A DNA stretch of 40,630 bases from the NCBI GenBank assembly GCA_029261965.1, contig JAJDAH010000347.1, forward strand, positions 1-40,630, read 5' to 3'. Positions within the stretch are counted from its first letter, which is position 1, and every line of letters begins with the position of its first letter. Positions 1-40,630 of the stretch are shown here, in pieces. The translations under genes were made by a program, and so were the position numbers. The stretch comes from Polyangiaceae bacterium (lineage in GTDB: Bacteria; Myxococcota_A; Polyangia; Polyangiales; Polyangiaceae). The notes below the pieces were generated by a model that searched no databases, had not been told where the DNA came from, and saw nothing but the letters and a program-made list of their open reading frames with translations.

Positions 1-128
1 CTCCACCTGGAGGTGCTCCACCTGGAGGCGCTCCACCTGGGGGTCCGTATCCACCGGGCGGCGCGCCACCTGGAGGGGGTCCATATCCGCCTGGCGGTGC
101 TCCGCCAGGGGGGGGTCCATATCCACCA
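1..128. repeat. Imperfect short tandem repeats coding for GGAPPG/GYGPP units
   Basis: A 15-nt unit, ctccacctggaggtg and variants, repeats at the very start, and a longer unit containing ggtccatatcc recurs. It encodes the Gly/Pro-rich N-terminus of the minus-strand gene. The array continues beyond the left edge, so its full length is unknown. Confidence 0.6.
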
Positions 129-139
129 CCACCTGCCAT
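1..139 (-). CDS. Gly/Pro-rich repeat protein, N-terminal part only (cut by the window edge)
   Basis: An open reading frame enters the window edge on the minus strand. The visible N-terminus is about 46 residues of low-complexity Gly/Pro/Ala/Tyr sequence built from GYGPP and GGAPPG units. There are two adjacent ATG codons (at 142 and 139). A GGGAGG ribosome-binding site lies at 146-151, 6 nt before the second ATG and only 3 nt before the first, so I prefer the start at 139. There is no signal peptide. Such Gly/Pro/Tyr tails often precede a membrane or zinc-ribbon domain in myxobacterial proteins, but that part lies outside the window, so no function can be given. The reading frame is convincing; its role is unknown. 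Confidence 0.6.
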   Translation of the reverse strand, partial: MAGGGGYGPPPGGAPPGGYGPPPGGAPPGGYGPPGGAPPGGAPPGG

Positions 140-298
140 CATGCGCCTCCCTTCAAGAATTTCAGCGCTGGGGGAGGGAACCAACCACACCCGCGCGCAA
201 ACTGGAAGCCCTACCTTCACGTTCCGTAGTGCGCCGGAGTCGTCGCGGACCGGCCGCTAGGCCCGACTCCCGTCGTCCAAACCCCGGCGAACCCGACG

Positions 299-334
299 AG
301 CCGGCCTGCTACCAACGGCGTTCCGGCTTTTTTT
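299..334 (+). terminator. Terminator-like hairpin with T-run, reading on the plus strand
   Basis: Six-base arms AGCCGG (299-304) and CCGGCT (323-328) with an 18-nt loop are followed by a run of seven T at 328-334. The large loop makes it weak. It points along the plus strand although both flanking genes are on the minus strand, so it would stop antisense transcription. The rest of 143-334 holds no gene that I can see and should contain the promoter of the minus-strand repeat gene. Confidence 0.25.
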
Positions 335-1867
335 CTACTCTGCGGGCGTGGGGGGACTCAGTTGCCCGGGTACAGCCGGGCGAGCGTCCCCGCGGCAGGT
401 CGGCCCGTGTTTTTGGTAGGCCTCGCCGCCGAGGCGCTTGAGCGCGGTGACTCCCCGCCACTTCACGTAGTTCTTGACGAAGTCGCGATTGCTGCCGGGG
501 TCGGTGTACGGGTTGTGTGTCCCGCCGAGCTCGGCGAGGAAAAGTACTTGCTCGGCAACGCTCACGGGGCAGCCCGTGAAGCGGATGATCTGCACGCCTT
601 GGTGCTGCTTGATCTGCTTCTTCACCGACGCGAGCTTCAGGAAAATATCGTCGTGCTTCGCTGTGTAGGGGTCTTTGGTCTTGCGATCCTTGTAGAGGCT
701 CTTGATCGATACGGTGTCGCCGTTGATCTCACCGTCGTAGTTCACGCAGTCACCGATGAAGACGACCTTCTCCCCTTCTTTGGCGTCGATGGGGCCTCGG
801 TAGGCCCCGAAGACGACGTGTAGCCTGGCCATCTTCTCGTCGCACTGCTCGTCGTACAGGCGCAGAACCTCGACGGCTTCCTCGATCGCCCCCGGACACC
901 CGCCCCAGCAGTAGTCGGTCTTTTCGGCGTCGGGCGGCGAGCCGGCGTACGCGGTGATGTTGGTTCCTTCGAAGTACTTCTCGACGCGGATGAGCCCGTG
1001 GCGGAACGTCGAACCCCGCTTCTTCGCGTCGTCGAAGCTCACGTCCCCAGTGATCTCGATCTCGTCGAGGTTCGTCGTGCCGAACCCGCGCTCCTTGGCG
1101 AATCGGATGTGATCGACCGTGTCGGCGTCGATGCCGATGAGCGCACAGCAGACCGCGTCGAAGGCGACCTGGTTGTTGCCCATGATGATGAGGTTCATGT
1201 CGAAGGGGATGGGCGTGAGCATGCGCCCCTCACCGGCGATGATCGCGTCGATGGCGATGAATTCTGGCTGGATGATGTACTGAAGATCCGCGATCTTCTC
1301 GTTGAGCCGGTGGTCGTGATCGATGAGACGGTGCCGGTCGTCCTGAATGCCGATGTAGTTCTTGTTGGAGAAGGTCACCGTGGTCCACGGGTGCGCCTTG
1401 AACTTCGGGCAGTTCACGAAAAAGTCGGCGCGCGCGATCGGTTCGGGGGTAAACAGGTAGTCGCGAAGTCGTCCCTCGTGCGTCAGCGGGATCTCGACCT
1501 GTTGCTCTTCCTCGAAGAAGTACTGCTTGACTCCGACGCGCTTGATCATCGGGTTGTAGTCCGCTCCCTCGAAGGCGGCGCGCGTCGGGACCGTGATGCC
1601 GCATCGTTCGCCGATGGCCAATTCCTCCATCTCGCCATCGTCGCGGTCTTGCAGCGCGCGCAGCACGCCCTCGGCAAACTCGGGCCGGGTGTAGGCGTTC
1701 TCGAAGAGGGGTCCGGACGCGACGATGTTTGGCTTGACCAGCGTTCGGCCGCGCGGCCGCAGGTCGAGCTCTTCGAGACCCTCCCGAATGATCTCGCGAA
1801 TCCGCTCGGGATCGTACTCGTCGCAGTGGCGGATGATGACTTTGGGCTTCTGGGCGATGGGGTCCAT
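335..1867 (-). CDS. DUF362 domain-containing protein
   Basis: A 510-residue cytosolic protein with the DUF362 pattern. It has an early LVKPN motif (about residues 43-47), then a segment of the form NCPKFKAHPWTTVTFSNKN followed by YIGIQDD, which matches the conserved Lys/Thr/Ser-Lys-Asn block of the family. No signal peptide or membrane span is seen. The C-terminal third adds conserved-looking cysteines: CWGGC near residue 320, GDCVNYDG, and TGCPVS near the end, which could bind a metal or Fe-S cluster (inference). DUF362 has no settled reaction. The ATG at 1867 is the first possible start in frame because an in-frame TGA lies two codons upstream. It has no Shine-Dalgarno sequence at normal spacing; a strong AAGGAGGGG lies 25 nt further upstream, in front of a three-codon mini reading frame. 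Confidence 0.85.
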   Translation of the reverse strand: MDPIAQKPKVIIRHCDEYDPERIREIIREGLEELDLRPRGRTLVKPNIVASGPLFENAYTRPEFAEGVLRALQDRDDGEMEELAIGERCGITVPTRAAFEGADYNPMIKRVGVKQYFFEEEQQVEIPLTHEGRLRDYLFTPEPIARADFFVNCPKFKAHPWTTVTFSNKNYIGIQDDRHRLIDHDHRLNEKIADLQYIIQPEFIAIDAIIAGEGRMLTPIPFDMNLIIMGNNQVAFDAVCCALIGIDADTVDHIRFAKERGFGTTNLDEIEITGDVSFDDAKKRGSTFRHGLIRVEKYFEGTNITAYAGSPPDAEKTDYCWGGCPGAIEEAVEVLRLYDEQCDEKMARLHVVFGAYRGPIDAKEGEKVVFIGDCVNYDGEINGDTVSIKSLYKDRKTKDPYTAKHDDIFLKLASVKKQIKQHQGVQIIRFTGCPVSVAEQVLFLAELGGTHNPYTDPGSNRDFVKNYVKWRGVTALKRLGGEAYQKHGPTCRGDARPAVPGQLSPPTPAE

Positions 1868-1877
1868 GGGTCATTGA

Positions 1878-1900
1878 TCATGGGCTCATGACCCCTCCTT
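1878..1900 (-). promoter_or_regulatory. Strong ribosome-binding site with a three-codon leader frame before the DUF362 gene
   Basis: On the minus strand AAGGAGGGG (1900-1892) is followed by ATG AGC CCA TGA (1889-1878). The leader frame therefore carries the only good ribosome-binding site, and its stop lies about 10 nt before the ATG of the DUF362 gene at 1867. This could allow reinitiation or translational coupling. It could also be accidental. Confidence 0.35.
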
Positions 1901-2036
1901 CCGCAACCCGTGCTCGCCGGCCGAGTCAGTCTGCCGACCCGATCTTGGTGCAATTCAATAGCCTTCGACCTTAGGTTGCACGTCGCGGCGCACCGCCGTC
2001 GTTGACGCATTCAATAACGGGTGTACCGTCCCTGCC

Positions 2037-2987
2037 GTGGCGCGCGGTGAGACAGCCTTGTTCGTGCTCACGCTCGCTGTCGCACTCGGCTGCCAGCCCG
2101 ACGAGGCGCCTCGTCAAGGGCGTGCCCCGCGGTCGGCGCCGAAAGCCCCGGAAGCGCCGGCTGTCGAGCCGGACCGTGCGCTGCCGGCAGTCGCCGACGC
2201 CCAAGCGCCGAGGAAGCATTCGGGAAGCGCGAGCGAAATGCCGCTCGAATTTCCCGTCGTGAAGACCTCTGCAGCGAAAGGCGACGTCGTTCTCGCCCCG
2301 GCCCGCGCTTGGATCGACAACGCGGCCGAACGCGGCGTCGAGAACCAGGCGTTCATCTTCGATCCGGCGCGCATGATGGAGCCGGGCGCGAATGCTTCGG
2401 TGGTGGAGACGCGACATCGACAGAAGTCGCTCGTTCCCAACGGGCTGATCGTCGCGATTCGCCCCGCCCAATCGGCCGATCCGGGAGACGTCGTCTTGAC
2501 TCATTGGCATTCCCGATCGGGCTTGCAGCGCGCCATCATCGTCGAAGGGGGCGAGCCGGCCGAGCCTCTGGCGCTCTACCTGGACGTTGCCTACGAGAAC
2601 CCCCCGGGGTGGGGGCAAAAAAAGGAGAAGCTCGCGCCAGGTTCCTTCCACGTCCTGAAGAAGGTGGGGGAGGTCGGTACGACCGTCGCGTGCACGGATG
2701 GCCAGAAGAAGCGCCGCGGAGTCGTCATCTCTCGTGCCCCGGAACGACTGCTCGTGGTCGGTTACGCTGGCCTTCTGACCAGTCGAGATCCCGCCGAGTG
2801 CCAACCCATCCCCATCTCGCCGAAAGTGGCCGAAGGGGACCAAGTTTGGGTGCCTCGTCTCGGCACGTTCGTCCGCGCCGCCGTCACCAAAGTCGACGCC
2901 GGGAGCGGTCGCGTTTTCGCCACCGCTCCCGGAGAAAAGACTCCGACGGCGACCGGCTACTCGAACGTCGCCAGCAAGCTCGAGTAG
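2037..2987 (+). CDS. Unknown predicted lipoprotein
   Basis: A 316-residue protein starting at GTG 2037. The N-terminus (ARGETALFVLTLAVALGCQ) is a short hydrophobic signal ending in a lipobox with the lipidated cysteine at residue 19, so the mature protein is probably anchored in the envelope. A Pro/Ala/Arg-rich linker follows (about 20-60). The rest is a mixed beta-type globular region with two further cysteines (VACTDG, PAECQP). I recognise no enzyme motif. It diverges from the DUF362 gene and converges, 4 bp apart, on the small gene at 2992. No clear ribosome-binding site precedes the GTG, so the start is less sure than the frame. Confidence 0.7.
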   Translation: MARGETALFVLTLAVALGCQPDEAPRQGRAPRSAPKAPEAPAVEPDRALPAVADAQAPRKHSGSASEMPLEFPVVKTSAAKGDVVLAPARAWIDNAAERGVENQAFIFDPARMMEPGANASVVETRHRQKSLVPNGLIVAIRPAQSADPGDVVLTHWHSRSGLQRAIIVEGGEPAEPLALYLDVAYENPPGWGQKKEKLAPGSFHVLKKVGEVGTTVACTDGQKKRRGVVISRAPERLLVVGYAGLLTSRDPAECQPIPISPKVAEGDQVWVPRLGTFVRAAVTKVDAGSGRVFATAPGEKTPTATGYSNVASKLE

Positions 2988-2991
2988 TGCG

Positions 2992-3288
2992 TCAGCGGAG
3001 CTCGGTCGCGTCGTCGCGCGGGCCCAGATCGAGCAGCTCGTCGAGCAAGACCTCGTCGCGCCGCAGGATGGCGATCCGTAGCAGACGCGCGCGCGGATCG
3101 TTTTGCGCCGCTTGACTCATGACGACCTTCGCCAACTGCACCTTCAAGTTCAGGCGCGCGTTGCGCTCGACGTAGGCACCTTCGCTCAGGCCGGTCGGCG
3201 TCCGCCGCCGAGCGCGCACCCCCGATCGCTCTTCCTGCTCCTCCGAGTAGGGCGGCAGGGGGCGCGTCTTGTGGGCGTAGCGGGACAT
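2992..3288 (-). CDS. Small unknown basic protein
   Basis: A 98-residue protein with no signal peptide or membrane span. The N-terminal third is rich in Arg, Glu and Pro (MSRYAHKTRPLPPYSEEQEE); the C-terminal two thirds look helical with an amphipathic pattern (AKVVMSQAAQNDPRARLLRIAIL, then RRDEVLLDELLDLG). No family is recognised. It is transcribed away from the palindrome-rich intergenic region at 3289-3717 and may share that control region with the hydroxylase gene. Its ribosome-binding site is weak. The frame looks protein-like, but it could still be a chance reading frame in GC-rich DNA. Confidence 0.55.
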   Translation of the reverse strand: MSRYAHKTRPLPPYSEEQEERSGVRARRRTPTGLSEGAYVERNARLNLKVQLAKVVMSQAAQNDPRARLLRIAILRRDEVLLDELLDLGPRDDATELR

Positions 3289-3465
3289 GGTGTTTCTCGT
3301 TCGAGCGGGGTTTGGCGGGCTCCACCATCAAACGGTGCAGGAACCGTTCCGCTTTCACCCCTTGGACGCACGGGAGGATGGAATCGTTTGAAATGGGGAA
3401 AACTTTGTCAAAACGGCGAGAAACGCCTCCTCAGGCCGGGGCATCGGTGCGCACGTCGCGACGCC

Positions 3466-3535
3466 CGGGTGACAATCTTTGTCACCCGCGTTGCGGGTTG
3501 GACACTTGTCGCAGGTGCCCTGACACCGCTGTCAG
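3466..3535. promoter_or_regulatory. Cluster of palindromes with TGACA/TGTCA half-sites
   Basis: Four inverted repeats lie within 70 bp of the divergent intergenic region. Cgggtgacaa (3466-3475) pairs perfectly with ttgtcacccg (3479-3488) around a 3-nt centre. Acccgc (3484-3489) pairs with gcgggt (3493-3498) and overlaps the first, so the two could compete. Gacacttgtc (3501-3510) is a short palindrome. Ctgaca (3520-3525) pairs with tgtcag (3530-3535). The recurring TGACA/TGTCA half-site suggests an operator array for a dimeric regulator; folding as RNA is the alternative. The rest of 3289-3717 has no gene. Confidence 0.45.
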
Positions 3536-3638
3536 AGGGGCTCGATCCACTGCGGCGCTGGAGCCCGTGTGGTGACGTGTGGGTGCGAACGCGGCTTCGC
3601 ACGAGTCCCAATCACTTACAGATGCGCGTAATCGCTCC

Positions 3639-3661
3639 CGGTTTGGCGGTCTTGCAAACCG
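3639..3661 (+). promoter_or_regulatory. Inverted repeat and possible promoter upstream of the hydroxylase gene
   Basis: CGGTTTG (3639-3645) pairs with CAAACCG (3655-3661) about 57 bp before the ATG at 3718. The right arm overlaps a possible -35 box TTGCAA (3652-3657), with TTAAGC 17 nt further on (3675-3680) as a weak -10. An operator overlapping a promoter would fit, but the promoter match is poor. Confidence 0.25.
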
Positions 3662-3717
3662 CGACGCCACGTTCTTAAGCTACTCGCCGCGTACCCCTCG
3701 GGGGTCGGCCGAGATCC

Positions 3718-4350
3718 ATGAAATTGTTCGTGACCAAGCCGACGGAGGATTCGCCTCGCGTGTTCGAGAGCGATTTCTTCGACTCGATGAGTCGGACTCA
3801 TCCGGTGCTAGTGGCGATCGTGTTCGTTCCCTTGATCGTCGGTTGTCTGGCGATCAGCGCGCGCGCGGGCGTCGGATTGTTGGCGAACGTGGGGCTGTTC
3901 GTGACGGGGCTGACGGCTTGGACGCTGACGGAGTACTGGCTCCATCGCGAGTTCTTCCACTGGAAGCCCCCCGGACGCCTCGGCGAGCGCATGCATTTTC
4001 TCGTGCACGGTGTTCATCACGCGTGGCCGAAGGACAAGTATCGACTCGTCATGCCCCCTTTGGTGAGCATCGGGCTCTTCTTTCTTTTTCTGGGCCTATT
4101 CCGACTCGTGTTCGGGTCGGCCTACTGCTGGGGGTGGCACGCGGGTTTTGTCAGTGGCTACCTCTTCTACGACCTTTGCCACTACTACATCCATCACGCC
4201 CATCCACGATTCAAGTGGCTGCAGCAGCTGAAGAAGAACCACATGCTGCACCACTTCGACGATCCGTCGACGGGGTTCGGAGTGTCGACTCGATTTTGGG
4301 ATCGAGTGTTCGGCACGCAGACTCGACGTTCGGCCCCTGCGGCCGAATGA
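3718..4350 (+). CDS. Fatty acid hydroxylase / sterol desaturase superfamily membrane protein
   Basis: A 210-residue integral membrane protein carrying the histidine clusters of the di-iron fatty acid hydroxylase superfamily: HREFFH (residues 76-81), H93 to H101 within HFLVHGVHH, HYYIHH (155-160) and HMLHHF (175-180). The layout (two N-terminal spans, first His box, a cytosolic His box, two more spans, then final boxes) resembles FA2H/Scs7-type 2-hydroxylases, which hydroxylate an acyl chain using O2 and an electron donor; no cytochrome b5 domain is present. Compact size is normal for bacterial members. The substrate is unknown, with a sphingolipid or lipid acyl chain as a reasonable guess since myxobacteria make such lipids. 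It has a long regulated upstream region and converges on the SDR gene with a 3-bp gap. Confidence 0.85.
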   Translation: MKLFVTKPTEDSPRVFESDFFDSMSRTHPVLVAIVFVPLIVGCLAISARAGVGLLANVGLFVTGLTAWTLTEYWLHREFFHWKPPGRLGERMHFLVHGVHHAWPKDKYRLVMPPLVSIGLFFLFLGLFRLVFGSAYCWGWHAGFVSGYLFYDLCHYYIHHAHPRFKWLQQLKKNHMLHHFDDPSTGFGVSTRFWDRVFGTQTRRSAPAAE

Positions 4351-4353
4351 ACC

Positions 4354-5169
4354 TCAGCCGGTGAACAAGCCGCCGTTGGGCGAGATCTGTTGTCCGGTGA
4401 CGAAAGAAGCGTCGTCGCTCGCGAGAAATGCCGCCACGGCTGCGACCTCCTCGGGTCGGCCACTCCGGCCAACGGGGGTTCTCGCTTCGACCAGCGCCGT
4501 CATCTTTCGCGAGAGCTTGTTGCTCATCGGGGTGTCGACGAAGCCAGGACAGATGGCGTTCACGCGGATCCCCTGAGAGCCGACTTCGCGAGCCACCGAC
4601 CGCGTGAACCCCAGGATTCCTGCCTTCGCCGCGCTGTAATGGGGCGAGCCACCGAGCCCTTCGAGTCCCGCCACGCTCGAGATGTTGATGATGCAACCGC
4701 GACCCCGCGGGGCCATCACCTGCAGGGCAGCGCGCGTGCAATAGAACGTTCCATCGAGGTGTACCGCGAGCATTGTCCGCCAGGCTTCGTCGGACATGGT
4801 CCGGGTGAAGTCGAGGTGCGTTTCGACTCGCCCGGCCGCACCTTCTTCGAGTTGGGTTTCGGCGGTGGCGTTCCAACGGTCGAGCTCGTCGCCGGTGGCG
4901 TCCGCAATACCGGCGTTGTTGACGAGAATGTCGAGCGGGCCGATCTCGGCGGCGCGCAAGAACATTTCCCCGACGGCGCCGCTGTCCGCGACGTCGCCGC
5001 CGACGGCGATTCCCCGGCCGCCGATGGCGACGAGGCACGCTCGGGCGCTACTCTCGTTCAAGTCGTTGACTACGACGCGAGCGCCTTCCTTGGCAAAACG
5101 CTCGGCGATGGCTCGGCCGATGCCCGAGCCGGCGCCCGTCACCAGAGCTATCCTGTCGTCGAGCGTCAT
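4354..5169 (-). CDS. Short-chain dehydrogenase/reductase (SDR family)
   Basis: A 271-residue classical SDR. The Rossmann signature TGAGSGIG is at 11-18, NNAG at 84-87, the catalytic Ser near 164-165 (INISSVAG), and the YxxxK pair as Y178 and K182 (YSAAK). The C-terminus PNGGLFTG is of the 3-oxoacyl-reductase-like type. The enzyme should move hydride between NAD(P)H and an alcohol/ketone; the substrate cannot be read from the sequence. An insert-like stretch around 92-120 (GDELDRWNATAETQLEEGAAGRVETHLDF) is longer than usual and may shape the active-site mouth. ATG at 5169 is a sound start. Upstream sits an 18-bp direct repeat, and the next gene on the same strand ends 110 bp away. Confidence 0.9.
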   Translation of the reverse strand: MTLDDRIALVTGAGSGIGRAIAERFAKEGARVVVNDLNESSARACLVAIGGRGIAVGGDVADSGAVGEMFLRAAEIGPLDILVNNAGIADATGDELDRWNATAETQLEEGAAGRVETHLDFTRTMSDEAWRTMLAVHLDGTFYCTRAALQVMAPRGRGCIINISSVAGLEGLGGSPHYSAAKAGILGFTRSVAREVGSQGIRVNAICPGFVDTPMSNKLSRKMTALVEARTPVGRSGRPEEVAAVAAFLASDDASFVTGQQISPNGGLFTG

Positions 5170-5205
5170 CCTCGCCTCGTCTACGATGCTTCCGCCCGAG
5201 CGGCA

Positions 5206-5241
5206 CTTCGGCTCAAAACGGCGCTTCGGCCCAAAACGGCG
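5206..5241. repeat. Two-copy 18-bp direct repeat upstream of the SDR gene
   Basis: Cttcggctcaaaacggcg (5206-5223) is followed immediately by cttcggcccaaaacggcg (5224-5241), with one T/C difference. It lies 37-72 bp before the start of the SDR gene (5169, minus strand), where a regulator or promoter would be expected. It may be a binding site or a simple duplication. Confidence 0.5.
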
Positions 5242-5278
5242 CCCAGTCGCGACTCGCGAGAACGCGCAGAGGCCGCAG

Positions 5279-5614
5279 TCAGTCCTCGACGTTCTCGGGC
5301 AGCAGGCGCGGTCCTGCAGGTTCGACGTCGAGCAGTTGGGTCAGAATTCTGCGGGTTTCGTCGAAGTCCTCGCGCTTGGTGCGCTCGAGGTCCATCGCAG
5401 CGTCCAGGGCCTCTTTCGCGCTCCGGACCTTCGCCACCACGTCCTCGAGCTCCTTGCGGATGCGCCAGTACTCCTTCCAGCGTCGCTCGACCTCGGTCCC
5501 CGCCTTTTTCCGAGTCCCCTTCGCCGCCGACTTCTGGGCCGTCGAGGCTGCCTTGGCTCGGGGTTTCGACTTGGGCTTGGCTCTCGCCTTCGTTTTCTTC
5601 TTCGCGCGTGCCAC
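5279..5614 (-). CDS. Small protein with histone-H1-like basic tail and coiled coil
   Basis: A 111-residue protein in two parts. Residues 1-40 are almost only Lys, Ala, Arg, Pro, Ser and Thr (ARAKKKTKARAKPKSKPRAK), resembling the tails of eukaryotic histone H1 and of bacterial H1-like proteins. Residues 41-95 look like one charged amphipathic helix or coiled coil (EVERRWKEYWRIRKELEDVV, then AKVRSAKEALDAAMDLERTKR), and the end is acidic. Binding to DNA or another polyanion through the tail is an inference. No catalytic motif is seen. It may be cotranscribed with the SDR gene downstream but the 110-bp gap argues for separate control. It diverges from the VanW gene at 5683. Confidence 0.65.
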   Translation of the reverse strand: MARAKKKTKARAKPKSKPRAKAASTAQKSAAKGTRKKAGTEVERRWKEYWRIRKELEDVVAKVRSAKEALDAAMDLERTKREDFDETRRILTQLLDVEPAGPRLLPENVED

Positions 5615-5682
5615 GGCGCATTAGTACCAGGGCAACGCCGCGGCCGACAAGCGCCGCGCATGGGGAAGTAGACTAGAAACCT

Positions 5683-7545
5683 GTGCCTCGGATGCCCACA
5701 GCCAGATCCGCGCGGATAGCGCTGGGTGCCGCTTTGACCGTCATGGCTCCGGTGGTGCTCGCCGTGCTCCTGTTCGCGCTCGACCGCTTTTTCAGTCGTG
5801 GCGAGGTGCTGCGCGGAGTGTCCGTTGGCAGCGTGTCCCTCTCGGGTCTCGACCCCGACGGTGCCAGGGCCGCCCTCGACCGCATGAGCGATCGCCGACC
5901 CAGCGAGACGTTGACCGTGTCCGTGCGAGAGCAGGTCTTCCGGCTCGAGCCCGATGAAATCGGCCTCGCCGTCGACCTGGACCGATCGGTCGAGCGGGCG
6001 ATGGGCGCGGGGCGCGACGCCGGCGTGTGGAGAGGATTCACTTGGTGGCTTTCGCGTCTACGCTCCGGAGTCGATCTGCCTCTCGAGCTGTCCATCGACG
6101 ACGATGCGTTTCTGGAACAGCTCGATGCGTGGGAGAAAACAGCCATCGACGATCTGCCTTCGCCCGGAGCGATTCGGTACGTCGACGAAAAGATCGAGCC
6201 CGAGTACCCGCGTGATGGCTGGGTCGTCGATCGCGTGGCGACGGTCGGTGCCCTGCGCGACACGCGCGGTCGGGGTCGGCGCGCCGCCGTCCGAGCGCGC
6301 CTCGGTAGGCGAGAGGCGCCACTCGGTCGCGACGCCGTCGATGCGGCTCTCGCCAAGGCGCGCGCCCTGGTGGCCAAGCCCGTGCTTCTGGTCAACGGCG
6401 AGCACGAGGTCGACTTCAGCGTTGGCGACCTCGGTCGCGCGCTCGGGACTCGACTCGTCACCGAACCCGCACCGGCGCTAGAAGTCTACTTCGACGAAAA
6501 GGCCGTGAGCGAAAAGCTCGGCCCACTTCGCAGCGAAATCGAGCTAGAGCCACGCGACGCGAAATTCGAGATCGACGACCGGGACGAGGTGACGTTGGTG
6601 CCGAGTAGAATCGGTACGGTCATCGATGCCAAAAAAGTCAGCGTCGAGCTTCTCGCTGCGGCGACGGGCTCACGCCGGGGCAAGCTCCCCATCGAGCGCA
6701 GCGTTCGGCCGAAGCTCGAAACCCCGGAAGCTGAGCAGCTCGGCATCCTGTGGCTCGTTTCGAAGTTCACGACCTTTCACAACTGTTGCGAAGCAAGGGT
6801 CAAGAACATTCATCGCATAGCCGACCTGCTCGACAGGAGGATCGTGCGACCCGGCGAAACCTTCTCGGTGAACGACGAGATCGGCCCTCGCACGAAGGCG
6901 AAAGGTTTCGTGATGGCGCCGAGCATCGCGCGGGGAGAAATGGTCAAGACCGTCGGCGGAGGAATCAGTCAGTTCGCTACGACGATGTTCAACGCCATTT
7001 TCGATGGCGGCTACGCTGTCATCCAGCGCCAACCTCACAGCTACTACTTCCCGCGCTATCCGGTCGCCCACGAGGCCACGCTTTCGTTCCCATCGCCAGA
7101 CCTGATTTTCAAGAATGACAGCAGCGCGGGTGTCCTGATCCGCACGTTCCACGGCCCCACCCACATCACGGTCAAGCTGTTCGGCGACAACGGGGGACGC
7201 AAGACCAAGAGGATCGTCAGCCGAAAGTTCGACATCGCCGACCCCCCAATCGTCTACGAGGCGGACGACACGCTCGAGCCCGACGAGGAGAAGGTCACCT
7301 ACTCCGGCCTCGCGGGGTGGTCGGTGATCGCTACCAGGGTCGTCACGATGCCGGATGGAACCAAGCAAGAGGAAAAGCGGAAAGTCGTCTACCAGCCGCG
7401 GGCGCGAGAGGTGCGGGTTCACTCGTGCAAGATCCCCGAAGGCGAAGAGGGGCACACCGGCGACGAATGCCCCGAACCCGAAGAAGATCCCGACGCAGGC
7501 GTCGAAGCGATTGCTGACGACCCTGGCGCCGAGCCGACTCGATGA
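5683..7545 (+). CDS. VanW family protein, membrane-anchored
   Basis: A 620-residue protein with one N-terminal membrane anchor (about 10-35), so the bulk is periplasmic. Residues about 45-340 contain two copies of a YoaR-like putative peptidoglycan-binding domain (typical openings GVSVGSVSLSGLDPDGARAAL and LLVNGEHEVDFSVGDLG). The VanW domain spans about 360-490 with the family blocks FTTFHNCCEARVKNIHRIAD, PGETFSVND, GGGISQFATTMFNA and the R-x-P-H-S-Y-Y-F-P segment. The C-terminus is acidic. VanW proteins are linked to the cell wall but their activity is not established; it is not evidence for vancomycin resistance here. GTG 5683 opens the frame; ATG 5692 is an alternative. It leads an apparent operon, with the crotonase gene 18 bp downstream. 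Confidence 0.88.
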   Translation: MPRMPTARSARIALGAALTVMAPVVLAVLLFALDRFFSRGEVLRGVSVGSVSLSGLDPDGARAALDRMSDRRPSETLTVSVREQVFRLEPDEIGLAVDLDRSVERAMGAGRDAGVWRGFTWWLSRLRSGVDLPLELSIDDDAFLEQLDAWEKTAIDDLPSPGAIRYVDEKIEPEYPRDGWVVDRVATVGALRDTRGRGRRAAVRARLGRREAPLGRDAVDAALAKARALVAKPVLLVNGEHEVDFSVGDLGRALGTRLVTEPAPALEVYFDEKAVSEKLGPLRSEIELEPRDAKFEIDDRDEVTLVPSRIGTVIDAKKVSVELLAAATGSRRGKLPIERSVRPKLETPEAEQLGILWLVSKFTTFHNCCEARVKNIHRIADLLDRRIVRPGETFSVNDEIGPRTKAKGFVMAPSIARGEMVKTVGGGISQFATTMFNAIFDGGYAVIQRQPHSYYFPRYPVAHEATLSFPSPDLIFKNDSSAGVLIRTFHGPTHITVKLFGDNGGRKTKRIVSRKFDIADPPIVYEADDTLEPDEEKVTYSGLAGWSVIATRVVTMPDGTKQEEKRKVVYQPRAREVRVHSCKIPEGEEGHTGDECPEPEEDPDAGVEAIADDPGAEPTR

Positions 7546-7563
7546 TAACGAGAGGAGAACCGA

Positions 7564-8391
7564 ATGAGCTTCGACAATCTGAAATACGTCACCGTGCAAG
7601 TGGAGGAGGGTGTCGCGACGATCACCCTCAATCGCCCCGATCGATTCAACGCCTACACTTCCGACGTGGGGATCGAGTTGTTCGGCGCGATCAAGACGCT
7701 CGACGCGGACGACGGCGTGCGTGCGATCATCATTACCGGAGCGGGCAAACATTTCTGCGCGGGAGCGGACCTCGAGTCGGGGGGTGACACCTTCGCGCGC
7801 AACGCGTTTGCCGAAGCCACCGAGCTCGAGCATCAGATCCGCCCGTGGAAGCTCGTGACGCCGATCATCGTGGCCATCAACGGCGCCGCCGTCGGGATAG
7901 GTGCGACGCTTCCGCTCCAGTGGGACATCCGTATCGCGAGTGAAGACGCCAAGATAGGTTTCGTTTTCACGCGGAGAGGGATTGTTCCCGAAGCGAACAG
8001 CACTTGGTACCTGTCGCGCCTCGTCGGTCTTTCGAAGGCGATGGACTTTCTTCTCACTGGACGCTTCATCCAGGCAGAGGAAGCGCTCGCGTGTGGTCTG
8101 GTGAGTCGAGTGGTCCCCCGCGACAAACTGCTCGATACGGCTCGAGAGGTCGCGCAGGACCTCGCCACCAACACGGCCCCGGTGTCGATCGCCATCACGA
8201 AGCGTTTGCTCTGGCGCCAACTCTCCGAAACGGATCCGGCTCGCGGCAAGGAGCTCGAGGACGAGTTGTTTCAGTGGGCTGGCGCGCAGCCCGATGCCGC
8301 CGAGGGGGTCAAAGCGTTTCTCGAGAAGCGCGACGCGAAGTGGAGCATGAGCGCGACCAGAGATTTGCCCAAAGTGCTCGACGAAACGTGA
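7564..8391 (+). CDS. Enoyl-CoA hydratase/isomerase (crotonase) family protein
   Basis: A 275-residue crotonase-fold enzyme preceded by a good ribosome-binding site (GAGAGGAG). The CoA/oxyanion-hole segments are HFCAGADL (63-70) and NGAAVGIGATLPL (106-118). The two glutamates used by true enoyl-CoA hydratases seem absent: the first position falls in GIGATLPLQWD and the second in IGFVFTRRG. Instead E143 in VPEANSTWYL matches the PEG/PEA glutamate of delta3-delta2-enoyl-CoA isomerases (ECI2-like). An isomerase or other crotonase reaction on an acyl-CoA is therefore more likely than hydration. The stop codon overlaps the GTG start of the PhzF-family gene (GTGA), showing translational coupling. 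Confidence 0.88.
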   Translation: MSFDNLKYVTVQVEEGVATITLNRPDRFNAYTSDVGIELFGAIKTLDADDGVRAIIITGAGKHFCAGADLESGGDTFARNAFAEATELEHQIRPWKLVTPIIVAINGAAVGIGATLPLQWDIRIASEDAKIGFVFTRRGIVPEANSTWYLSRLVGLSKAMDFLLTGRFIQAEEALACGLVSRVVPRDKLLDTAREVAQDLATNTAPVSIAITKRLLWRQLSETDPARGKELEDELFQWAGAQPDAAEGVKAFLEKRDAKWSMSATRDLPKVLDET

Positions 8392-9188
8392 GCGTGCCGC
8401 TCTACCAGGTCGATGCGTTCACCGATGCGGCGTTCGCAGGCAACCCAGCCGCGGTCGTGTTGCTGGAGGCACCGGCGAGCGAACGCTGGATGCAGGCGGT
8501 CGCTCGTGAGATGAACCTGTCGGAGACGGCCTTCGTGGTGACGCGAGACGAGGGGTTCGACCTTCGTTGGTTCACACCGTCGGTCGAGGTCGAGCTCTGC
8601 GGGCACGCCACCTTGGCGAGCGCTCACGTGCTCTGGGAAATCGGCAGAATCTCACCGACCGACGCCGCTCGATTCCACACCGCGAGCGGCATCCTCACGG
8701 CGAGGAAAGAGGGTGACGGCATCAACCTCGATTTTCCGTCGACTCCGCCGACCGAGACCCGAGCGCCGCCGGGTTTAGCCGAGGCGTTGGGAGTGGACTC
8801 GCGATGGGTTGGCAAGACCCGGTTCGACCTGTTGGTGCTCGTCGACGGCGAGTCGAGCGTTCGAGAGCTCGCTCCCGACATCCCCAAGCTCGCGCGGCTA
8901 CCGGTTCGCGGCGTGATGGTGACCGCCCGTGCGGACGAGTCGAGCCCGTCGGACTTCGTTTCACGTTTTTTCGCTCCCGCCGCCGGGGTCGACGAGGATC
9001 CGGTCACCGGCTCGGCACATTGTGCGCTCGCGCCGTTCTGGGCCGGCCGATTGAGTCGCACGGAACTCATCGGGTATCAGGCGTCTCCGAGAGGTGGATT
9101 CGTTCGCGTTCGTGTCTCGGCAGATCGCGTGGAGCTCGGCGGTCGTTGCGTCACGGTGCTCCGTGGTGAGCTGTTGGCTGCGAGTTGA
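8388..9188 (+). CDS. PhzF family isomerase-like protein
   Basis: A 266-residue protein of the PhzF/diaminopimelate-epimerase-like fold. The GNPAAVV block is at 18-24, followed by NLSETAF, where E46 matches the catalytic glutamate of PhzF (Glu45). The second-half blocks CGHATLASAHVLW and DPVTGSAHCALAPFW are clear. PhzF itself isomerises dihydro-3-hydroxyanthranilate in phenazine synthesis, but most family members have unknown substrates and there are no phenazine genes nearby. The start GTG 8388 overlaps the TGA of the crotonase gene; the reading frame stays open upstream but that part is only the shadow of the crotonase gene. Length fits the family. Confidence 0.88.
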   Translation: MSVPLYQVDAFTDAAFAGNPAAVVLLEAPASERWMQAVAREMNLSETAFVVTRDEGFDLRWFTPSVEVELCGHATLASAHVLWEIGRISPTDAARFHTASGILTARKEGDGINLDFPSTPPTETRAPPGLAEALGVDSRWVGKTRFDLLVLVDGESSVRELAPDIPKLARLPVRGVMVTARADESSPSDFVSRFFAPAAGVDEDPVTGSAHCALAPFWAGRLSRTELIGYQASPRGGFVRVRVSADRVELGGRCVTVLRGELLAAS

Positions 9189-9248
9189 ATGCCGCTTTCC
9201 TCGGGACGCGTGCCAGTACCGCTCGATTCCTGCCTTTCGGTGAGCGGC

Positions 9249-9270
9249 TGCTATACTTACCGTCAGGAGG
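9249..9270 (+). promoter_or_regulatory. Extended -10 element and strong ribosome-binding site
   Basis: TGCTATACT (9249-9257) has the form of an extended -10 box, and AGGAGG (9265-9270) sits 3 nt before the ATG at 9274. No good -35 box is seen. If this promoter is real, the 5' leader is very short. Confidence 0.35.
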
Positions 9271-9273
9271 AGC

Positions 9274-10761
9274 ATGCGCTCTCTTACTCGGATTCTTTTC
9301 TTCACGATGATGCTCGTCCCCGCCGGTCTGGCGGCGGAAGGCTGCGGCGGCTCGGCATTCGAGTCGACCGCGGACGGCGGAAACCCCGATTCGGGTGTCG
9401 GCACCGGCGGAGCGAGCGGCAGTGGCGGAGCCGGCGGTAGTGCGGGCGCCGCCGACTGTACGGGCCCGGAGCAGTGCGATGACGACGACCCGTGCACCAT
9501 CGATCGGTGCACCGACGATCTGGTGTGTGAGCACGCGGCGAAGTGCGCTGACGGCCAGCAGTGCTGCGCCGGCGCCTGCGGCGAGTGCTGCATCGATGAC
9601 GATTGCTCCGACGGCGTCGACTGTACCGCCGACGAGTGTTTTGCCGGCTTTTGCACCCACTCGCCCGACGACGGCCAGTGCAACTCGGGGAAATACTGCG
9701 CGCCGGGCACCGGGTGCTTGGACCGTGAAGCGTGCGACCGGGATGAAGATTGCGACGACGGGCAAGCCTGCTCGGAGGACTCCTGCTCCAGCGGACTGTG
9801 CGACCACGAGCACTGCCCGGACAGCGGCACGATCTGCTGCGAAAGCGCCGGCTGCGGCGAGTGTTGCGAAGACTTCCAGTGCGAGGACGGGGACCCGTGC
9901 ACCGTCGACGTCTGCGCCGGCGGTGAGTGCCAGCAATCTCCTCGGTGCAGCGGACCGTCGAACTGCTGCGGTGACGGAACCTGCGGGTCCTGCTGTTCGG
10001 CGTCGGACTGCGACGACGGCATCCCCTGCACCGATGACATCTGCGCCGGGGGTGGCTGCACGAACACTCCCAAGAATTCGCGGTGCTCGAACGGGGAGAT
10101 TTGCGACCCGTCCGCCGGAGGATGTACCCGGGTAGTCGAATGCACCGACGCGTCCGAGTGCGAAGACGGCGATCCGTGCAGGACCTGGTCCTGCATCGGT
10201 GGGTCGTGCTCGTTTCAGTCGTGCGGCGCGTCGCAGAACTGCTGTTCTGAGGGTTGCAAGGCTTGTTGCGACGCCGGGGACTGCGAGGACAGCATTCCCT
10301 GCACGACGAACGTTTGCACCAACGGGGTTTGCAACTTCATTCCCGACGACAACCAGTGCCTCAGCGGCACGTGCGAGCCGAACCTCGGGGGTTGTGTCGA
10401 GTGCACGGGGAACAATCCCGGAGAATGTGACGACCAAAACCCCTGCACCAACGACGTCTGCGTGCAGAACAATTGCCAGAACGCCGCGATATGCAACATG
10501 GGTTCACGGTGTTGCGTCGATCCGACCTTCGGCGATGTCAGTTGCCAACAGTGCTGCGACGACTCCCACTGCGTCGGAGGGTTCTGCGTTCAGGGCACCT
10601 GCGTCGGCTGTCGCACCGACGGGGATTGCGGCCCCGGTGGACCCGTCGGAACGTGCTCGACCAACACGTGCGTAGCGGGCCAGTGCTTGATGGTGCAAAT
10701 GTGTCCGCCCGGAGAAATGTGCTGTCCGCCTTTCGGCTGCCAGGTGGCGTGTACCGGCTAG
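9274..10761 (+). CDS. Secreted cysteine-repeat protein, probable lipoprotein
   Basis: A 495-residue exported protein. The N-terminal hydrophobic signal ends at AAEGC, an imperfect lipobox, so lipid anchoring is likely but not certain. A Gly/Ser/Ala-rich spacer (about 35-65) leads to about 430 residues of dense cysteine repeats. Two motifs alternate: eight copies of an acidic unit of the form D-x-x-P-C-T-x-D-x-C-x-x-G-x-C, and about six units with a CC pair, then C-G-x-C-C (CCAGACGECC, CCGDGTCGSCC). This layout resembles myxobacterial Dickkopf-like Cys-rich proteins; the acidic units may bind calcium (inference). No catalytic domain is visible. The strong AGGAGG site fixes the start. It stands alone, convergent with the methyltransferase gene. 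Confidence 0.85.
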   Translation: MRSLTRILFFTMMLVPAGLAAEGCGGSAFESTADGGNPDSGVGTGGASGSGGAGGSAGAADCTGPEQCDDDDPCTIDRCTDDLVCEHAAKCADGQQCCAGACGECCIDDDCSDGVDCTADECFAGFCTHSPDDGQCNSGKYCAPGTGCLDREACDRDEDCDDGQACSEDSCSSGLCDHEHCPDSGTICCESAGCGECCEDFQCEDGDPCTVDVCAGGECQQSPRCSGPSNCCGDGTCGSCCSASDCDDGIPCTDDICAGGGCTNTPKNSRCSNGEICDPSAGGCTRVVECTDASECEDGDPCRTWSCIGGSCSFQSCGASQNCCSEGCKACCDAGDCEDSIPCTTNVCTNGVCNFIPDDNQCLSGTCEPNLGGCVECTGNNPGECDDQNPCTNDVCVQNNCQNAAICNMGSRCCVDPTFGDVSCQQCCDDSHCVGGFCVQGTCVGCRTDGDCGPGGPVGTCSTNTCVAGQCLMVQMCPPGEMCCPPFGCQVACTG

Positions 10762-10796
10762 TCTCGATCTGTGATCGCTTGCGAATTCGACGGCCG

Positions 10797-12128
10797 CTAT
10801 TTGGTGAGGCTAGCGGGGGGTGAATCTCCGGCGCTCAGCCATGCCAACGCTTCGACGTGGTGGGTGTGGGGGAACATGTCGAAGCCGATGATTTCGTCGA
10901 GCCGGTAGCCGGCTTTTCCGAGCCGAGCGAGATCTCGCGCGAGCGTTGGCGGATCGCACGAGCACATGGCGATGAACGAGGGTTTCAGCTCGCGAACCTG
11001 TTTTGCGACCGTCGCGGCCCCGGCGCGCGGGGGGTCGATGACGACGAGGTCGAAGCGCCGGCGTGCTCGGGCGAGCGCGTGGACCCGTCGCGCGACGTCA
11101 CCACCGGAAATCGCGTTCTGGTCGAGCCCGGCTAGTCGTGCGGTACGCTTGGCGGCATCGACCGCCGCCGAGTTTCGTTCTATCCCGACCCCGCTGAGTC
11201 CCCCGGCGAGCAGCGGCAACGTGAAATTGCCGGCTCCGGCGTAAAGATCGCAAAACGTCTTCACCTCTCGTTTTTTCGCGCCCTGCACCACCGCGTCCAC
11301 GAGAGCTTCGTTAACGTGCCAATTGACTTGGACGAACACCCCCGGAGGCACCGAGAGTGTCACGCCGCAGCTGAGCGGCCAGTTTTGAGGCTGTCCTGGT
11401 GAGTGCTTGGCTACGGACACATCCACGTGTTCGGAAAGCTCGGCGAGCACGGCCTCGGCCACGTCGCCGAGCTCCACTCGGGGTCTATGGTCGTCCGAAG
11501 GCAGCGAGAGGTCCCTCGGAAAGAACCGGCACGACACGCGGTCGACACTCGGCGCAGCGCGGACCTCGACATCACTAAACGCAGCGAACGCGCCGGGGTG
11601 ATTCCGACTCGTCTCTCGGAGCCTCGTGACGGTTCGATTGATTTCGTCAGCGCTGACCGGGCACTGCTCGATTTCGACGAGGCTGTGCGAGCCGCGGGCA
11701 AAGAGGCCGAACCGGCCGGACGCGTCGATGTGGAGGCGTAGTCGCCTTCGGTAGCCGAGATCGGGTCCTGCTTCGACGATTGGTATGTCCCGAGGCAAGT
11801 CGCGAAGTCCGCCCACGCGGGTCAATGCGTCGCGAAGCAAATCGGCCTTCGCTGCCACCTGCGCCTTTCGCTCGAGGAACATCCAGTCGCATCCGCCGCA
11901 GCGATCGGCGACCGCGCACGGCGCGGAGACCCGGTTGGGGCCCGGTTCGACGAGCTTCCACTCGAGCGCACGCACGAAACTTTTCTTTTCTTCGAGCTTC
12001 GTGGGCTGGATGCGATCGCCGGGAAACGCGCCGGGCGCGAACGCCACGCGACCGTCCGCGGTTCGAGTGAAGCCTTCGCCGCCCGGGACGAGCCGTTCGA
12101 TGAGCCACGTGGTGGGTTTCGGAGTCAA
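10797..12128 (-). CDS. TrmA/RlmD-family 23S rRNA or tRNA (uracil-C5) methyltransferase
   Basis: A 443-residue SAM-dependent RNA methyltransferase. A TRAM-like N-terminal region is followed by the Fe-S cysteine set C71-x5-C77-x2-C80 with C156 (IEQCPVS), as in RlmD. The SAM loop is DLYAGAGNF (294-302), the Q-V-N block is FVQVNWHVNE (265-274), the substrate loop is VVIDPPRAG (362-370), the nucleophile is C391 in the block CSCDPPTLARDL, and E426 (HHVEALAWL) matches the general base. It should form 5-methyluridine in RNA; which site cannot be told. The frame stays open much further upstream, but that part overlaps an AlkD remnant. I chose TTG 12128, whose TTGA overlaps the remnant's final stop. 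GTG or ATG starts upstream are possible. Confidence 0.85.
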   Translation of the reverse strand: MTPKPTTWLIERLVPGGEGFTRTADGRVAFAPGAFPGDRIQPTKLEEKKSFVRALEWKLVEPGPNRVSAPCAVADRCGGCDWMFLERKAQVAAKADLLRDALTRVGGLRDLPRDIPIVEAGPDLGYRRRLRLHIDASGRFGLFARGSHSLVEIEQCPVSADEINRTVTRLRETSRNHPGAFAAFSDVEVRAAPSVDRVSCRFFPRDLSLPSDDHRPRVELGDVAEAVLAELSEHVDVSVAKHSPGQPQNWPLSCGVTLSVPPGVFVQVNWHVNEALVDAVVQGAKKREVKTFCDLYAGAGNFTLPLLAGGLSGVGIERNSAAVDAAKRTARLAGLDQNAISGGDVARRVHALARARRRFDLVVIDPPRAGAATVAKQVRELKPSFIAMCSCDPPTLARDLARLGKAGYRLDEIIGFDMFPHTHHVEALAWLSAGDSPPASLTK

Positions 12129-12380
12129 GGGAGCTTTTTCAATCGACCACTCGCGCGCACGTTCTTCAAGGCTTCGCGCTTGCTCGCGGGGTGAGGCGGT
12201 CGGCGTGCTGTCGGACGTATCGCACGGCTTCGCCCAGATCCGTCCATGCAAGCTGACGGATCGCCCACCCGATGGCCTTTCGAAGGCAAAACTCCGGGGA
12301 GTCCCAGCTCGGCTCGATGCAATCGTAGAAGTCCGCGTCGGTCTGCTCCTCGAAACGAGTTCTACATTCCCAACGAAACT
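12125..12380 (-). pseudogene. AlkD-like DNA alkylation repair enzyme, C-terminal remnant with a frameshift
   Basis: About 85 codons of a HEAT-repeat DNA glycosylase C-terminus are recognisable on the minus strand. The block QTDADFYDCIEPSWDSPEF, then CLRKAIGWAIRQLAWTD and VRYVRQHADRLTP, matches the RKAIGWALRxYAWTD hallmark of the AlkD family. After RLTP the expected LSxREALKN block continues in another frame as SKREALKNV, and the join needs one missing base near 12186: CCG CG AGC in place of, for example, CCG CTG AGC. The N-terminal two thirds of the gene are absent, and a few residues are also missing within the block W-E-C-R-T-R-F. It is therefore a decayed fragment. Its last stop (12127-12125) overlaps the TTG start of the methyltransferase. 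Confidence 0.75.
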
Positions 12381-12550
12381 TTGCACTGCCAGCACCCGGA
12401 ATTTTCACGTCTACCGCGGTGATTCCGCCTGCCCGCGAATCGCTTCTGCCGGCGGTCGAATCGTGTCCCACATGCGCCCACCGTTCCTTACTTTGACTGC
12501 GGCTCGCGAAGTGATGCCCGCACCTGTCAGCGGGCTCGGAGGGAACTGTC

Positions 12551-14413
12551 ATGCACCGTTGGTTTTCACTCGCCGTGGTCGGCTCGATGCTTCTCGGCTG
12601 CTCGTCAGCCGGACCGGAGCAGCAAGCAGGACAGAACGCGCGTTGCACTCCGGGCGAACAGAATCCGTGTCCGTGTGCCTACGGCGGCTTCGGCGTGCAC
12701 GTTTGCTCCGATGACGGTTCCGCCTACGGTCTCTGTCTCGGTTGTCCGTCGGGCGCGGCTCCGGGTGCGGGCGGCGGCCCGCCGGCCACTGGCGGAGCGA
12801 GCGGAGTTGGCGGGGCTCCTCCGCCACCACCTGCCGCCGGCGGCGCGGCAGGCGCTGGTGGAGTTGGCGGAGTTGGTGGTGCACCCCCACCGCCGCCGGG
12901 GACCGGCGGAAACGCAGGGGTCGGTGGGGCGCCTCCGCCGCCTCCTCCCGCAACGGGCGGCACCGGTGGTGCCGTCGGCGCAGGCGGCTCGGGTTCGGTC
13001 GGTGGGTTCGGTGGAGTGGGCGGCGGCATGCCCCCGCCTCCACCGCCCGACGGGAGTTTCGCCGCCGAGCTTCGCATTCAGGAGGTCGCGTTCTTCCAGG
13101 GCACGAAGGTGTCCGTGGCTCGAGATGGCGCGGCCGTCGCGGACCGAAATGCTCCGATCGTCGAGGGCCGGCCAGCGCTCGTGCGTGTCTATGTCGAGCC
13201 ACAGGCCGGTTGGCAGCCGCGTGAAGTGACGGCGCGGCTCGACTTGGTCTCATCGGATCCGGCAGTGCAGCCCCAGGGCAGCGCCAACAAGACGATCACG
13301 TCGGCGTCGAGCAACGGTGACATGTTCAGCACGTTCAACTTCAGCATTCCCGGAGACCAGGTCACTTCCGACTTGCAGTTCCAGGTTTCGGTTCGAGAAA
13401 TTCCAGCGAACGAAACCGGCGCTTTCGGCGTCGTGCACCCCGACGCGGTGTTTCCACCGGATCAGAGCGTTTCGGACGTCGGCGCCCAGTTTAGCGGTCC
13501 TGTTCGCGTGACCATCGTTCCGTTTCGGTATCACGCCGACGGATCCGGTCGTTTGCCGGACACCAGCCAGGCGCAGATGCAGGTGTACTTCGACGCGCTC
13601 TGGGCGAACTACCCTACCAACGAGGTACAGCTCGAGTTGCGCGAGACGGTCGACTACTTCGACTATGTCGGGCCGAGCAGCGGATGGTCGAGCTGGCTCG
13701 ACACGCTGTGCAACATCCGCACGAACGACAACGTCGACATCCGCACCTATTACTACGGCGTCATTGCGCCGGCGGACGGGTGGAGAAGCTACGGTGGTGG
13801 GGTTGCCGGGTTGGGTAACGTGCCGAGCGCCAACTGGACCCAGGGCCGCTGCTCGGTCGGGCTCGGCTTCCCCGGGGCGGACAATCGGGGCGAGCTCATG
13901 ATCCACGAAGTGGGCCACACGTTCGGCCGCCCGCACGCACCTTGTGGAACCGACGGCGCGGCGTTCCCGCACGCTGGCGCGAAGATCGGTGTCTGGGGAT
14001 ACGACATGGTCCACGACCGTCTGAAGGATCCGAACGACTACCGGGACTTCATGAGCTACTGCGATCCCCAGTGGATCAGCGACCATTCGTTTTCGCGCAT
14101 CTTCGACCGGGTGCAGTTCGTGAACCAAAACTTCAGCATCCAGAAGATTCCGCCAGTCACCTATCGCAAGATGCTCATCGACGTCGACGGCAGCGTCGCG
14201 TGGGGCCACACCGTGACGCTCGACGTTTACCCCTACGGCCAGGGAAGCAAAGAGGTGACGCTGTACGACCATAACGGAACCGCTGTCGGCTCGATCGAGG
14301 GGCACTGGTTCGAATACGGCGAAGATCCGGCAGGAGAAATCCTGATTGCGGAACCCGCCTCGGCTGTCACGTACGTCCAGGCTCAGGGTTTTCCGCGGCT
14401 CGAGCTGAAGTAG
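12551..14413 (+). CDS. Zinc metalloprotease lipoprotein with Gly/Pro-rich linker
   Basis: A 620-residue surface lipoprotein. The signal ends at LLGC (C17). A small Cys module of the form C-x-P-G-x5-C-x-C-A-x-G ... C-x-x-D-G-S ... C (32-65) is shared with the next gene. A Gly/Ala/Pro linker (70-165) holds runs of 5-6 prolines. The catalytic part carries HEVGHTFGRPH (H452, E453, H456, H462), a zincin HExxHxxxxxH site, and M501 in DFMSYC as the Met-turn. A beta-rich C-terminal domain follows. Family assignment beyond metzincin-like is uncertain. GGAGGG lies 9 nt before the ATG. The next gene follows after 13-49 bp and a POT peptide transporter after that, suggesting a surface protease and peptide-uptake operon. 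Confidence 0.88.
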   Translation: MHRWFSLAVVGSMLLGCSSAGPEQQAGQNARCTPGEQNPCPCAYGGFGVHVCSDDGSAYGLCLGCPSGAAPGAGGGPPATGGASGVGGAPPPPPAAGGAAGAGGVGGVGGAPPPPPGTGGNAGVGGAPPPPPPATGGTGGAVGAGGSGSVGGFGGVGGGMPPPPPPDGSFAAELRIQEVAFFQGTKVSVARDGAAVADRNAPIVEGRPALVRVYVEPQAGWQPREVTARLDLVSSDPAVQPQGSANKTITSASSNGDMFSTFNFSIPGDQVTSDLQFQVSVREIPANETGAFGVVHPDAVFPPDQSVSDVGAQFSGPVRVTIVPFRYHADGSGRLPDTSQAQMQVYFDALWANYPTNEVQLELRETVDYFDYVGPSSGWSSWLDTLCNIRTNDNVDIRTYYYGVIAPADGWRSYGGGVAGLGNVPSANWTQGRCSVGLGFPGADNRGELMIHEVGHTFGRPHAPCGTDGAAFPHAGAKIGVWGYDMVHDRLKDPNDYRDFMSYCDPQWISDHSFSRIFDRVQFVNQNFSIQKIPPVTYRKMLIDVDGSVAWGHTVTLDVYPYGQGSKEVTLYDHNGTAVGSIEGHWFEYGEDPAGEILIAEPASAVTYVQAQGFPRLELK

Positions 14414-14462
14414 CGAGGCGCAGTCGATGGCCACGCGCCCAACAATTCGGCACACTTCGACC

Positions 14463-15413
14463 ATGCGGCGCATTTTGGGCTTCGTTTTCGTGACGGCCGT
14501 CGCGGTGAGCTGCAGCTCGGGTTCGAGCTCGGATGGCGGTGGCACCGGGCCGTGCGAGCCGAACCGGGGACGCGCCTGCCCGTGTGCCGACGGCACCCAG
14601 AGCACCCAGTTTTGCCGCGCGGATGGTTCCGGTTTCGATCCTTGCATGTGCTCGGGCAACGTCGGGCAACCGGGCTGCACGATCACGCCCGACTGCGGCT
14701 CGTGTAGCGCTTGCTTCGACGCATGCATCTGTATGGGTCAGGGCCCCAACGAGTGCTTCGCCCAGTGCACGTCCGGCGTGGGTGGTATGGGCGCCGGAGG
14801 CATGGGCGCGGGCGGCGCGGCTGGCGATCCGGGGGTCGGAGGCGCCGGCGGCGCACCAGCAACTGGCGGCGCACCGGCAACGGGCGGCTCACCAGCGACC
14901 GGCGGCGCACCATCAACCGGCGGCGCACCATCGACCGGAGGCATGCCGGGAACCGGAGGCATGCCGGGAACCGGAGGCACCCCAGCAACGGGTGGAACCG
15001 CCGGCGTGGGCGGAGCAGGTGGTGGAGTCGGCGGGGTTGGTGGCGCTCCCGATCCGAACGCCGGAGTCGCCAACTGCGGATTCGGCGACAACGCACAGCG
15101 CTGCGATGTGGTTGGCGGAGGCAAGTGCTGTGTGCTCGATCCGGGCCTCGACTATTGCGCGCCGGCCGCCGAGCTCTGCGCGTGCACCCAACCGGGATGC
15201 ACGCTCACTGACTTGTTCTGTGACGGACCCGAAGACTGCCCGGGTGCAATATGTTGCGGGCTTTTCGACGGCCAACAGTTCACGCGGCTTCAGTGTCAGC
15301 CGAGCTGCGGCATGGGCGAGTTCGAGGTGTGCCACCAAGGCAACGCGTGTTCGGGGCCGGGCAGTTGCTCGCCGGTGCAAGAGCTCCCGACGTTCCTCCA
15401 GGTCTGCTTGTAG
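14463..15413 (+). CDS. Modular Cys-rich lipoprotein with GGxPxT repeats
   Basis: A 316-residue lipoprotein. The signal MRRILGFVFVTAVAVSC ends at C17. Two N-terminal Cys modules follow: one with ACPCADG and CRADGS, shared with the upstream metalloprotease, and one of the form GC-T-I-T-P-D-C-x2-C-x2-CF-x2-C-x-C, shared with the SGNH hydrolase at 32548. Next comes a Gly/Ala/Pro repeat region with eight exact-length hexapeptides (GGAPAT and variants), then a C-terminal domain of about 110 residues with many cysteines. No catalytic motif is seen; a structural or binding role on the outer surface is inferred. I chose ATG 14463 because it gives a standard signal; ATG 14427 would add 12 basic residues and has a somewhat better ribosome-binding site. 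Confidence 0.75.
   Translation: MRRILGFVFVTAVAVSCSSGSSSDGGGTGPCEPNRGRACPCADGTQSTQFCRADGSGFDPCMCSGNVGQPGCTITPDCGSCSACFDACICMGQGPNECFAQCTSGVGGMGAGGMGAGGAAGDPGVGGAGGAPATGGAPATGGSPATGGAPSTGGAPSTGGMPGTGGMPGTGGTPATGGTAGVGGAGGGVGGVGGAPDPNAGVANCGFGDNAQRCDVVGGGKCCVLDPGLDYCAPAAELCACTQPGCTLTDLFCDGPEDCPGAICCGLFDGQQFTRLQCQPSCGMGEFEVCHQGNACSGPGSCSPVQELPTFLQVCL
14847..14990 (+). repeat. Eight tandem 18-bp units encoding GGxPxT
   Basis: Eight consecutive 18-bp units encode GGAPAT, GGAPAT, GGSPAT, GGAPST, GGAPST, GGMPGT, GGMPGT and GGTPAT. Neighbouring units are often near-identical at the DNA level, which points to recent duplication. The region is likely to vary in copy number between strains. Confidence 0.8.
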
Positions 15414-15434
15414 CCGTGTTACGACGCGCTCCGG

Positions 15435-17210
15435 ATGACGGAGCAAGCGGAGCGCGACGCAGCGGGGCATAGAACCTCCCCAGATCACGAGAATACCGGC
15501 TGGCCGCCGGGTGTGCCGTACATCATCGGCAACGAGGGGTGCGAGCGCTTCAGCTACTACGGGATGAGGTCGATCCTCACCCTGTTCATGGCTGAGGTGC
15601 TCTACGTGGGCCACCCGGCCTTCTCGTCCGATCCCGAAGGCTTCGCGAAAAGCCACTATCACATCTTCGTTGCCGCCGTTTACGCCCTGCCGATGGTTGG
15701 CGCGATCGTGGCCGATCGCCTGCTCGGCAAGTACCGAACCATCATCGCGCTGTCCCTCGTTTATTGCGCCGGTCACGCCGTCTTGGCGCTCTTCGAGACG
15801 GACGTTTGGGGGCTCTGGATCGGACTCGGTCTCATCGCCGTCGGCTCGGGTGGGATCAAGCCGTGTGTCTCGGCCCATGTCGGCGACCAGTTTGGAAAGT
15901 CCAATTGGTTCCGCGTGAGGTCCATCTTCCAGGGCTTCTACTTCATCATCAATTTCGGAAGCACATTCTCGACCCTGCTCATCCCGTGGGTTTGGCGGAG
16001 CTATGGCGCCAGCATCGCGTTTGCGATCCCCGGCGTGCTCATGTTCATTGCGACAATCGCTTTCTGGATGGGTCGTAAGGTTTTCGTGCACGTGCCGGGT
16101 AAACCGGCGGGGCGACTCGGACTTCTCGATGCCGTGAGCTCGATCGCGCTGTTCTTGATGTTCGGCCATTTGTTCTTCAGCACGGCGCTTCCGTGGTGGG
16201 GCCAGCTGGGGCTCTCGGCGGCGTTTCTCGCGACTGGCCTCGGGCTATTCGTGGCTCGCCAGCGCATCGAGCAGGACGACGGCTTCCTGGCGGTGATGCT
16301 GTGGTCCATCTGGAATTATTTTTCATCGAGCAAGATCGTGCCGGAGCCCGCGGTTCTCGCAGCGGCGGGCGCTGGTGGACCGAGCGTCCTCGTCGGTGCA
16401 GCTGACGACGACGCCAACGCCGCCCTCGTGAAGATCGAAGGCGACGTGGACGCCCGACGCGAGGCCATCGGTCGAAGCGCGCTCTTCGGCCCGGCGGTCG
16501 AGAAGTTCGGTCTCGTGGCCGCTGAAGGCCCCATCGCGGTGCTCAAGATCATCAGCGTGTTTTTTCTGGTCAGCGTTTTCTGGGCGCTGTTCGACCAGCA
16601 CGGCTCGAGTTGGATCATTCAAGCCAAGAGCATGAACCTGACTCTCTGGGGCGAGTTTGCCCCAGGAGAGGACGTGTCTTGCGGCATCGCTCGCTGCGCG
16701 GTGTTCCCGTCTCAGGTGCCGAGCGTGAATCCAATTTTGGTCATGATGCTCATTCCCATCGCCAACAATCTCATCTATCCGTCGGTGGAGAAGCTCGGTT
16801 TCAAAGCGACGCCGCTCCGTCGAATGACGGCGGGCATGATCATCGCCTCGACGTCGTTCGTGGCGGTGGCACTCATCCAGACCGCCATCGACGAGCGTGG
16901 TCCCGGCACGGTGCACATCGGCTGGCAGCTGGTGCCCTATGTGCTCATCACACTCGCCGAGGTTTTCGTTTCGATCACCGGCTTGGAATTCGCGTATACG
17001 CAGGCGCCCAAGCGCATGAAGTCCACCATCATGGGCTTTTGGCTCTTGACGGTTTCGCTGGGCAACGTACTCGTCGCGCTTCTCTCGGGGTTCAAGGACC
17101 TACCGGCGGTCACCTTCTTCTGGGTGTTCGCCGGCTTGATGCTCGGCGCCGGCATCCTCTTCGGGATCCGAGCGTACTTCTACAAGCTCCAAGACTTCGT
17201 TCAGGACTGA
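15435..17210 (+). CDS. POT-family (proton-coupled) oligopeptide transporter
   Basis: A 591-residue, 12- to 14-span inner-membrane transporter of the POT/PTR branch of the MFS. The family motif ExxERFxYYG is E34-G43 (EGCERFSYYG). GGIKPCVSAHVGDQF is the second signature, and FWALFDQHGSSW plus TGLEFAYTQAPKRMKS mark the second half. A hydrophilic insert of about 60 residues (roughly 305-365) between the halves is rich in Ala and Glu. These carriers import di- and tripeptides with protons. It starts 21 bp after the modular lipoprotein gene, so the metalloprotease, lipoprotein and transporter could be one transcription unit. The downstream gene is convergent across a double hairpin. Confidence 0.92.
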   Translation: MTEQAERDAAGHRTSPDHENTGWPPGVPYIIGNEGCERFSYYGMRSILTLFMAEVLYVGHPAFSSDPEGFAKSHYHIFVAAVYALPMVGAIVADRLLGKYRTIIALSLVYCAGHAVLALFETDVWGLWIGLGLIAVGSGGIKPCVSAHVGDQFGKSNWFRVRSIFQGFYFIINFGSTFSTLLIPWVWRSYGASIAFAIPGVLMFIATIAFWMGRKVFVHVPGKPAGRLGLLDAVSSIALFLMFGHLFFSTALPWWGQLGLSAAFLATGLGLFVARQRIEQDDGFLAVMLWSIWNYFSSSKIVPEPAVLAAAGAGGPSVLVGAADDDANAALVKIEGDVDARREAIGRSALFGPAVEKFGLVAAEGPIAVLKIISVFFLVSVFWALFDQHGSSWIIQAKSMNLTLWGEFAPGEDVSCGIARCAVFPSQVPSVNPILVMMLIPIANNLIYPSVEKLGFKATPLRRMTAGMIIASTSFVAVALIQTAIDERGPGTVHIGWQLVPYVLITLAEVFVSITGLEFAYTQAPKRMKSTIMGFWLLTVSLGNVLVALLSGFKDLPAVTFFWVFAGLMLGAGILFGIRAYFYKLQDFVQD

Positions 17211-17213
17211 GCG

Positions 17214-17261
17214 GCGCCCGACCGATCGGGCGCGAGCGCCGGGCACGCGTCGCCGGCGCTC
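17214..17261. terminator. Two adjacent hairpins between convergent genes
   Basis: GCGCCCGA (17214-17221) pairs with TCGGGCGC (17226-17233) around a 4-nt loop. GAGCGCCGG (17234-17242) pairs with CCGGCGCTC (17253-17261) around a 10-nt loop; the second arm overlaps the stop codon of the minus-strand gene. Neither is followed by a T-run, so this is a possible bidirectional or Rho-assisted terminator. Confidence 0.45.
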
Positions 17262-17814
17262 AGAAGCCCAAGTCGCGGGCCTTGCGTGGTCGCCGTTGGC
17301 GCTGCTCGCGCATTCTTGCGCGGACCTTCTTTTTCATTTGGTGAAGGGCGACCATCAGCCGTGCCAGCTGTTTGGGGTTCAGCTGCTTCGAGAGCGCTTC
17401 GAACTCCTGCTGTTCGAGTTCGTGCATCTTCACTTGCGCGCGCCGAATCTCGGTGAGGGCGCTCACGTAGGCGCGCTCGTCGTCGCTGTCGGCTTGAAGC
17501 AAGTGCATCACGATTTGCTGGTGGTGGTGGACGTGCTTCTTGAGCTTTTTGCGCTTCGGGGCGCTCTCGTCGAGGATGCGTTCGACGCGCTCGGCCTTTT
17601 TTTCGTCGAGCCCGACGTTCTGGCGGAGCACCCGCTTGCGGAGCTCCCGCAAGCGCTGCTGGATCTGTTGCTTTTTCGCCCGAGCGGACTTCTTTTTCTG
17701 GCGCTCGTCGCGCTCGGCCTGTTTGCCGCGCCGCGGTTGGTTTTCCTGCGCGAGGGCGGGCACGGCGAAGCTGAGCCCCAGGAGCAAGATCACGAAACGA
17801 ATCCAGGTCTTCAC
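17260..17814 (-). CDS. Periplasmic Spy/CpxP-like basic protein with a His cluster
   Basis: A 184-residue exported protein. The signal peptide runs to about 22 (VPALAQ, cleavage after ALA). The mature protein is almost entirely helical, very rich in Lys and Arg, and has an LNPKQ block (145-149) that resembles the LTxxQ motif of Spy/CpxP proteins. A cluster KKHVHHHQQIVMH places histidines at 94, 96, 97, 98 and 104, with more at 131 and 158, which could bind a metal. Known relatives include periplasmic chaperones and CnrX-type metal sensors paired with ECF sigma factors. It is the third gene of the sigma / anti-sigma unit, with 3 bp between it and the upstream gene. Function as sensor or chaperone is inference. 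Confidence 0.75.
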   Translation of the reverse strand: MKTWIRFVILLLGLSFAVPALAQENQPRRGKQAERDERQKKKSARAKKQQIQQRLRELRKRVLRQNVGLDEKKAERVERILDESAPKRKKLKKHVHHHQQIVMHLLQADSDDERAYVSALTEIRRAQVKMHELEQQEFEALSKQLNPKQLARLMVALHQMKKKVRARMREQRQRRPRKARDLGF

Positions 17815-17817
17815 GCT

Positions 17818-18309
17818 TCACCCATCCTCTCGTAGGAGCTCGTCGGTGACCGCCAACCACGCATCGAGATCGGCGTCGCCCGGGGGCTGCAACATGCCGA
17901 GGCCGAGGTCGCTTTCGAAGAGGCCGTCGTCGTCGTCGTCGTCGTCGAAGTCCAGCGACGTATCGGTCGACCAACTCGTCGCGACCTCGAACGGCTCGTC
18001 GTCGAGTTCCTCGTTCGACTCGAGCTCGAATGGGACGCTCAGCGCCGGCGCCGCACCCGAGGCCACCTCGGTCGGCGCGGACCCGCTCGTCGCAATGACC
18101 AACAAGAGGCCCGCGGCGGCGACCGTCGGCACGCCGAACCAAGCGAGCCAACGCCAGGGGCTCCGCGTAGCGACGGCGTCCACCGCTCGGGCGCTCATGC
18201 GAGTCAGCTGCACCAGCGAGGGGCCTGCCGCCGTCCGGTCGAACAGCTCCGTCAGCTCTCGTTCTTCAGGGATGTCGTCGTGGGGATTCATGGGGATCGT
18301 CTTTTTCAC
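17818..18309 (-). CDS. Single-span acidic membrane protein, probable anti-sigma factor
   Basis: A 163-residue protein whose GTG start (18309) overlaps the TGA of the sigma gene. Residues 1-52 are cytosolic, 54-74 form a membrane span (WLAWFGVPTVAAAGLLLVIAT), and 75-163 lie outside and are strongly acidic, including D122-D128 (seven Asp in a row) and a C-terminal DADLDAWLAVTDELL. There is no zinc anti-sigma HxxxCxxC motif, so membership in the anti-sigma class rests on gene order, overlap and topology, not on homology. The acidic outer part faces a very basic partner encoded next. ATG at 18291 is an alternative start. Confidence 0.6.
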   Translation of the reverse strand: MKKTIPMNPHDDIPEERELTELFDRTAAGPSLVQLTRMSARAVDAVATRSPWRWLAWFGVPTVAAAGLLLVIATSGSAPTEVASGAAPALSVPFELESNEELDDEPFEVATSWSTDTSLDFDDDDDDDGLFESDLGLGMLQPPGDADLDAWLAVTDELLREDG

Positions 18310-18971
18310 GCGGTGGTTTCGAGCACGCTCGCGAGCTTGCTCTTGAGCTCCTTGAGGGCGAGGTGCACTAAGACCCGGGTGGAGCCTTCGGTGCTTCCGA
18401 GGGCGGTGGCGATTTCGGCGTAGGACATGCCGGCGTCGAGGCGAAGGATCGCCGCCATTCGCCGTTTCTCCGGCATGTCGGCGAGCGCGTTGCGGACGAG
18501 CTCGGCCGTGCGTTGGGCTTCGACGAGCTCTGCCGGGTTTTCCCCGCCGGTCGGGGCGTCGCTGGCTTCCTCTCGGGCGTGGCGCCGTTGCTCACCGCGT
18601 CGTAATGTTTTGGCGCGCTGGACGGCGATGGCCGCCAAAAAGGCCTTGAGGTTCGTGCCCGGTTCGTACTTTTTCAGTCGCGAGTAGGCGATGACGAGCG
18701 CTTCTTGAACGGCGTCCTCGGCCAGAGCGGCGTTCCCCGACGCCCGCTCGGCCACGCGATAGAGAACTGCGAGGTGAGGTCGAACCAACGATTCGAACGC
18801 GCGCCCATCGCCGTCGAGGGCTGCCTTGATGAGCTCGTGTTCGACCGACACCGCTTGGCGGTTGTCGCTCCGCGCCGCGGGAAACGCCACATCAGGCTGG
18901 GTGAGCCAAGGGTCGGGGAGAGCGAGGGCTGCCTGCATCTTCTGCGAGCAAAATGCCGCCGCGCCGCTCAC
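18306..18971 (-). CDS. ECF-type RNA polymerase sigma factor
   Basis: A 221-residue sigma-70-family ECF protein. Region 2 runs from ALDGDGRAFESLVRP through AEDAVQEALVIAYSRL to the FLAAIAVQRAKTLRRG segment. Region 4 is VRNALADMPEKRRMAAIL with the helix-turn-helix of the block AEIATALGSTEGSTRVLVHLALKEL. The spacer between them (about 125-155) is rich in Glu and Ala. The N-terminus before residue 43 is uncertain: GTG 18971 is the longest start, ATG 18938 is at least as plausible, and a GTG at 18851 is also in frame; none has a good ribosome-binding site. Translational overlap with the anti-sigma candidate is clear. Its own promoter probably lies in the AT-rich stretch near 18986-18992. Confidence 0.88.
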   Translation of the reverse strand: MSGAAAFCSQKMQAALALPDPWLTQPDVAFPAARSDNRQAVSVEHELIKAALDGDGRAFESLVRPHLAVLYRVAERASGNAALAEDAVQEALVIAYSRLKKYEPGTNLKAFLAAIAVQRAKTLRRGEQRRHAREEASDAPTGGENPAELVEAQRTAELVRNALADMPEKRRMAAILRLDAGMSYAEIATALGSTEGSTRVLVHLALKELKSKLASVLETTA

Positions 18972-19084
18972 CGTTAATGGCGGCGTAATAATGCAGTCAT
19001 TTCATGGGCTTGAGGATGTCGTGCCGCCAAGCTGGAACCCCCGAGTTCTGGGCCGTTTTTCGGTGGTCTTCCTACGATCGGCCC
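18972..19084. promoter_or_regulatory. Divergent promoter region between the ECF operon and the AI-2E permease
   Basis: A stretch unusually rich in A and T for this DNA (TAATAAT at 18986-18992 on the plus strand) sits between the divergent genes. A GGAAC element (ECF -35 type) occurs at about 19031 on the plus strand, but I could not pair it with a -10 at normal spacing. No firm promoter is claimed. Confidence 0.25.
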
Positions 19085-20134
19085 GTGGCTCAAGGTGGCT
19101 CGCGCTTGTTATTGAACGGCGCTTGTTTGGTGGTGGTTTTGGCCGGTCTCAAGTCGGCTGAAGCCTTCTTGGTGCCCTTGGTGTTCTCAGCGTTCCTGGG
19201 CGTACTGGCTGCACCTGCGGTGCTCTGGCTTCGAGAGCGCAAGGTGCCGACCTCGGCCGCAGTCCCGCTGGTCATGCTGCTGGTCATCGTCGTGCTCAGT
19301 CTCGTTGGCGGCATGGTCGGCGGCTCGGTGAATCGCTTCACCGAAGAGTTGCCGAAGTATCAGGCGCGTTCGGAAGGGATCATCGAAAGCATCTCTTCGT
19401 TGCTCGGCAGTCAGGGGATCGAGGTCAGCCAGAAGCGCGTGCTCGGTCTGGTCGATCCGGGGGCTAGCCTCAAGCTCGTAGGCAAGACGGTGTCCGGCCT
19501 CGCCGGTCTCCTGTCGAACACCCTGCTCGTCGTCCTGACGATGGTATTCATCTTGTTCGAAGCCGTCGCCGTACCCCAGAAGCTCCGCGCGGCCCTCGGG
19601 GATCCGACCGCCGACCTCGGCCGGTATTCTCGCGTCACCGGGGAGATCAAGCAGTACCTGGTCATCAAGACCTACTTGAGCCTCGCCACCGGTCTGTGCG
19701 TGGGTCTGTTGGTGTGGGTGCTCGGCGTGGACTTTCCGCTGCTCTGGGGATTGGTGGCGTTCCTGCTCAACTACGTGCCGAACCTCGGATCGATCATCGC
19801 GGGGCTCCCGCCGGTGCTGCTGGCGCTCATCCAGCACGGTCCAATGCGGGCGCTCATCGTGCTCGGCGGCATCGTTGCGATCAACCTCGTGTTCGGCAAT
19901 GTCGTCGAGCCGAACCTCATGGGGCGGCGGCTCGGGATATCCACGCTCGTCGTGTTTCTCTCGTTGCTCTTTTGGGGTTGGCTGTGGGGTCCGGTCGGCA
20001 TGCTCTTGAGCGTTCCGCTGACGATGATCGTGAAGATCTCGCTCGAAACGAGCCCCGAGTGGGGCTGGGTGTCGATTCTGATGGGCGGTGAACGCGACGC
20101 TGAGGAAGCCGTCAGCAGTCGCGCTCCGGGGTAG
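19085..20134 (+). CDS. AI-2E family transporter (TqsA/PerM-like)
   Basis: A membrane protein of about 349 residues from GTG 19085, with about seven to eight spans. The N-terminal half has spans at LLLNGACLVVVLAGL and the VPLVFSAFLGVLAA region, followed by a long soluble stretch (about 90-170, RFTEELPKYQARSEGII) and then the conserved second half with LLWGLVAFLLNYVPNLGSIIAG, the family hallmark. Members export autoinducer-2 or act as Na+/H+ antiporters; the substrate here is unknown. The frame extends upstream to ATG 19004 (or ATG 19016), but that would leave little room for divergent promoters, and the residues gained look unlike a membrane-protein N-terminus. Start choice is therefore uncertain. 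Confidence 0.85.
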   Translation: MAQGGSRLLLNGACLVVVLAGLKSAEAFLVPLVFSAFLGVLAAPAVLWLRERKVPTSAAVPLVMLLVIVVLSLVGGMVGGSVNRFTEELPKYQARSEGIIESISSLLGSQGIEVSQKRVLGLVDPGASLKLVGKTVSGLAGLLSNTLLVVLTMVFILFEAVAVPQKLRAALGDPTADLGRYSRVTGEIKQYLVIKTYLSLATGLCVGLLVWVLGVDFPLLWGLVAFLLNYVPNLGSIIAGLPPVLLALIQHGPMRALIVLGGIVAINLVFGNVVEPNLMGRRLGISTLVVFLSLLFWGWLWGPVGMLLSVPLTMIVKISLETSPEWGWVSILMGGERDAEEAVSSRAPG

Positions 20135-20167
20135 TCCTGCGCCTCGAAAATCGCGAAACTCTCCGCC

Positions 20168-20935
20168 ATGAGTGACACGACATCGGCGAGACTCGAGGCC
20201 TGGCGTGGGCGCGTCGCGCTCGTCACCGGAGCGTCCGCCGGGATCGGAGCGGCGGTAGCGGAACGGCTCGCGCGCGACGGGATGAAGGTTGCAATGTGCG
20301 CTCGCCGGATCGACCGGCTCGAGACGCTCCGAAAAAGTATCGGGGGCTTGGACGTGCTCCCAATATCAGCCGATCTTCGTCAGGAGGCCGACATCGCGGC
20401 GATGTTCGAGCGTATCCGGGAAGAGTGGGGCGGGGTCGACGTCCTGGTCAACAACGCTGGCCTCGGTCACGATGCACCCCTGACGAGCGGGAAAACCGAC
20501 GACTGGCGAGAGATGCTGGACGTCAACGTGCTCGCGCTCCTCGTCTGCACTCGCGAGGCCGTTTCCGACATGCGCAGGCGCGGCGACGATGGCCACGTCA
20601 TCCACATCTCGTCGATGGCAGCACATCGTGTGCCACCGGGCAGCGGCGTCTACTCGGCCACCAAGTACGCGGTGCGTTCGCTCACCGAGGGCCTGCGCCA
20701 GGAGCTCCGGGCGCTCGAGAGCCGGATCCGCGTCACGGCGATCAGCCCCGGGTTCGTCGAAACGGAATTCGCGGCGAAGTATCACAAGAGCGAGGATGTC
20801 GCGCTCGAAACCTACAGCCGATACAAGGTTCTCGAATCCGAAGACATCGCCGATGCCGTCAGCTGGAGCCTACTCGGGCCTCCGCACATGCAGGTACACG
20901 ACATCCTGATTCGGCCACGCGATCAGAAGAGCTGA
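20168..20935 (+). CDS. SDR family NAD(P)-dependent oxidoreductase
   Basis: A 255-residue classical short-chain dehydrogenase. TGASAGIG follows RVALV at residues 20-27, NNAG is near 95-98, the catalytic Ser is in HISSMAAH, and YSATK provides the Tyr and Lys. Arg residues after the first strand (CARRIDRLE) favour NADPH. It resembles YdfG/DHRS11-type hydroxyacid or ketone reductases. No substrate can be stated. It lies 33 bp after the AI-2E permease gene and about 70 bp before the unknown gene at 21004, so it could be part of a plus-strand unit. ATG at 20168 is the natural start. Confidence 0.88.
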
Positions 20936-21003
20936 GCCCCGGGGCAGGTGCCAAACCGCCGTCGGGGCAATCTGCCGGGAAGGACGCGCGAGGATCGCGT
21001 AGG

Positions 21004-22371
21004 ATGAGCGTTCGGGCGGTACGGATGGGGAAACGAAAGTCGACAAAAGTCACCGCGACCTCCCTTCGCGGGATCAAGGACCCGCGAGAACGGTTCATTG
21101 CGAGGCTGTTCGACCGCACCTTGAAACAGGGGTGGCGCGAGGCCGACGACCTCTTCGAGCTTTTTCCGCCGGCTTCGTTCATGGTCGCGCTCGAAGGCAA
21201 CCGGCACCTGCGCGTGAAGATCTTGACCGACGCGGTCGGCATCCCGAAAAAGATCGCGACGCGGCGTTCGGTCGTAGCGGCGTGCGAAGACGTGCAGCTC
21301 GCGGTCGAGGAGGGGATCACCAACGCCGAGGCGTTGCTCGAAATCCTGCCGCTGTCCATCGTCGTCGGTACTCTCGACATCAATCGCCTCTGGATCTTCT
21401 CGGTCGAGGGCGACTGGGTCGCTCGCGCGTCGCGAAGCTCGTCCGCCCGCAAAGTCGCGGTCGAACGCATTCAGCTGATCATCGAGAGCGCTGTGGCAGA
21501 GGGGCTCGTTTCGATGCAGGACATCGCTCGTGGGATTTCGTTCGAACAGATGGCCCAGCAAGTTTCGATCGAGCAGCTGCAGGACGTTTTCGTTCACGCG
21601 ATGAACGCCGCTTGTGAGGACGGGCAGCTCGATTCCGCGGCGCTGCTCGGCATGGTCGACGTCGACACGCTCTTGGCCGACATTCCGCTCGAACACACCT
21701 GGACCAACGTCGTCATGGACCTCGTCGCGTCGGCCGGAGAATTCCCTCAGTCGCCGGACGACCTGGCCGCGCTGCCGAAGCCGACGATCTATCGGCGGCA
21801 TGCGAGCGTCTGGCCGGCGAGCGAAGACGTTGAAGACGACGCCATGGAAGTCACCGACGACGAACTCGATCTGTCTGGGGACGCCGAGGCCGAGACCAGC
21901 GCCGATTGGGTCCAGTCGCTGGCGGCCCAGTCAGGCACAGGCGTCAGCGAGCCGACGAGCGTCGAGTCGACTCGTCGCCGCTCCGTCACCAAAAAGCTCG
22001 AAGAGATGGGGCGATTGCCGCCGAGCCACGAGTATCTTTCGCTCGCGATTCTTCGTTCGATGGTGAAGGCGTACGACGAGATGAAACGTCGTCGCACGAA
22101 GGCGTCCCGCGCCCGCGGCGTGCGAGAGTGCTTCGACAACGACGCGCACCTCAAATCAGCGCTGCTCGCGCTGCTCGAGCTGTTGAACCCCGCTTTGGAT
22201 GTCGACGACGCTTCGGACACCAGCTTCCTCGTCGACGTTTTCGTTCGAGAGGAATATACGCTCTGGAAGCAGTCGAAAAATGGGGGCGGGGGCTCCTCGA
22301 ACGGTTCGTCGGACCGCCGCTCGTTGCACGTCGGACCGCACCCGCCGCCGCTGCCTCTCGGCGGTCGCTGA
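21004..22371 (+). CDS. Unknown helical-repeat protein
   Basis: A 455-residue soluble protein that I do not recognise. A basic N-terminus (MGKRKSTKV) is followed by about 250 residues with three similar helical blocks: AACEDVQLAVEEGITNAEAL with LEILPLSIVV, IIESAVAEGLVSMQDIARGI with the following EQMAQQVSIEQL, and AMNAACEDGQLDSAALLGMV with the following LLADIPLEHTW. They look like internal repeats of a helical scaffold. An acidic linker (DVEDDAMEVTDDELDLSGD) and a second helical domain (about 340-430) follow. The end is rich in Gly/Ser/Pro. No catalytic motif. The frame continues far upstream but that part overlaps the SDR gene; ATG 21004 or ATG 21025 is the likely start. Confidence 0.7.
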   Translation: MSVRAVRMGKRKSTKVTATSLRGIKDPRERFIARLFDRTLKQGWREADDLFELFPPASFMVALEGNRHLRVKILTDAVGIPKKIATRRSVVAACEDVQLAVEEGITNAEALLEILPLSIVVGTLDINRLWIFSVEGDWVARASRSSSARKVAVERIQLIIESAVAEGLVSMQDIARGISFEQMAQQVSIEQLQDVFVHAMNAACEDGQLDSAALLGMVDVDTLLADIPLEHTWTNVVMDLVASAGEFPQSPDDLAALPKPTIYRRHASVWPASEDVEDDAMEVTDDELDLSGDAEAETSADWVQSLAAQSGTGVSEPTSVESTRRRSVTKKLEEMGRLPPSHEYLSLAILRSMVKAYDEMKRRRTKASRARGVRECFDNDAHLKSALLALLELLNPALDVDDASDTSFLVDVFVREEYTLWKQSKNGGGGSSNGSSDRRSLHVGPHPPPLPLGGR

Positions 22372-22413
22372 GCGAACGATTGCGGTTCCCAGGATGGCTG
22401 CGAGGGCATCGAG

Positions 22414-23277
22414 ATGATCATCGTCACTGGCACCAAGCGGTCCGGGACGTCGATGTGGATGCAGGTCATTCAAGCAGCTGGCTTTTCGGTGATCGGCGAA
22501 GCCTTTCCGGGGAAGTGGCGTGACACGCTGCATGCGGCTAATCCCGACGGCTTCTACGAATCGATTCTCCGCCGTGGAATTTTCTGGCGGACAAATCCTC
22601 ATCCGAAGACCGGTCGCTACCTCTTTGCGGAGGAAACGACTTGGCATGCGGTCAAGGTGTTCATCCCCGGGTTGATCCGTAGCGATATCGCGTTCGTCAC
22701 CAAGGTGATCGCGACGATGAGGCATTGGCGTGACTACGACGCATCGATTCGCCGGCTATACGACATCGAGCACGAAGCGAGGGTCCAGCGCGAGGGACCC
22801 GACGCGAGAAAACCGCACAGGATCTCGCCGCTGCTCGAGTGGTGGGGCGAGAATTTTTCTCTCGTGAGCGATGCCGTTACTCGACGCTATCCGCTTCACC
22901 TGGTGGCCTACGACGAAGTCTTGAAGGAGCCCGAGCGAACGATTCGAGAGGCGATCGACTGGTTGGGCATTGGTGACTCGGACGCAGCGATCGCCGTCGT
23001 GAAGCCCGATAAGCGTACCCAGGACACCCGCGACACTTCCAACGACACGGTGCTCGGCGTGGAAATCACTGACGTGTTCGAAGCGCTCTATGAGGTGGTG
23101 CTCGAGCGCAAGCCCCTCGAACAGAGCTTCGTCGAAAAACTCAACGAAACCCAAGCGAAGCTCCTGCCGTTGTACGAAGAAGAGAGCAAGAAGGTCGAGG
23201 CCGACGCCAAAGAACGGCGCCGGCGGAACGAGGACTCGTCCGGCGGCTACGATGACGAGTCGGCTTCGCCCGGCTGA
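22414..23277 (+). CDS. Sulfotransferase-like P-loop protein
   Basis: A 287-residue cytosolic protein. It opens with VTGTKRSGTSMWMQVI, the 5'-phosphosulfate-binding loop of the sulfotransferase family (K8-R9-S10-G11-T12-S13), and continues with a pattern typical of the superfamily: FVTKVIATMRHWRDYDASI and then YDEVLKEPERTIREAIDWLG, which is a common late block. It should transfer sulfate from PAPS to a hydroxyl or amino group; the acceptor is unknown. The C-terminus is a charged Lys/Arg/Glu/Ser tail. The gene starts 42 bp after the unknown protein and converges on the RluA-like gene with a 31-bp overlap. A second sulfotransferase domain lies 2 kb downstream. Confidence 0.75.
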   Translation: MIIVTGTKRSGTSMWMQVIQAAGFSVIGEAFPGKWRDTLHAANPDGFYESILRRGIFWRTNPHPKTGRYLFAEETTWHAVKVFIPGLIRSDIAFVTKVIATMRHWRDYDASIRRLYDIEHEARVQREGPDARKPHRISPLLEWWGENFSLVSDAVTRRYPLHLVAYDEVLKEPERTIREAIDWLGIGDSDAAIAVVKPDKRTQDTRDTSNDTVLGVEITDVFEALYEVVLERKPLEQSFVEKLNETQAKLLPLYEEESKKVEADAKERRRRNEDSSGGYDDESASPG

Positions 23278-24212
23278 CCGGATCTCAGTCGGTCGATCAA
23301 ATCAACCAGATCCTGGGGCAACGGGGATTCGAAGCGCATCGGACGGCCGTGGCGGGGGTGGGGAAGTGCGAGGGCGGAAAGGTGCATGGCCGGGCGACCC
23401 AGATCTCGGGCAACGGGTCGCAGTCGCTCGTCGACTCTTCCCGGCGAGTAGCGGCGGTCGCGTAGAACTGGGCATCCTGCACGCTCAGCCAGATGGACAC
23501 GGATGGGATTTCGCGAAGCGGCCCGGACGCGACATGAAACCAGAGCCGCTAAACCGTCGAGTAGCGGCTCGACGGTTTCGACCACGGTGACCACCTCGCG
23601 CCCTCGCCAGGCGGCCGACGTCAGGCGATGTTTGCCTTTGGGGTCCGGGGCGACTCTCGACCGAATTTCGCCGAGGGAGGGGCAACCGACGGTGACCGCG
23701 GTCACTTCGCGCTCGACCGCGAGGTCGAGGAACATGCGACGCAGACGCGCTCGCACCACTTCGCTGCGAGCGAGTGCGACGACGCCGCTTTGCGCGCCGC
23801 GGACGGCGTGCAGCACGAACAGACGAGGTTGTCCTGGCGCCGCGGCTTCGCCCAAGTACGCCAACACACCGTGATAGAGCGTCCCGCTTCGTTCTCGAGG
23901 GCCTGGTTTGAATCGTTGACCTGCCGGCTTGTCGACGACGATCAGGTCTTCGTCCTCATGAAGAACCGTGACTGAGACGTCGTCGTCGGGCTGAACGGGG
24001 CGGGAGATTCTTTCGGCAAGCTCGAGCTCGATGCGTGCTCCGGCCTTTCCGAGCGTGCGGAGTCGGCAAGGTTTGCCATTCATTCGAACTCGACCTTGAT
24101 TCGCCCACATCCGTAGAGTTGCCCGAGTGAATTCTGGAAATCGTCGACAAAGCACGTCTCCGATGGTTGCCGGTTCGGCCTGGGGTCCGAGGGTGACTAC
24201 ACGGACCGGCAT
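23247..24212 (-). CDS. RluA-family pseudouridine synthase homologue lacking the catalytic aspartate
   Basis: A 321-residue RluA-like protein. An S4-like domain is at about 15-65 (VRMNGKPCRLRTLGKAGARIEL), then EDLIVVDKPAGQ (89-99), the standard entry to the catalytic domain. The motif that should read H-R-L-D-x-x-T-S-G reads H135-A-V-R138-G-A-Q-S-G, so the catalytic Asp is replaced by Arg. The later T-G-R-T-H-Q-I-R-V-H-L block reads A-A-S-R-N-P-I-R-V-H-L (231-241). The rest of the fold is kept, so the protein probably binds RNA without making pseudouridine; decay is the alternative. ATG 24212 is 30 bp from the divergent hydroxylase-sulfotransferase start. The frame extends upstream but only as a shadow of that gene. 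Confidence 0.8.
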   Translation of the reverse strand: MPVRVVTLGPQAEPATIGDVLCRRFPEFTRATLRMWANQGRVRMNGKPCRLRTLGKAGARIELELAERISRPVQPDDDVSVTVLHEDEDLIVVDKPAGQRFKPGPRERSGTLYHGVLAYLGEAAAPGQPRLFVLHAVRGAQSGVVALARSEVVRARLRRMFLDLAVEREVTAVTVGCPSLGEIRSRVAPDPKGKHRLTSAAWRGREVVTVVETVEPLLDGLAALVSCRVRAASRNPIRVHLAERAGCPVLRDRRYSPGRVDERLRPVARDLGRPAMHLSALALPHPRHGRPMRFESPLPQDLVDLIDRLRSGQPGEADSSS

Positions 24213-24242
24213 CCGGAGAGCATACGCCAAGCAAGCCACGCT

Positions 24243-26114
24243 ATGCTCGCCCACCGAGGGCCAGTGAGACTCGAGCACGAGTTCTATCGACTGCCATTGC
24301 GCTTCGATGCCGACCGGCTGATGCGCGAGGTGGACGGATTCGACGAAGGCGATTGGCAGGCCCATCCTCAGGACTATCGCGGCAATAGTGCGATCGCACT
24401 CGTCAGCGACGAAGGTGGAGCGCGCATGACGGAGCAGGCCGCGCTCGAGCGGTGTGCTTACCTGCGGCAGGTGCTTGCGGCACTCGACACCGGCATCGGA
24501 CGAGCCCGGCTCATGCGAATCGCCCCCGGCGAGCAGGTTCCGAGTCATACCGACAGCGGCTCCTACTGGCAGAGTCGCGTTCGCGTACACATCCCCGTCA
24601 TCACCGACCCGCGAGTGATCTTCGAATGTAACGGCGTCGAGGCACACATGGGCGCAGGAGAAACGTGGACCTTCAGCAACTGGCGCCACCACTCGGTGCG
24701 CAATCCCACTGACATTCATCGCATCCACCTCGTGGTCGATACCTGCGGCACGGCGAGCTTTTGGCGAATGATGGGCGACTCGCGTTTCGATCCGACCCGA
24801 TTGGATGCCGCACAGCCGCGACTGGTCATGCCCGACGATGCTCGCCCCGTTCGCGTTCCCACCGAATGGCTGCGAAAGAGCCGCCGCGCCGACCCCAACG
24901 ACATGGACGCGCGGATCTTGGAGGTTCTGCTCGAAGTCGCTCGCTCGCCGGACAACGACCCCGACGACGTGGAAGAATTGACGAGAGCGGTGGATGCGTT
25001 TCGACACGTTTGGCGCGGCACGTGGGCTCGGCATGGGGACAGCCGCGAAGCAGCGGCTGACTTTTTCGGCGCCTACGAGCAGCTCCATGGCCGCCTCGAG
25101 CCGCTGGCGAGACACATTTTCCTCGTCTCGAACGGCGTCGACGCCGTGATGCTGCTTTCCCAGCGGATCGCCGAGGCGAGCGGGATCCCCGACGCCAAGC
25201 CACTTCGTTTGCCCGTCGAGCAGTCGACCGCTCTGTTGGTCAAGCGTGGGCAGGCCGCGGTTCGCTTCGACCGGCCGCTCATCATCGTCGCGGCGCCGCG
25301 GTCGGGTAGCACCCTGTTGTTCGAGACGCTGGCCGGATGTCGGGGACTCGTCACCATCGGCGGCGAGAGCCACCGAGTGATCGAAGGCATCTCGCCGCTC
25401 AGTCCACGGGACCGAGGTTTCGACTCGAACCGGCTCTTGGCCGTCGACGCCAGCGAGGCCATCGCGTGTCGCGTGCGTGAGCGCTTCGCCGCCGAGCTCT
25501 TGGATCACGCGGGAAAGTCGCTGGAAATCCGCGATGGAGAAGAGTGCACGGTTCGCTTTCTCGAGAAGACGCCGAAGAACGCCCTCAGGATCCCCTTTCT
25601 CTGTCGAGTGTTCCCCGACGCCCGGTTCGTCTTCTTGTTTCGGGCTCCGGAGCAGAACCTCAGCAGCATCATGGACGCCTGGCGGTCTGGTAGGTTCGTC
25701 ACCTACCCGGGTTTGCCCGAATGGTCCGGCCCGAAATGGTCGCTCTTGTTGACCCCTGGCTGGCGGTCGCTCGCTGGACAGCCGCTCGAACGAATCGCGC
25801 TCGAGCAATGGTGTATCGCCAATCAGACGATCTTCGATGACCTTTCGCGGCTCGACCGTCGTCGGTGGATGTCGGTCGCATACGACGAGCTCGTGCGCGA
25901 CCCGAAACGCGTCGTGCGCAATGTGTGCCGGCACGGCGATGTCGCCATCGACGAGCGAGATCTCGAGAGTTTTTCCGAAAAGCTACCGCTCTCGCGATTC
26001 ACCCTCACCGCACCGGACGCCGACAAGTGGAGACGCCACAACGGCGACGCCGTCGAGCGGGTGCTTCCGGAAACCCAATTGCTGTTCGAGCGACTGCAGG
26101 GACTGACCAGGTGA
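24243..26114 (+). CDS. Aspartyl/asparaginyl beta-hydroxylase domain fused to a sulfotransferase domain
   Basis: A 623-residue two-domain enzyme. Residues about 10-170 match the Asp/Asn beta-hydroxylase (2-oxoglutarate, Fe(II)) fold: PSHTDSG (H102) and a second histidine H150 in the block WTFSNWRHHSVRNP, then RIHLVVD (R160-D166) for 2-oxoglutarate. A helical linker (about 200-330) follows. The C-terminal half is a sulfotransferase: IIVAAPRSGSTLLFETL with the PAPS loop near 349-358, then FLEKTPKNALRIPFL and a matching RFVFLFRAPEQNLSSIM block. The pair suggests hydroxylation and sulfation of one substrate, possibly a peptide or peptide-like metabolite (inference). Its stop overlaps the GTG of the coiled-coil gene (GTGA). 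Fusion frequency elsewhere was not checked. Confidence 0.88.
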   Translation: MLAHRGPVRLEHEFYRLPLRFDADRLMREVDGFDEGDWQAHPQDYRGNSAIALVSDEGGARMTEQAALERCAYLRQVLAALDTGIGRARLMRIAPGEQVPSHTDSGSYWQSRVRVHIPVITDPRVIFECNGVEAHMGAGETWTFSNWRHHSVRNPTDIHRIHLVVDTCGTASFWRMMGDSRFDPTRLDAAQPRLVMPDDARPVRVPTEWLRKSRRADPNDMDARILEVLLEVARSPDNDPDDVEELTRAVDAFRHVWRGTWARHGDSREAAADFFGAYEQLHGRLEPLARHIFLVSNGVDAVMLLSQRIAEASGIPDAKPLRLPVEQSTALLVKRGQAAVRFDRPLIIVAAPRSGSTLLFETLAGCRGLVTIGGESHRVIEGISPLSPRDRGFDSNRLLAVDASEAIACRVRERFAAELLDHAGKSLEIRDGEECTVRFLEKTPKNALRIPFLCRVFPDARFVFLFRAPEQNLSSIMDAWRSGRFVTYPGLPEWSGPKWSLLLTPGWRSLAGQPLERIALEQWCIANQTIFDDLSRLDRRRWMSVAYDELVRDPKRVVRNVCRHGDVAIDERDLESFSEKLPLSRFTLTAPDADKWRRHNGDAVERVLPETQLLFERLQGLTR

Positions 26115-26749
26115 AGCGCTACTCACGAGCGACGCTTTCGTTCAGCACCCTGTTCGGCGCATCGGTCGGCGCGCTTGCGGTCTGGTGGATGATGAGCGCC
26201 GACCAGGCCGACACGCCGAAGCGAGAACACCCCAACGACTCCTCTGCCGACCGCGCCGAGCGCGATCGGCTCGTCGGGGAAGTGTCGGATCTCGAAAACA
26301 AGGTGGTCGAGCTCGAGCGATGGCAGGCGAGCCGTCGATCCGGTGACGCGGTACGGGGCCGGGCGGGATCCGAAGATGGCGCTCTGCCGACGAGTTCGAA
26401 TGATCCCGATGCGGCGTTGAGTGATGACGAGCGTGCCGACTTGCAACAGATCCGCGCCGAACGACGCGCGCGTTTTCTTCGGAGACGGCTCGCTCTTTCG
26501 GACGCCCAACAACCCGAGGTTCAGGCGATCTTGTTGGATGAAAGCCGGCGGCTTCGAGCCACACGCGCACAGCTAGACACGGCTCAAGCCCCGCGAGAGG
26601 CTCGTCGCGCCTCCGTGCGAGTCGTGCATGGCGAGACCGAGGCGGCGTTGGCCGAAGTGCTCGACCCGGACCAAATGGCGAAATTTCGGGCTCTTGACGA
26701 AGAAAGTGCGGGGAGCTGGCGCAGGAGGAATCGCGCGCGGGCGCGCTAG
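26111..26749 (+). CDS. Membrane-anchored coiled-coil protein, Spy-like
   Basis: A 212-residue protein starting at GTG 26111, which overlaps the TGA of the hydroxylase-sulfotransferase gene. An N-terminal anchor (about 9-28, SFSTLFGASVGALAVWWMM) is followed by a charged linker, a short coiled coil (EVSDLENKVVELERW), and a C-terminal helical region (RRRLALSDAQQPEVQAILLD ... LDPDQMAKFRALDEES) with the spacing of Spy/CpxP-type proteins, including an LSDAQQ block in place of LTxxQ. It probably sits in the periplasm tethered to the inner membrane. Role unknown; coupling to the fused enzyme suggests they work together or that it simply shares the transcript. Confidence 0.7.
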   Translation: MKRYSRATLSFSTLFGASVGALAVWWMMSADQADTPKREHPNDSSADRAERDRLVGEVSDLENKVVELERWQASRRSGDAVRGRAGSEDGALPTSSNDPDAALSDDERADLQQIRAERRARFLRRRLALSDAQQPEVQAILLDESRRLRATRAQLDTAQAPREARRASVRVVHGETEAALAEVLDPDQMAKFRALDEESAGSWRRRNRARAR

Positions 26750-26838
26750 GCAACAAACACTTCCTGGTATCACCTCCGCGCGACGATTTTTGGTAACCTG
26801 AGCTGCGCTGTAAGCTGGGTCAAAAGCTAGAGGGTGGA

Positions 26839-27222
26839 ATGGAACTTTTCAAACCAAAAAAAATCATCCCGCCGGTGGGGGTCGCTGTCCTGACGTTGGG
26901 GGCCTGCGGTGGCAACAGCGGTGGCGGCAGCATCGAAGGGGCGATCAAGAAGGTTTGTGAGAAGAACCGGCTGTGCAACCGAACGGAGTTCGAGTCGGAG
27001 TTCTCGAGCATTAGCGACTGCGTTGCTTACTACACGGACTACATCAACTCGTCGAACATCGAGCCGGACTGCCGAAAGGCTGCGATCGCTCTCATCAATT
27101 GCACCACCAGCAAGCTCACTTGCTCCGAGTGGTACTACGACTACGAAGCTGCCGAGTTGAAGTGCGGGCCCCAGACGCGGGCGGTATCCAACGCCTGTAG
27201 CTACGAATACACCTACGACTGA
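26839..27222 (+). CDS. Small Cys-rich lipoprotein
   Basis: A 127-residue predicted lipoprotein. After an unusual Lys/Pro-rich start (MELFKPKKIIPPVG) a short hydrophobic stretch ends at LGAC (C23). The mature chain has eight further cysteines (in KKVC, RLC, SDC, PDC, INC, LTC, LKC and NAC contexts), an even number that suggests four disulfides, and is rich in Tyr and Glu (WYYDYEAAE, YEYTYD). No family is recognised; small Cys-rich envelope proteins like this are common in myxobacteria. It has a plausible ribosome-binding site (gagggtgga) and an upstream gap of about 90 bp in which I see no firm promoter. It converges on the metalloprotease gene. Confidence 0.75.
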   Translation: MELFKPKKIIPPVGVAVLTLGACGGNSGGGSIEGAIKKVCEKNRLCNRTEFESEFSSISDCVAYYTDYINSSNIEPDCRKAAIALINCTTSKLTCSEWYYDYEAAELKCGPQTRAVSNACSYEYTYD

Positions 27223-27244
27223 GAGTCGCGTTTCGAGAGGGCTG

Positions 27245-28249
27245 CTACCGCGGCTGGACAGAGCGCGCACGCGTTGTGAGGCCCGCGGCAAAGTCGAGAA
27301 TGGGTTGGGGGTGATCCGAAAGCGACAAGACCATGTCGGTGCCCGAAATTCGGGCGGCAGGCGCGAGACCCTCGGACACGACCGAGAGCTGGGCATCGTC
27401 GAGCCCGCCGGCACAAAGTTGAAACTCCGACGGATGCATCAGGTTCCCGAACGTTTCGAGATGCGGAAGGCCGTAGGCATGACCCACCTCGTGCGCGACG
27501 AGCGAATCCGGATCCCCGAGCAGTCGGTTCGTCGTGTCCACGCCGACGAATGCGGTTGGCGTGAAATCCTGCGGAATGCCCGCATTCTCGAGGACGCCGA
27601 ACAAGTCCTCGCTCTCCGGGGCGTCCTGCACGAGTCGTGGGGATAACCCGAGGCCTAGAATGAACCCCCCGAGAAGGTCTGCGGAGGCCATTTCGTCATC
27701 GACCATCCTCGGCAGGATCACGAAGTTGACCGCCGGCCTTGCGGGGACGGAGTAGGCCCCGATGAACTCAATCGCGTTGTGGAGGATTGCCCGAGCGGCC
27801 GCCCGTTCGAGAATGACGTCCTCCGCCGCGGTCGTCGGCCCGAGGGGGTTGATGCCGGTTTTCTTCTTTATCCGCCGAAGGAGGCGCGGCTCGTCGAGGA
27901 TGAGCGCAAAGGACAGCGGCACATCGATGATCTCGTACCGCGTGAAGCAGTCGATCCCATAGTTCGACCAGTAGCGTTGGAGGCCTCCCAGGAAGCGCTG
28001 AACTTGCTCGTCGTCGACTCGCTTGCCACGAAAAATTCGGAGCTCACCCTCCAGACCCAGATCGCGAGCGTTCTCCAAGACGCATTGTGGTCGCTGCTCG
28101 AACTCGAACAGAGCGTCGAATTCCGCTCGGTCGCGCGGCTGCCCCGGGAACGCTCGGTCGGCCTTCAAGCTGCGGAACAATGGGGGATCGCCGCACGCGC
28201 TGAGCAAGACCACAGCCAGGAGCGAGACCGCGAGCGTTCGGACCGTCAT
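27245..28249 (-). CDS. Zinc metalloprotease lipoprotein (matrixin-like)
   Basis: A 334-residue lipoprotein. The signal MTVRTLAVSLLAVVLLSAC ends in a standard lipobox (C19). The catalytic site HEVGHAYGLPH (H253, E254, H257, H263) is a HExxHxxxxxH metzincin motif, and M271 in NLMHPS is the Met-turn. The N-terminal two thirds have a helical and mixed pattern with a few cysteines. It should be an outer-surface or periplasmic protease; the substrate is unknown. The reading frame is open 61 codons further upstream but that part has no signal-like start and overlaps the divergent gene region. It is the second HExxH lipoprotein in the window, but unlike the one at 12551 it has no Gly/Pro linker and no Cys module. 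Confidence 0.87.
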   Translation of the reverse strand: MTVRTLAVSLLAVVLLSACGDPPLFRSLKADRAFPGQPRDRAEFDALFEFEQRPQCVLENARDLGLEGELRIFRGKRVDDEQVQRFLGGLQRYWSNYGIDCFTRYEIIDVPLSFALILDEPRLLRRIKKKTGINPLGPTTAAEDVILERAAARAILHNAIEFIGAYSVPARPAVNFVILPRMVDDEMASADLLGGFILGLGLSPRLVQDAPESEDLFGVLENAGIPQDFTPTAFVGVDTTNRLLGDPDSLVAHEVGHAYGLPHLETFGNLMHPSEFQLCAGGLDDAQLSVVSEGLAPAARISGTDMVLSLSDHPQPILDFAAGLTTRARSVQPR

Positions 28250-28371
28250 GCTTCCCAATTCGTCGACGAGTATCCGCCCGAGATCGAGCACGTGGCAAGG
28301 AGAGGGAGGCCCTCGCAGCAGAAGAGACTGTCGATTGCTCGTTTGCTGTTCTAGGAAACACCACATCTGCC

Positions 28372-29568
28372 GTGTTTCGCGCCCTTCAAGACGTGCACTT
28401 CCGCCGACTTTGGTTTGGTGCGTTGAGCGCATTCATCGGGTTCTTCATGTCAGTCGTTGTGCAATCGATCGTGGCTTTCGAGCTGACGGGAGAGAACAGC
28501 TCGGTGGGCCTCGTGAACTTTGCGAGAGGCCTTGCCATGCTCGCGCTCGGTCCCATCGGCGGGGCGATGGCAGACCGCATTTCGAAGCGCAGCATTCTCA
28601 TTGTCGGGCAGCTCGCGGCGTTCTTGGTGTTCGCGACGCTCGCGGGGCTCATGGCGTACGGGTTGCTACGGGTGATCCATCTCGCCGCGGCGGGACTCGT
28701 GGTCGGTTCGACCTTTGCGTTTCTTGGACCCACCCGAGGAGCCTATGCCGTGGAGCTCGTCGCGAGCGATCGACGCGGCAACGCCATCGCGCTCAATCAG
28801 ATCGCGCTCAACGCTTCGAGGGTGATCGGTCCCACCATCGGCGGAGCTCTGCTCGCGCTCGCGTGGCCCGGGGCGTGGGGCGCTTTCGCGGCTGTCGCCG
28901 CGCTCTACCTCTTGGCCGTGCTGCTGCAAGCGAGGCTCCCGGTGCGTGCGCTGACCAGTCGCTCCGATGGTCGCGGCGTTCTAGCCGACGTCGCCGACGG
29001 ACTGAGGCACGTGAAAGAGCGGCCCCAGCTGCGCGCCCTGTTGTCGATGTTCGTGACCGTCATCATGCTGGGTTTCCCGCACGTTACGGTGCTTCCGGGT
29101 TTCGTTGCCCATCGACTCGAAGCCGATCCGGATGCCGTCAGCGTCCTGTTCGTGTTGAGCGCTGCCGGGGGTCTCGCGGCGAGTCTCGCGGTTGCGCCGT
29201 TCAGCGACGGCAGCCACGTGAAACGAGTCTACGTCGTGTCGGGGTTCGCTTTCGGACTATCACTGGTTCTTTTGGCCAGCACGTCCACTTTGGCGACCGC
29301 GAGCGTCGCCATCGTCGTCGTGGGTCTGGCGAGTGGCACCATGATCACGCTGAACGGGGCCGTCTTGCTCGCCGAGTCGGAGCCGGCTTTTTTCGGGCGG
29401 ATAATGAGTCTCGCACTGCTCGCGTTCGCGGCATTCAGCATCGTCGGTTTGCCGGTGGGATATCTGGCTGACGCCATCGGCGAGGCGGCGACGCTCGCCG
29501 CGCTCGGTGGGGGGGTCTGCGTGGCAGTCGCTGCCTGGGCTCGAGCAGCTTTGCGCTCCAGCTGCTAA
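28372..29568 (+). CDS. MFS transporter, EntS/MFS_3-type exporter
   Basis: A 398-residue, 12-span major facilitator. It starts with FRALQDVHFRRLWFGALSAF, typical of the MFS_3/EntS-like subgroup, and carries the loop-2 motif GPIGGAMADRISKR, with FLGPTRGAYAVELV and NASRVIGPTIGGAL as the following conserved blocks. This subgroup includes siderophore and drug exporters; no substrate can be named. GTG 28372 is the start. The gene diverges from the metalloprotease (123-bp gap with no recognised promoter) and is followed after 17 bp by the DUF3565-DUF1971 gene, so these two may be cotranscribed. Confidence 0.88.
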   Translation: MFRALQDVHFRRLWFGALSAFIGFFMSVVVQSIVAFELTGENSSVGLVNFARGLAMLALGPIGGAMADRISKRSILIVGQLAAFLVFATLAGLMAYGLLRVIHLAAAGLVVGSTFAFLGPTRGAYAVELVASDRRGNAIALNQIALNASRVIGPTIGGALLALAWPGAWGAFAAVAALYLLAVLLQARLPVRALTSRSDGRGVLADVADGLRHVKERPQLRALLSMFVTVIMLGFPHVTVLPGFVAHRLEADPDAVSVLFVLSAAGGLAASLAVAPFSDGSHVKRVYVVSGFAFGLSLVLLASTSTLATASVAIVVVGLASGTMITLNGAVLLAESEPAFFGRIMSLALLAFAAFSIVGLPVGYLADAIGEAATLAALGGGVCVAVAAWARAALRSSC

Positions 29569-29585
29569 GACCTTCGGGGAATTTC

Positions 29586-30062
29586 ATGGCACTACGACCG
29601 GCCGTCGGCTTTCATCAAGATGAGCAAGCTCATTGGGTCGTCGAGCTCGACTGCGGCCACCAACAACACGTCCGGCATCGGCCGCCTTTCGAAGAGCGGC
29701 CATGGGTCGTTTCGGAGACCGGTCGCCGGCGCAAGCTCGGAGAGTCGTTCGATTGCCCGTTTTGCGACATGCCGGAGATCCCGCCGGATGCACTCGCCTA
29801 CAAGCGGACGGCGACCTTCGACGAAAACACCGTACCGGGCGGTCTGCTGAAGGAGCACGACACCAAAGAGGGTGTGTGGGCCCGCATCGTCGTCGAGAGC
29901 GGGAAGCTTGCGTACACCATCATCGAGCCCGACCGGAGACAATGGGTCCTGTCGCCGGCCGCGTCGGGTGTCGCGGCTCCCACCGCCGCACACTTCGTGA
30001 AACCCATTGGCGAGGTTCGTTTTCACGTCGAATTTTTTCGTCGCGAGGCGGATCCCACCTGA
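29586..30062 (+). CDS. DUF3565 and DUF1971 (TehB/YeaR-like cupin) fusion protein
   Basis: A 158-residue cytosolic protein in two parts. Residues 8-65 match DUF3565 (FHQDEQAHWVVELDCGHQQH, then VRHRPPFEERPWVVSETGR and SFDCPFCDMPE), with a CGHxxH motif and a CPFC pair that could bind zinc. Residues 70-155 match the DUF1971 cupin (AYKRTATFDENTVPGGLLKEH, AHFVKPIGEVRFHVEFF), found in TehB-linked and YeaR-like proteins associated with tellurite and nitrate responses. Each family usually occurs alone, so the fusion suggests a functional pair, perhaps in oxidative or metalloid stress (inference). It follows the MFS gene by 17 bp. The downstream kinase gene is convergent across 74 bp. Confidence 0.82.
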   Translation: MALRPAVGFHQDEQAHWVVELDCGHQQHVRHRPPFEERPWVVSETGRRRKLGESFDCPFCDMPEIPPDALAYKRTATFDENTVPGGLLKEHDTKEGVWARIVVESGKLAYTIIEPDRRQWVLSPAASGVAAPTAAHFVKPIGEVRFHVEFFRREADPT

Positions 30063-30136
30063 TGGCCTGCGTGGAGTGAGTCGCCGCACGCTACGACTTT
30101 CCATTTCGCGAGACGGATCGATCGGAGTCGCTGTGC

Positions 30137-31684
30137 TCAGGAGTTTTTTCCGGTTTTGACCTGTTTTTCGGCCGCGTGTCTCGACTTCGCGGGGGGCTGC
30201 TTCTTGCGGGAAGCGCTTTTCTTTTTGATGAGGGGTTTCTTCTTCTTCTTCGCGACCTTCCGTGTTGTCGCGGCCTTCCCCTTGGAAGCGATCTTTTTCT
30301 TTTTCGCGGCCTTCCCCTTGGAAGCGATCTTCTTCTTCTTCTTCGCGACCTTCTTCTTGGAAGCGGCGATCTTCTTCTTCTTCGCGACCTTCTTCTTCTT
30401 CGCGACCTTCTTCTTCTTCGCGACCTTCTTCTTGGAAGTGGGCTTCTTGGTCGAGGTGCGCTTTGGTTTCTGGCTCGTGGAGGGCGGTGCCGAGGTCTCC
30501 GGCGGCGCTCGGTTCATGACGAGGGTGGGACGGTCATCGTCATCTTCACCGATTCGGTCGGGTGGCGGCGTCGCCTCGACGCCGATCCCGAGCAACGTCG
30601 GCTCGTCGGTCGCGAGCGTGTTCATGCGCACTCGTCGTGTCGAGGGTTCGAGTGGAGAGAGCTCAGCGGTTGCCCGCGGCTTGGCCGCGGGGGCCCGGGC
30701 ATCGGTGGGTCGATCCGAGTCGGGCGCTCGAGGAAGTGGCGCCCCAGGCATGTCGGACGAGCGCCCGACCCATCGCTTGAACGCTGCAGATGCTCGTCGC
30801 CACGCGGCGGACAGCGGTGGGTCGTCCGTGTCTAGAGCCTGGAGCAACGCGTTCCATGTTTGGGGCATGTCGGCGAACCGCTTTCGTGGATCGATGGCTA
30901 GAGCAGTTTTGGCCCAGGCGTCCACCGCGCGTGGTAGTTCCGGCCGCGCCGCGACGATGCTCGGACGCGTCGCTCGCGTCGCCAAAATGTACTTTTCGCG
31001 GAGCGTCTTTCCCTCGAACGGAACGCGACCGGTGAGCGCGCGAAAGACGATCGTGGCGAACGAATACACATCGGTCCTCGGGCCCACGAGCTCGCGCTTC
31101 GCTTCCCAGATTTCCGGCGCCATGTAGCTCGGTGAGCCGATGGCCGTACCCGCCGCCGTAAGAGGCGGCGCCGACGTCAGGCTCACCAGGCCGAAGTCCA
31201 GCAACCGCACGCCGCCGCCGGCCTCGTCGCTCATGATGAAAATGTTCGCCGGCTTCAGATCGCGGTGCACGATGCCGGCGCGATGCGCGACATCGAGGGT
31301 TTCAGCGATGGGGGCGAGCAGCGCGACGAGGTGCTCGACGGAGATTTGCTCGCCGCGCTTCTCGAAGCCCGACAGATATTGGTCGAAGTTGACCCCGTCG
31401 AGCATTTCCATGATCAAACAAAGCGCGCCGCCGAGGGCCGTGCAGAGCTCCCGGGCATGCACGGCGTGGGTGCCACCGAGCGCCTTCATGGCGTGCCACT
31501 CGCGCCGCAATCGCTCCACGTATTGCGGGTTGGAAGCCACCTCTCGATTCAGCACCTTGACCGCTACGGGCTCGCCGGTGCTCTGGTCGCGAGCGCGGAA
31601 TACGATGCCGTGAGCGCCCTGGCCGAGCACGTCGATGAGCTCGTACCTGTTCGCGATGATCTTGCCGGCGATGCTCGAAGTCAC
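30137..31684 (-). CDS. Ser/Thr protein kinase with a long lysine-rich C-terminal tail
   Basis: A 515-residue Hanks-type kinase. The Gly-loop GQGAHG is at 21-26, the catalytic lysine is K43 (VAVKVL), HRDLKPAN is 140-147, DFG is 163-165 and APE is 189-191; all essential residues are present. After the kinase domain (about 12-285) come an acidic and Pro-rich linker and a tail of about 105 residues (410-515) made of repeats such as SKKKVAKKKK and KIASKGKAAK, very like a histone H1 tail. There is no membrane span, so this kinase is cytosolic, and the tail may bind DNA or RNA (inference). GTG 31684 is the start. It is divergent from the response-regulator gene at 31827. The tail is encoded by tandem repeats. 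Confidence 0.9.
   Translation of the reverse strand: MTSSIAGKIIANRYELIDVLGQGAHGIVFRARDQSTGEPVAVKVLNREVASNPQYVERLRREWHAMKALGGTHAVHARELCTALGGALCLIMEMLDGVNFDQYLSGFEKRGEQISVEHLVALLAPIAETLDVAHRAGIVHRDLKPANIFIMSDEAGGGVRLLDFGLVSLTSAPPLTAAGTAIGSPSYMAPEIWEAKRELVGPRTDVYSFATIVFRALTGRVPFEGKTLREKYILATRATRPSIVAARPELPRAVDAWAKTALAIDPRKRFADMPQTWNALLQALDTDDPPLSAAWRRASAAFKRWVGRSSDMPGAPLPRAPDSDRPTDARAPAAKPRATAELSPLEPSTRRVRMNTLATDEPTLLGIGVEATPPPDRIGEDDDDRPTLVMNRAPPETSAPPSTSQKPKRTSTKKPTSKKKVAKKKKVAKKKKVAKKKKIAASKKKVAKKKKKIASKGKAAKKKKIASKGKAATTRKVAKKKKKPLIKKKSASRKKQPPAKSRHAAEKQVKTGKNS
30268..30424 (-). repeat. Tandem repeats encoding the kinase lysine tail
   Basis: Three exact 18-bp copies of cttcttcttcttcgcgac run from 30371 to 30424. 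A 28-bp segment beginning tcgcggccttccccttgg occurs at 30268-30295 and again at 30304-30331, a 36-bp period. The arrays encode VAKKKK and IASKGKAAKKKK units and are likely to change length by slippage. Confidence 0.8.
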
Positions 31685-31826
31685 TCTGCTCGACCGATGG
31701 TTTCAGCGATCCGTCCGCACGTCCAGGCCGCTCGTGATGGCGGCGCGGATGCAGCTTGCAATTCGGCTTGCGCACCGGTGCCCGAGACGGCTGCCAGGTG
31801 TCAGGGGGCAATGATACCCTCGAACG

Positions 31827-32570
31827 ATGGTGGAGGATGCGCAGCTCAACGTATTGGTGATTGACGACGACGAGAAGCTACGACAGCTGCTCGTCGACAT
31901 CATCACCCGAGAGGGCCACCAAGCGGTGCCGGCGGGCTCTGCCGAGGAGGGGCTCGAGCTTTTGCCAATATGGACATTTCAGGTGGCGTTCATCGACCAG
32001 CGCCTCCCCGGCATGGAAGGGTTGGTGCTCGGCGAATATCTTCGTTCGAACAATCCCGACATGATGATTGCCCTCGTGACGGGGGAGCCCGACAAGAAGC
32101 TCAAACGCAAGAGCAAAGATCTCTCGATCGTGCACATTGCCAAGCCCTTCGACATCAAGGAGATCGTCGCAGTGTTGGGTGACTACGGCACGACTGCCAA
32201 AACACGGCTTGCGGCGCGACTCCGTCACGAGGACCCGGACTATGCGGCGCCGATTGGCCGCTACGCGGACGAGCTCACGGACTATTACGGGATCCCGAAC
32301 GTGCCGGCTCGGGTGGAGGAGCGCTTGTCGAGTGCCATCAAGCGATCGCTCAACGAGCTACGTTCGGTGAGCCGCTACACCGAGCGCGAGCGGGTCGTGG
32401 CACTCGCGGGACTTCTCGCAGCCCAGGTGCTGGGCGTTCAGTTGCCGAAGGCGGGAGGCACCGAGCAACGGACGCTCTACGAGGAGTACGACGCGCTGAT
32501 GCGTGAGCACGGGCGCCGCGTAGAGTTCGAGTGGGACGGGGTTCCGTCTACTCGTTCACGACGCTCATGA
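31827..32570 (+). CDS. Response regulator receiver protein with unknown output domain
   Basis: A 247-residue protein. The receiver domain (8-118) has the acidic pocket DDD (13-15), the phospho-acceptor D57 (VAFIDQRLPGMEG), T85 (LVTG) and K106 (AKPF); all key residues are present. The C-terminal half (120-247) is helical and charged with an EERLSSAIKRSLNELR segment and a hydrophobic AGLLAAQVLG stretch; I recognise no DNA-binding or enzyme motif. There is no partner histidine kinase in the window. It faces the Ser/Thr kinase gene across a 142-bp divergent region that contains the 10-bp palindrome gcaccggtgc (31772-31781). Its 3' end overlaps the SGNH gene by 23 bp in convergent orientation. Confidence 0.85.
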   Translation: MVEDAQLNVLVIDDDEKLRQLLVDIITREGHQAVPAGSAEEGLELLPIWTFQVAFIDQRLPGMEGLVLGEYLRSNNPDMMIALVTGEPDKKLKRKSKDLSIVHIAKPFDIKEIVAVLGDYGTTAKTRLAARLRHEDPDYAAPIGRYADELTDYYGIPNVPARVEERLSSAIKRSLNELRSVSRYTERERVVALAGLLAAQVLGVQLPKAGGTEQRTLYEEYDALMREHGRRVEFEWDGVPSTRSRRS

Positions 32571-33825
32571 ACATCTGAGCGATGTGCGCGTGCCCGGGAT
32601 CGCTCGGGTGGATGCACGTCTGGTCGAACCAGAGCTCGCTGGCCGGCCCGCCGCCGCGGAAGCACTGCAGTGTCGGGTCTCCGGCACGGAATCCGTGACC
32701 GCAGAAGTCTTCGGCCATGAAGATCATGTCGGAGCGCGTATCTGCTGCGATGCTGAGGTACCCCTCGTGCAGTGCCGTGATGACGGCCGGCGCCGAGAGG
32801 TAGTTTCCACTCAGGCCGATCAAGTTGGCTGCAGGGCAAGATCCCAGGTCGGCCGAAGTATCGGTGTACTCGTAGATGTTCGCGAAAATGAACGCCGATC
32901 CATTCGGGAAGTGAGCTGGATCCTTCACCCATTCAGCGGCGGCGCGATGGTCCGCCAAGATCTGGTCGATGTCGCCCTGCGCTTCGGCGATGGTCGCCTT
33001 TCGCTCGGCGATCGGTCGCAGATCGTTGCCGCCCATCGTCGTGATGACGAGGGTCTTGCGGTTCTCCACGCCGCCGGGGACGCCGTTGTTCAATTGCGTC
33101 ATGAAGTCGTCGACTCGCGCGCCGTTCTCCGAGTAGTTGTCGATGGCCGCGCCGGGGAACCGGGCCGCGAGCATGTCACCGAGCAGGGCGCGATAGACGA
33201 GGTTGGCAGCGGTCGTCAACGGTGGCAGCGGAATGGACCCGAAGGTGATTGAGTCGCCGAGGAAGATGACCCGCTCGATCCCCGTGATGTCTTGATGGTT
33301 CGTGCCTTGGCAGTGCGATCCCATCGTGACGTTCGGGACGGCGTTGTAGTCGGGGAACACGAGCGCCATGCCACCATAGATGTCCGGGAAACAACTGATG
33401 ACGTCCGGCGGCGCGCCGCCGACGGCTCCGGTGCCGCCGGTGCCCACGTTACCCGTACCGCCCATGCCGACGTTGCCCGTACCACCCGTCGCCGGGGTAC
33501 CACCCGTGCCTGGGGTTCCACCGGTACCGGGTGTGCCGCCGGTGCCTGGCGTTCCACCCGTGCCCATGTTGCACGCCGCCTCGCACGAAGCGACGTCTTG
33601 AGTCAGGCAGACGCAGCCCTGAAAACAATCGGTGCAGGCGTCGCAGTCCGGAGTCACCGAGCAACCCGGGACACTCATGACTCCGCCGGTGCCCGATCCC
33701 GCGGACCCGCCGGCGCCATCACTCAAGAGGTCGTCGCCGCTGGTGCTGCCACAGCTGACGGCCATGGCTCCGCCAAGCAGGGCCGGAAAAGCGACAAGAC
33801 TGAATTTCCTAAGCGAGTAGTTCAT
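32548..33825 (-). CDS. SGNH/GDSL-family hydrolase lipoprotein with Cys module and GGTPGT repeats
   Basis: A 425-residue lipoprotein. A hydrophobic signal ends at C25 (MAVSC). A Cys module of the form GC-x-V-T-P-D-C-x2-C-x2-CF-x2-C-x-C is followed by GGTPGT hexapeptide repeats and a Gly/Asn linker. The catalytic part shows the SGNH blocks: GDS with S192 in FLGDSITFG, GGND in the block TTMGGNDLRP, and the late histidine H406 in DQTCIHPSDPGH. It should hydrolyse an ester, perhaps of a polysaccharide or lipid, at the cell surface; the substrate is unknown. The Cys module is shared with the lipoprotein at 14463. The 3' end overlaps the response-regulator gene by 23 bp. Confidence 0.87.
   Translation of the reverse strand: MNYSLRKFSLVAFPALLGGAMAVSCGSTSGDDLLSDGAGGSAGSGTGGVMSVPGCSVTPDCDACTDCFQGCVCLTQDVASCEAACNMGTGGTPGTGGTPGTGGTPGTGGTPATGGTGNVGMGGTGNVGTGGTGAVGGAPPDVISCFPDIYGGMALVFPDYNAVPNVTMGSHCQGTNHQDITGIERVIFLGDSITFGSIPLPPLTTAANLVYRALLGDMLAARFPGAAIDNYSENGARVDDFMTQLNNGVPGGVENRKTLVITTMGGNDLRPIAERKATIAEAQGDIDQILADHRAAAEWVKDPAHFPNGSAFIFANIYEYTDTSADLGSCPAANLIGLSGNYLSAPAVITALHEGYLSIAADTRSDMIFMAEDFCGHGFRAGDPTLQCFRGGGPASELWFDQTCIHPSDPGHAHIAQMFMSVVNE
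33487..33558 (-). repeat. Four tandem 18-bp units encoding GGTPGT
   Basis: On the minus strand four consecutive 18-bp units (33541-33558, 33523-33540, 33505-33522, 33487-33504) encode GGTPGT, GGTPGT, GGTPGT and GGTPAT. They form the linker of the SGNH lipoprotein. Unit length equals that in the lipoprotein at 14463. Confidence 0.75.
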
Positions 33826-33890
33826 GCGCGGATTTTAGCACGCCACGTCGCCGGACGTCCCTGAAACCCCCTGAAAGGCGAGGTTGACGG

Positions 33891-34322
33891 GTGTGCCACC
33901 GGTGGTGGACCATCCGGGTCGTGATCGTCCCGACCCCGAAAATCTACTGGGTGTTCATAGTGATGGGCGCTCTCGCCGGCGGGGCTGTGGCTTGCTCGGT
34001 CGAGCACTCCAAGATGCAGGGGCAGGTCAAGGGCTTGCCTGCGGAGTCGCTGACCCAAATGAAGGGGGTGGGGGATCTCGCCGCGCTGGGCCCCGTGGAT
34101 CAGTGCGCGGCATTCTACGAAGGCCGTCACGCGGCCGGTAGCGAGTCGGTGTTCTACGCGGCTCGCCCGGAGGAATGCCGGGCCTACCGGACCTACCGAG
34201 ACATCCGAGGTCCAATGGCCGCCGTATACGCCCTCTTCGGCTCGATCATCGGGATGTTTGCTGGCATGTTCGTGAATCGTCGCTTGCGCACGTCGGGCAA
34301 GCTCCCCGGCTGGGTCGGCTGA
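33891..34322 (+). CDS. Small unknown membrane protein
   Basis: A 143-residue protein with two predicted membrane spans, one N-terminal (about 18-36, IYWVFIVMGALAGGAVACS) and one C-terminal (about 108-128, MAAVYALFGSIIGMFAGMFV), and a soluble loop between them carrying GLPAESLTQMKGVGDLA, CAAFYEGRH and CRAYRTYRD. No family recognised. GTG 33891 is supported by GGCGAGG (33877-33883) at 7-nt spacing; GTG 33921 is the alternative. It lies between the SGNH gene, which diverges, and the hydrolase operon, which converges on it. Confidence 0.55.
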   Translation: MCHRWWTIRVVIVPTPKIYWVFIVMGALAGGAVACSVEHSKMQGQVKGLPAESLTQMKGVGDLAALGPVDQCAAFYEGRHAAGSESVFYAARPEECRAYRTYRDIRGPMAAVYALFGSIIGMFAGMFVNRRLRTSGKLPGWVG

Positions 34323-34373
34323 CTGAATCTTCTCCGCAACCGCACCGGAGGCGCGCTCGAGGAACGCCAGGGC

Positions 34374-35276
34374 TCAGTCGGCGGTGAGCCGGCTCAGCAC
34401 GAACTGGCCAATCTCACGGACGGCGGCCCGGCTCTCTCGGAGCAGCGGAGTGACGAAGTGCCAGACGTGCATCATCTCGGGGTACTCCAAGAGCTCGATC
34501 TGGACGCCGGCGATGCGAGCGCGCTCGGCGAGGCGCCGCGAATCGTCGAGCAGTACCTCGTGACCGCCGACGTGTACCAGGAGCGGGGGCAGCCCGGAGA
34601 GGTCAGCGAAAAGCGGCGAGGCCAGCACATGGCCGTAGTCCGGCGGGTTCGCATAGTGCGAGCGAAAAGCTTCGAGGAACGCGCGCGACAGCATGGGATC
34701 GGCCGTGGCTCGAGTTTCCATCGAGTCTCCGCTCAGCGTCATGTCCGTCCAGGGGGAAATGAGCGCTGCGCCCGCCGGTAGCTCTTCGCCGTGCTCCTTC
34801 CGCGCGAGCATGAGCGCGAGGCAGAGCCCGCCCCCGGCCGAGTCACCCGAGAGGCAGATCTTGCTCGGGGGCGTGCCTCGATCGACGAGGAAACGAAACG
34901 CCGCTCGAGCGTCCTCGACCGCCGCCGGAAAGCGGTGCTCGGGGGCCCGACGGTAGTGCACCGATTGCGCCCGGACGCCTGCGGCCTTGGCGATGAAACC
35001 CACCAGGTGCGCGTGACTTTTCGGCGACCCACTCGTGTAGCCGCCCCCGTGAAAGTAGAGAAGTACCCCGTCGGTTCGGATTTCCTCCGGTTCGATCGAC
35101 AACGCAGGGACGCCGTCCAGGCTGGTTTCGGAATATCGGACTCCCCGCGGTCGGGGCATCTTCGCCGCCATGCTCTCGATGTTTCGTCGCGCCGCCTGCA
35201 CGTCGAAGTCGCCGCGGCGAGGGCGCCGCGAGTTGAATCTCACGATTCCGTGCACGATCCGATTGAGCACCGCCAT
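34374..35276 (-). CDS. HSL-family alpha/beta hydrolase (esterase/lipase)
   Basis: A 300-residue cytosolic esterase of the hormone-sensitive-lipase type. The oxyanion motif HGGGY is at 76-80, the nucleophile is S146 in GDSAGGG, and the late histidine lies in EMMHVWH near residue 270. The acid is probably in GGHEVLLDDS. It cleaves acyl esters; the natural substrate cannot be read. Its ATG (35276) overlaps the TGA of the patatin gene (TGATG), so it is translated with it. A TTG one codon upstream is a less likely start. It is the last gene of a four-gene minus-strand unit. Confidence 0.9.
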   Translation of the reverse strand: MAVLNRIVHGIVRFNSRRPRRGDFDVQAARRNIESMAAKMPRPRGVRYSETSLDGVPALSIEPEEIRTDGVLLYFHGGGYTSGSPKSHAHLVGFIAKAAGVRAQSVHYRRAPEHRFPAAVEDARAAFRFLVDRGTPPSKICLSGDSAGGGLCLALMLARKEHGEELPAGAALISPWTDMTLSGDSMETRATADPMLSRAFLEAFRSHYANPPDYGHVLASPLFADLSGLPPLLVHVGGHEVLLDDSRRLAERARIAGVQIELLEYPEMMHVWHFVTPLLRESRAAVREIGQFVLSRLTAD

Positions 35277-36148
35277 CAAGTGACTCCGATGTATCGGTCG
35301 ATGCGGTCACCGAGGCGTTCGGCGTCACGCTCCCCCATCTCCACCGTGGCATCGACCAGGTCGGGCCGCGTGTAGTCCCAGCGCTCGACCGGGACCGGGC
35401 TTTGCGGCGCGACGTAGAGGCGGCCGTCTTTCTCTCCGGTGACTTCGTCGGGGTAGGGGCGTGTCAAAAAGACGATGTTCTTTCGTATCCCCGGCAACCG
35501 GTCCGCCAGAAACGCTGGAGCGTTGTCGACCAAACCCCCGTCGAGCGCTCGGTCGCCACGGAAAGAGCCTACCGGCGTGAACGGGGGTGTCGCCGAGCTG
35601 GCCAAGATGAGATCCGCCAGCTCTTCCGGCGTCTCGCATTCGCGGGCGTCGTGGGCGTCCGCTCGAAACCCGACTCGGCGAGTGAGTCGCGGATGAAGAG
35701 CGAGGGGTCTCACCTTTCGCTCGAGCGAATAAACACCGAACCCCAAAGCGAGCGCGAGTGGGGCGGGTAGCCTTCGGGGAAAGCCGGCGGTCAACACCAG
35801 GATGGGGAAGGGTCGAGAGTGAAGGCGCTCGAGACCGCCGTCTCGCATCGCGTGAATCATGGTGTCGCGATAAATCGGTCCGTGCGGCGTCGGGCGCTGC
35901 AGCAGGAGGAGCTTGGACCAATCGAAGTTCTTGGTGACCCCCGAGCGGCGCTTCTTCCAGAACGCTGAGGTCTCTTCGGCGCGCCCGCTCAGCAAGATCG
36001 TCGCGACACACGCGCCGGCGCTGCACGCGGCGACCGCCCCGACTCGGGGCAGCAAGCGGTCGCCCCAACGGTTCATCAGCCCCAGCTGATAGAAGGCACG
36101 ATTGCCGCCCCCGGCGAACGTGAGCGCGATGTCCCGCGTCGCCGTCAC
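35276..36148 (-). CDS. Patatin-like phospholipase
   Basis: A 290-residue soluble patatin-fold lipase. The oxyanion block GGGNRAFYQLG is at 13-23. The nucleophile S43 lies in ACSAG; the first position of GxSxG is Ala here. The dyad aspartate is in the block ALDGGLVDNAP, the usual DG[A/G]. The middle (about 120-180) has a hydrophobic and basic stretch (RRLPAPLALALGFGVYSLER) that may bind membranes. It probably releases fatty acids from phospholipids or other acyl lipids. GTG 36148 overlaps the stop of the upstream hydrolase (GTGA). The reading frame extends upstream but that part only shadows the hydrolase gene. Confidence 0.85.
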   Translation of the reverse strand: MTATRDIALTFAGGGNRAFYQLGLMNRWGDRLLPRVGAVAACSAGACVATILLSGRAEETSAFWKKRRSGVTKNFDWSKLLLLQRPTPHGPIYRDTMIHAMRDGGLERLHSRPFPILVLTAGFPRRLPAPLALALGFGVYSLERKVRPLALHPRLTRRVGFRADAHDARECETPEELADLILASSATPPFTPVGSFRGDRALDGGLVDNAPAFLADRLPGIRKNIVFLTRPYPDEVTGEKDGRLYVAPQSPVPVERWDYTRPDLVDATVEMGERDAERLGDRIDRYIGVT

Positions 36149-36741
36149 GCGACTTTGGTGACGAAGTCGCGGATCGCGTCGAGCACGCGCCCCTCGACGT
36201 CTGCCGACGTTTCCGCGTCGACTTTGAGCTGCGTTTTGGTCACGTCGAGGGAGTGGTTGCCGGCTTGCACGATGTAGAGCTCGCTGGGCGCCGTCATCTT
36301 TTTTCTCACCTTGGCGAGCAAATCGAGCGGGCAGAGATTGTCGCGCGTGCCTTGCACGAAAAGAATGGGTGTGCGGAGGTCCACGAGCACGGCGTCTCGG
36401 ATCTTTCCGGTCTTGCCCATGCCTTTCAGCGGATAGCCGAGGCAAACGAGCGCATCGACCTTTTCTTCGAGCGAGAGATGGCACCCCACCCGCGAGCCCA
36501 TGCTCTTGCCCACGAGAACGACCGGGCCGCGGTGCCCTTTTCGCGCGCCCGCCAGGGCGGTGCGGTGTGCTTCGATGAGCTTCGGCAGCTTGTCCGGTGC
36601 TCGTCGTCCCGCAGCCATGTAGGGGTAGTCGAAGCCGACGACCTTGCCGATCCGTTCGAGGTGTCCGGCCCAGCGCTTCATCCAAGGGGAGGTGGAGGGT
36701 AGGCCAGCTCCGTGTGCAAAAACGAACAGCGGCTTCGGCAT
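36145..36741 (-). CDS. Tex30/KANL3-type alpha/beta hydrolase
   Basis: A 198-residue compact alpha/beta hydrolase. The opening FVFAHGAG holds the oxyanion turn, S80 is in VGKSMGSR, the acid is probably D134 (GTRDNLCPL) and the histidine is H163 (AGNHSL). It resembles the Tex30/KANL3-like group, which has no agreed substrate. Its ATG (36741) overlaps the TGA of the PP2C gene (TGATG), and its own stop overlaps the patatin start. Position between a phosphatase and a phospholipase suggests a lipid- or acyl-related role (inference). Confidence 0.87.
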   Translation of the reverse strand: MPKPLFVFAHGAGLPSTSPWMKRWAGHLERIGKVVGFDYPYMAAGRRAPDKLPKLIEAHRTALAGARKGHRGPVVLVGKSMGSRVGCHLSLEEKVDALVCLGYPLKGMGKTGKIRDAVLVDLRTPILFVQGTRDNLCPLDLLAKVRKKMTAPSELYIVQAGNHSLDVTKTQLKVDAETSADVEGRVLDAIRDFVTKVA

Positions 36742-37964
36742 CAGTCGTCGCCACCGCCGCCGACACCGACGATGAGCAGCAGGATCACGATCCCAGCGGC
36801 GAGCGCGAGCACGCTGACCATGATCATCATCAGATTTCCGCCGCTGTCCGGCGTCGTGTCCTGGTAGGGGGACGGCAGGTTCAACTGGTCGAGGGCGGCG
36901 GGTCGAGCCGGAGGCGCGGTGCGCGGCAGCGGAGGAGGCCCAGCGTTGGGCTCCGAACGCGGGGCAGTGGGCGCTGTCGGGGCGGAGGCTGCCTGAACCG
37001 GCGTGGGTGTCGGTGGCTGCGGTGTCGGCGGTTGCGGTGCCGGTGGTTGCGGTGCCGGTGGCTGCGGTTCGGGTTTTCGGGCCGCCGGCGCGGGTGGTTT
37101 CGGCGTCGGCGGCTTGGCCGGTTCGGCCATCACCACGGTCCCGCCGCCGAGTGCCGGCGTGTGCGCCGCGGGCGCCGACGCGGCCACGGCTGCCGTCGGC
37201 ACCTGCTCGATCCGAATGATCTGCACCGTGACGTTGTCGTGTGCGCCACGCATCTTGGCGACTTCGATGAGCATCGTAGCCGCCTTTTCGGGGCTGACCT
37301 CGAGATGCGTTTTCATCAGCGTGCCGATCTCTTCGTCGACCGCGAGATCGGTCAGGCCGTCCGTGCACATCATGAGGACGTCACCGACCATCAGAGATGC
37401 GGGGTTCGCGCGCATCTCGACTTCGACCTCGGGTGCCATGCCGAGCGCGCGAGTGATCTGATTCGTGTCCGGGTGGTTGAGGGCTTCTTCCTCGGTGATG
37501 TCGCCTCGGTCGAGCAGCTCCCGAACCACTGAATGGTCCCGCGTCAGGGGAGTCAGCACTCCGGCTCGGAGGAGGTAAGCGCGGGAGTCACCAACGTGGG
37601 CGACCTCGGTGCCGCCCTCGTGAATCAGCATGGCCACGCAGGTCGAGCCTGGACGGTACTGAATTCCTTCGGCGCCAACGTTGTATACGGCTCCGGCGGC
37701 CACACGGACGGCGTTGGCCAAGATGTCCTTGGGGTCGGTGCCAGCCGCCGCGGTTTGCACCTGCTCGAGGATCGTGGCGACTGCCGTGCGGCTCGCGAGC
37801 TGACCGCCTTCGTGGCCGCCCATGCCGTCGCACACGATGGCCAAGAATCCGTGCGCCGTTTCTGCGGACCCGGCCAGGTCCTCGTTCACCTGCTTGTCAG
37901 GGTGCAGGCCGGGGTCGGTGACCTCGGCGAAATCGAAACCGTAGCCGCGATGTGAGCGGAGCAC
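36741..37964 (-). CDS. PP2C-family Ser/Thr phosphatase with C-terminal membrane anchor
   Basis: A 407-residue protein. Residues 1-245 form a PP2C domain with the metal-binding blocks DGMGGHEGG (D46), AHVGDSRAYLL, CTDGLTDL and AHDNVTVQI. A Pro/Ala/Gln-rich linker (about 255-370) leads to one membrane span near 378-401 and a short Gly/Asp end. The tail-anchored topology puts the phosphatase in the cytosol at the inner membrane, where it could oppose the Hanks-type kinases encoded nearby. GTG 37964 opens the frame. It heads a unit of four genes with overlapping codons. Confidence 0.92.
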   Translation of the reverse strand: MLRSHRGYGFDFAEVTDPGLHPDKQVNEDLAGSAETAHGFLAIVCDGMGGHEGGQLASRTAVATILEQVQTAAAGTDPKDILANAVRVAAGAVYNVGAEGIQYRPGSTCVAMLIHEGGTEVAHVGDSRAYLLRAGVLTPLTRDHSVVRELLDRGDITEEEALNHPDTNQITRALGMAPEVEVEMRANPASLMVGDVLMMCTDGLTDLAVDEEIGTLMKTHLEVSPEKAATMLIEVAKMRGAHDNVTVQIIRIEQVPTAAVAASAPAAHTPALGGGTVVMAEPAKPPTPKPPAPAARKPEPQPPAPQPPAPQPPTPQPPTPTPVQAASAPTAPTAPRSEPNAGPPPLPRTAPPARPAALDQLNLPSPYQDTTPDSGGNLMMIMVSVLALAAGIVILLLIVGVGGGGDD

Positions 37965-38047
37965 GCCCGGACACTACCCAAACGCCCGCTCGATTCCCAG
38001 GTTCGGTCCCCACGAACCGATTGGAAGCTTGCAGTTCCTTCGAGCGA

Positions 38048-38074
38048 GGTCACAATGCGCGCCCCAGGGTGACC
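38048..38074 (+). promoter_or_regulatory. Inverted repeat upstream of the MATE gene
   Basis: GGTCAC (38048-38053) and GTGACC (38069-38074) form a 6-bp inverted repeat with a 15-nt spacer, ending 7 bp before the ATG at 38082. It could be an operator for a repressor of the efflux gene, but six-base arms occur by chance fairly often. The rest of the 117-bp divergent gap to the PP2C gene shows no clear promoter. Confidence 0.25.
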
Positions 38075-38081
38075 ATGCGCC

Positions 38082-39485
38082 ATGCAAGCAACGACCGCGG
38101 CTCCTACGGCGCCCCAACCCGGGGCGAGCCAGACTCCCCTTGGAGAGCTTCGGGCGCTCGTGCATTTGGCCGTTCCGTTGGCCGCGGCGCACTTCGGGCA
38201 GATGCTGCTCGGAGCAGTCGATACGGCGGTTGTCGGCCGTGCGGGCGAAGCTGAACTCGGCGCCACCGGGCTCGGTAATTCGGTCTATTTCACGCTCTTG
38301 GTTTTCGGCATCGGCGTCGTGCTGGGGCTCGATCCGCTCGTGGCGCAAGCGGTCGGTGCGAAGGAGCTGACTCGCGCGCGGCGTCTGCTCTGGCAAGGGG
38401 TGTGGATCGCGCTCGCCCTTGGCGTGGTCCTGGTGGTGAGCATTCTCGGGCTCGCGAGTGCGCTCGGCTGGTTCGGAATCGGTCCGGGAACCGTGAGCCT
38501 CACGCTGGAATATCTGGTTGCCCGCGCTCCGGCAGTGATCCCGTATCTCGTGTTCGCGTCGGCGAGGAGCTACCTTCAGGCGCTCGGCTTCACCAAGGCA
38601 CTCGTCTGGGGGGTTGTGGTGGCCAACGTGGTCAACTTGCCGCTCAGCTGGGTGTTGGTTTTCGGCGACCAGTTCGTCGCCGATTTCGGCGTGACTCCCC
38701 TCGGGGTCCCGGCCCTCGGGGTGGCTGGAGCGGGGTGGGCGAGCACCGTGAGCACGCTGATCCAAATGGCGTTCGTGGTCGTGGCCATTCGCCGCATCGA
38801 TGCCCCGAAAGAGCGCGGTTACCGCTCGCCCGATCGCGCTCTACTGATTAGAGCGCTGCGGTTGGGGTTTCCCATCGGGCTAACGCTGTTTGCCGAGGTC
38901 GGCGTCTTTGGTCTGGTGAACGTGGCGATGGGCAACATCAGCTCGAGTGCGCTCGCGGGGCACCAGGTGGCGCTCACCCTCGTTGCGATGACGTTCATGA
39001 TTCCACTCGGCGTCGGCGCCGCGGCGTCGGTGCGTGTTGGGCACGCGATTGGGCGCGGCGACCATCCGGGGACTCGTTTGGCCGGTCTGGTGTCCCTCGC
39101 AGCGGGCGTGGGTTTCATGGGGTTCTCGGCGATTCTCTTCCTCTTGTTTCCGGCGATGTGCGCCGCTTTGATCACCGACAAACCCGAGGTGATTGCCGCG
39201 GCCGTTCCTCTCATTTTCGTCGGGGCGATTTTTCAGTTGTCCGACGGTTGCCAAGCAGTCGCCGCGGGTGCGTTGCGCGGGGCGGGTGACACGAAGTTCG
39301 CGCTTTGGGCGAACGTGCTCGGCCATTACGCACTCGGTCTACCCATCGCGCTCGTGCTCGGGTTCGGTACCGCTCTGGGTCCCCAGGGTCTGTGGTGGGG
39401 ACTCAGCGCGGGACTGACCGCGGTCGCGATCGCGCTCACCGCCAGGTTTTTCCGCGTGACCTCCCGTCCCGTAGGCCGGGTCTGA
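38082..39485 (+). CDS. MATE family efflux transporter
   Basis: A 467-residue protein with about 12 spans. The N-terminal half carries LRALVHLAVPLAAAHFGQML, the DTAVVGRAGEAELGATGLGN block and VLGLDPLVAQAVGAKE, all typical of MATE carriers. The second half has the matching repeat (LRLGFPIGLTLFAEVGVFGL, SSALAGHQVALTL, GVGAAASVRVGHAIGRGD). MATE proteins export cationic drugs or metabolites using Na+ or H+. No substrate can be given. ATG 38082 is the start. The gap to the kinase gene at 39585 is about 100 bp and holds no gene. Confidence 0.92.
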   Translation: MQATTAAPTAPQPGASQTPLGELRALVHLAVPLAAAHFGQMLLGAVDTAVVGRAGEAELGATGLGNSVYFTLLVFGIGVVLGLDPLVAQAVGAKELTRARRLLWQGVWIALALGVVLVVSILGLASALGWFGIGPGTVSLTLEYLVARAPAVIPYLVFASARSYLQALGFTKALVWGVVVANVVNLPLSWVLVFGDQFVADFGVTPLGVPALGVAGAGWASTVSTLIQMAFVVVAIRRIDAPKERGYRSPDRALLIRALRLGFPIGLTLFAEVGVFGLVNVAMGNISSSALAGHQVALTLVAMTFMIPLGVGAAASVRVGHAIGRGDHPGTRLAGLVSLAAGVGFMGFSAILFLLFPAMCAALITDKPEVIAAAVPLIFVGAIFQLSDGCQAVAAGALRGAGDTKFALWANVLGHYALGLPIALVLGFGTALGPQGLWWGLSAGLTAVAIALTARFFRVTSRPVGRV

Positions 39486-39584
39486 AACCACGTCCGGCGA
39501 AACCCGAGCGTCAACGACGCTTTCCCCGGCGGGGTTCGCTCGGGTGCCTCGATGCACTAAGATCCGCCTCGCGTCCGTCCGGGG

Positions 39585-40630
39585 ATGGTTGAGCTCCCGG
39601 GGTCGCCAGCTTTGAACACCGGAGAAATCGACAAGGAGGTGGCCAGACGCGCCGAGGGGCGTCTGGGACAGACCGTGCGGGGGAAATGGCACCTCGACGC
39701 GCTCATCGGCGTCGGAGGCATGGCCGCGGTCTATTCGGCTACCCATCGCAACGGCAAACGGGCCGCGCTGAAGATTCTCCATGCCGAGGCAGCTCTCGCG
39801 AGCGACATTCGGCAGAGATTTCTTCGGGAAGGTTATCTCGCGAACAAGGTCGCGCATCCCGGGGCGGTTTCGATTCTCGACGACGATGTCGATGACGACG
39901 GAACGGTGTTTCTAGTCATGGAGCTGCTCGAAGGAGAAAACGTCGAGCAACGGTGGAATCGTCGAGGCGGGGTTCTCGATACCGACGAGGTCTTGCTCGT
40001 CGCCGACAGGTTGCTCGACGTGCTCGACGCGGCTCACGAGAAAGGAATCGTGCATCGGGACGTCAAGCCCGGGAACCTTTTCATCGAAGTGAACGGCGCC
40101 ATCAAGGTTCTCGACTTCGGTATCGCGCGACTGCAATCGGTGGCTCCGTCGAGTAGTTCGACCGGCGGGCATGCCTCTCTCGGTACCCCGGGCTTCATGG
40201 CGCCTGAGCAGGCTCGAGGTCGATGGGAGGAGGTCGACGCCCGTAGCGATCTCTGGGCGGCGGGTGCGACGATGTTTGCGCTCTTGACCGGCCGCTCAGT
40301 GCACGAGGCGCCGACGGTGAACGAGCAGCTGCTTGCGGCGATGACCGAGCAGGCCCAACCGGTGAGCGACGTCGTTCCGGACGTGCCCGGAGTCGTCGCC
40401 ACGATCGTGGATAGGGCCCTCGCTTACGAGAAGGAAGATCGGTGGCAGGACGCCGCCTCGATGCGCGACGCCGTGCGGGGTGCCTACGAGAGCATCATGG
40501 GGCGATCGATCGCCAGCGCGCCGAAGCTTCCGACCGTCTTGACGTCCTCACCAACGACCGGTGGCGGTGCCCCGACGGTTTCGGCCGCCGAGCTCTCTTC
40601 GAGCCCCTCGCGCCTCTCGAAGAAGTCGCG
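39585..40630 (+). CDS. Ser/Thr protein kinase, 5' part (cut by the window edge)
   Basis: The gene runs off the right edge, so about 348 residues are seen. The kinase domain has the Gly-loop GVGGMAAVY (42-50), the catalytic lysine K63 (AALKIL), HRDVKPGN (157-164), DFG (177-179) and GTPGFMAPEQ in the activation segment. Residues 1-32 are a short N-terminal extension. After the domain, Ser/Thr/Pro-rich sequence begins (TVLTSSPTTGGGAPTVSAAE), a typical linker to a membrane span or sensor, which is not visible. Start ATG 39585 lies just after a GGGG; no clear ribosome-binding site is seen. Confidence 0.9.
   Translation, partial: MVELPGSPALNTGEIDKEVARRAEGRLGQTVRGKWHLDALIGVGGMAAVYSATHRNGKRAALKILHAEAALASDIRQRFLREGYLANKVAHPGAVSILDDDVDDDGTVFLVMELLEGENVEQRWNRRGGVLDTDEVLLVADRLLDVLDAAHEKGIVHRDVKPGNLFIEVNGAIKVLDFGIARLQSVAPSSSSTGGHASLGTPGFMAPEQARGRWEEVDARSDLWAAGATMFALLTGRSVHEAPTVNEQLLAAMTEQAQPVSDVVPDVPGVVATIVDRALAYEKEDRWQDAASMRDAVRGAYESIMGRSIASAPKLPTVLTSSPTTGGGAPTVSAAELSSSPSRLSKKS

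Follow-up and report, generated by a model that had tools for sequence, protein, structure and literature searches.

A hydroxylase-sulfotransferase fusion protein that may modify exported surface proteins at two sites

Animals and plants provide well-documented cases of tyrosine sulfation. Human AspH, one of the hydroxylases closest to the protein described here, holds its iron through two histidines and has no acidic (carboxylate) ligand. In bacteria TPST genes are sparse and Xanthomonas RaxX is the case described, according to the relevant part of PMC9372746, which also places modification by RaxST in the cytoplasm, prior to export. Of the other nearest described proteins, L-proline cis-4-hydroxylase (cis-P4H) and proline 3-hydroxylase (P3H) have no sulfotransferase, nor has AspH, which does carry a TPR domain; CurM and related olefin-synthase sulfotransferase domains sit in polyketide synthases. 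Full-text literature searches, with most subscription journals and bioRxiv outside their scope, returned no paper on a hydroxylase-sulfotransferase fusion. Such a family seems to be widespread and undescribed, and it may reveal a combined protein modification.

The fusion analysed here is encoded on a 40,630-nucleotide stretch of DNA from a Polyangiaceae bacterium; "the window" denotes this whole stretch. It contains the following features.

22414-23277, plus strand: ST287, a second, divergent sulfotransferase-like gene, 287 aa; its family occurs beside Tyr-rich lipoproteins in the phylum, and beside the fusion in genome G093
23247-24212, minus strand: pseudouridine synthase of RluA type, lying between ST287 and the fusion; presumably no part of the system
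24243-26114, plus strand: fusion gene, ATG start at 24243, 623 aa
24264-26114, plus strand: the same gene read from its more probable start, a GTG, 616 aa; homologues align from residue 8 of the 623-aa ORF
24432-24743, plus strand: Asp_Arg_Hydrox core, residues 64-167 (Pfam and family alignment)
24546-24548 (H102), 24552-24554 (D104), 24690-24692 (H150) and 24720-24722 (R160), plus strand: hydroxylase site residues
24888-25181, plus strand: helical linker region, residues about 216-313 (secondary structure of the model)
25275-25952, plus strand: Sulfotransfer_3 domain, residues 345-570 (Pfam and alignments)
25296-25313 (PRSGST), 25365-25367 (E375), 25566-25568 (K442), 25641-25643 (R467) and 25665-25667 (S475), plus strand: sulfotransferase site
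26111-26749, plus strand: translationally coupled protein, 212 aa, GTG start, GTGA overlap; N-terminal membrane segment by eye
26839-27222, plus strand: small Cys-rich, Tyr-rich lipoprotein, candidate substrate; leader KPKKIIP...LGAC

The initial annotation read a hydroxylase and a sulfotransferase in one chain, and both domains indeed exceed their Pfam cut-offs within the 623-aa ORF: PF05118 (Asp_Arg_Hydrox) scores 47.9 bits over residues 64-167 (cut-off 22.6) and PF13469 (Sulfotransfer_3) 88.1 bits over residues 345-570 (cut-off 27). Its hydroxylase residues H102, H150 and R160 are confirmed, with D104, which it had not listed, completing the HxD...H triad, and the proposed PAPS motif APRSGST lies within AAPRSGSTLL. 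Codon-position GC of 24243-26114 (0.68/0.48/0.77) marks the frame as coding. Since family members begin at residue 8 (GTG 24264), the true start is probably 24264. A chance ORF or an assembly chimera is excluded by near-full-length homologues in other phyla (37-45% identity). An 895-aa minus-strand ORF that crosses the fusion gene is the RluA gene (23247-24212) extended upstream; here both codon GC and homologues point to the plus strand, and a chance or antisense origin of the fusion ORF was rejected. The suggested coupling to a membrane-anchored gene also holds, as 26111-26749 overlaps the fusion stop codon (GTGA), with the membrane segment judged by eye; its product matches no Pfam family. 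The sulfotransferase gene said to lie next door is present at 22414-23277 (plus strand), but as the next-but-one gene, with the minus-strand RluA-type gene intervening.

An AlphaFold2 model of the fusion has a mean pLDDT of 91.9 and a pTM of 0.70, indicating high confidence for each domain and lower confidence for how the two are oriented to each other. Its halves match prolyl/aspartyl hydroxylases and PAPS sulfotransferases. For the N-terminal half (residues to about 211) VIA-align ranks 7v4m, a hydroxylase of a nucleoside pathway, first (Z 16.0, rmsd 2.2, 146 aligned), ahead of AspH 5apa (Z 15.5, rmsd 2.7, 163 aligned), P3H 1e5r (Z 15.2, rmsd 3.1, 162 aligned) and cis-P4H (Z 14.8). For residues 337-620 TPST2 comes first (Z 17.9, rmsd 3.6, 228 aligned) and TPST1 second (Z 17.8, rmsd 3.7, 225 aligned), with CurM at Z 16.9. 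Foldseek places cis-P4H and then P3H at the top for the oxygenase, and STF1 and CurM ahead of TPST2 for the sulfotransferase half. A PDB search with a 77-member profile retrieved CurM (2.5e-19), L-proline cis-4-hydroxylase (3.7e-15), TPST1 (3.2e-13) and TPST2 (2.9e-10). These rankings by themselves do not fix the sulfate acceptor.

In fold and in aligned Arg, Glu, Lys, Arg and Ser residues the C-terminal half resembles human TPST1/2 and tick TPST, from which the fusion differs by its attached 2OG oxygenase; identity is 17-20% over the structural alignments. R353 (5'-PSB Arg), E375 (catalytic base Glu) and S475 (3'-PB Ser) align to TPST1, and in the profile alignment E375 and K442 pair with a Glu and a Lys of that enzyme. 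These three kinds of residue, the 5'-PSB Arg, the catalytic base Glu and the 3'-PB Ser, are essential in tyrosylprotein sulfotransferase according to the pertinent part of PMC6637879. CurM is the best profile match to the C-terminal domain, and Pfam finds no carrier or synthase domain in the fusion. The N-terminal half shares fold and HxD...H...R site with L-proline cis-4-hydroxylase (4p7w, aligned over residues 12-197) and the fold class with P3H and AspH; Pfam finds no TPR domain in the fusion, and its site, unlike the two-histidine site of AspH, includes the invariant D104, so that we do not class it as AspH proper.

Both active sites are strictly conserved. H102, D104, H150 and R160 are invariant in 80/80 aligned family rows, as are R114, H116 and H162 and, on the sulfotransferase side, R353, E375, K442, R467 and S475; the count leaves out L116, L117, both halves of the split locus L065, and L029. 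The two L065 halves retain all listed hydroxylase and sulfotransferase residues, and L029 retains R353, E375, K442, R467 and S475. None of the 80 rows lacks an iron ligand or a listed sulfotransferase residue; the ligands are lost, and the sulfotransferase residues kept, in L116 (8306-10150, plus strand) and L117 (3803-5617, plus strand), two divergent relatives in the window's phylum. In both, H102, H150 and R160 are gone, while L117 keeps D104. Sulfation is therefore not always dependent on the hydroxylase. The persistence of a ligand-free oxygenase domain in these two would suit a mere binding module, with sulfation as the sole reaction, but the 80/80 invariance of H102, D104, H150, R160, R114, H116 and H162 makes this very improbable for the family.

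Judged by eye, L116 and L117 adjoin genes of radical-SAM, adenylation and NRPS type, and these may be clusters for sulfated metabolites. Small-molecule tailoring, in which an amino acid or peptide metabolite would be hydroxylated and then sulfated, draws on these two NRPS-adjacent relatives and on the sequence relationship to hydroxylases that act on free L-proline and to the polyketide sulfotransferase CurM. The NRPS-adjacent relatives are, however, the very ones without iron ligands, the genes read in the window and in the island loci described below included no biosynthetic cluster that we noticed, and the recurrent neighbours of the fusion are receptors and secreted proteins. We regard this alternative as improbable.

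A related sulfotransferase of the same subfamily, 38.8% identical, occurs in Eleftheria terrae (WP_301260794, locus L029, 11740-13866, plus strand). Its domain order is reversed relative to the fusion, the C-terminal region looking oxygenase-like by eye (PhyH, 13.9 bits, below cut-off). A PEP-CTERM protein gene lies about 4 kb away.

A search of the named-genome collection with a three-row alignment confirmed 328 stretches from 445 candidates, of which the best 80, representing 79 loci with 37-45% identity, were kept; a single-sequence query of the same collection confirmed 0 of 57 candidates. A single closed fusion ORF is present in 76/79 loci. At L065 hydroxylase and sulfotransferase are adjacent split ORFs, and the ORF lists of L068 and L083 contain no closed fusion ORF. 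The 79 loci are assigned to Pseudomonadota, Cyanobacteriota, Planctomycetota, Acidobacteriota, Actinomycetota and Myxococcota. A plasmid protein search added two full-length fusions, from Diaphorobacter (41.9% identity) and Asticcacaulis (40.9%), both annotated 'sulfotransferase'; the Asticcacaulis annotation starts at the second domain, yet the ORF is continuous. The architecture, whose frequency the initial annotation wanted counted, is thus not unique, with 79 loci in six phyla among the best 80 of 328 stretches. Of its concern that this might be a common characterised architecture, the first half applies, as the fusion is fairly common, and the second does not, as we found no characterisation in the searchable literature. 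The 79 loci elsewhere also rule out a single-genome oddity.

Within the window's phylum 4/377 sampled genomes match the fusion at 1e-30, the genome of the window included; two of these (G379 and G301) carry the relatives with lost iron ligands. Among 36 genomes of the same family partial matches occur in two and full-length matches in none, and a fusion common among close relatives is thereby ruled out. A quick tree places the window protein inside a 45-row, nearly all proteobacterial set (support 99), which makes transfer between lineages likely; by tree path its nearest rows are L031 and L032. The data support the fusion being an old, maintained unit. L044 and L094, two loci with fusions that also carry DUF4915, bear the names Klebsiella pneumoniae and Bifidobacterium breve but may come from wrongly labelled metagenome bins.

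We then characterized the neighbourhoods of 81 loci, the 79 and the two plasmids, with seed proteins drawn from those loci. A partner was counted anywhere in the stretch, up to about 10 kb per side (12 kb for plasmids), and since only 49 of the 79 loci with a located fusion ORF offer 5 kb on both sides, all counts are lower bounds. DUF4915/TIGR03032, on which a full-text literature search found no paper, occurs in 15/81 loci, C-terminally fused in 14 and in L027 as a separate gene with a 4 bp overlap. A right-handed beta-helix protein is also present in 11 of these 15, and beta-helix proteins occur in 18/81 loci overall, L031 and L032 among them (L031, L032 and L062 were added to the count from separate scans). 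The beta-helix gene lies within 200 bp of the fusion in 11 of 13 loci with a measured gap, that of L036 being taken at the nearer copy, and farther away in L074 and L095. Three-domain hydroxylase-sulfotransferase-DUF4915 proteins accompanied by a beta-helix protein are found in L036, L039, L044, L048, L052, L062, L064, L074 and L085.

TonB-dependent receptors were found in 22/81 loci, TPR-sulfotransferases in 24, a further sulfotransferase in 21 and further oxygenases in 33. Receptor, sulfotransferase and oxygenase partners often form one syntenic island, composed of a TonB receptor, TPR-sulfotransferase, 2OG-FeII_Oxy_3, TPR-Asp_Arg_Hydrox, the fusion, a sulfotransferase-like gene and Asp_Arg_Hydrox. 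L040, L042, L053, L054, L063, L077, L093 and L104 share an island in which several oxygenases and sulfotransferases surround one TonB receptor. Conservation across 20 island TonB receptors revealed no clear candidate for a modified loop. None of the scored partners was seen in 22/81 loci. In the genome of the window DUF4915 is absent above cut-off, TPR-sulfotransferase matches are weak only, and beta-helix searches gave one weak match of the L027 type and none of the L031 type, the latter without a positive control. The frequency of secreted surface proteins among the neighbours makes protein decoration likelier than small-molecule synthesis.

The beta-helix neighbours were inspected for potential sulfate acceptors. 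A motif defined after inspection, GGG-hydrophobic-x-x-Tyr followed by Asp or Glu within five residues, occurs in 38/108 GGG-type repeats of 11 beta-helix proteins, from 9 of the 15 DUF4915 loci, in 3/32 repeats of five other fusion-adjacent proteins and in 3/101 repeats of 12 control proteins (Fisher p 1e-9, case vs control); the controls, 12 that passed the filter from 17 control loci, come from other lineages than the cases. Overall Tyr enrichment of the beta-helix stretches is modest (p 0.027), and it is the positional motif that carries the signal. The beta-helix proteins of L031 (12006-14561, minus strand) and L032 (15960-18395, minus strand) have no GGG repeats and show N-x-A-Y-D/N turns by eye; their N-terminal half, also by eye, resembles an inverse-autotransporter or intimin-type barrel. 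Acidic neighbours favour Tyr sulfation by TPST, as stated in the relevant part of PMC9774471. The enrichment of Tyr beside acidic residues in the candidate substrates next door thus suggests that Tyr may be the acceptor.

Modification of proteins before export is the simplest way to account for the domain pair, the likeness of the fold to TPST, the oxygenases that recur nearby and the neighbouring beta-helix proteins, receptors and lipoproteins. We therefore consider it reasonably probable that the fusion acts in the cytoplasm and modifies exported or surface proteins at two sites, with separate acceptors for its two activities and Tyr the likelier one for sulfate. Before export, the N-terminal Fe(II)/2-oxoglutarate oxygenase would hydroxylate an Asp, Asn or Pro side chain, and the C-terminal PAPS sulfotransferase would sulfate an acceptor close by in that chain, with a Tyr within an acidic turn as the best candidate and the newly made hydroxyl as a possible one. 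In acting in the cytoplasm before export the fusion would be analogous to RaxST as described. Different lineages would have different substrates: beta-helix repeat proteins in those with DUF4915 in the enzyme or next to it, and outer-membrane receptors or linked proteins in the TonB-receptor islands. In the window the substrate is probably the Tyr-rich lipoprotein (26839-27222), which the fusion may modify jointly with ST287 (22414-23277). Counted against a protein modifier are the 22/81 loci where none of the scored partners was seen, the NRPS-type neighbours of two relatives and CurM as best profile match, and the placing of CurM above TPST2 by Foldseek lowered our confidence in the two-site reading.

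Alternatively, both domains could act one after the other at a single position, as the initial annotation had proposed. A beta-hydroxy-Asp/Asn or a hydroxy-Pro made by the first domain would then be the O-sulfate acceptor of the second. A single chain conserved across phyla would fit this, as would the oxygenase and sulfotransferase genes that are paired unfused: the split L065 and, elsewhere in the window's own genome, an ST287 gene that precedes a PKHD-type 2OG oxygenase (C318, 53.5 bits) by about 16 bp, and another that diverges from a second gene of the Asp_Arg_Hydrox kind (C246, 57.9 bits). The resemblance of the sulfotransferase half to tyrosine sulfotransferases, the ready acceptor offered by the Tyr-plus-acid repeats of the neighbours and the sulfotransferase residues kept by L116 and L117 despite lost iron ligands all speak against it, and we judge sequential action on one residue unlikely. 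A family that crosses phyla and fuses a TPST-like sulfotransferase to a hydroxylase, and whose gene adjoins that of a candidate substrate at roughly twelve loci, offers testable enzyme-substrate pairs, and provides a functional clue for DUF4915/TIGR03032 and for the Tyr-rich lipoproteins of the window's phylum.

In the window the fusion is flanked by ST287 on one side and the Tyr-rich lipoprotein on the other. The lipoprotein (8.6% Tyr, with a Cys pattern matching five aligned relatives) begins 89 bp behind the fusion-coupled gene and 3.6 kb from ST287. ST287 itself scores 21.3 bits against PF13469 (cut-off 27) and has no significant PDB match; of the three relatives scanned, L164 lies above the cut-off (29.5 bits) and L170 and L188 below. 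ST287-family genes occur in 41/377 genomes of the phylum at 1e-12 or better and in 3 of the 4 genomes with a fusion match (p 0.0044), the two genes being neighbours in the window's genome and in G093. The former has four ST287 genes, one beside the fusion and one (C396) with no oxygenase seen. We scanned 99 of 116 listed ST287 neighbours, the other 17 being excluded by eye as mostly near-duplicates and presumed shadow ORFs. In the 25 most frequent of the 102 families matched, no family of 2OG oxygenases had more than a single one of these neighbours, and the oxygenase match (L151) comes from the window's genome. General pairing of ST287 with oxygenases is thus unsupported; it is a pattern of this genome (3/4 ST287 loci) plus G093.

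The association of ST287 with lipoproteins was analysed in 65 loci: 60 further stretches, the window, C246, C318, C396 and G093, with the weak or cut-off hits G331 and G219 outside the set. Lipoproteins were called as immediate ST287 neighbours 29 times, in 28 of the 65 loci. Their median Tyr content is 5.17% (n=29) compared to 2.49% in lipoproteins of those stretches at least 400 bp away (n=42, p 1.4e-4); gene calls were mechanical, by codon GC, motifs, rules and tests were chosen after looking, and the p values are descriptive. At least 5% Tyr is reached by 15/29 adjacent and 6/42 distant lipoproteins, one of the 6 being the window lipoprotein, and 14/29 adjacent ones remain below 5%. A stricter signal rule, run first, gave 23 vs 38 lipoproteins (p 0.0019) and was relaxed because it missed PKKTIPKL proteins. 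Examples of Tyr-rich lipoproteins are those of L170, YGDFYGDYYGGEGYGD, and L167, MCYENCYCDYYDEYCEDEYCYDYCY. Leaders with an Ile-Pro pair are more frequent at up to 700 bp from ST287 (15/39 vs 4/35, p 0.0075) and accompany Tyr-rich bodies (7.0% vs 2.75% Tyr, n=19 and 55, p 4e-8).

A lipoprotein alignment searched through 18 whole genomes gave 26 matches in 10 genomes. Eight leader-bearing matches adjoin ST287 (G040 C13, C8 and C6; G049 C33 and C24; G178 C1; G213 C211; G175 C48), another lies about 600 bp from it (G396 C58), and the window lipoprotein itself accounts for one. A further six have no sulfotransferase nearby in the stretches read (G213 C165, C15 and C204; G040 C18; two in G136 C4), two of them near contig ends, which indicates that the lipoprotein family is broader than its pairing with ST287. 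G093, the other genome with the fusion beside ST287, has no such lipoprotein. ST287 and the Tyr-rich lipoproteins possibly form a tyrosine-sulfated lipoprotein system apart from the fusion. A full-text literature search on sulfated lipoproteins of the window's phylum gave no title on them among the matches listed.

More broadly, we tentatively propose, as a possibility that falls short of probable, that many phyla hydroxylate and sulfate surface proteins to mark them: 2OG oxygenases and TPST-like sulfotransferases, fused or paired, would modify Tyr/Asp-rich turns in beta-helix proteins, receptors and, within the window's phylum, Tyr-rich lipoproteins, in the last case with the conserved Ile-Pro leader as substrate mark. 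If true, this marking system would constitute a combined hydroxylation-sulfation modification undescribed in the searchable literature.

Finally, ST287-family genes lie within about 50 bp of Tyr-rich lipoproteins in L164, L219, L168, L166, L170, L171, L173, L160, L187, L188, L191 and L193, and many of these lipoproteins carry the Ile-Pro leader motif.
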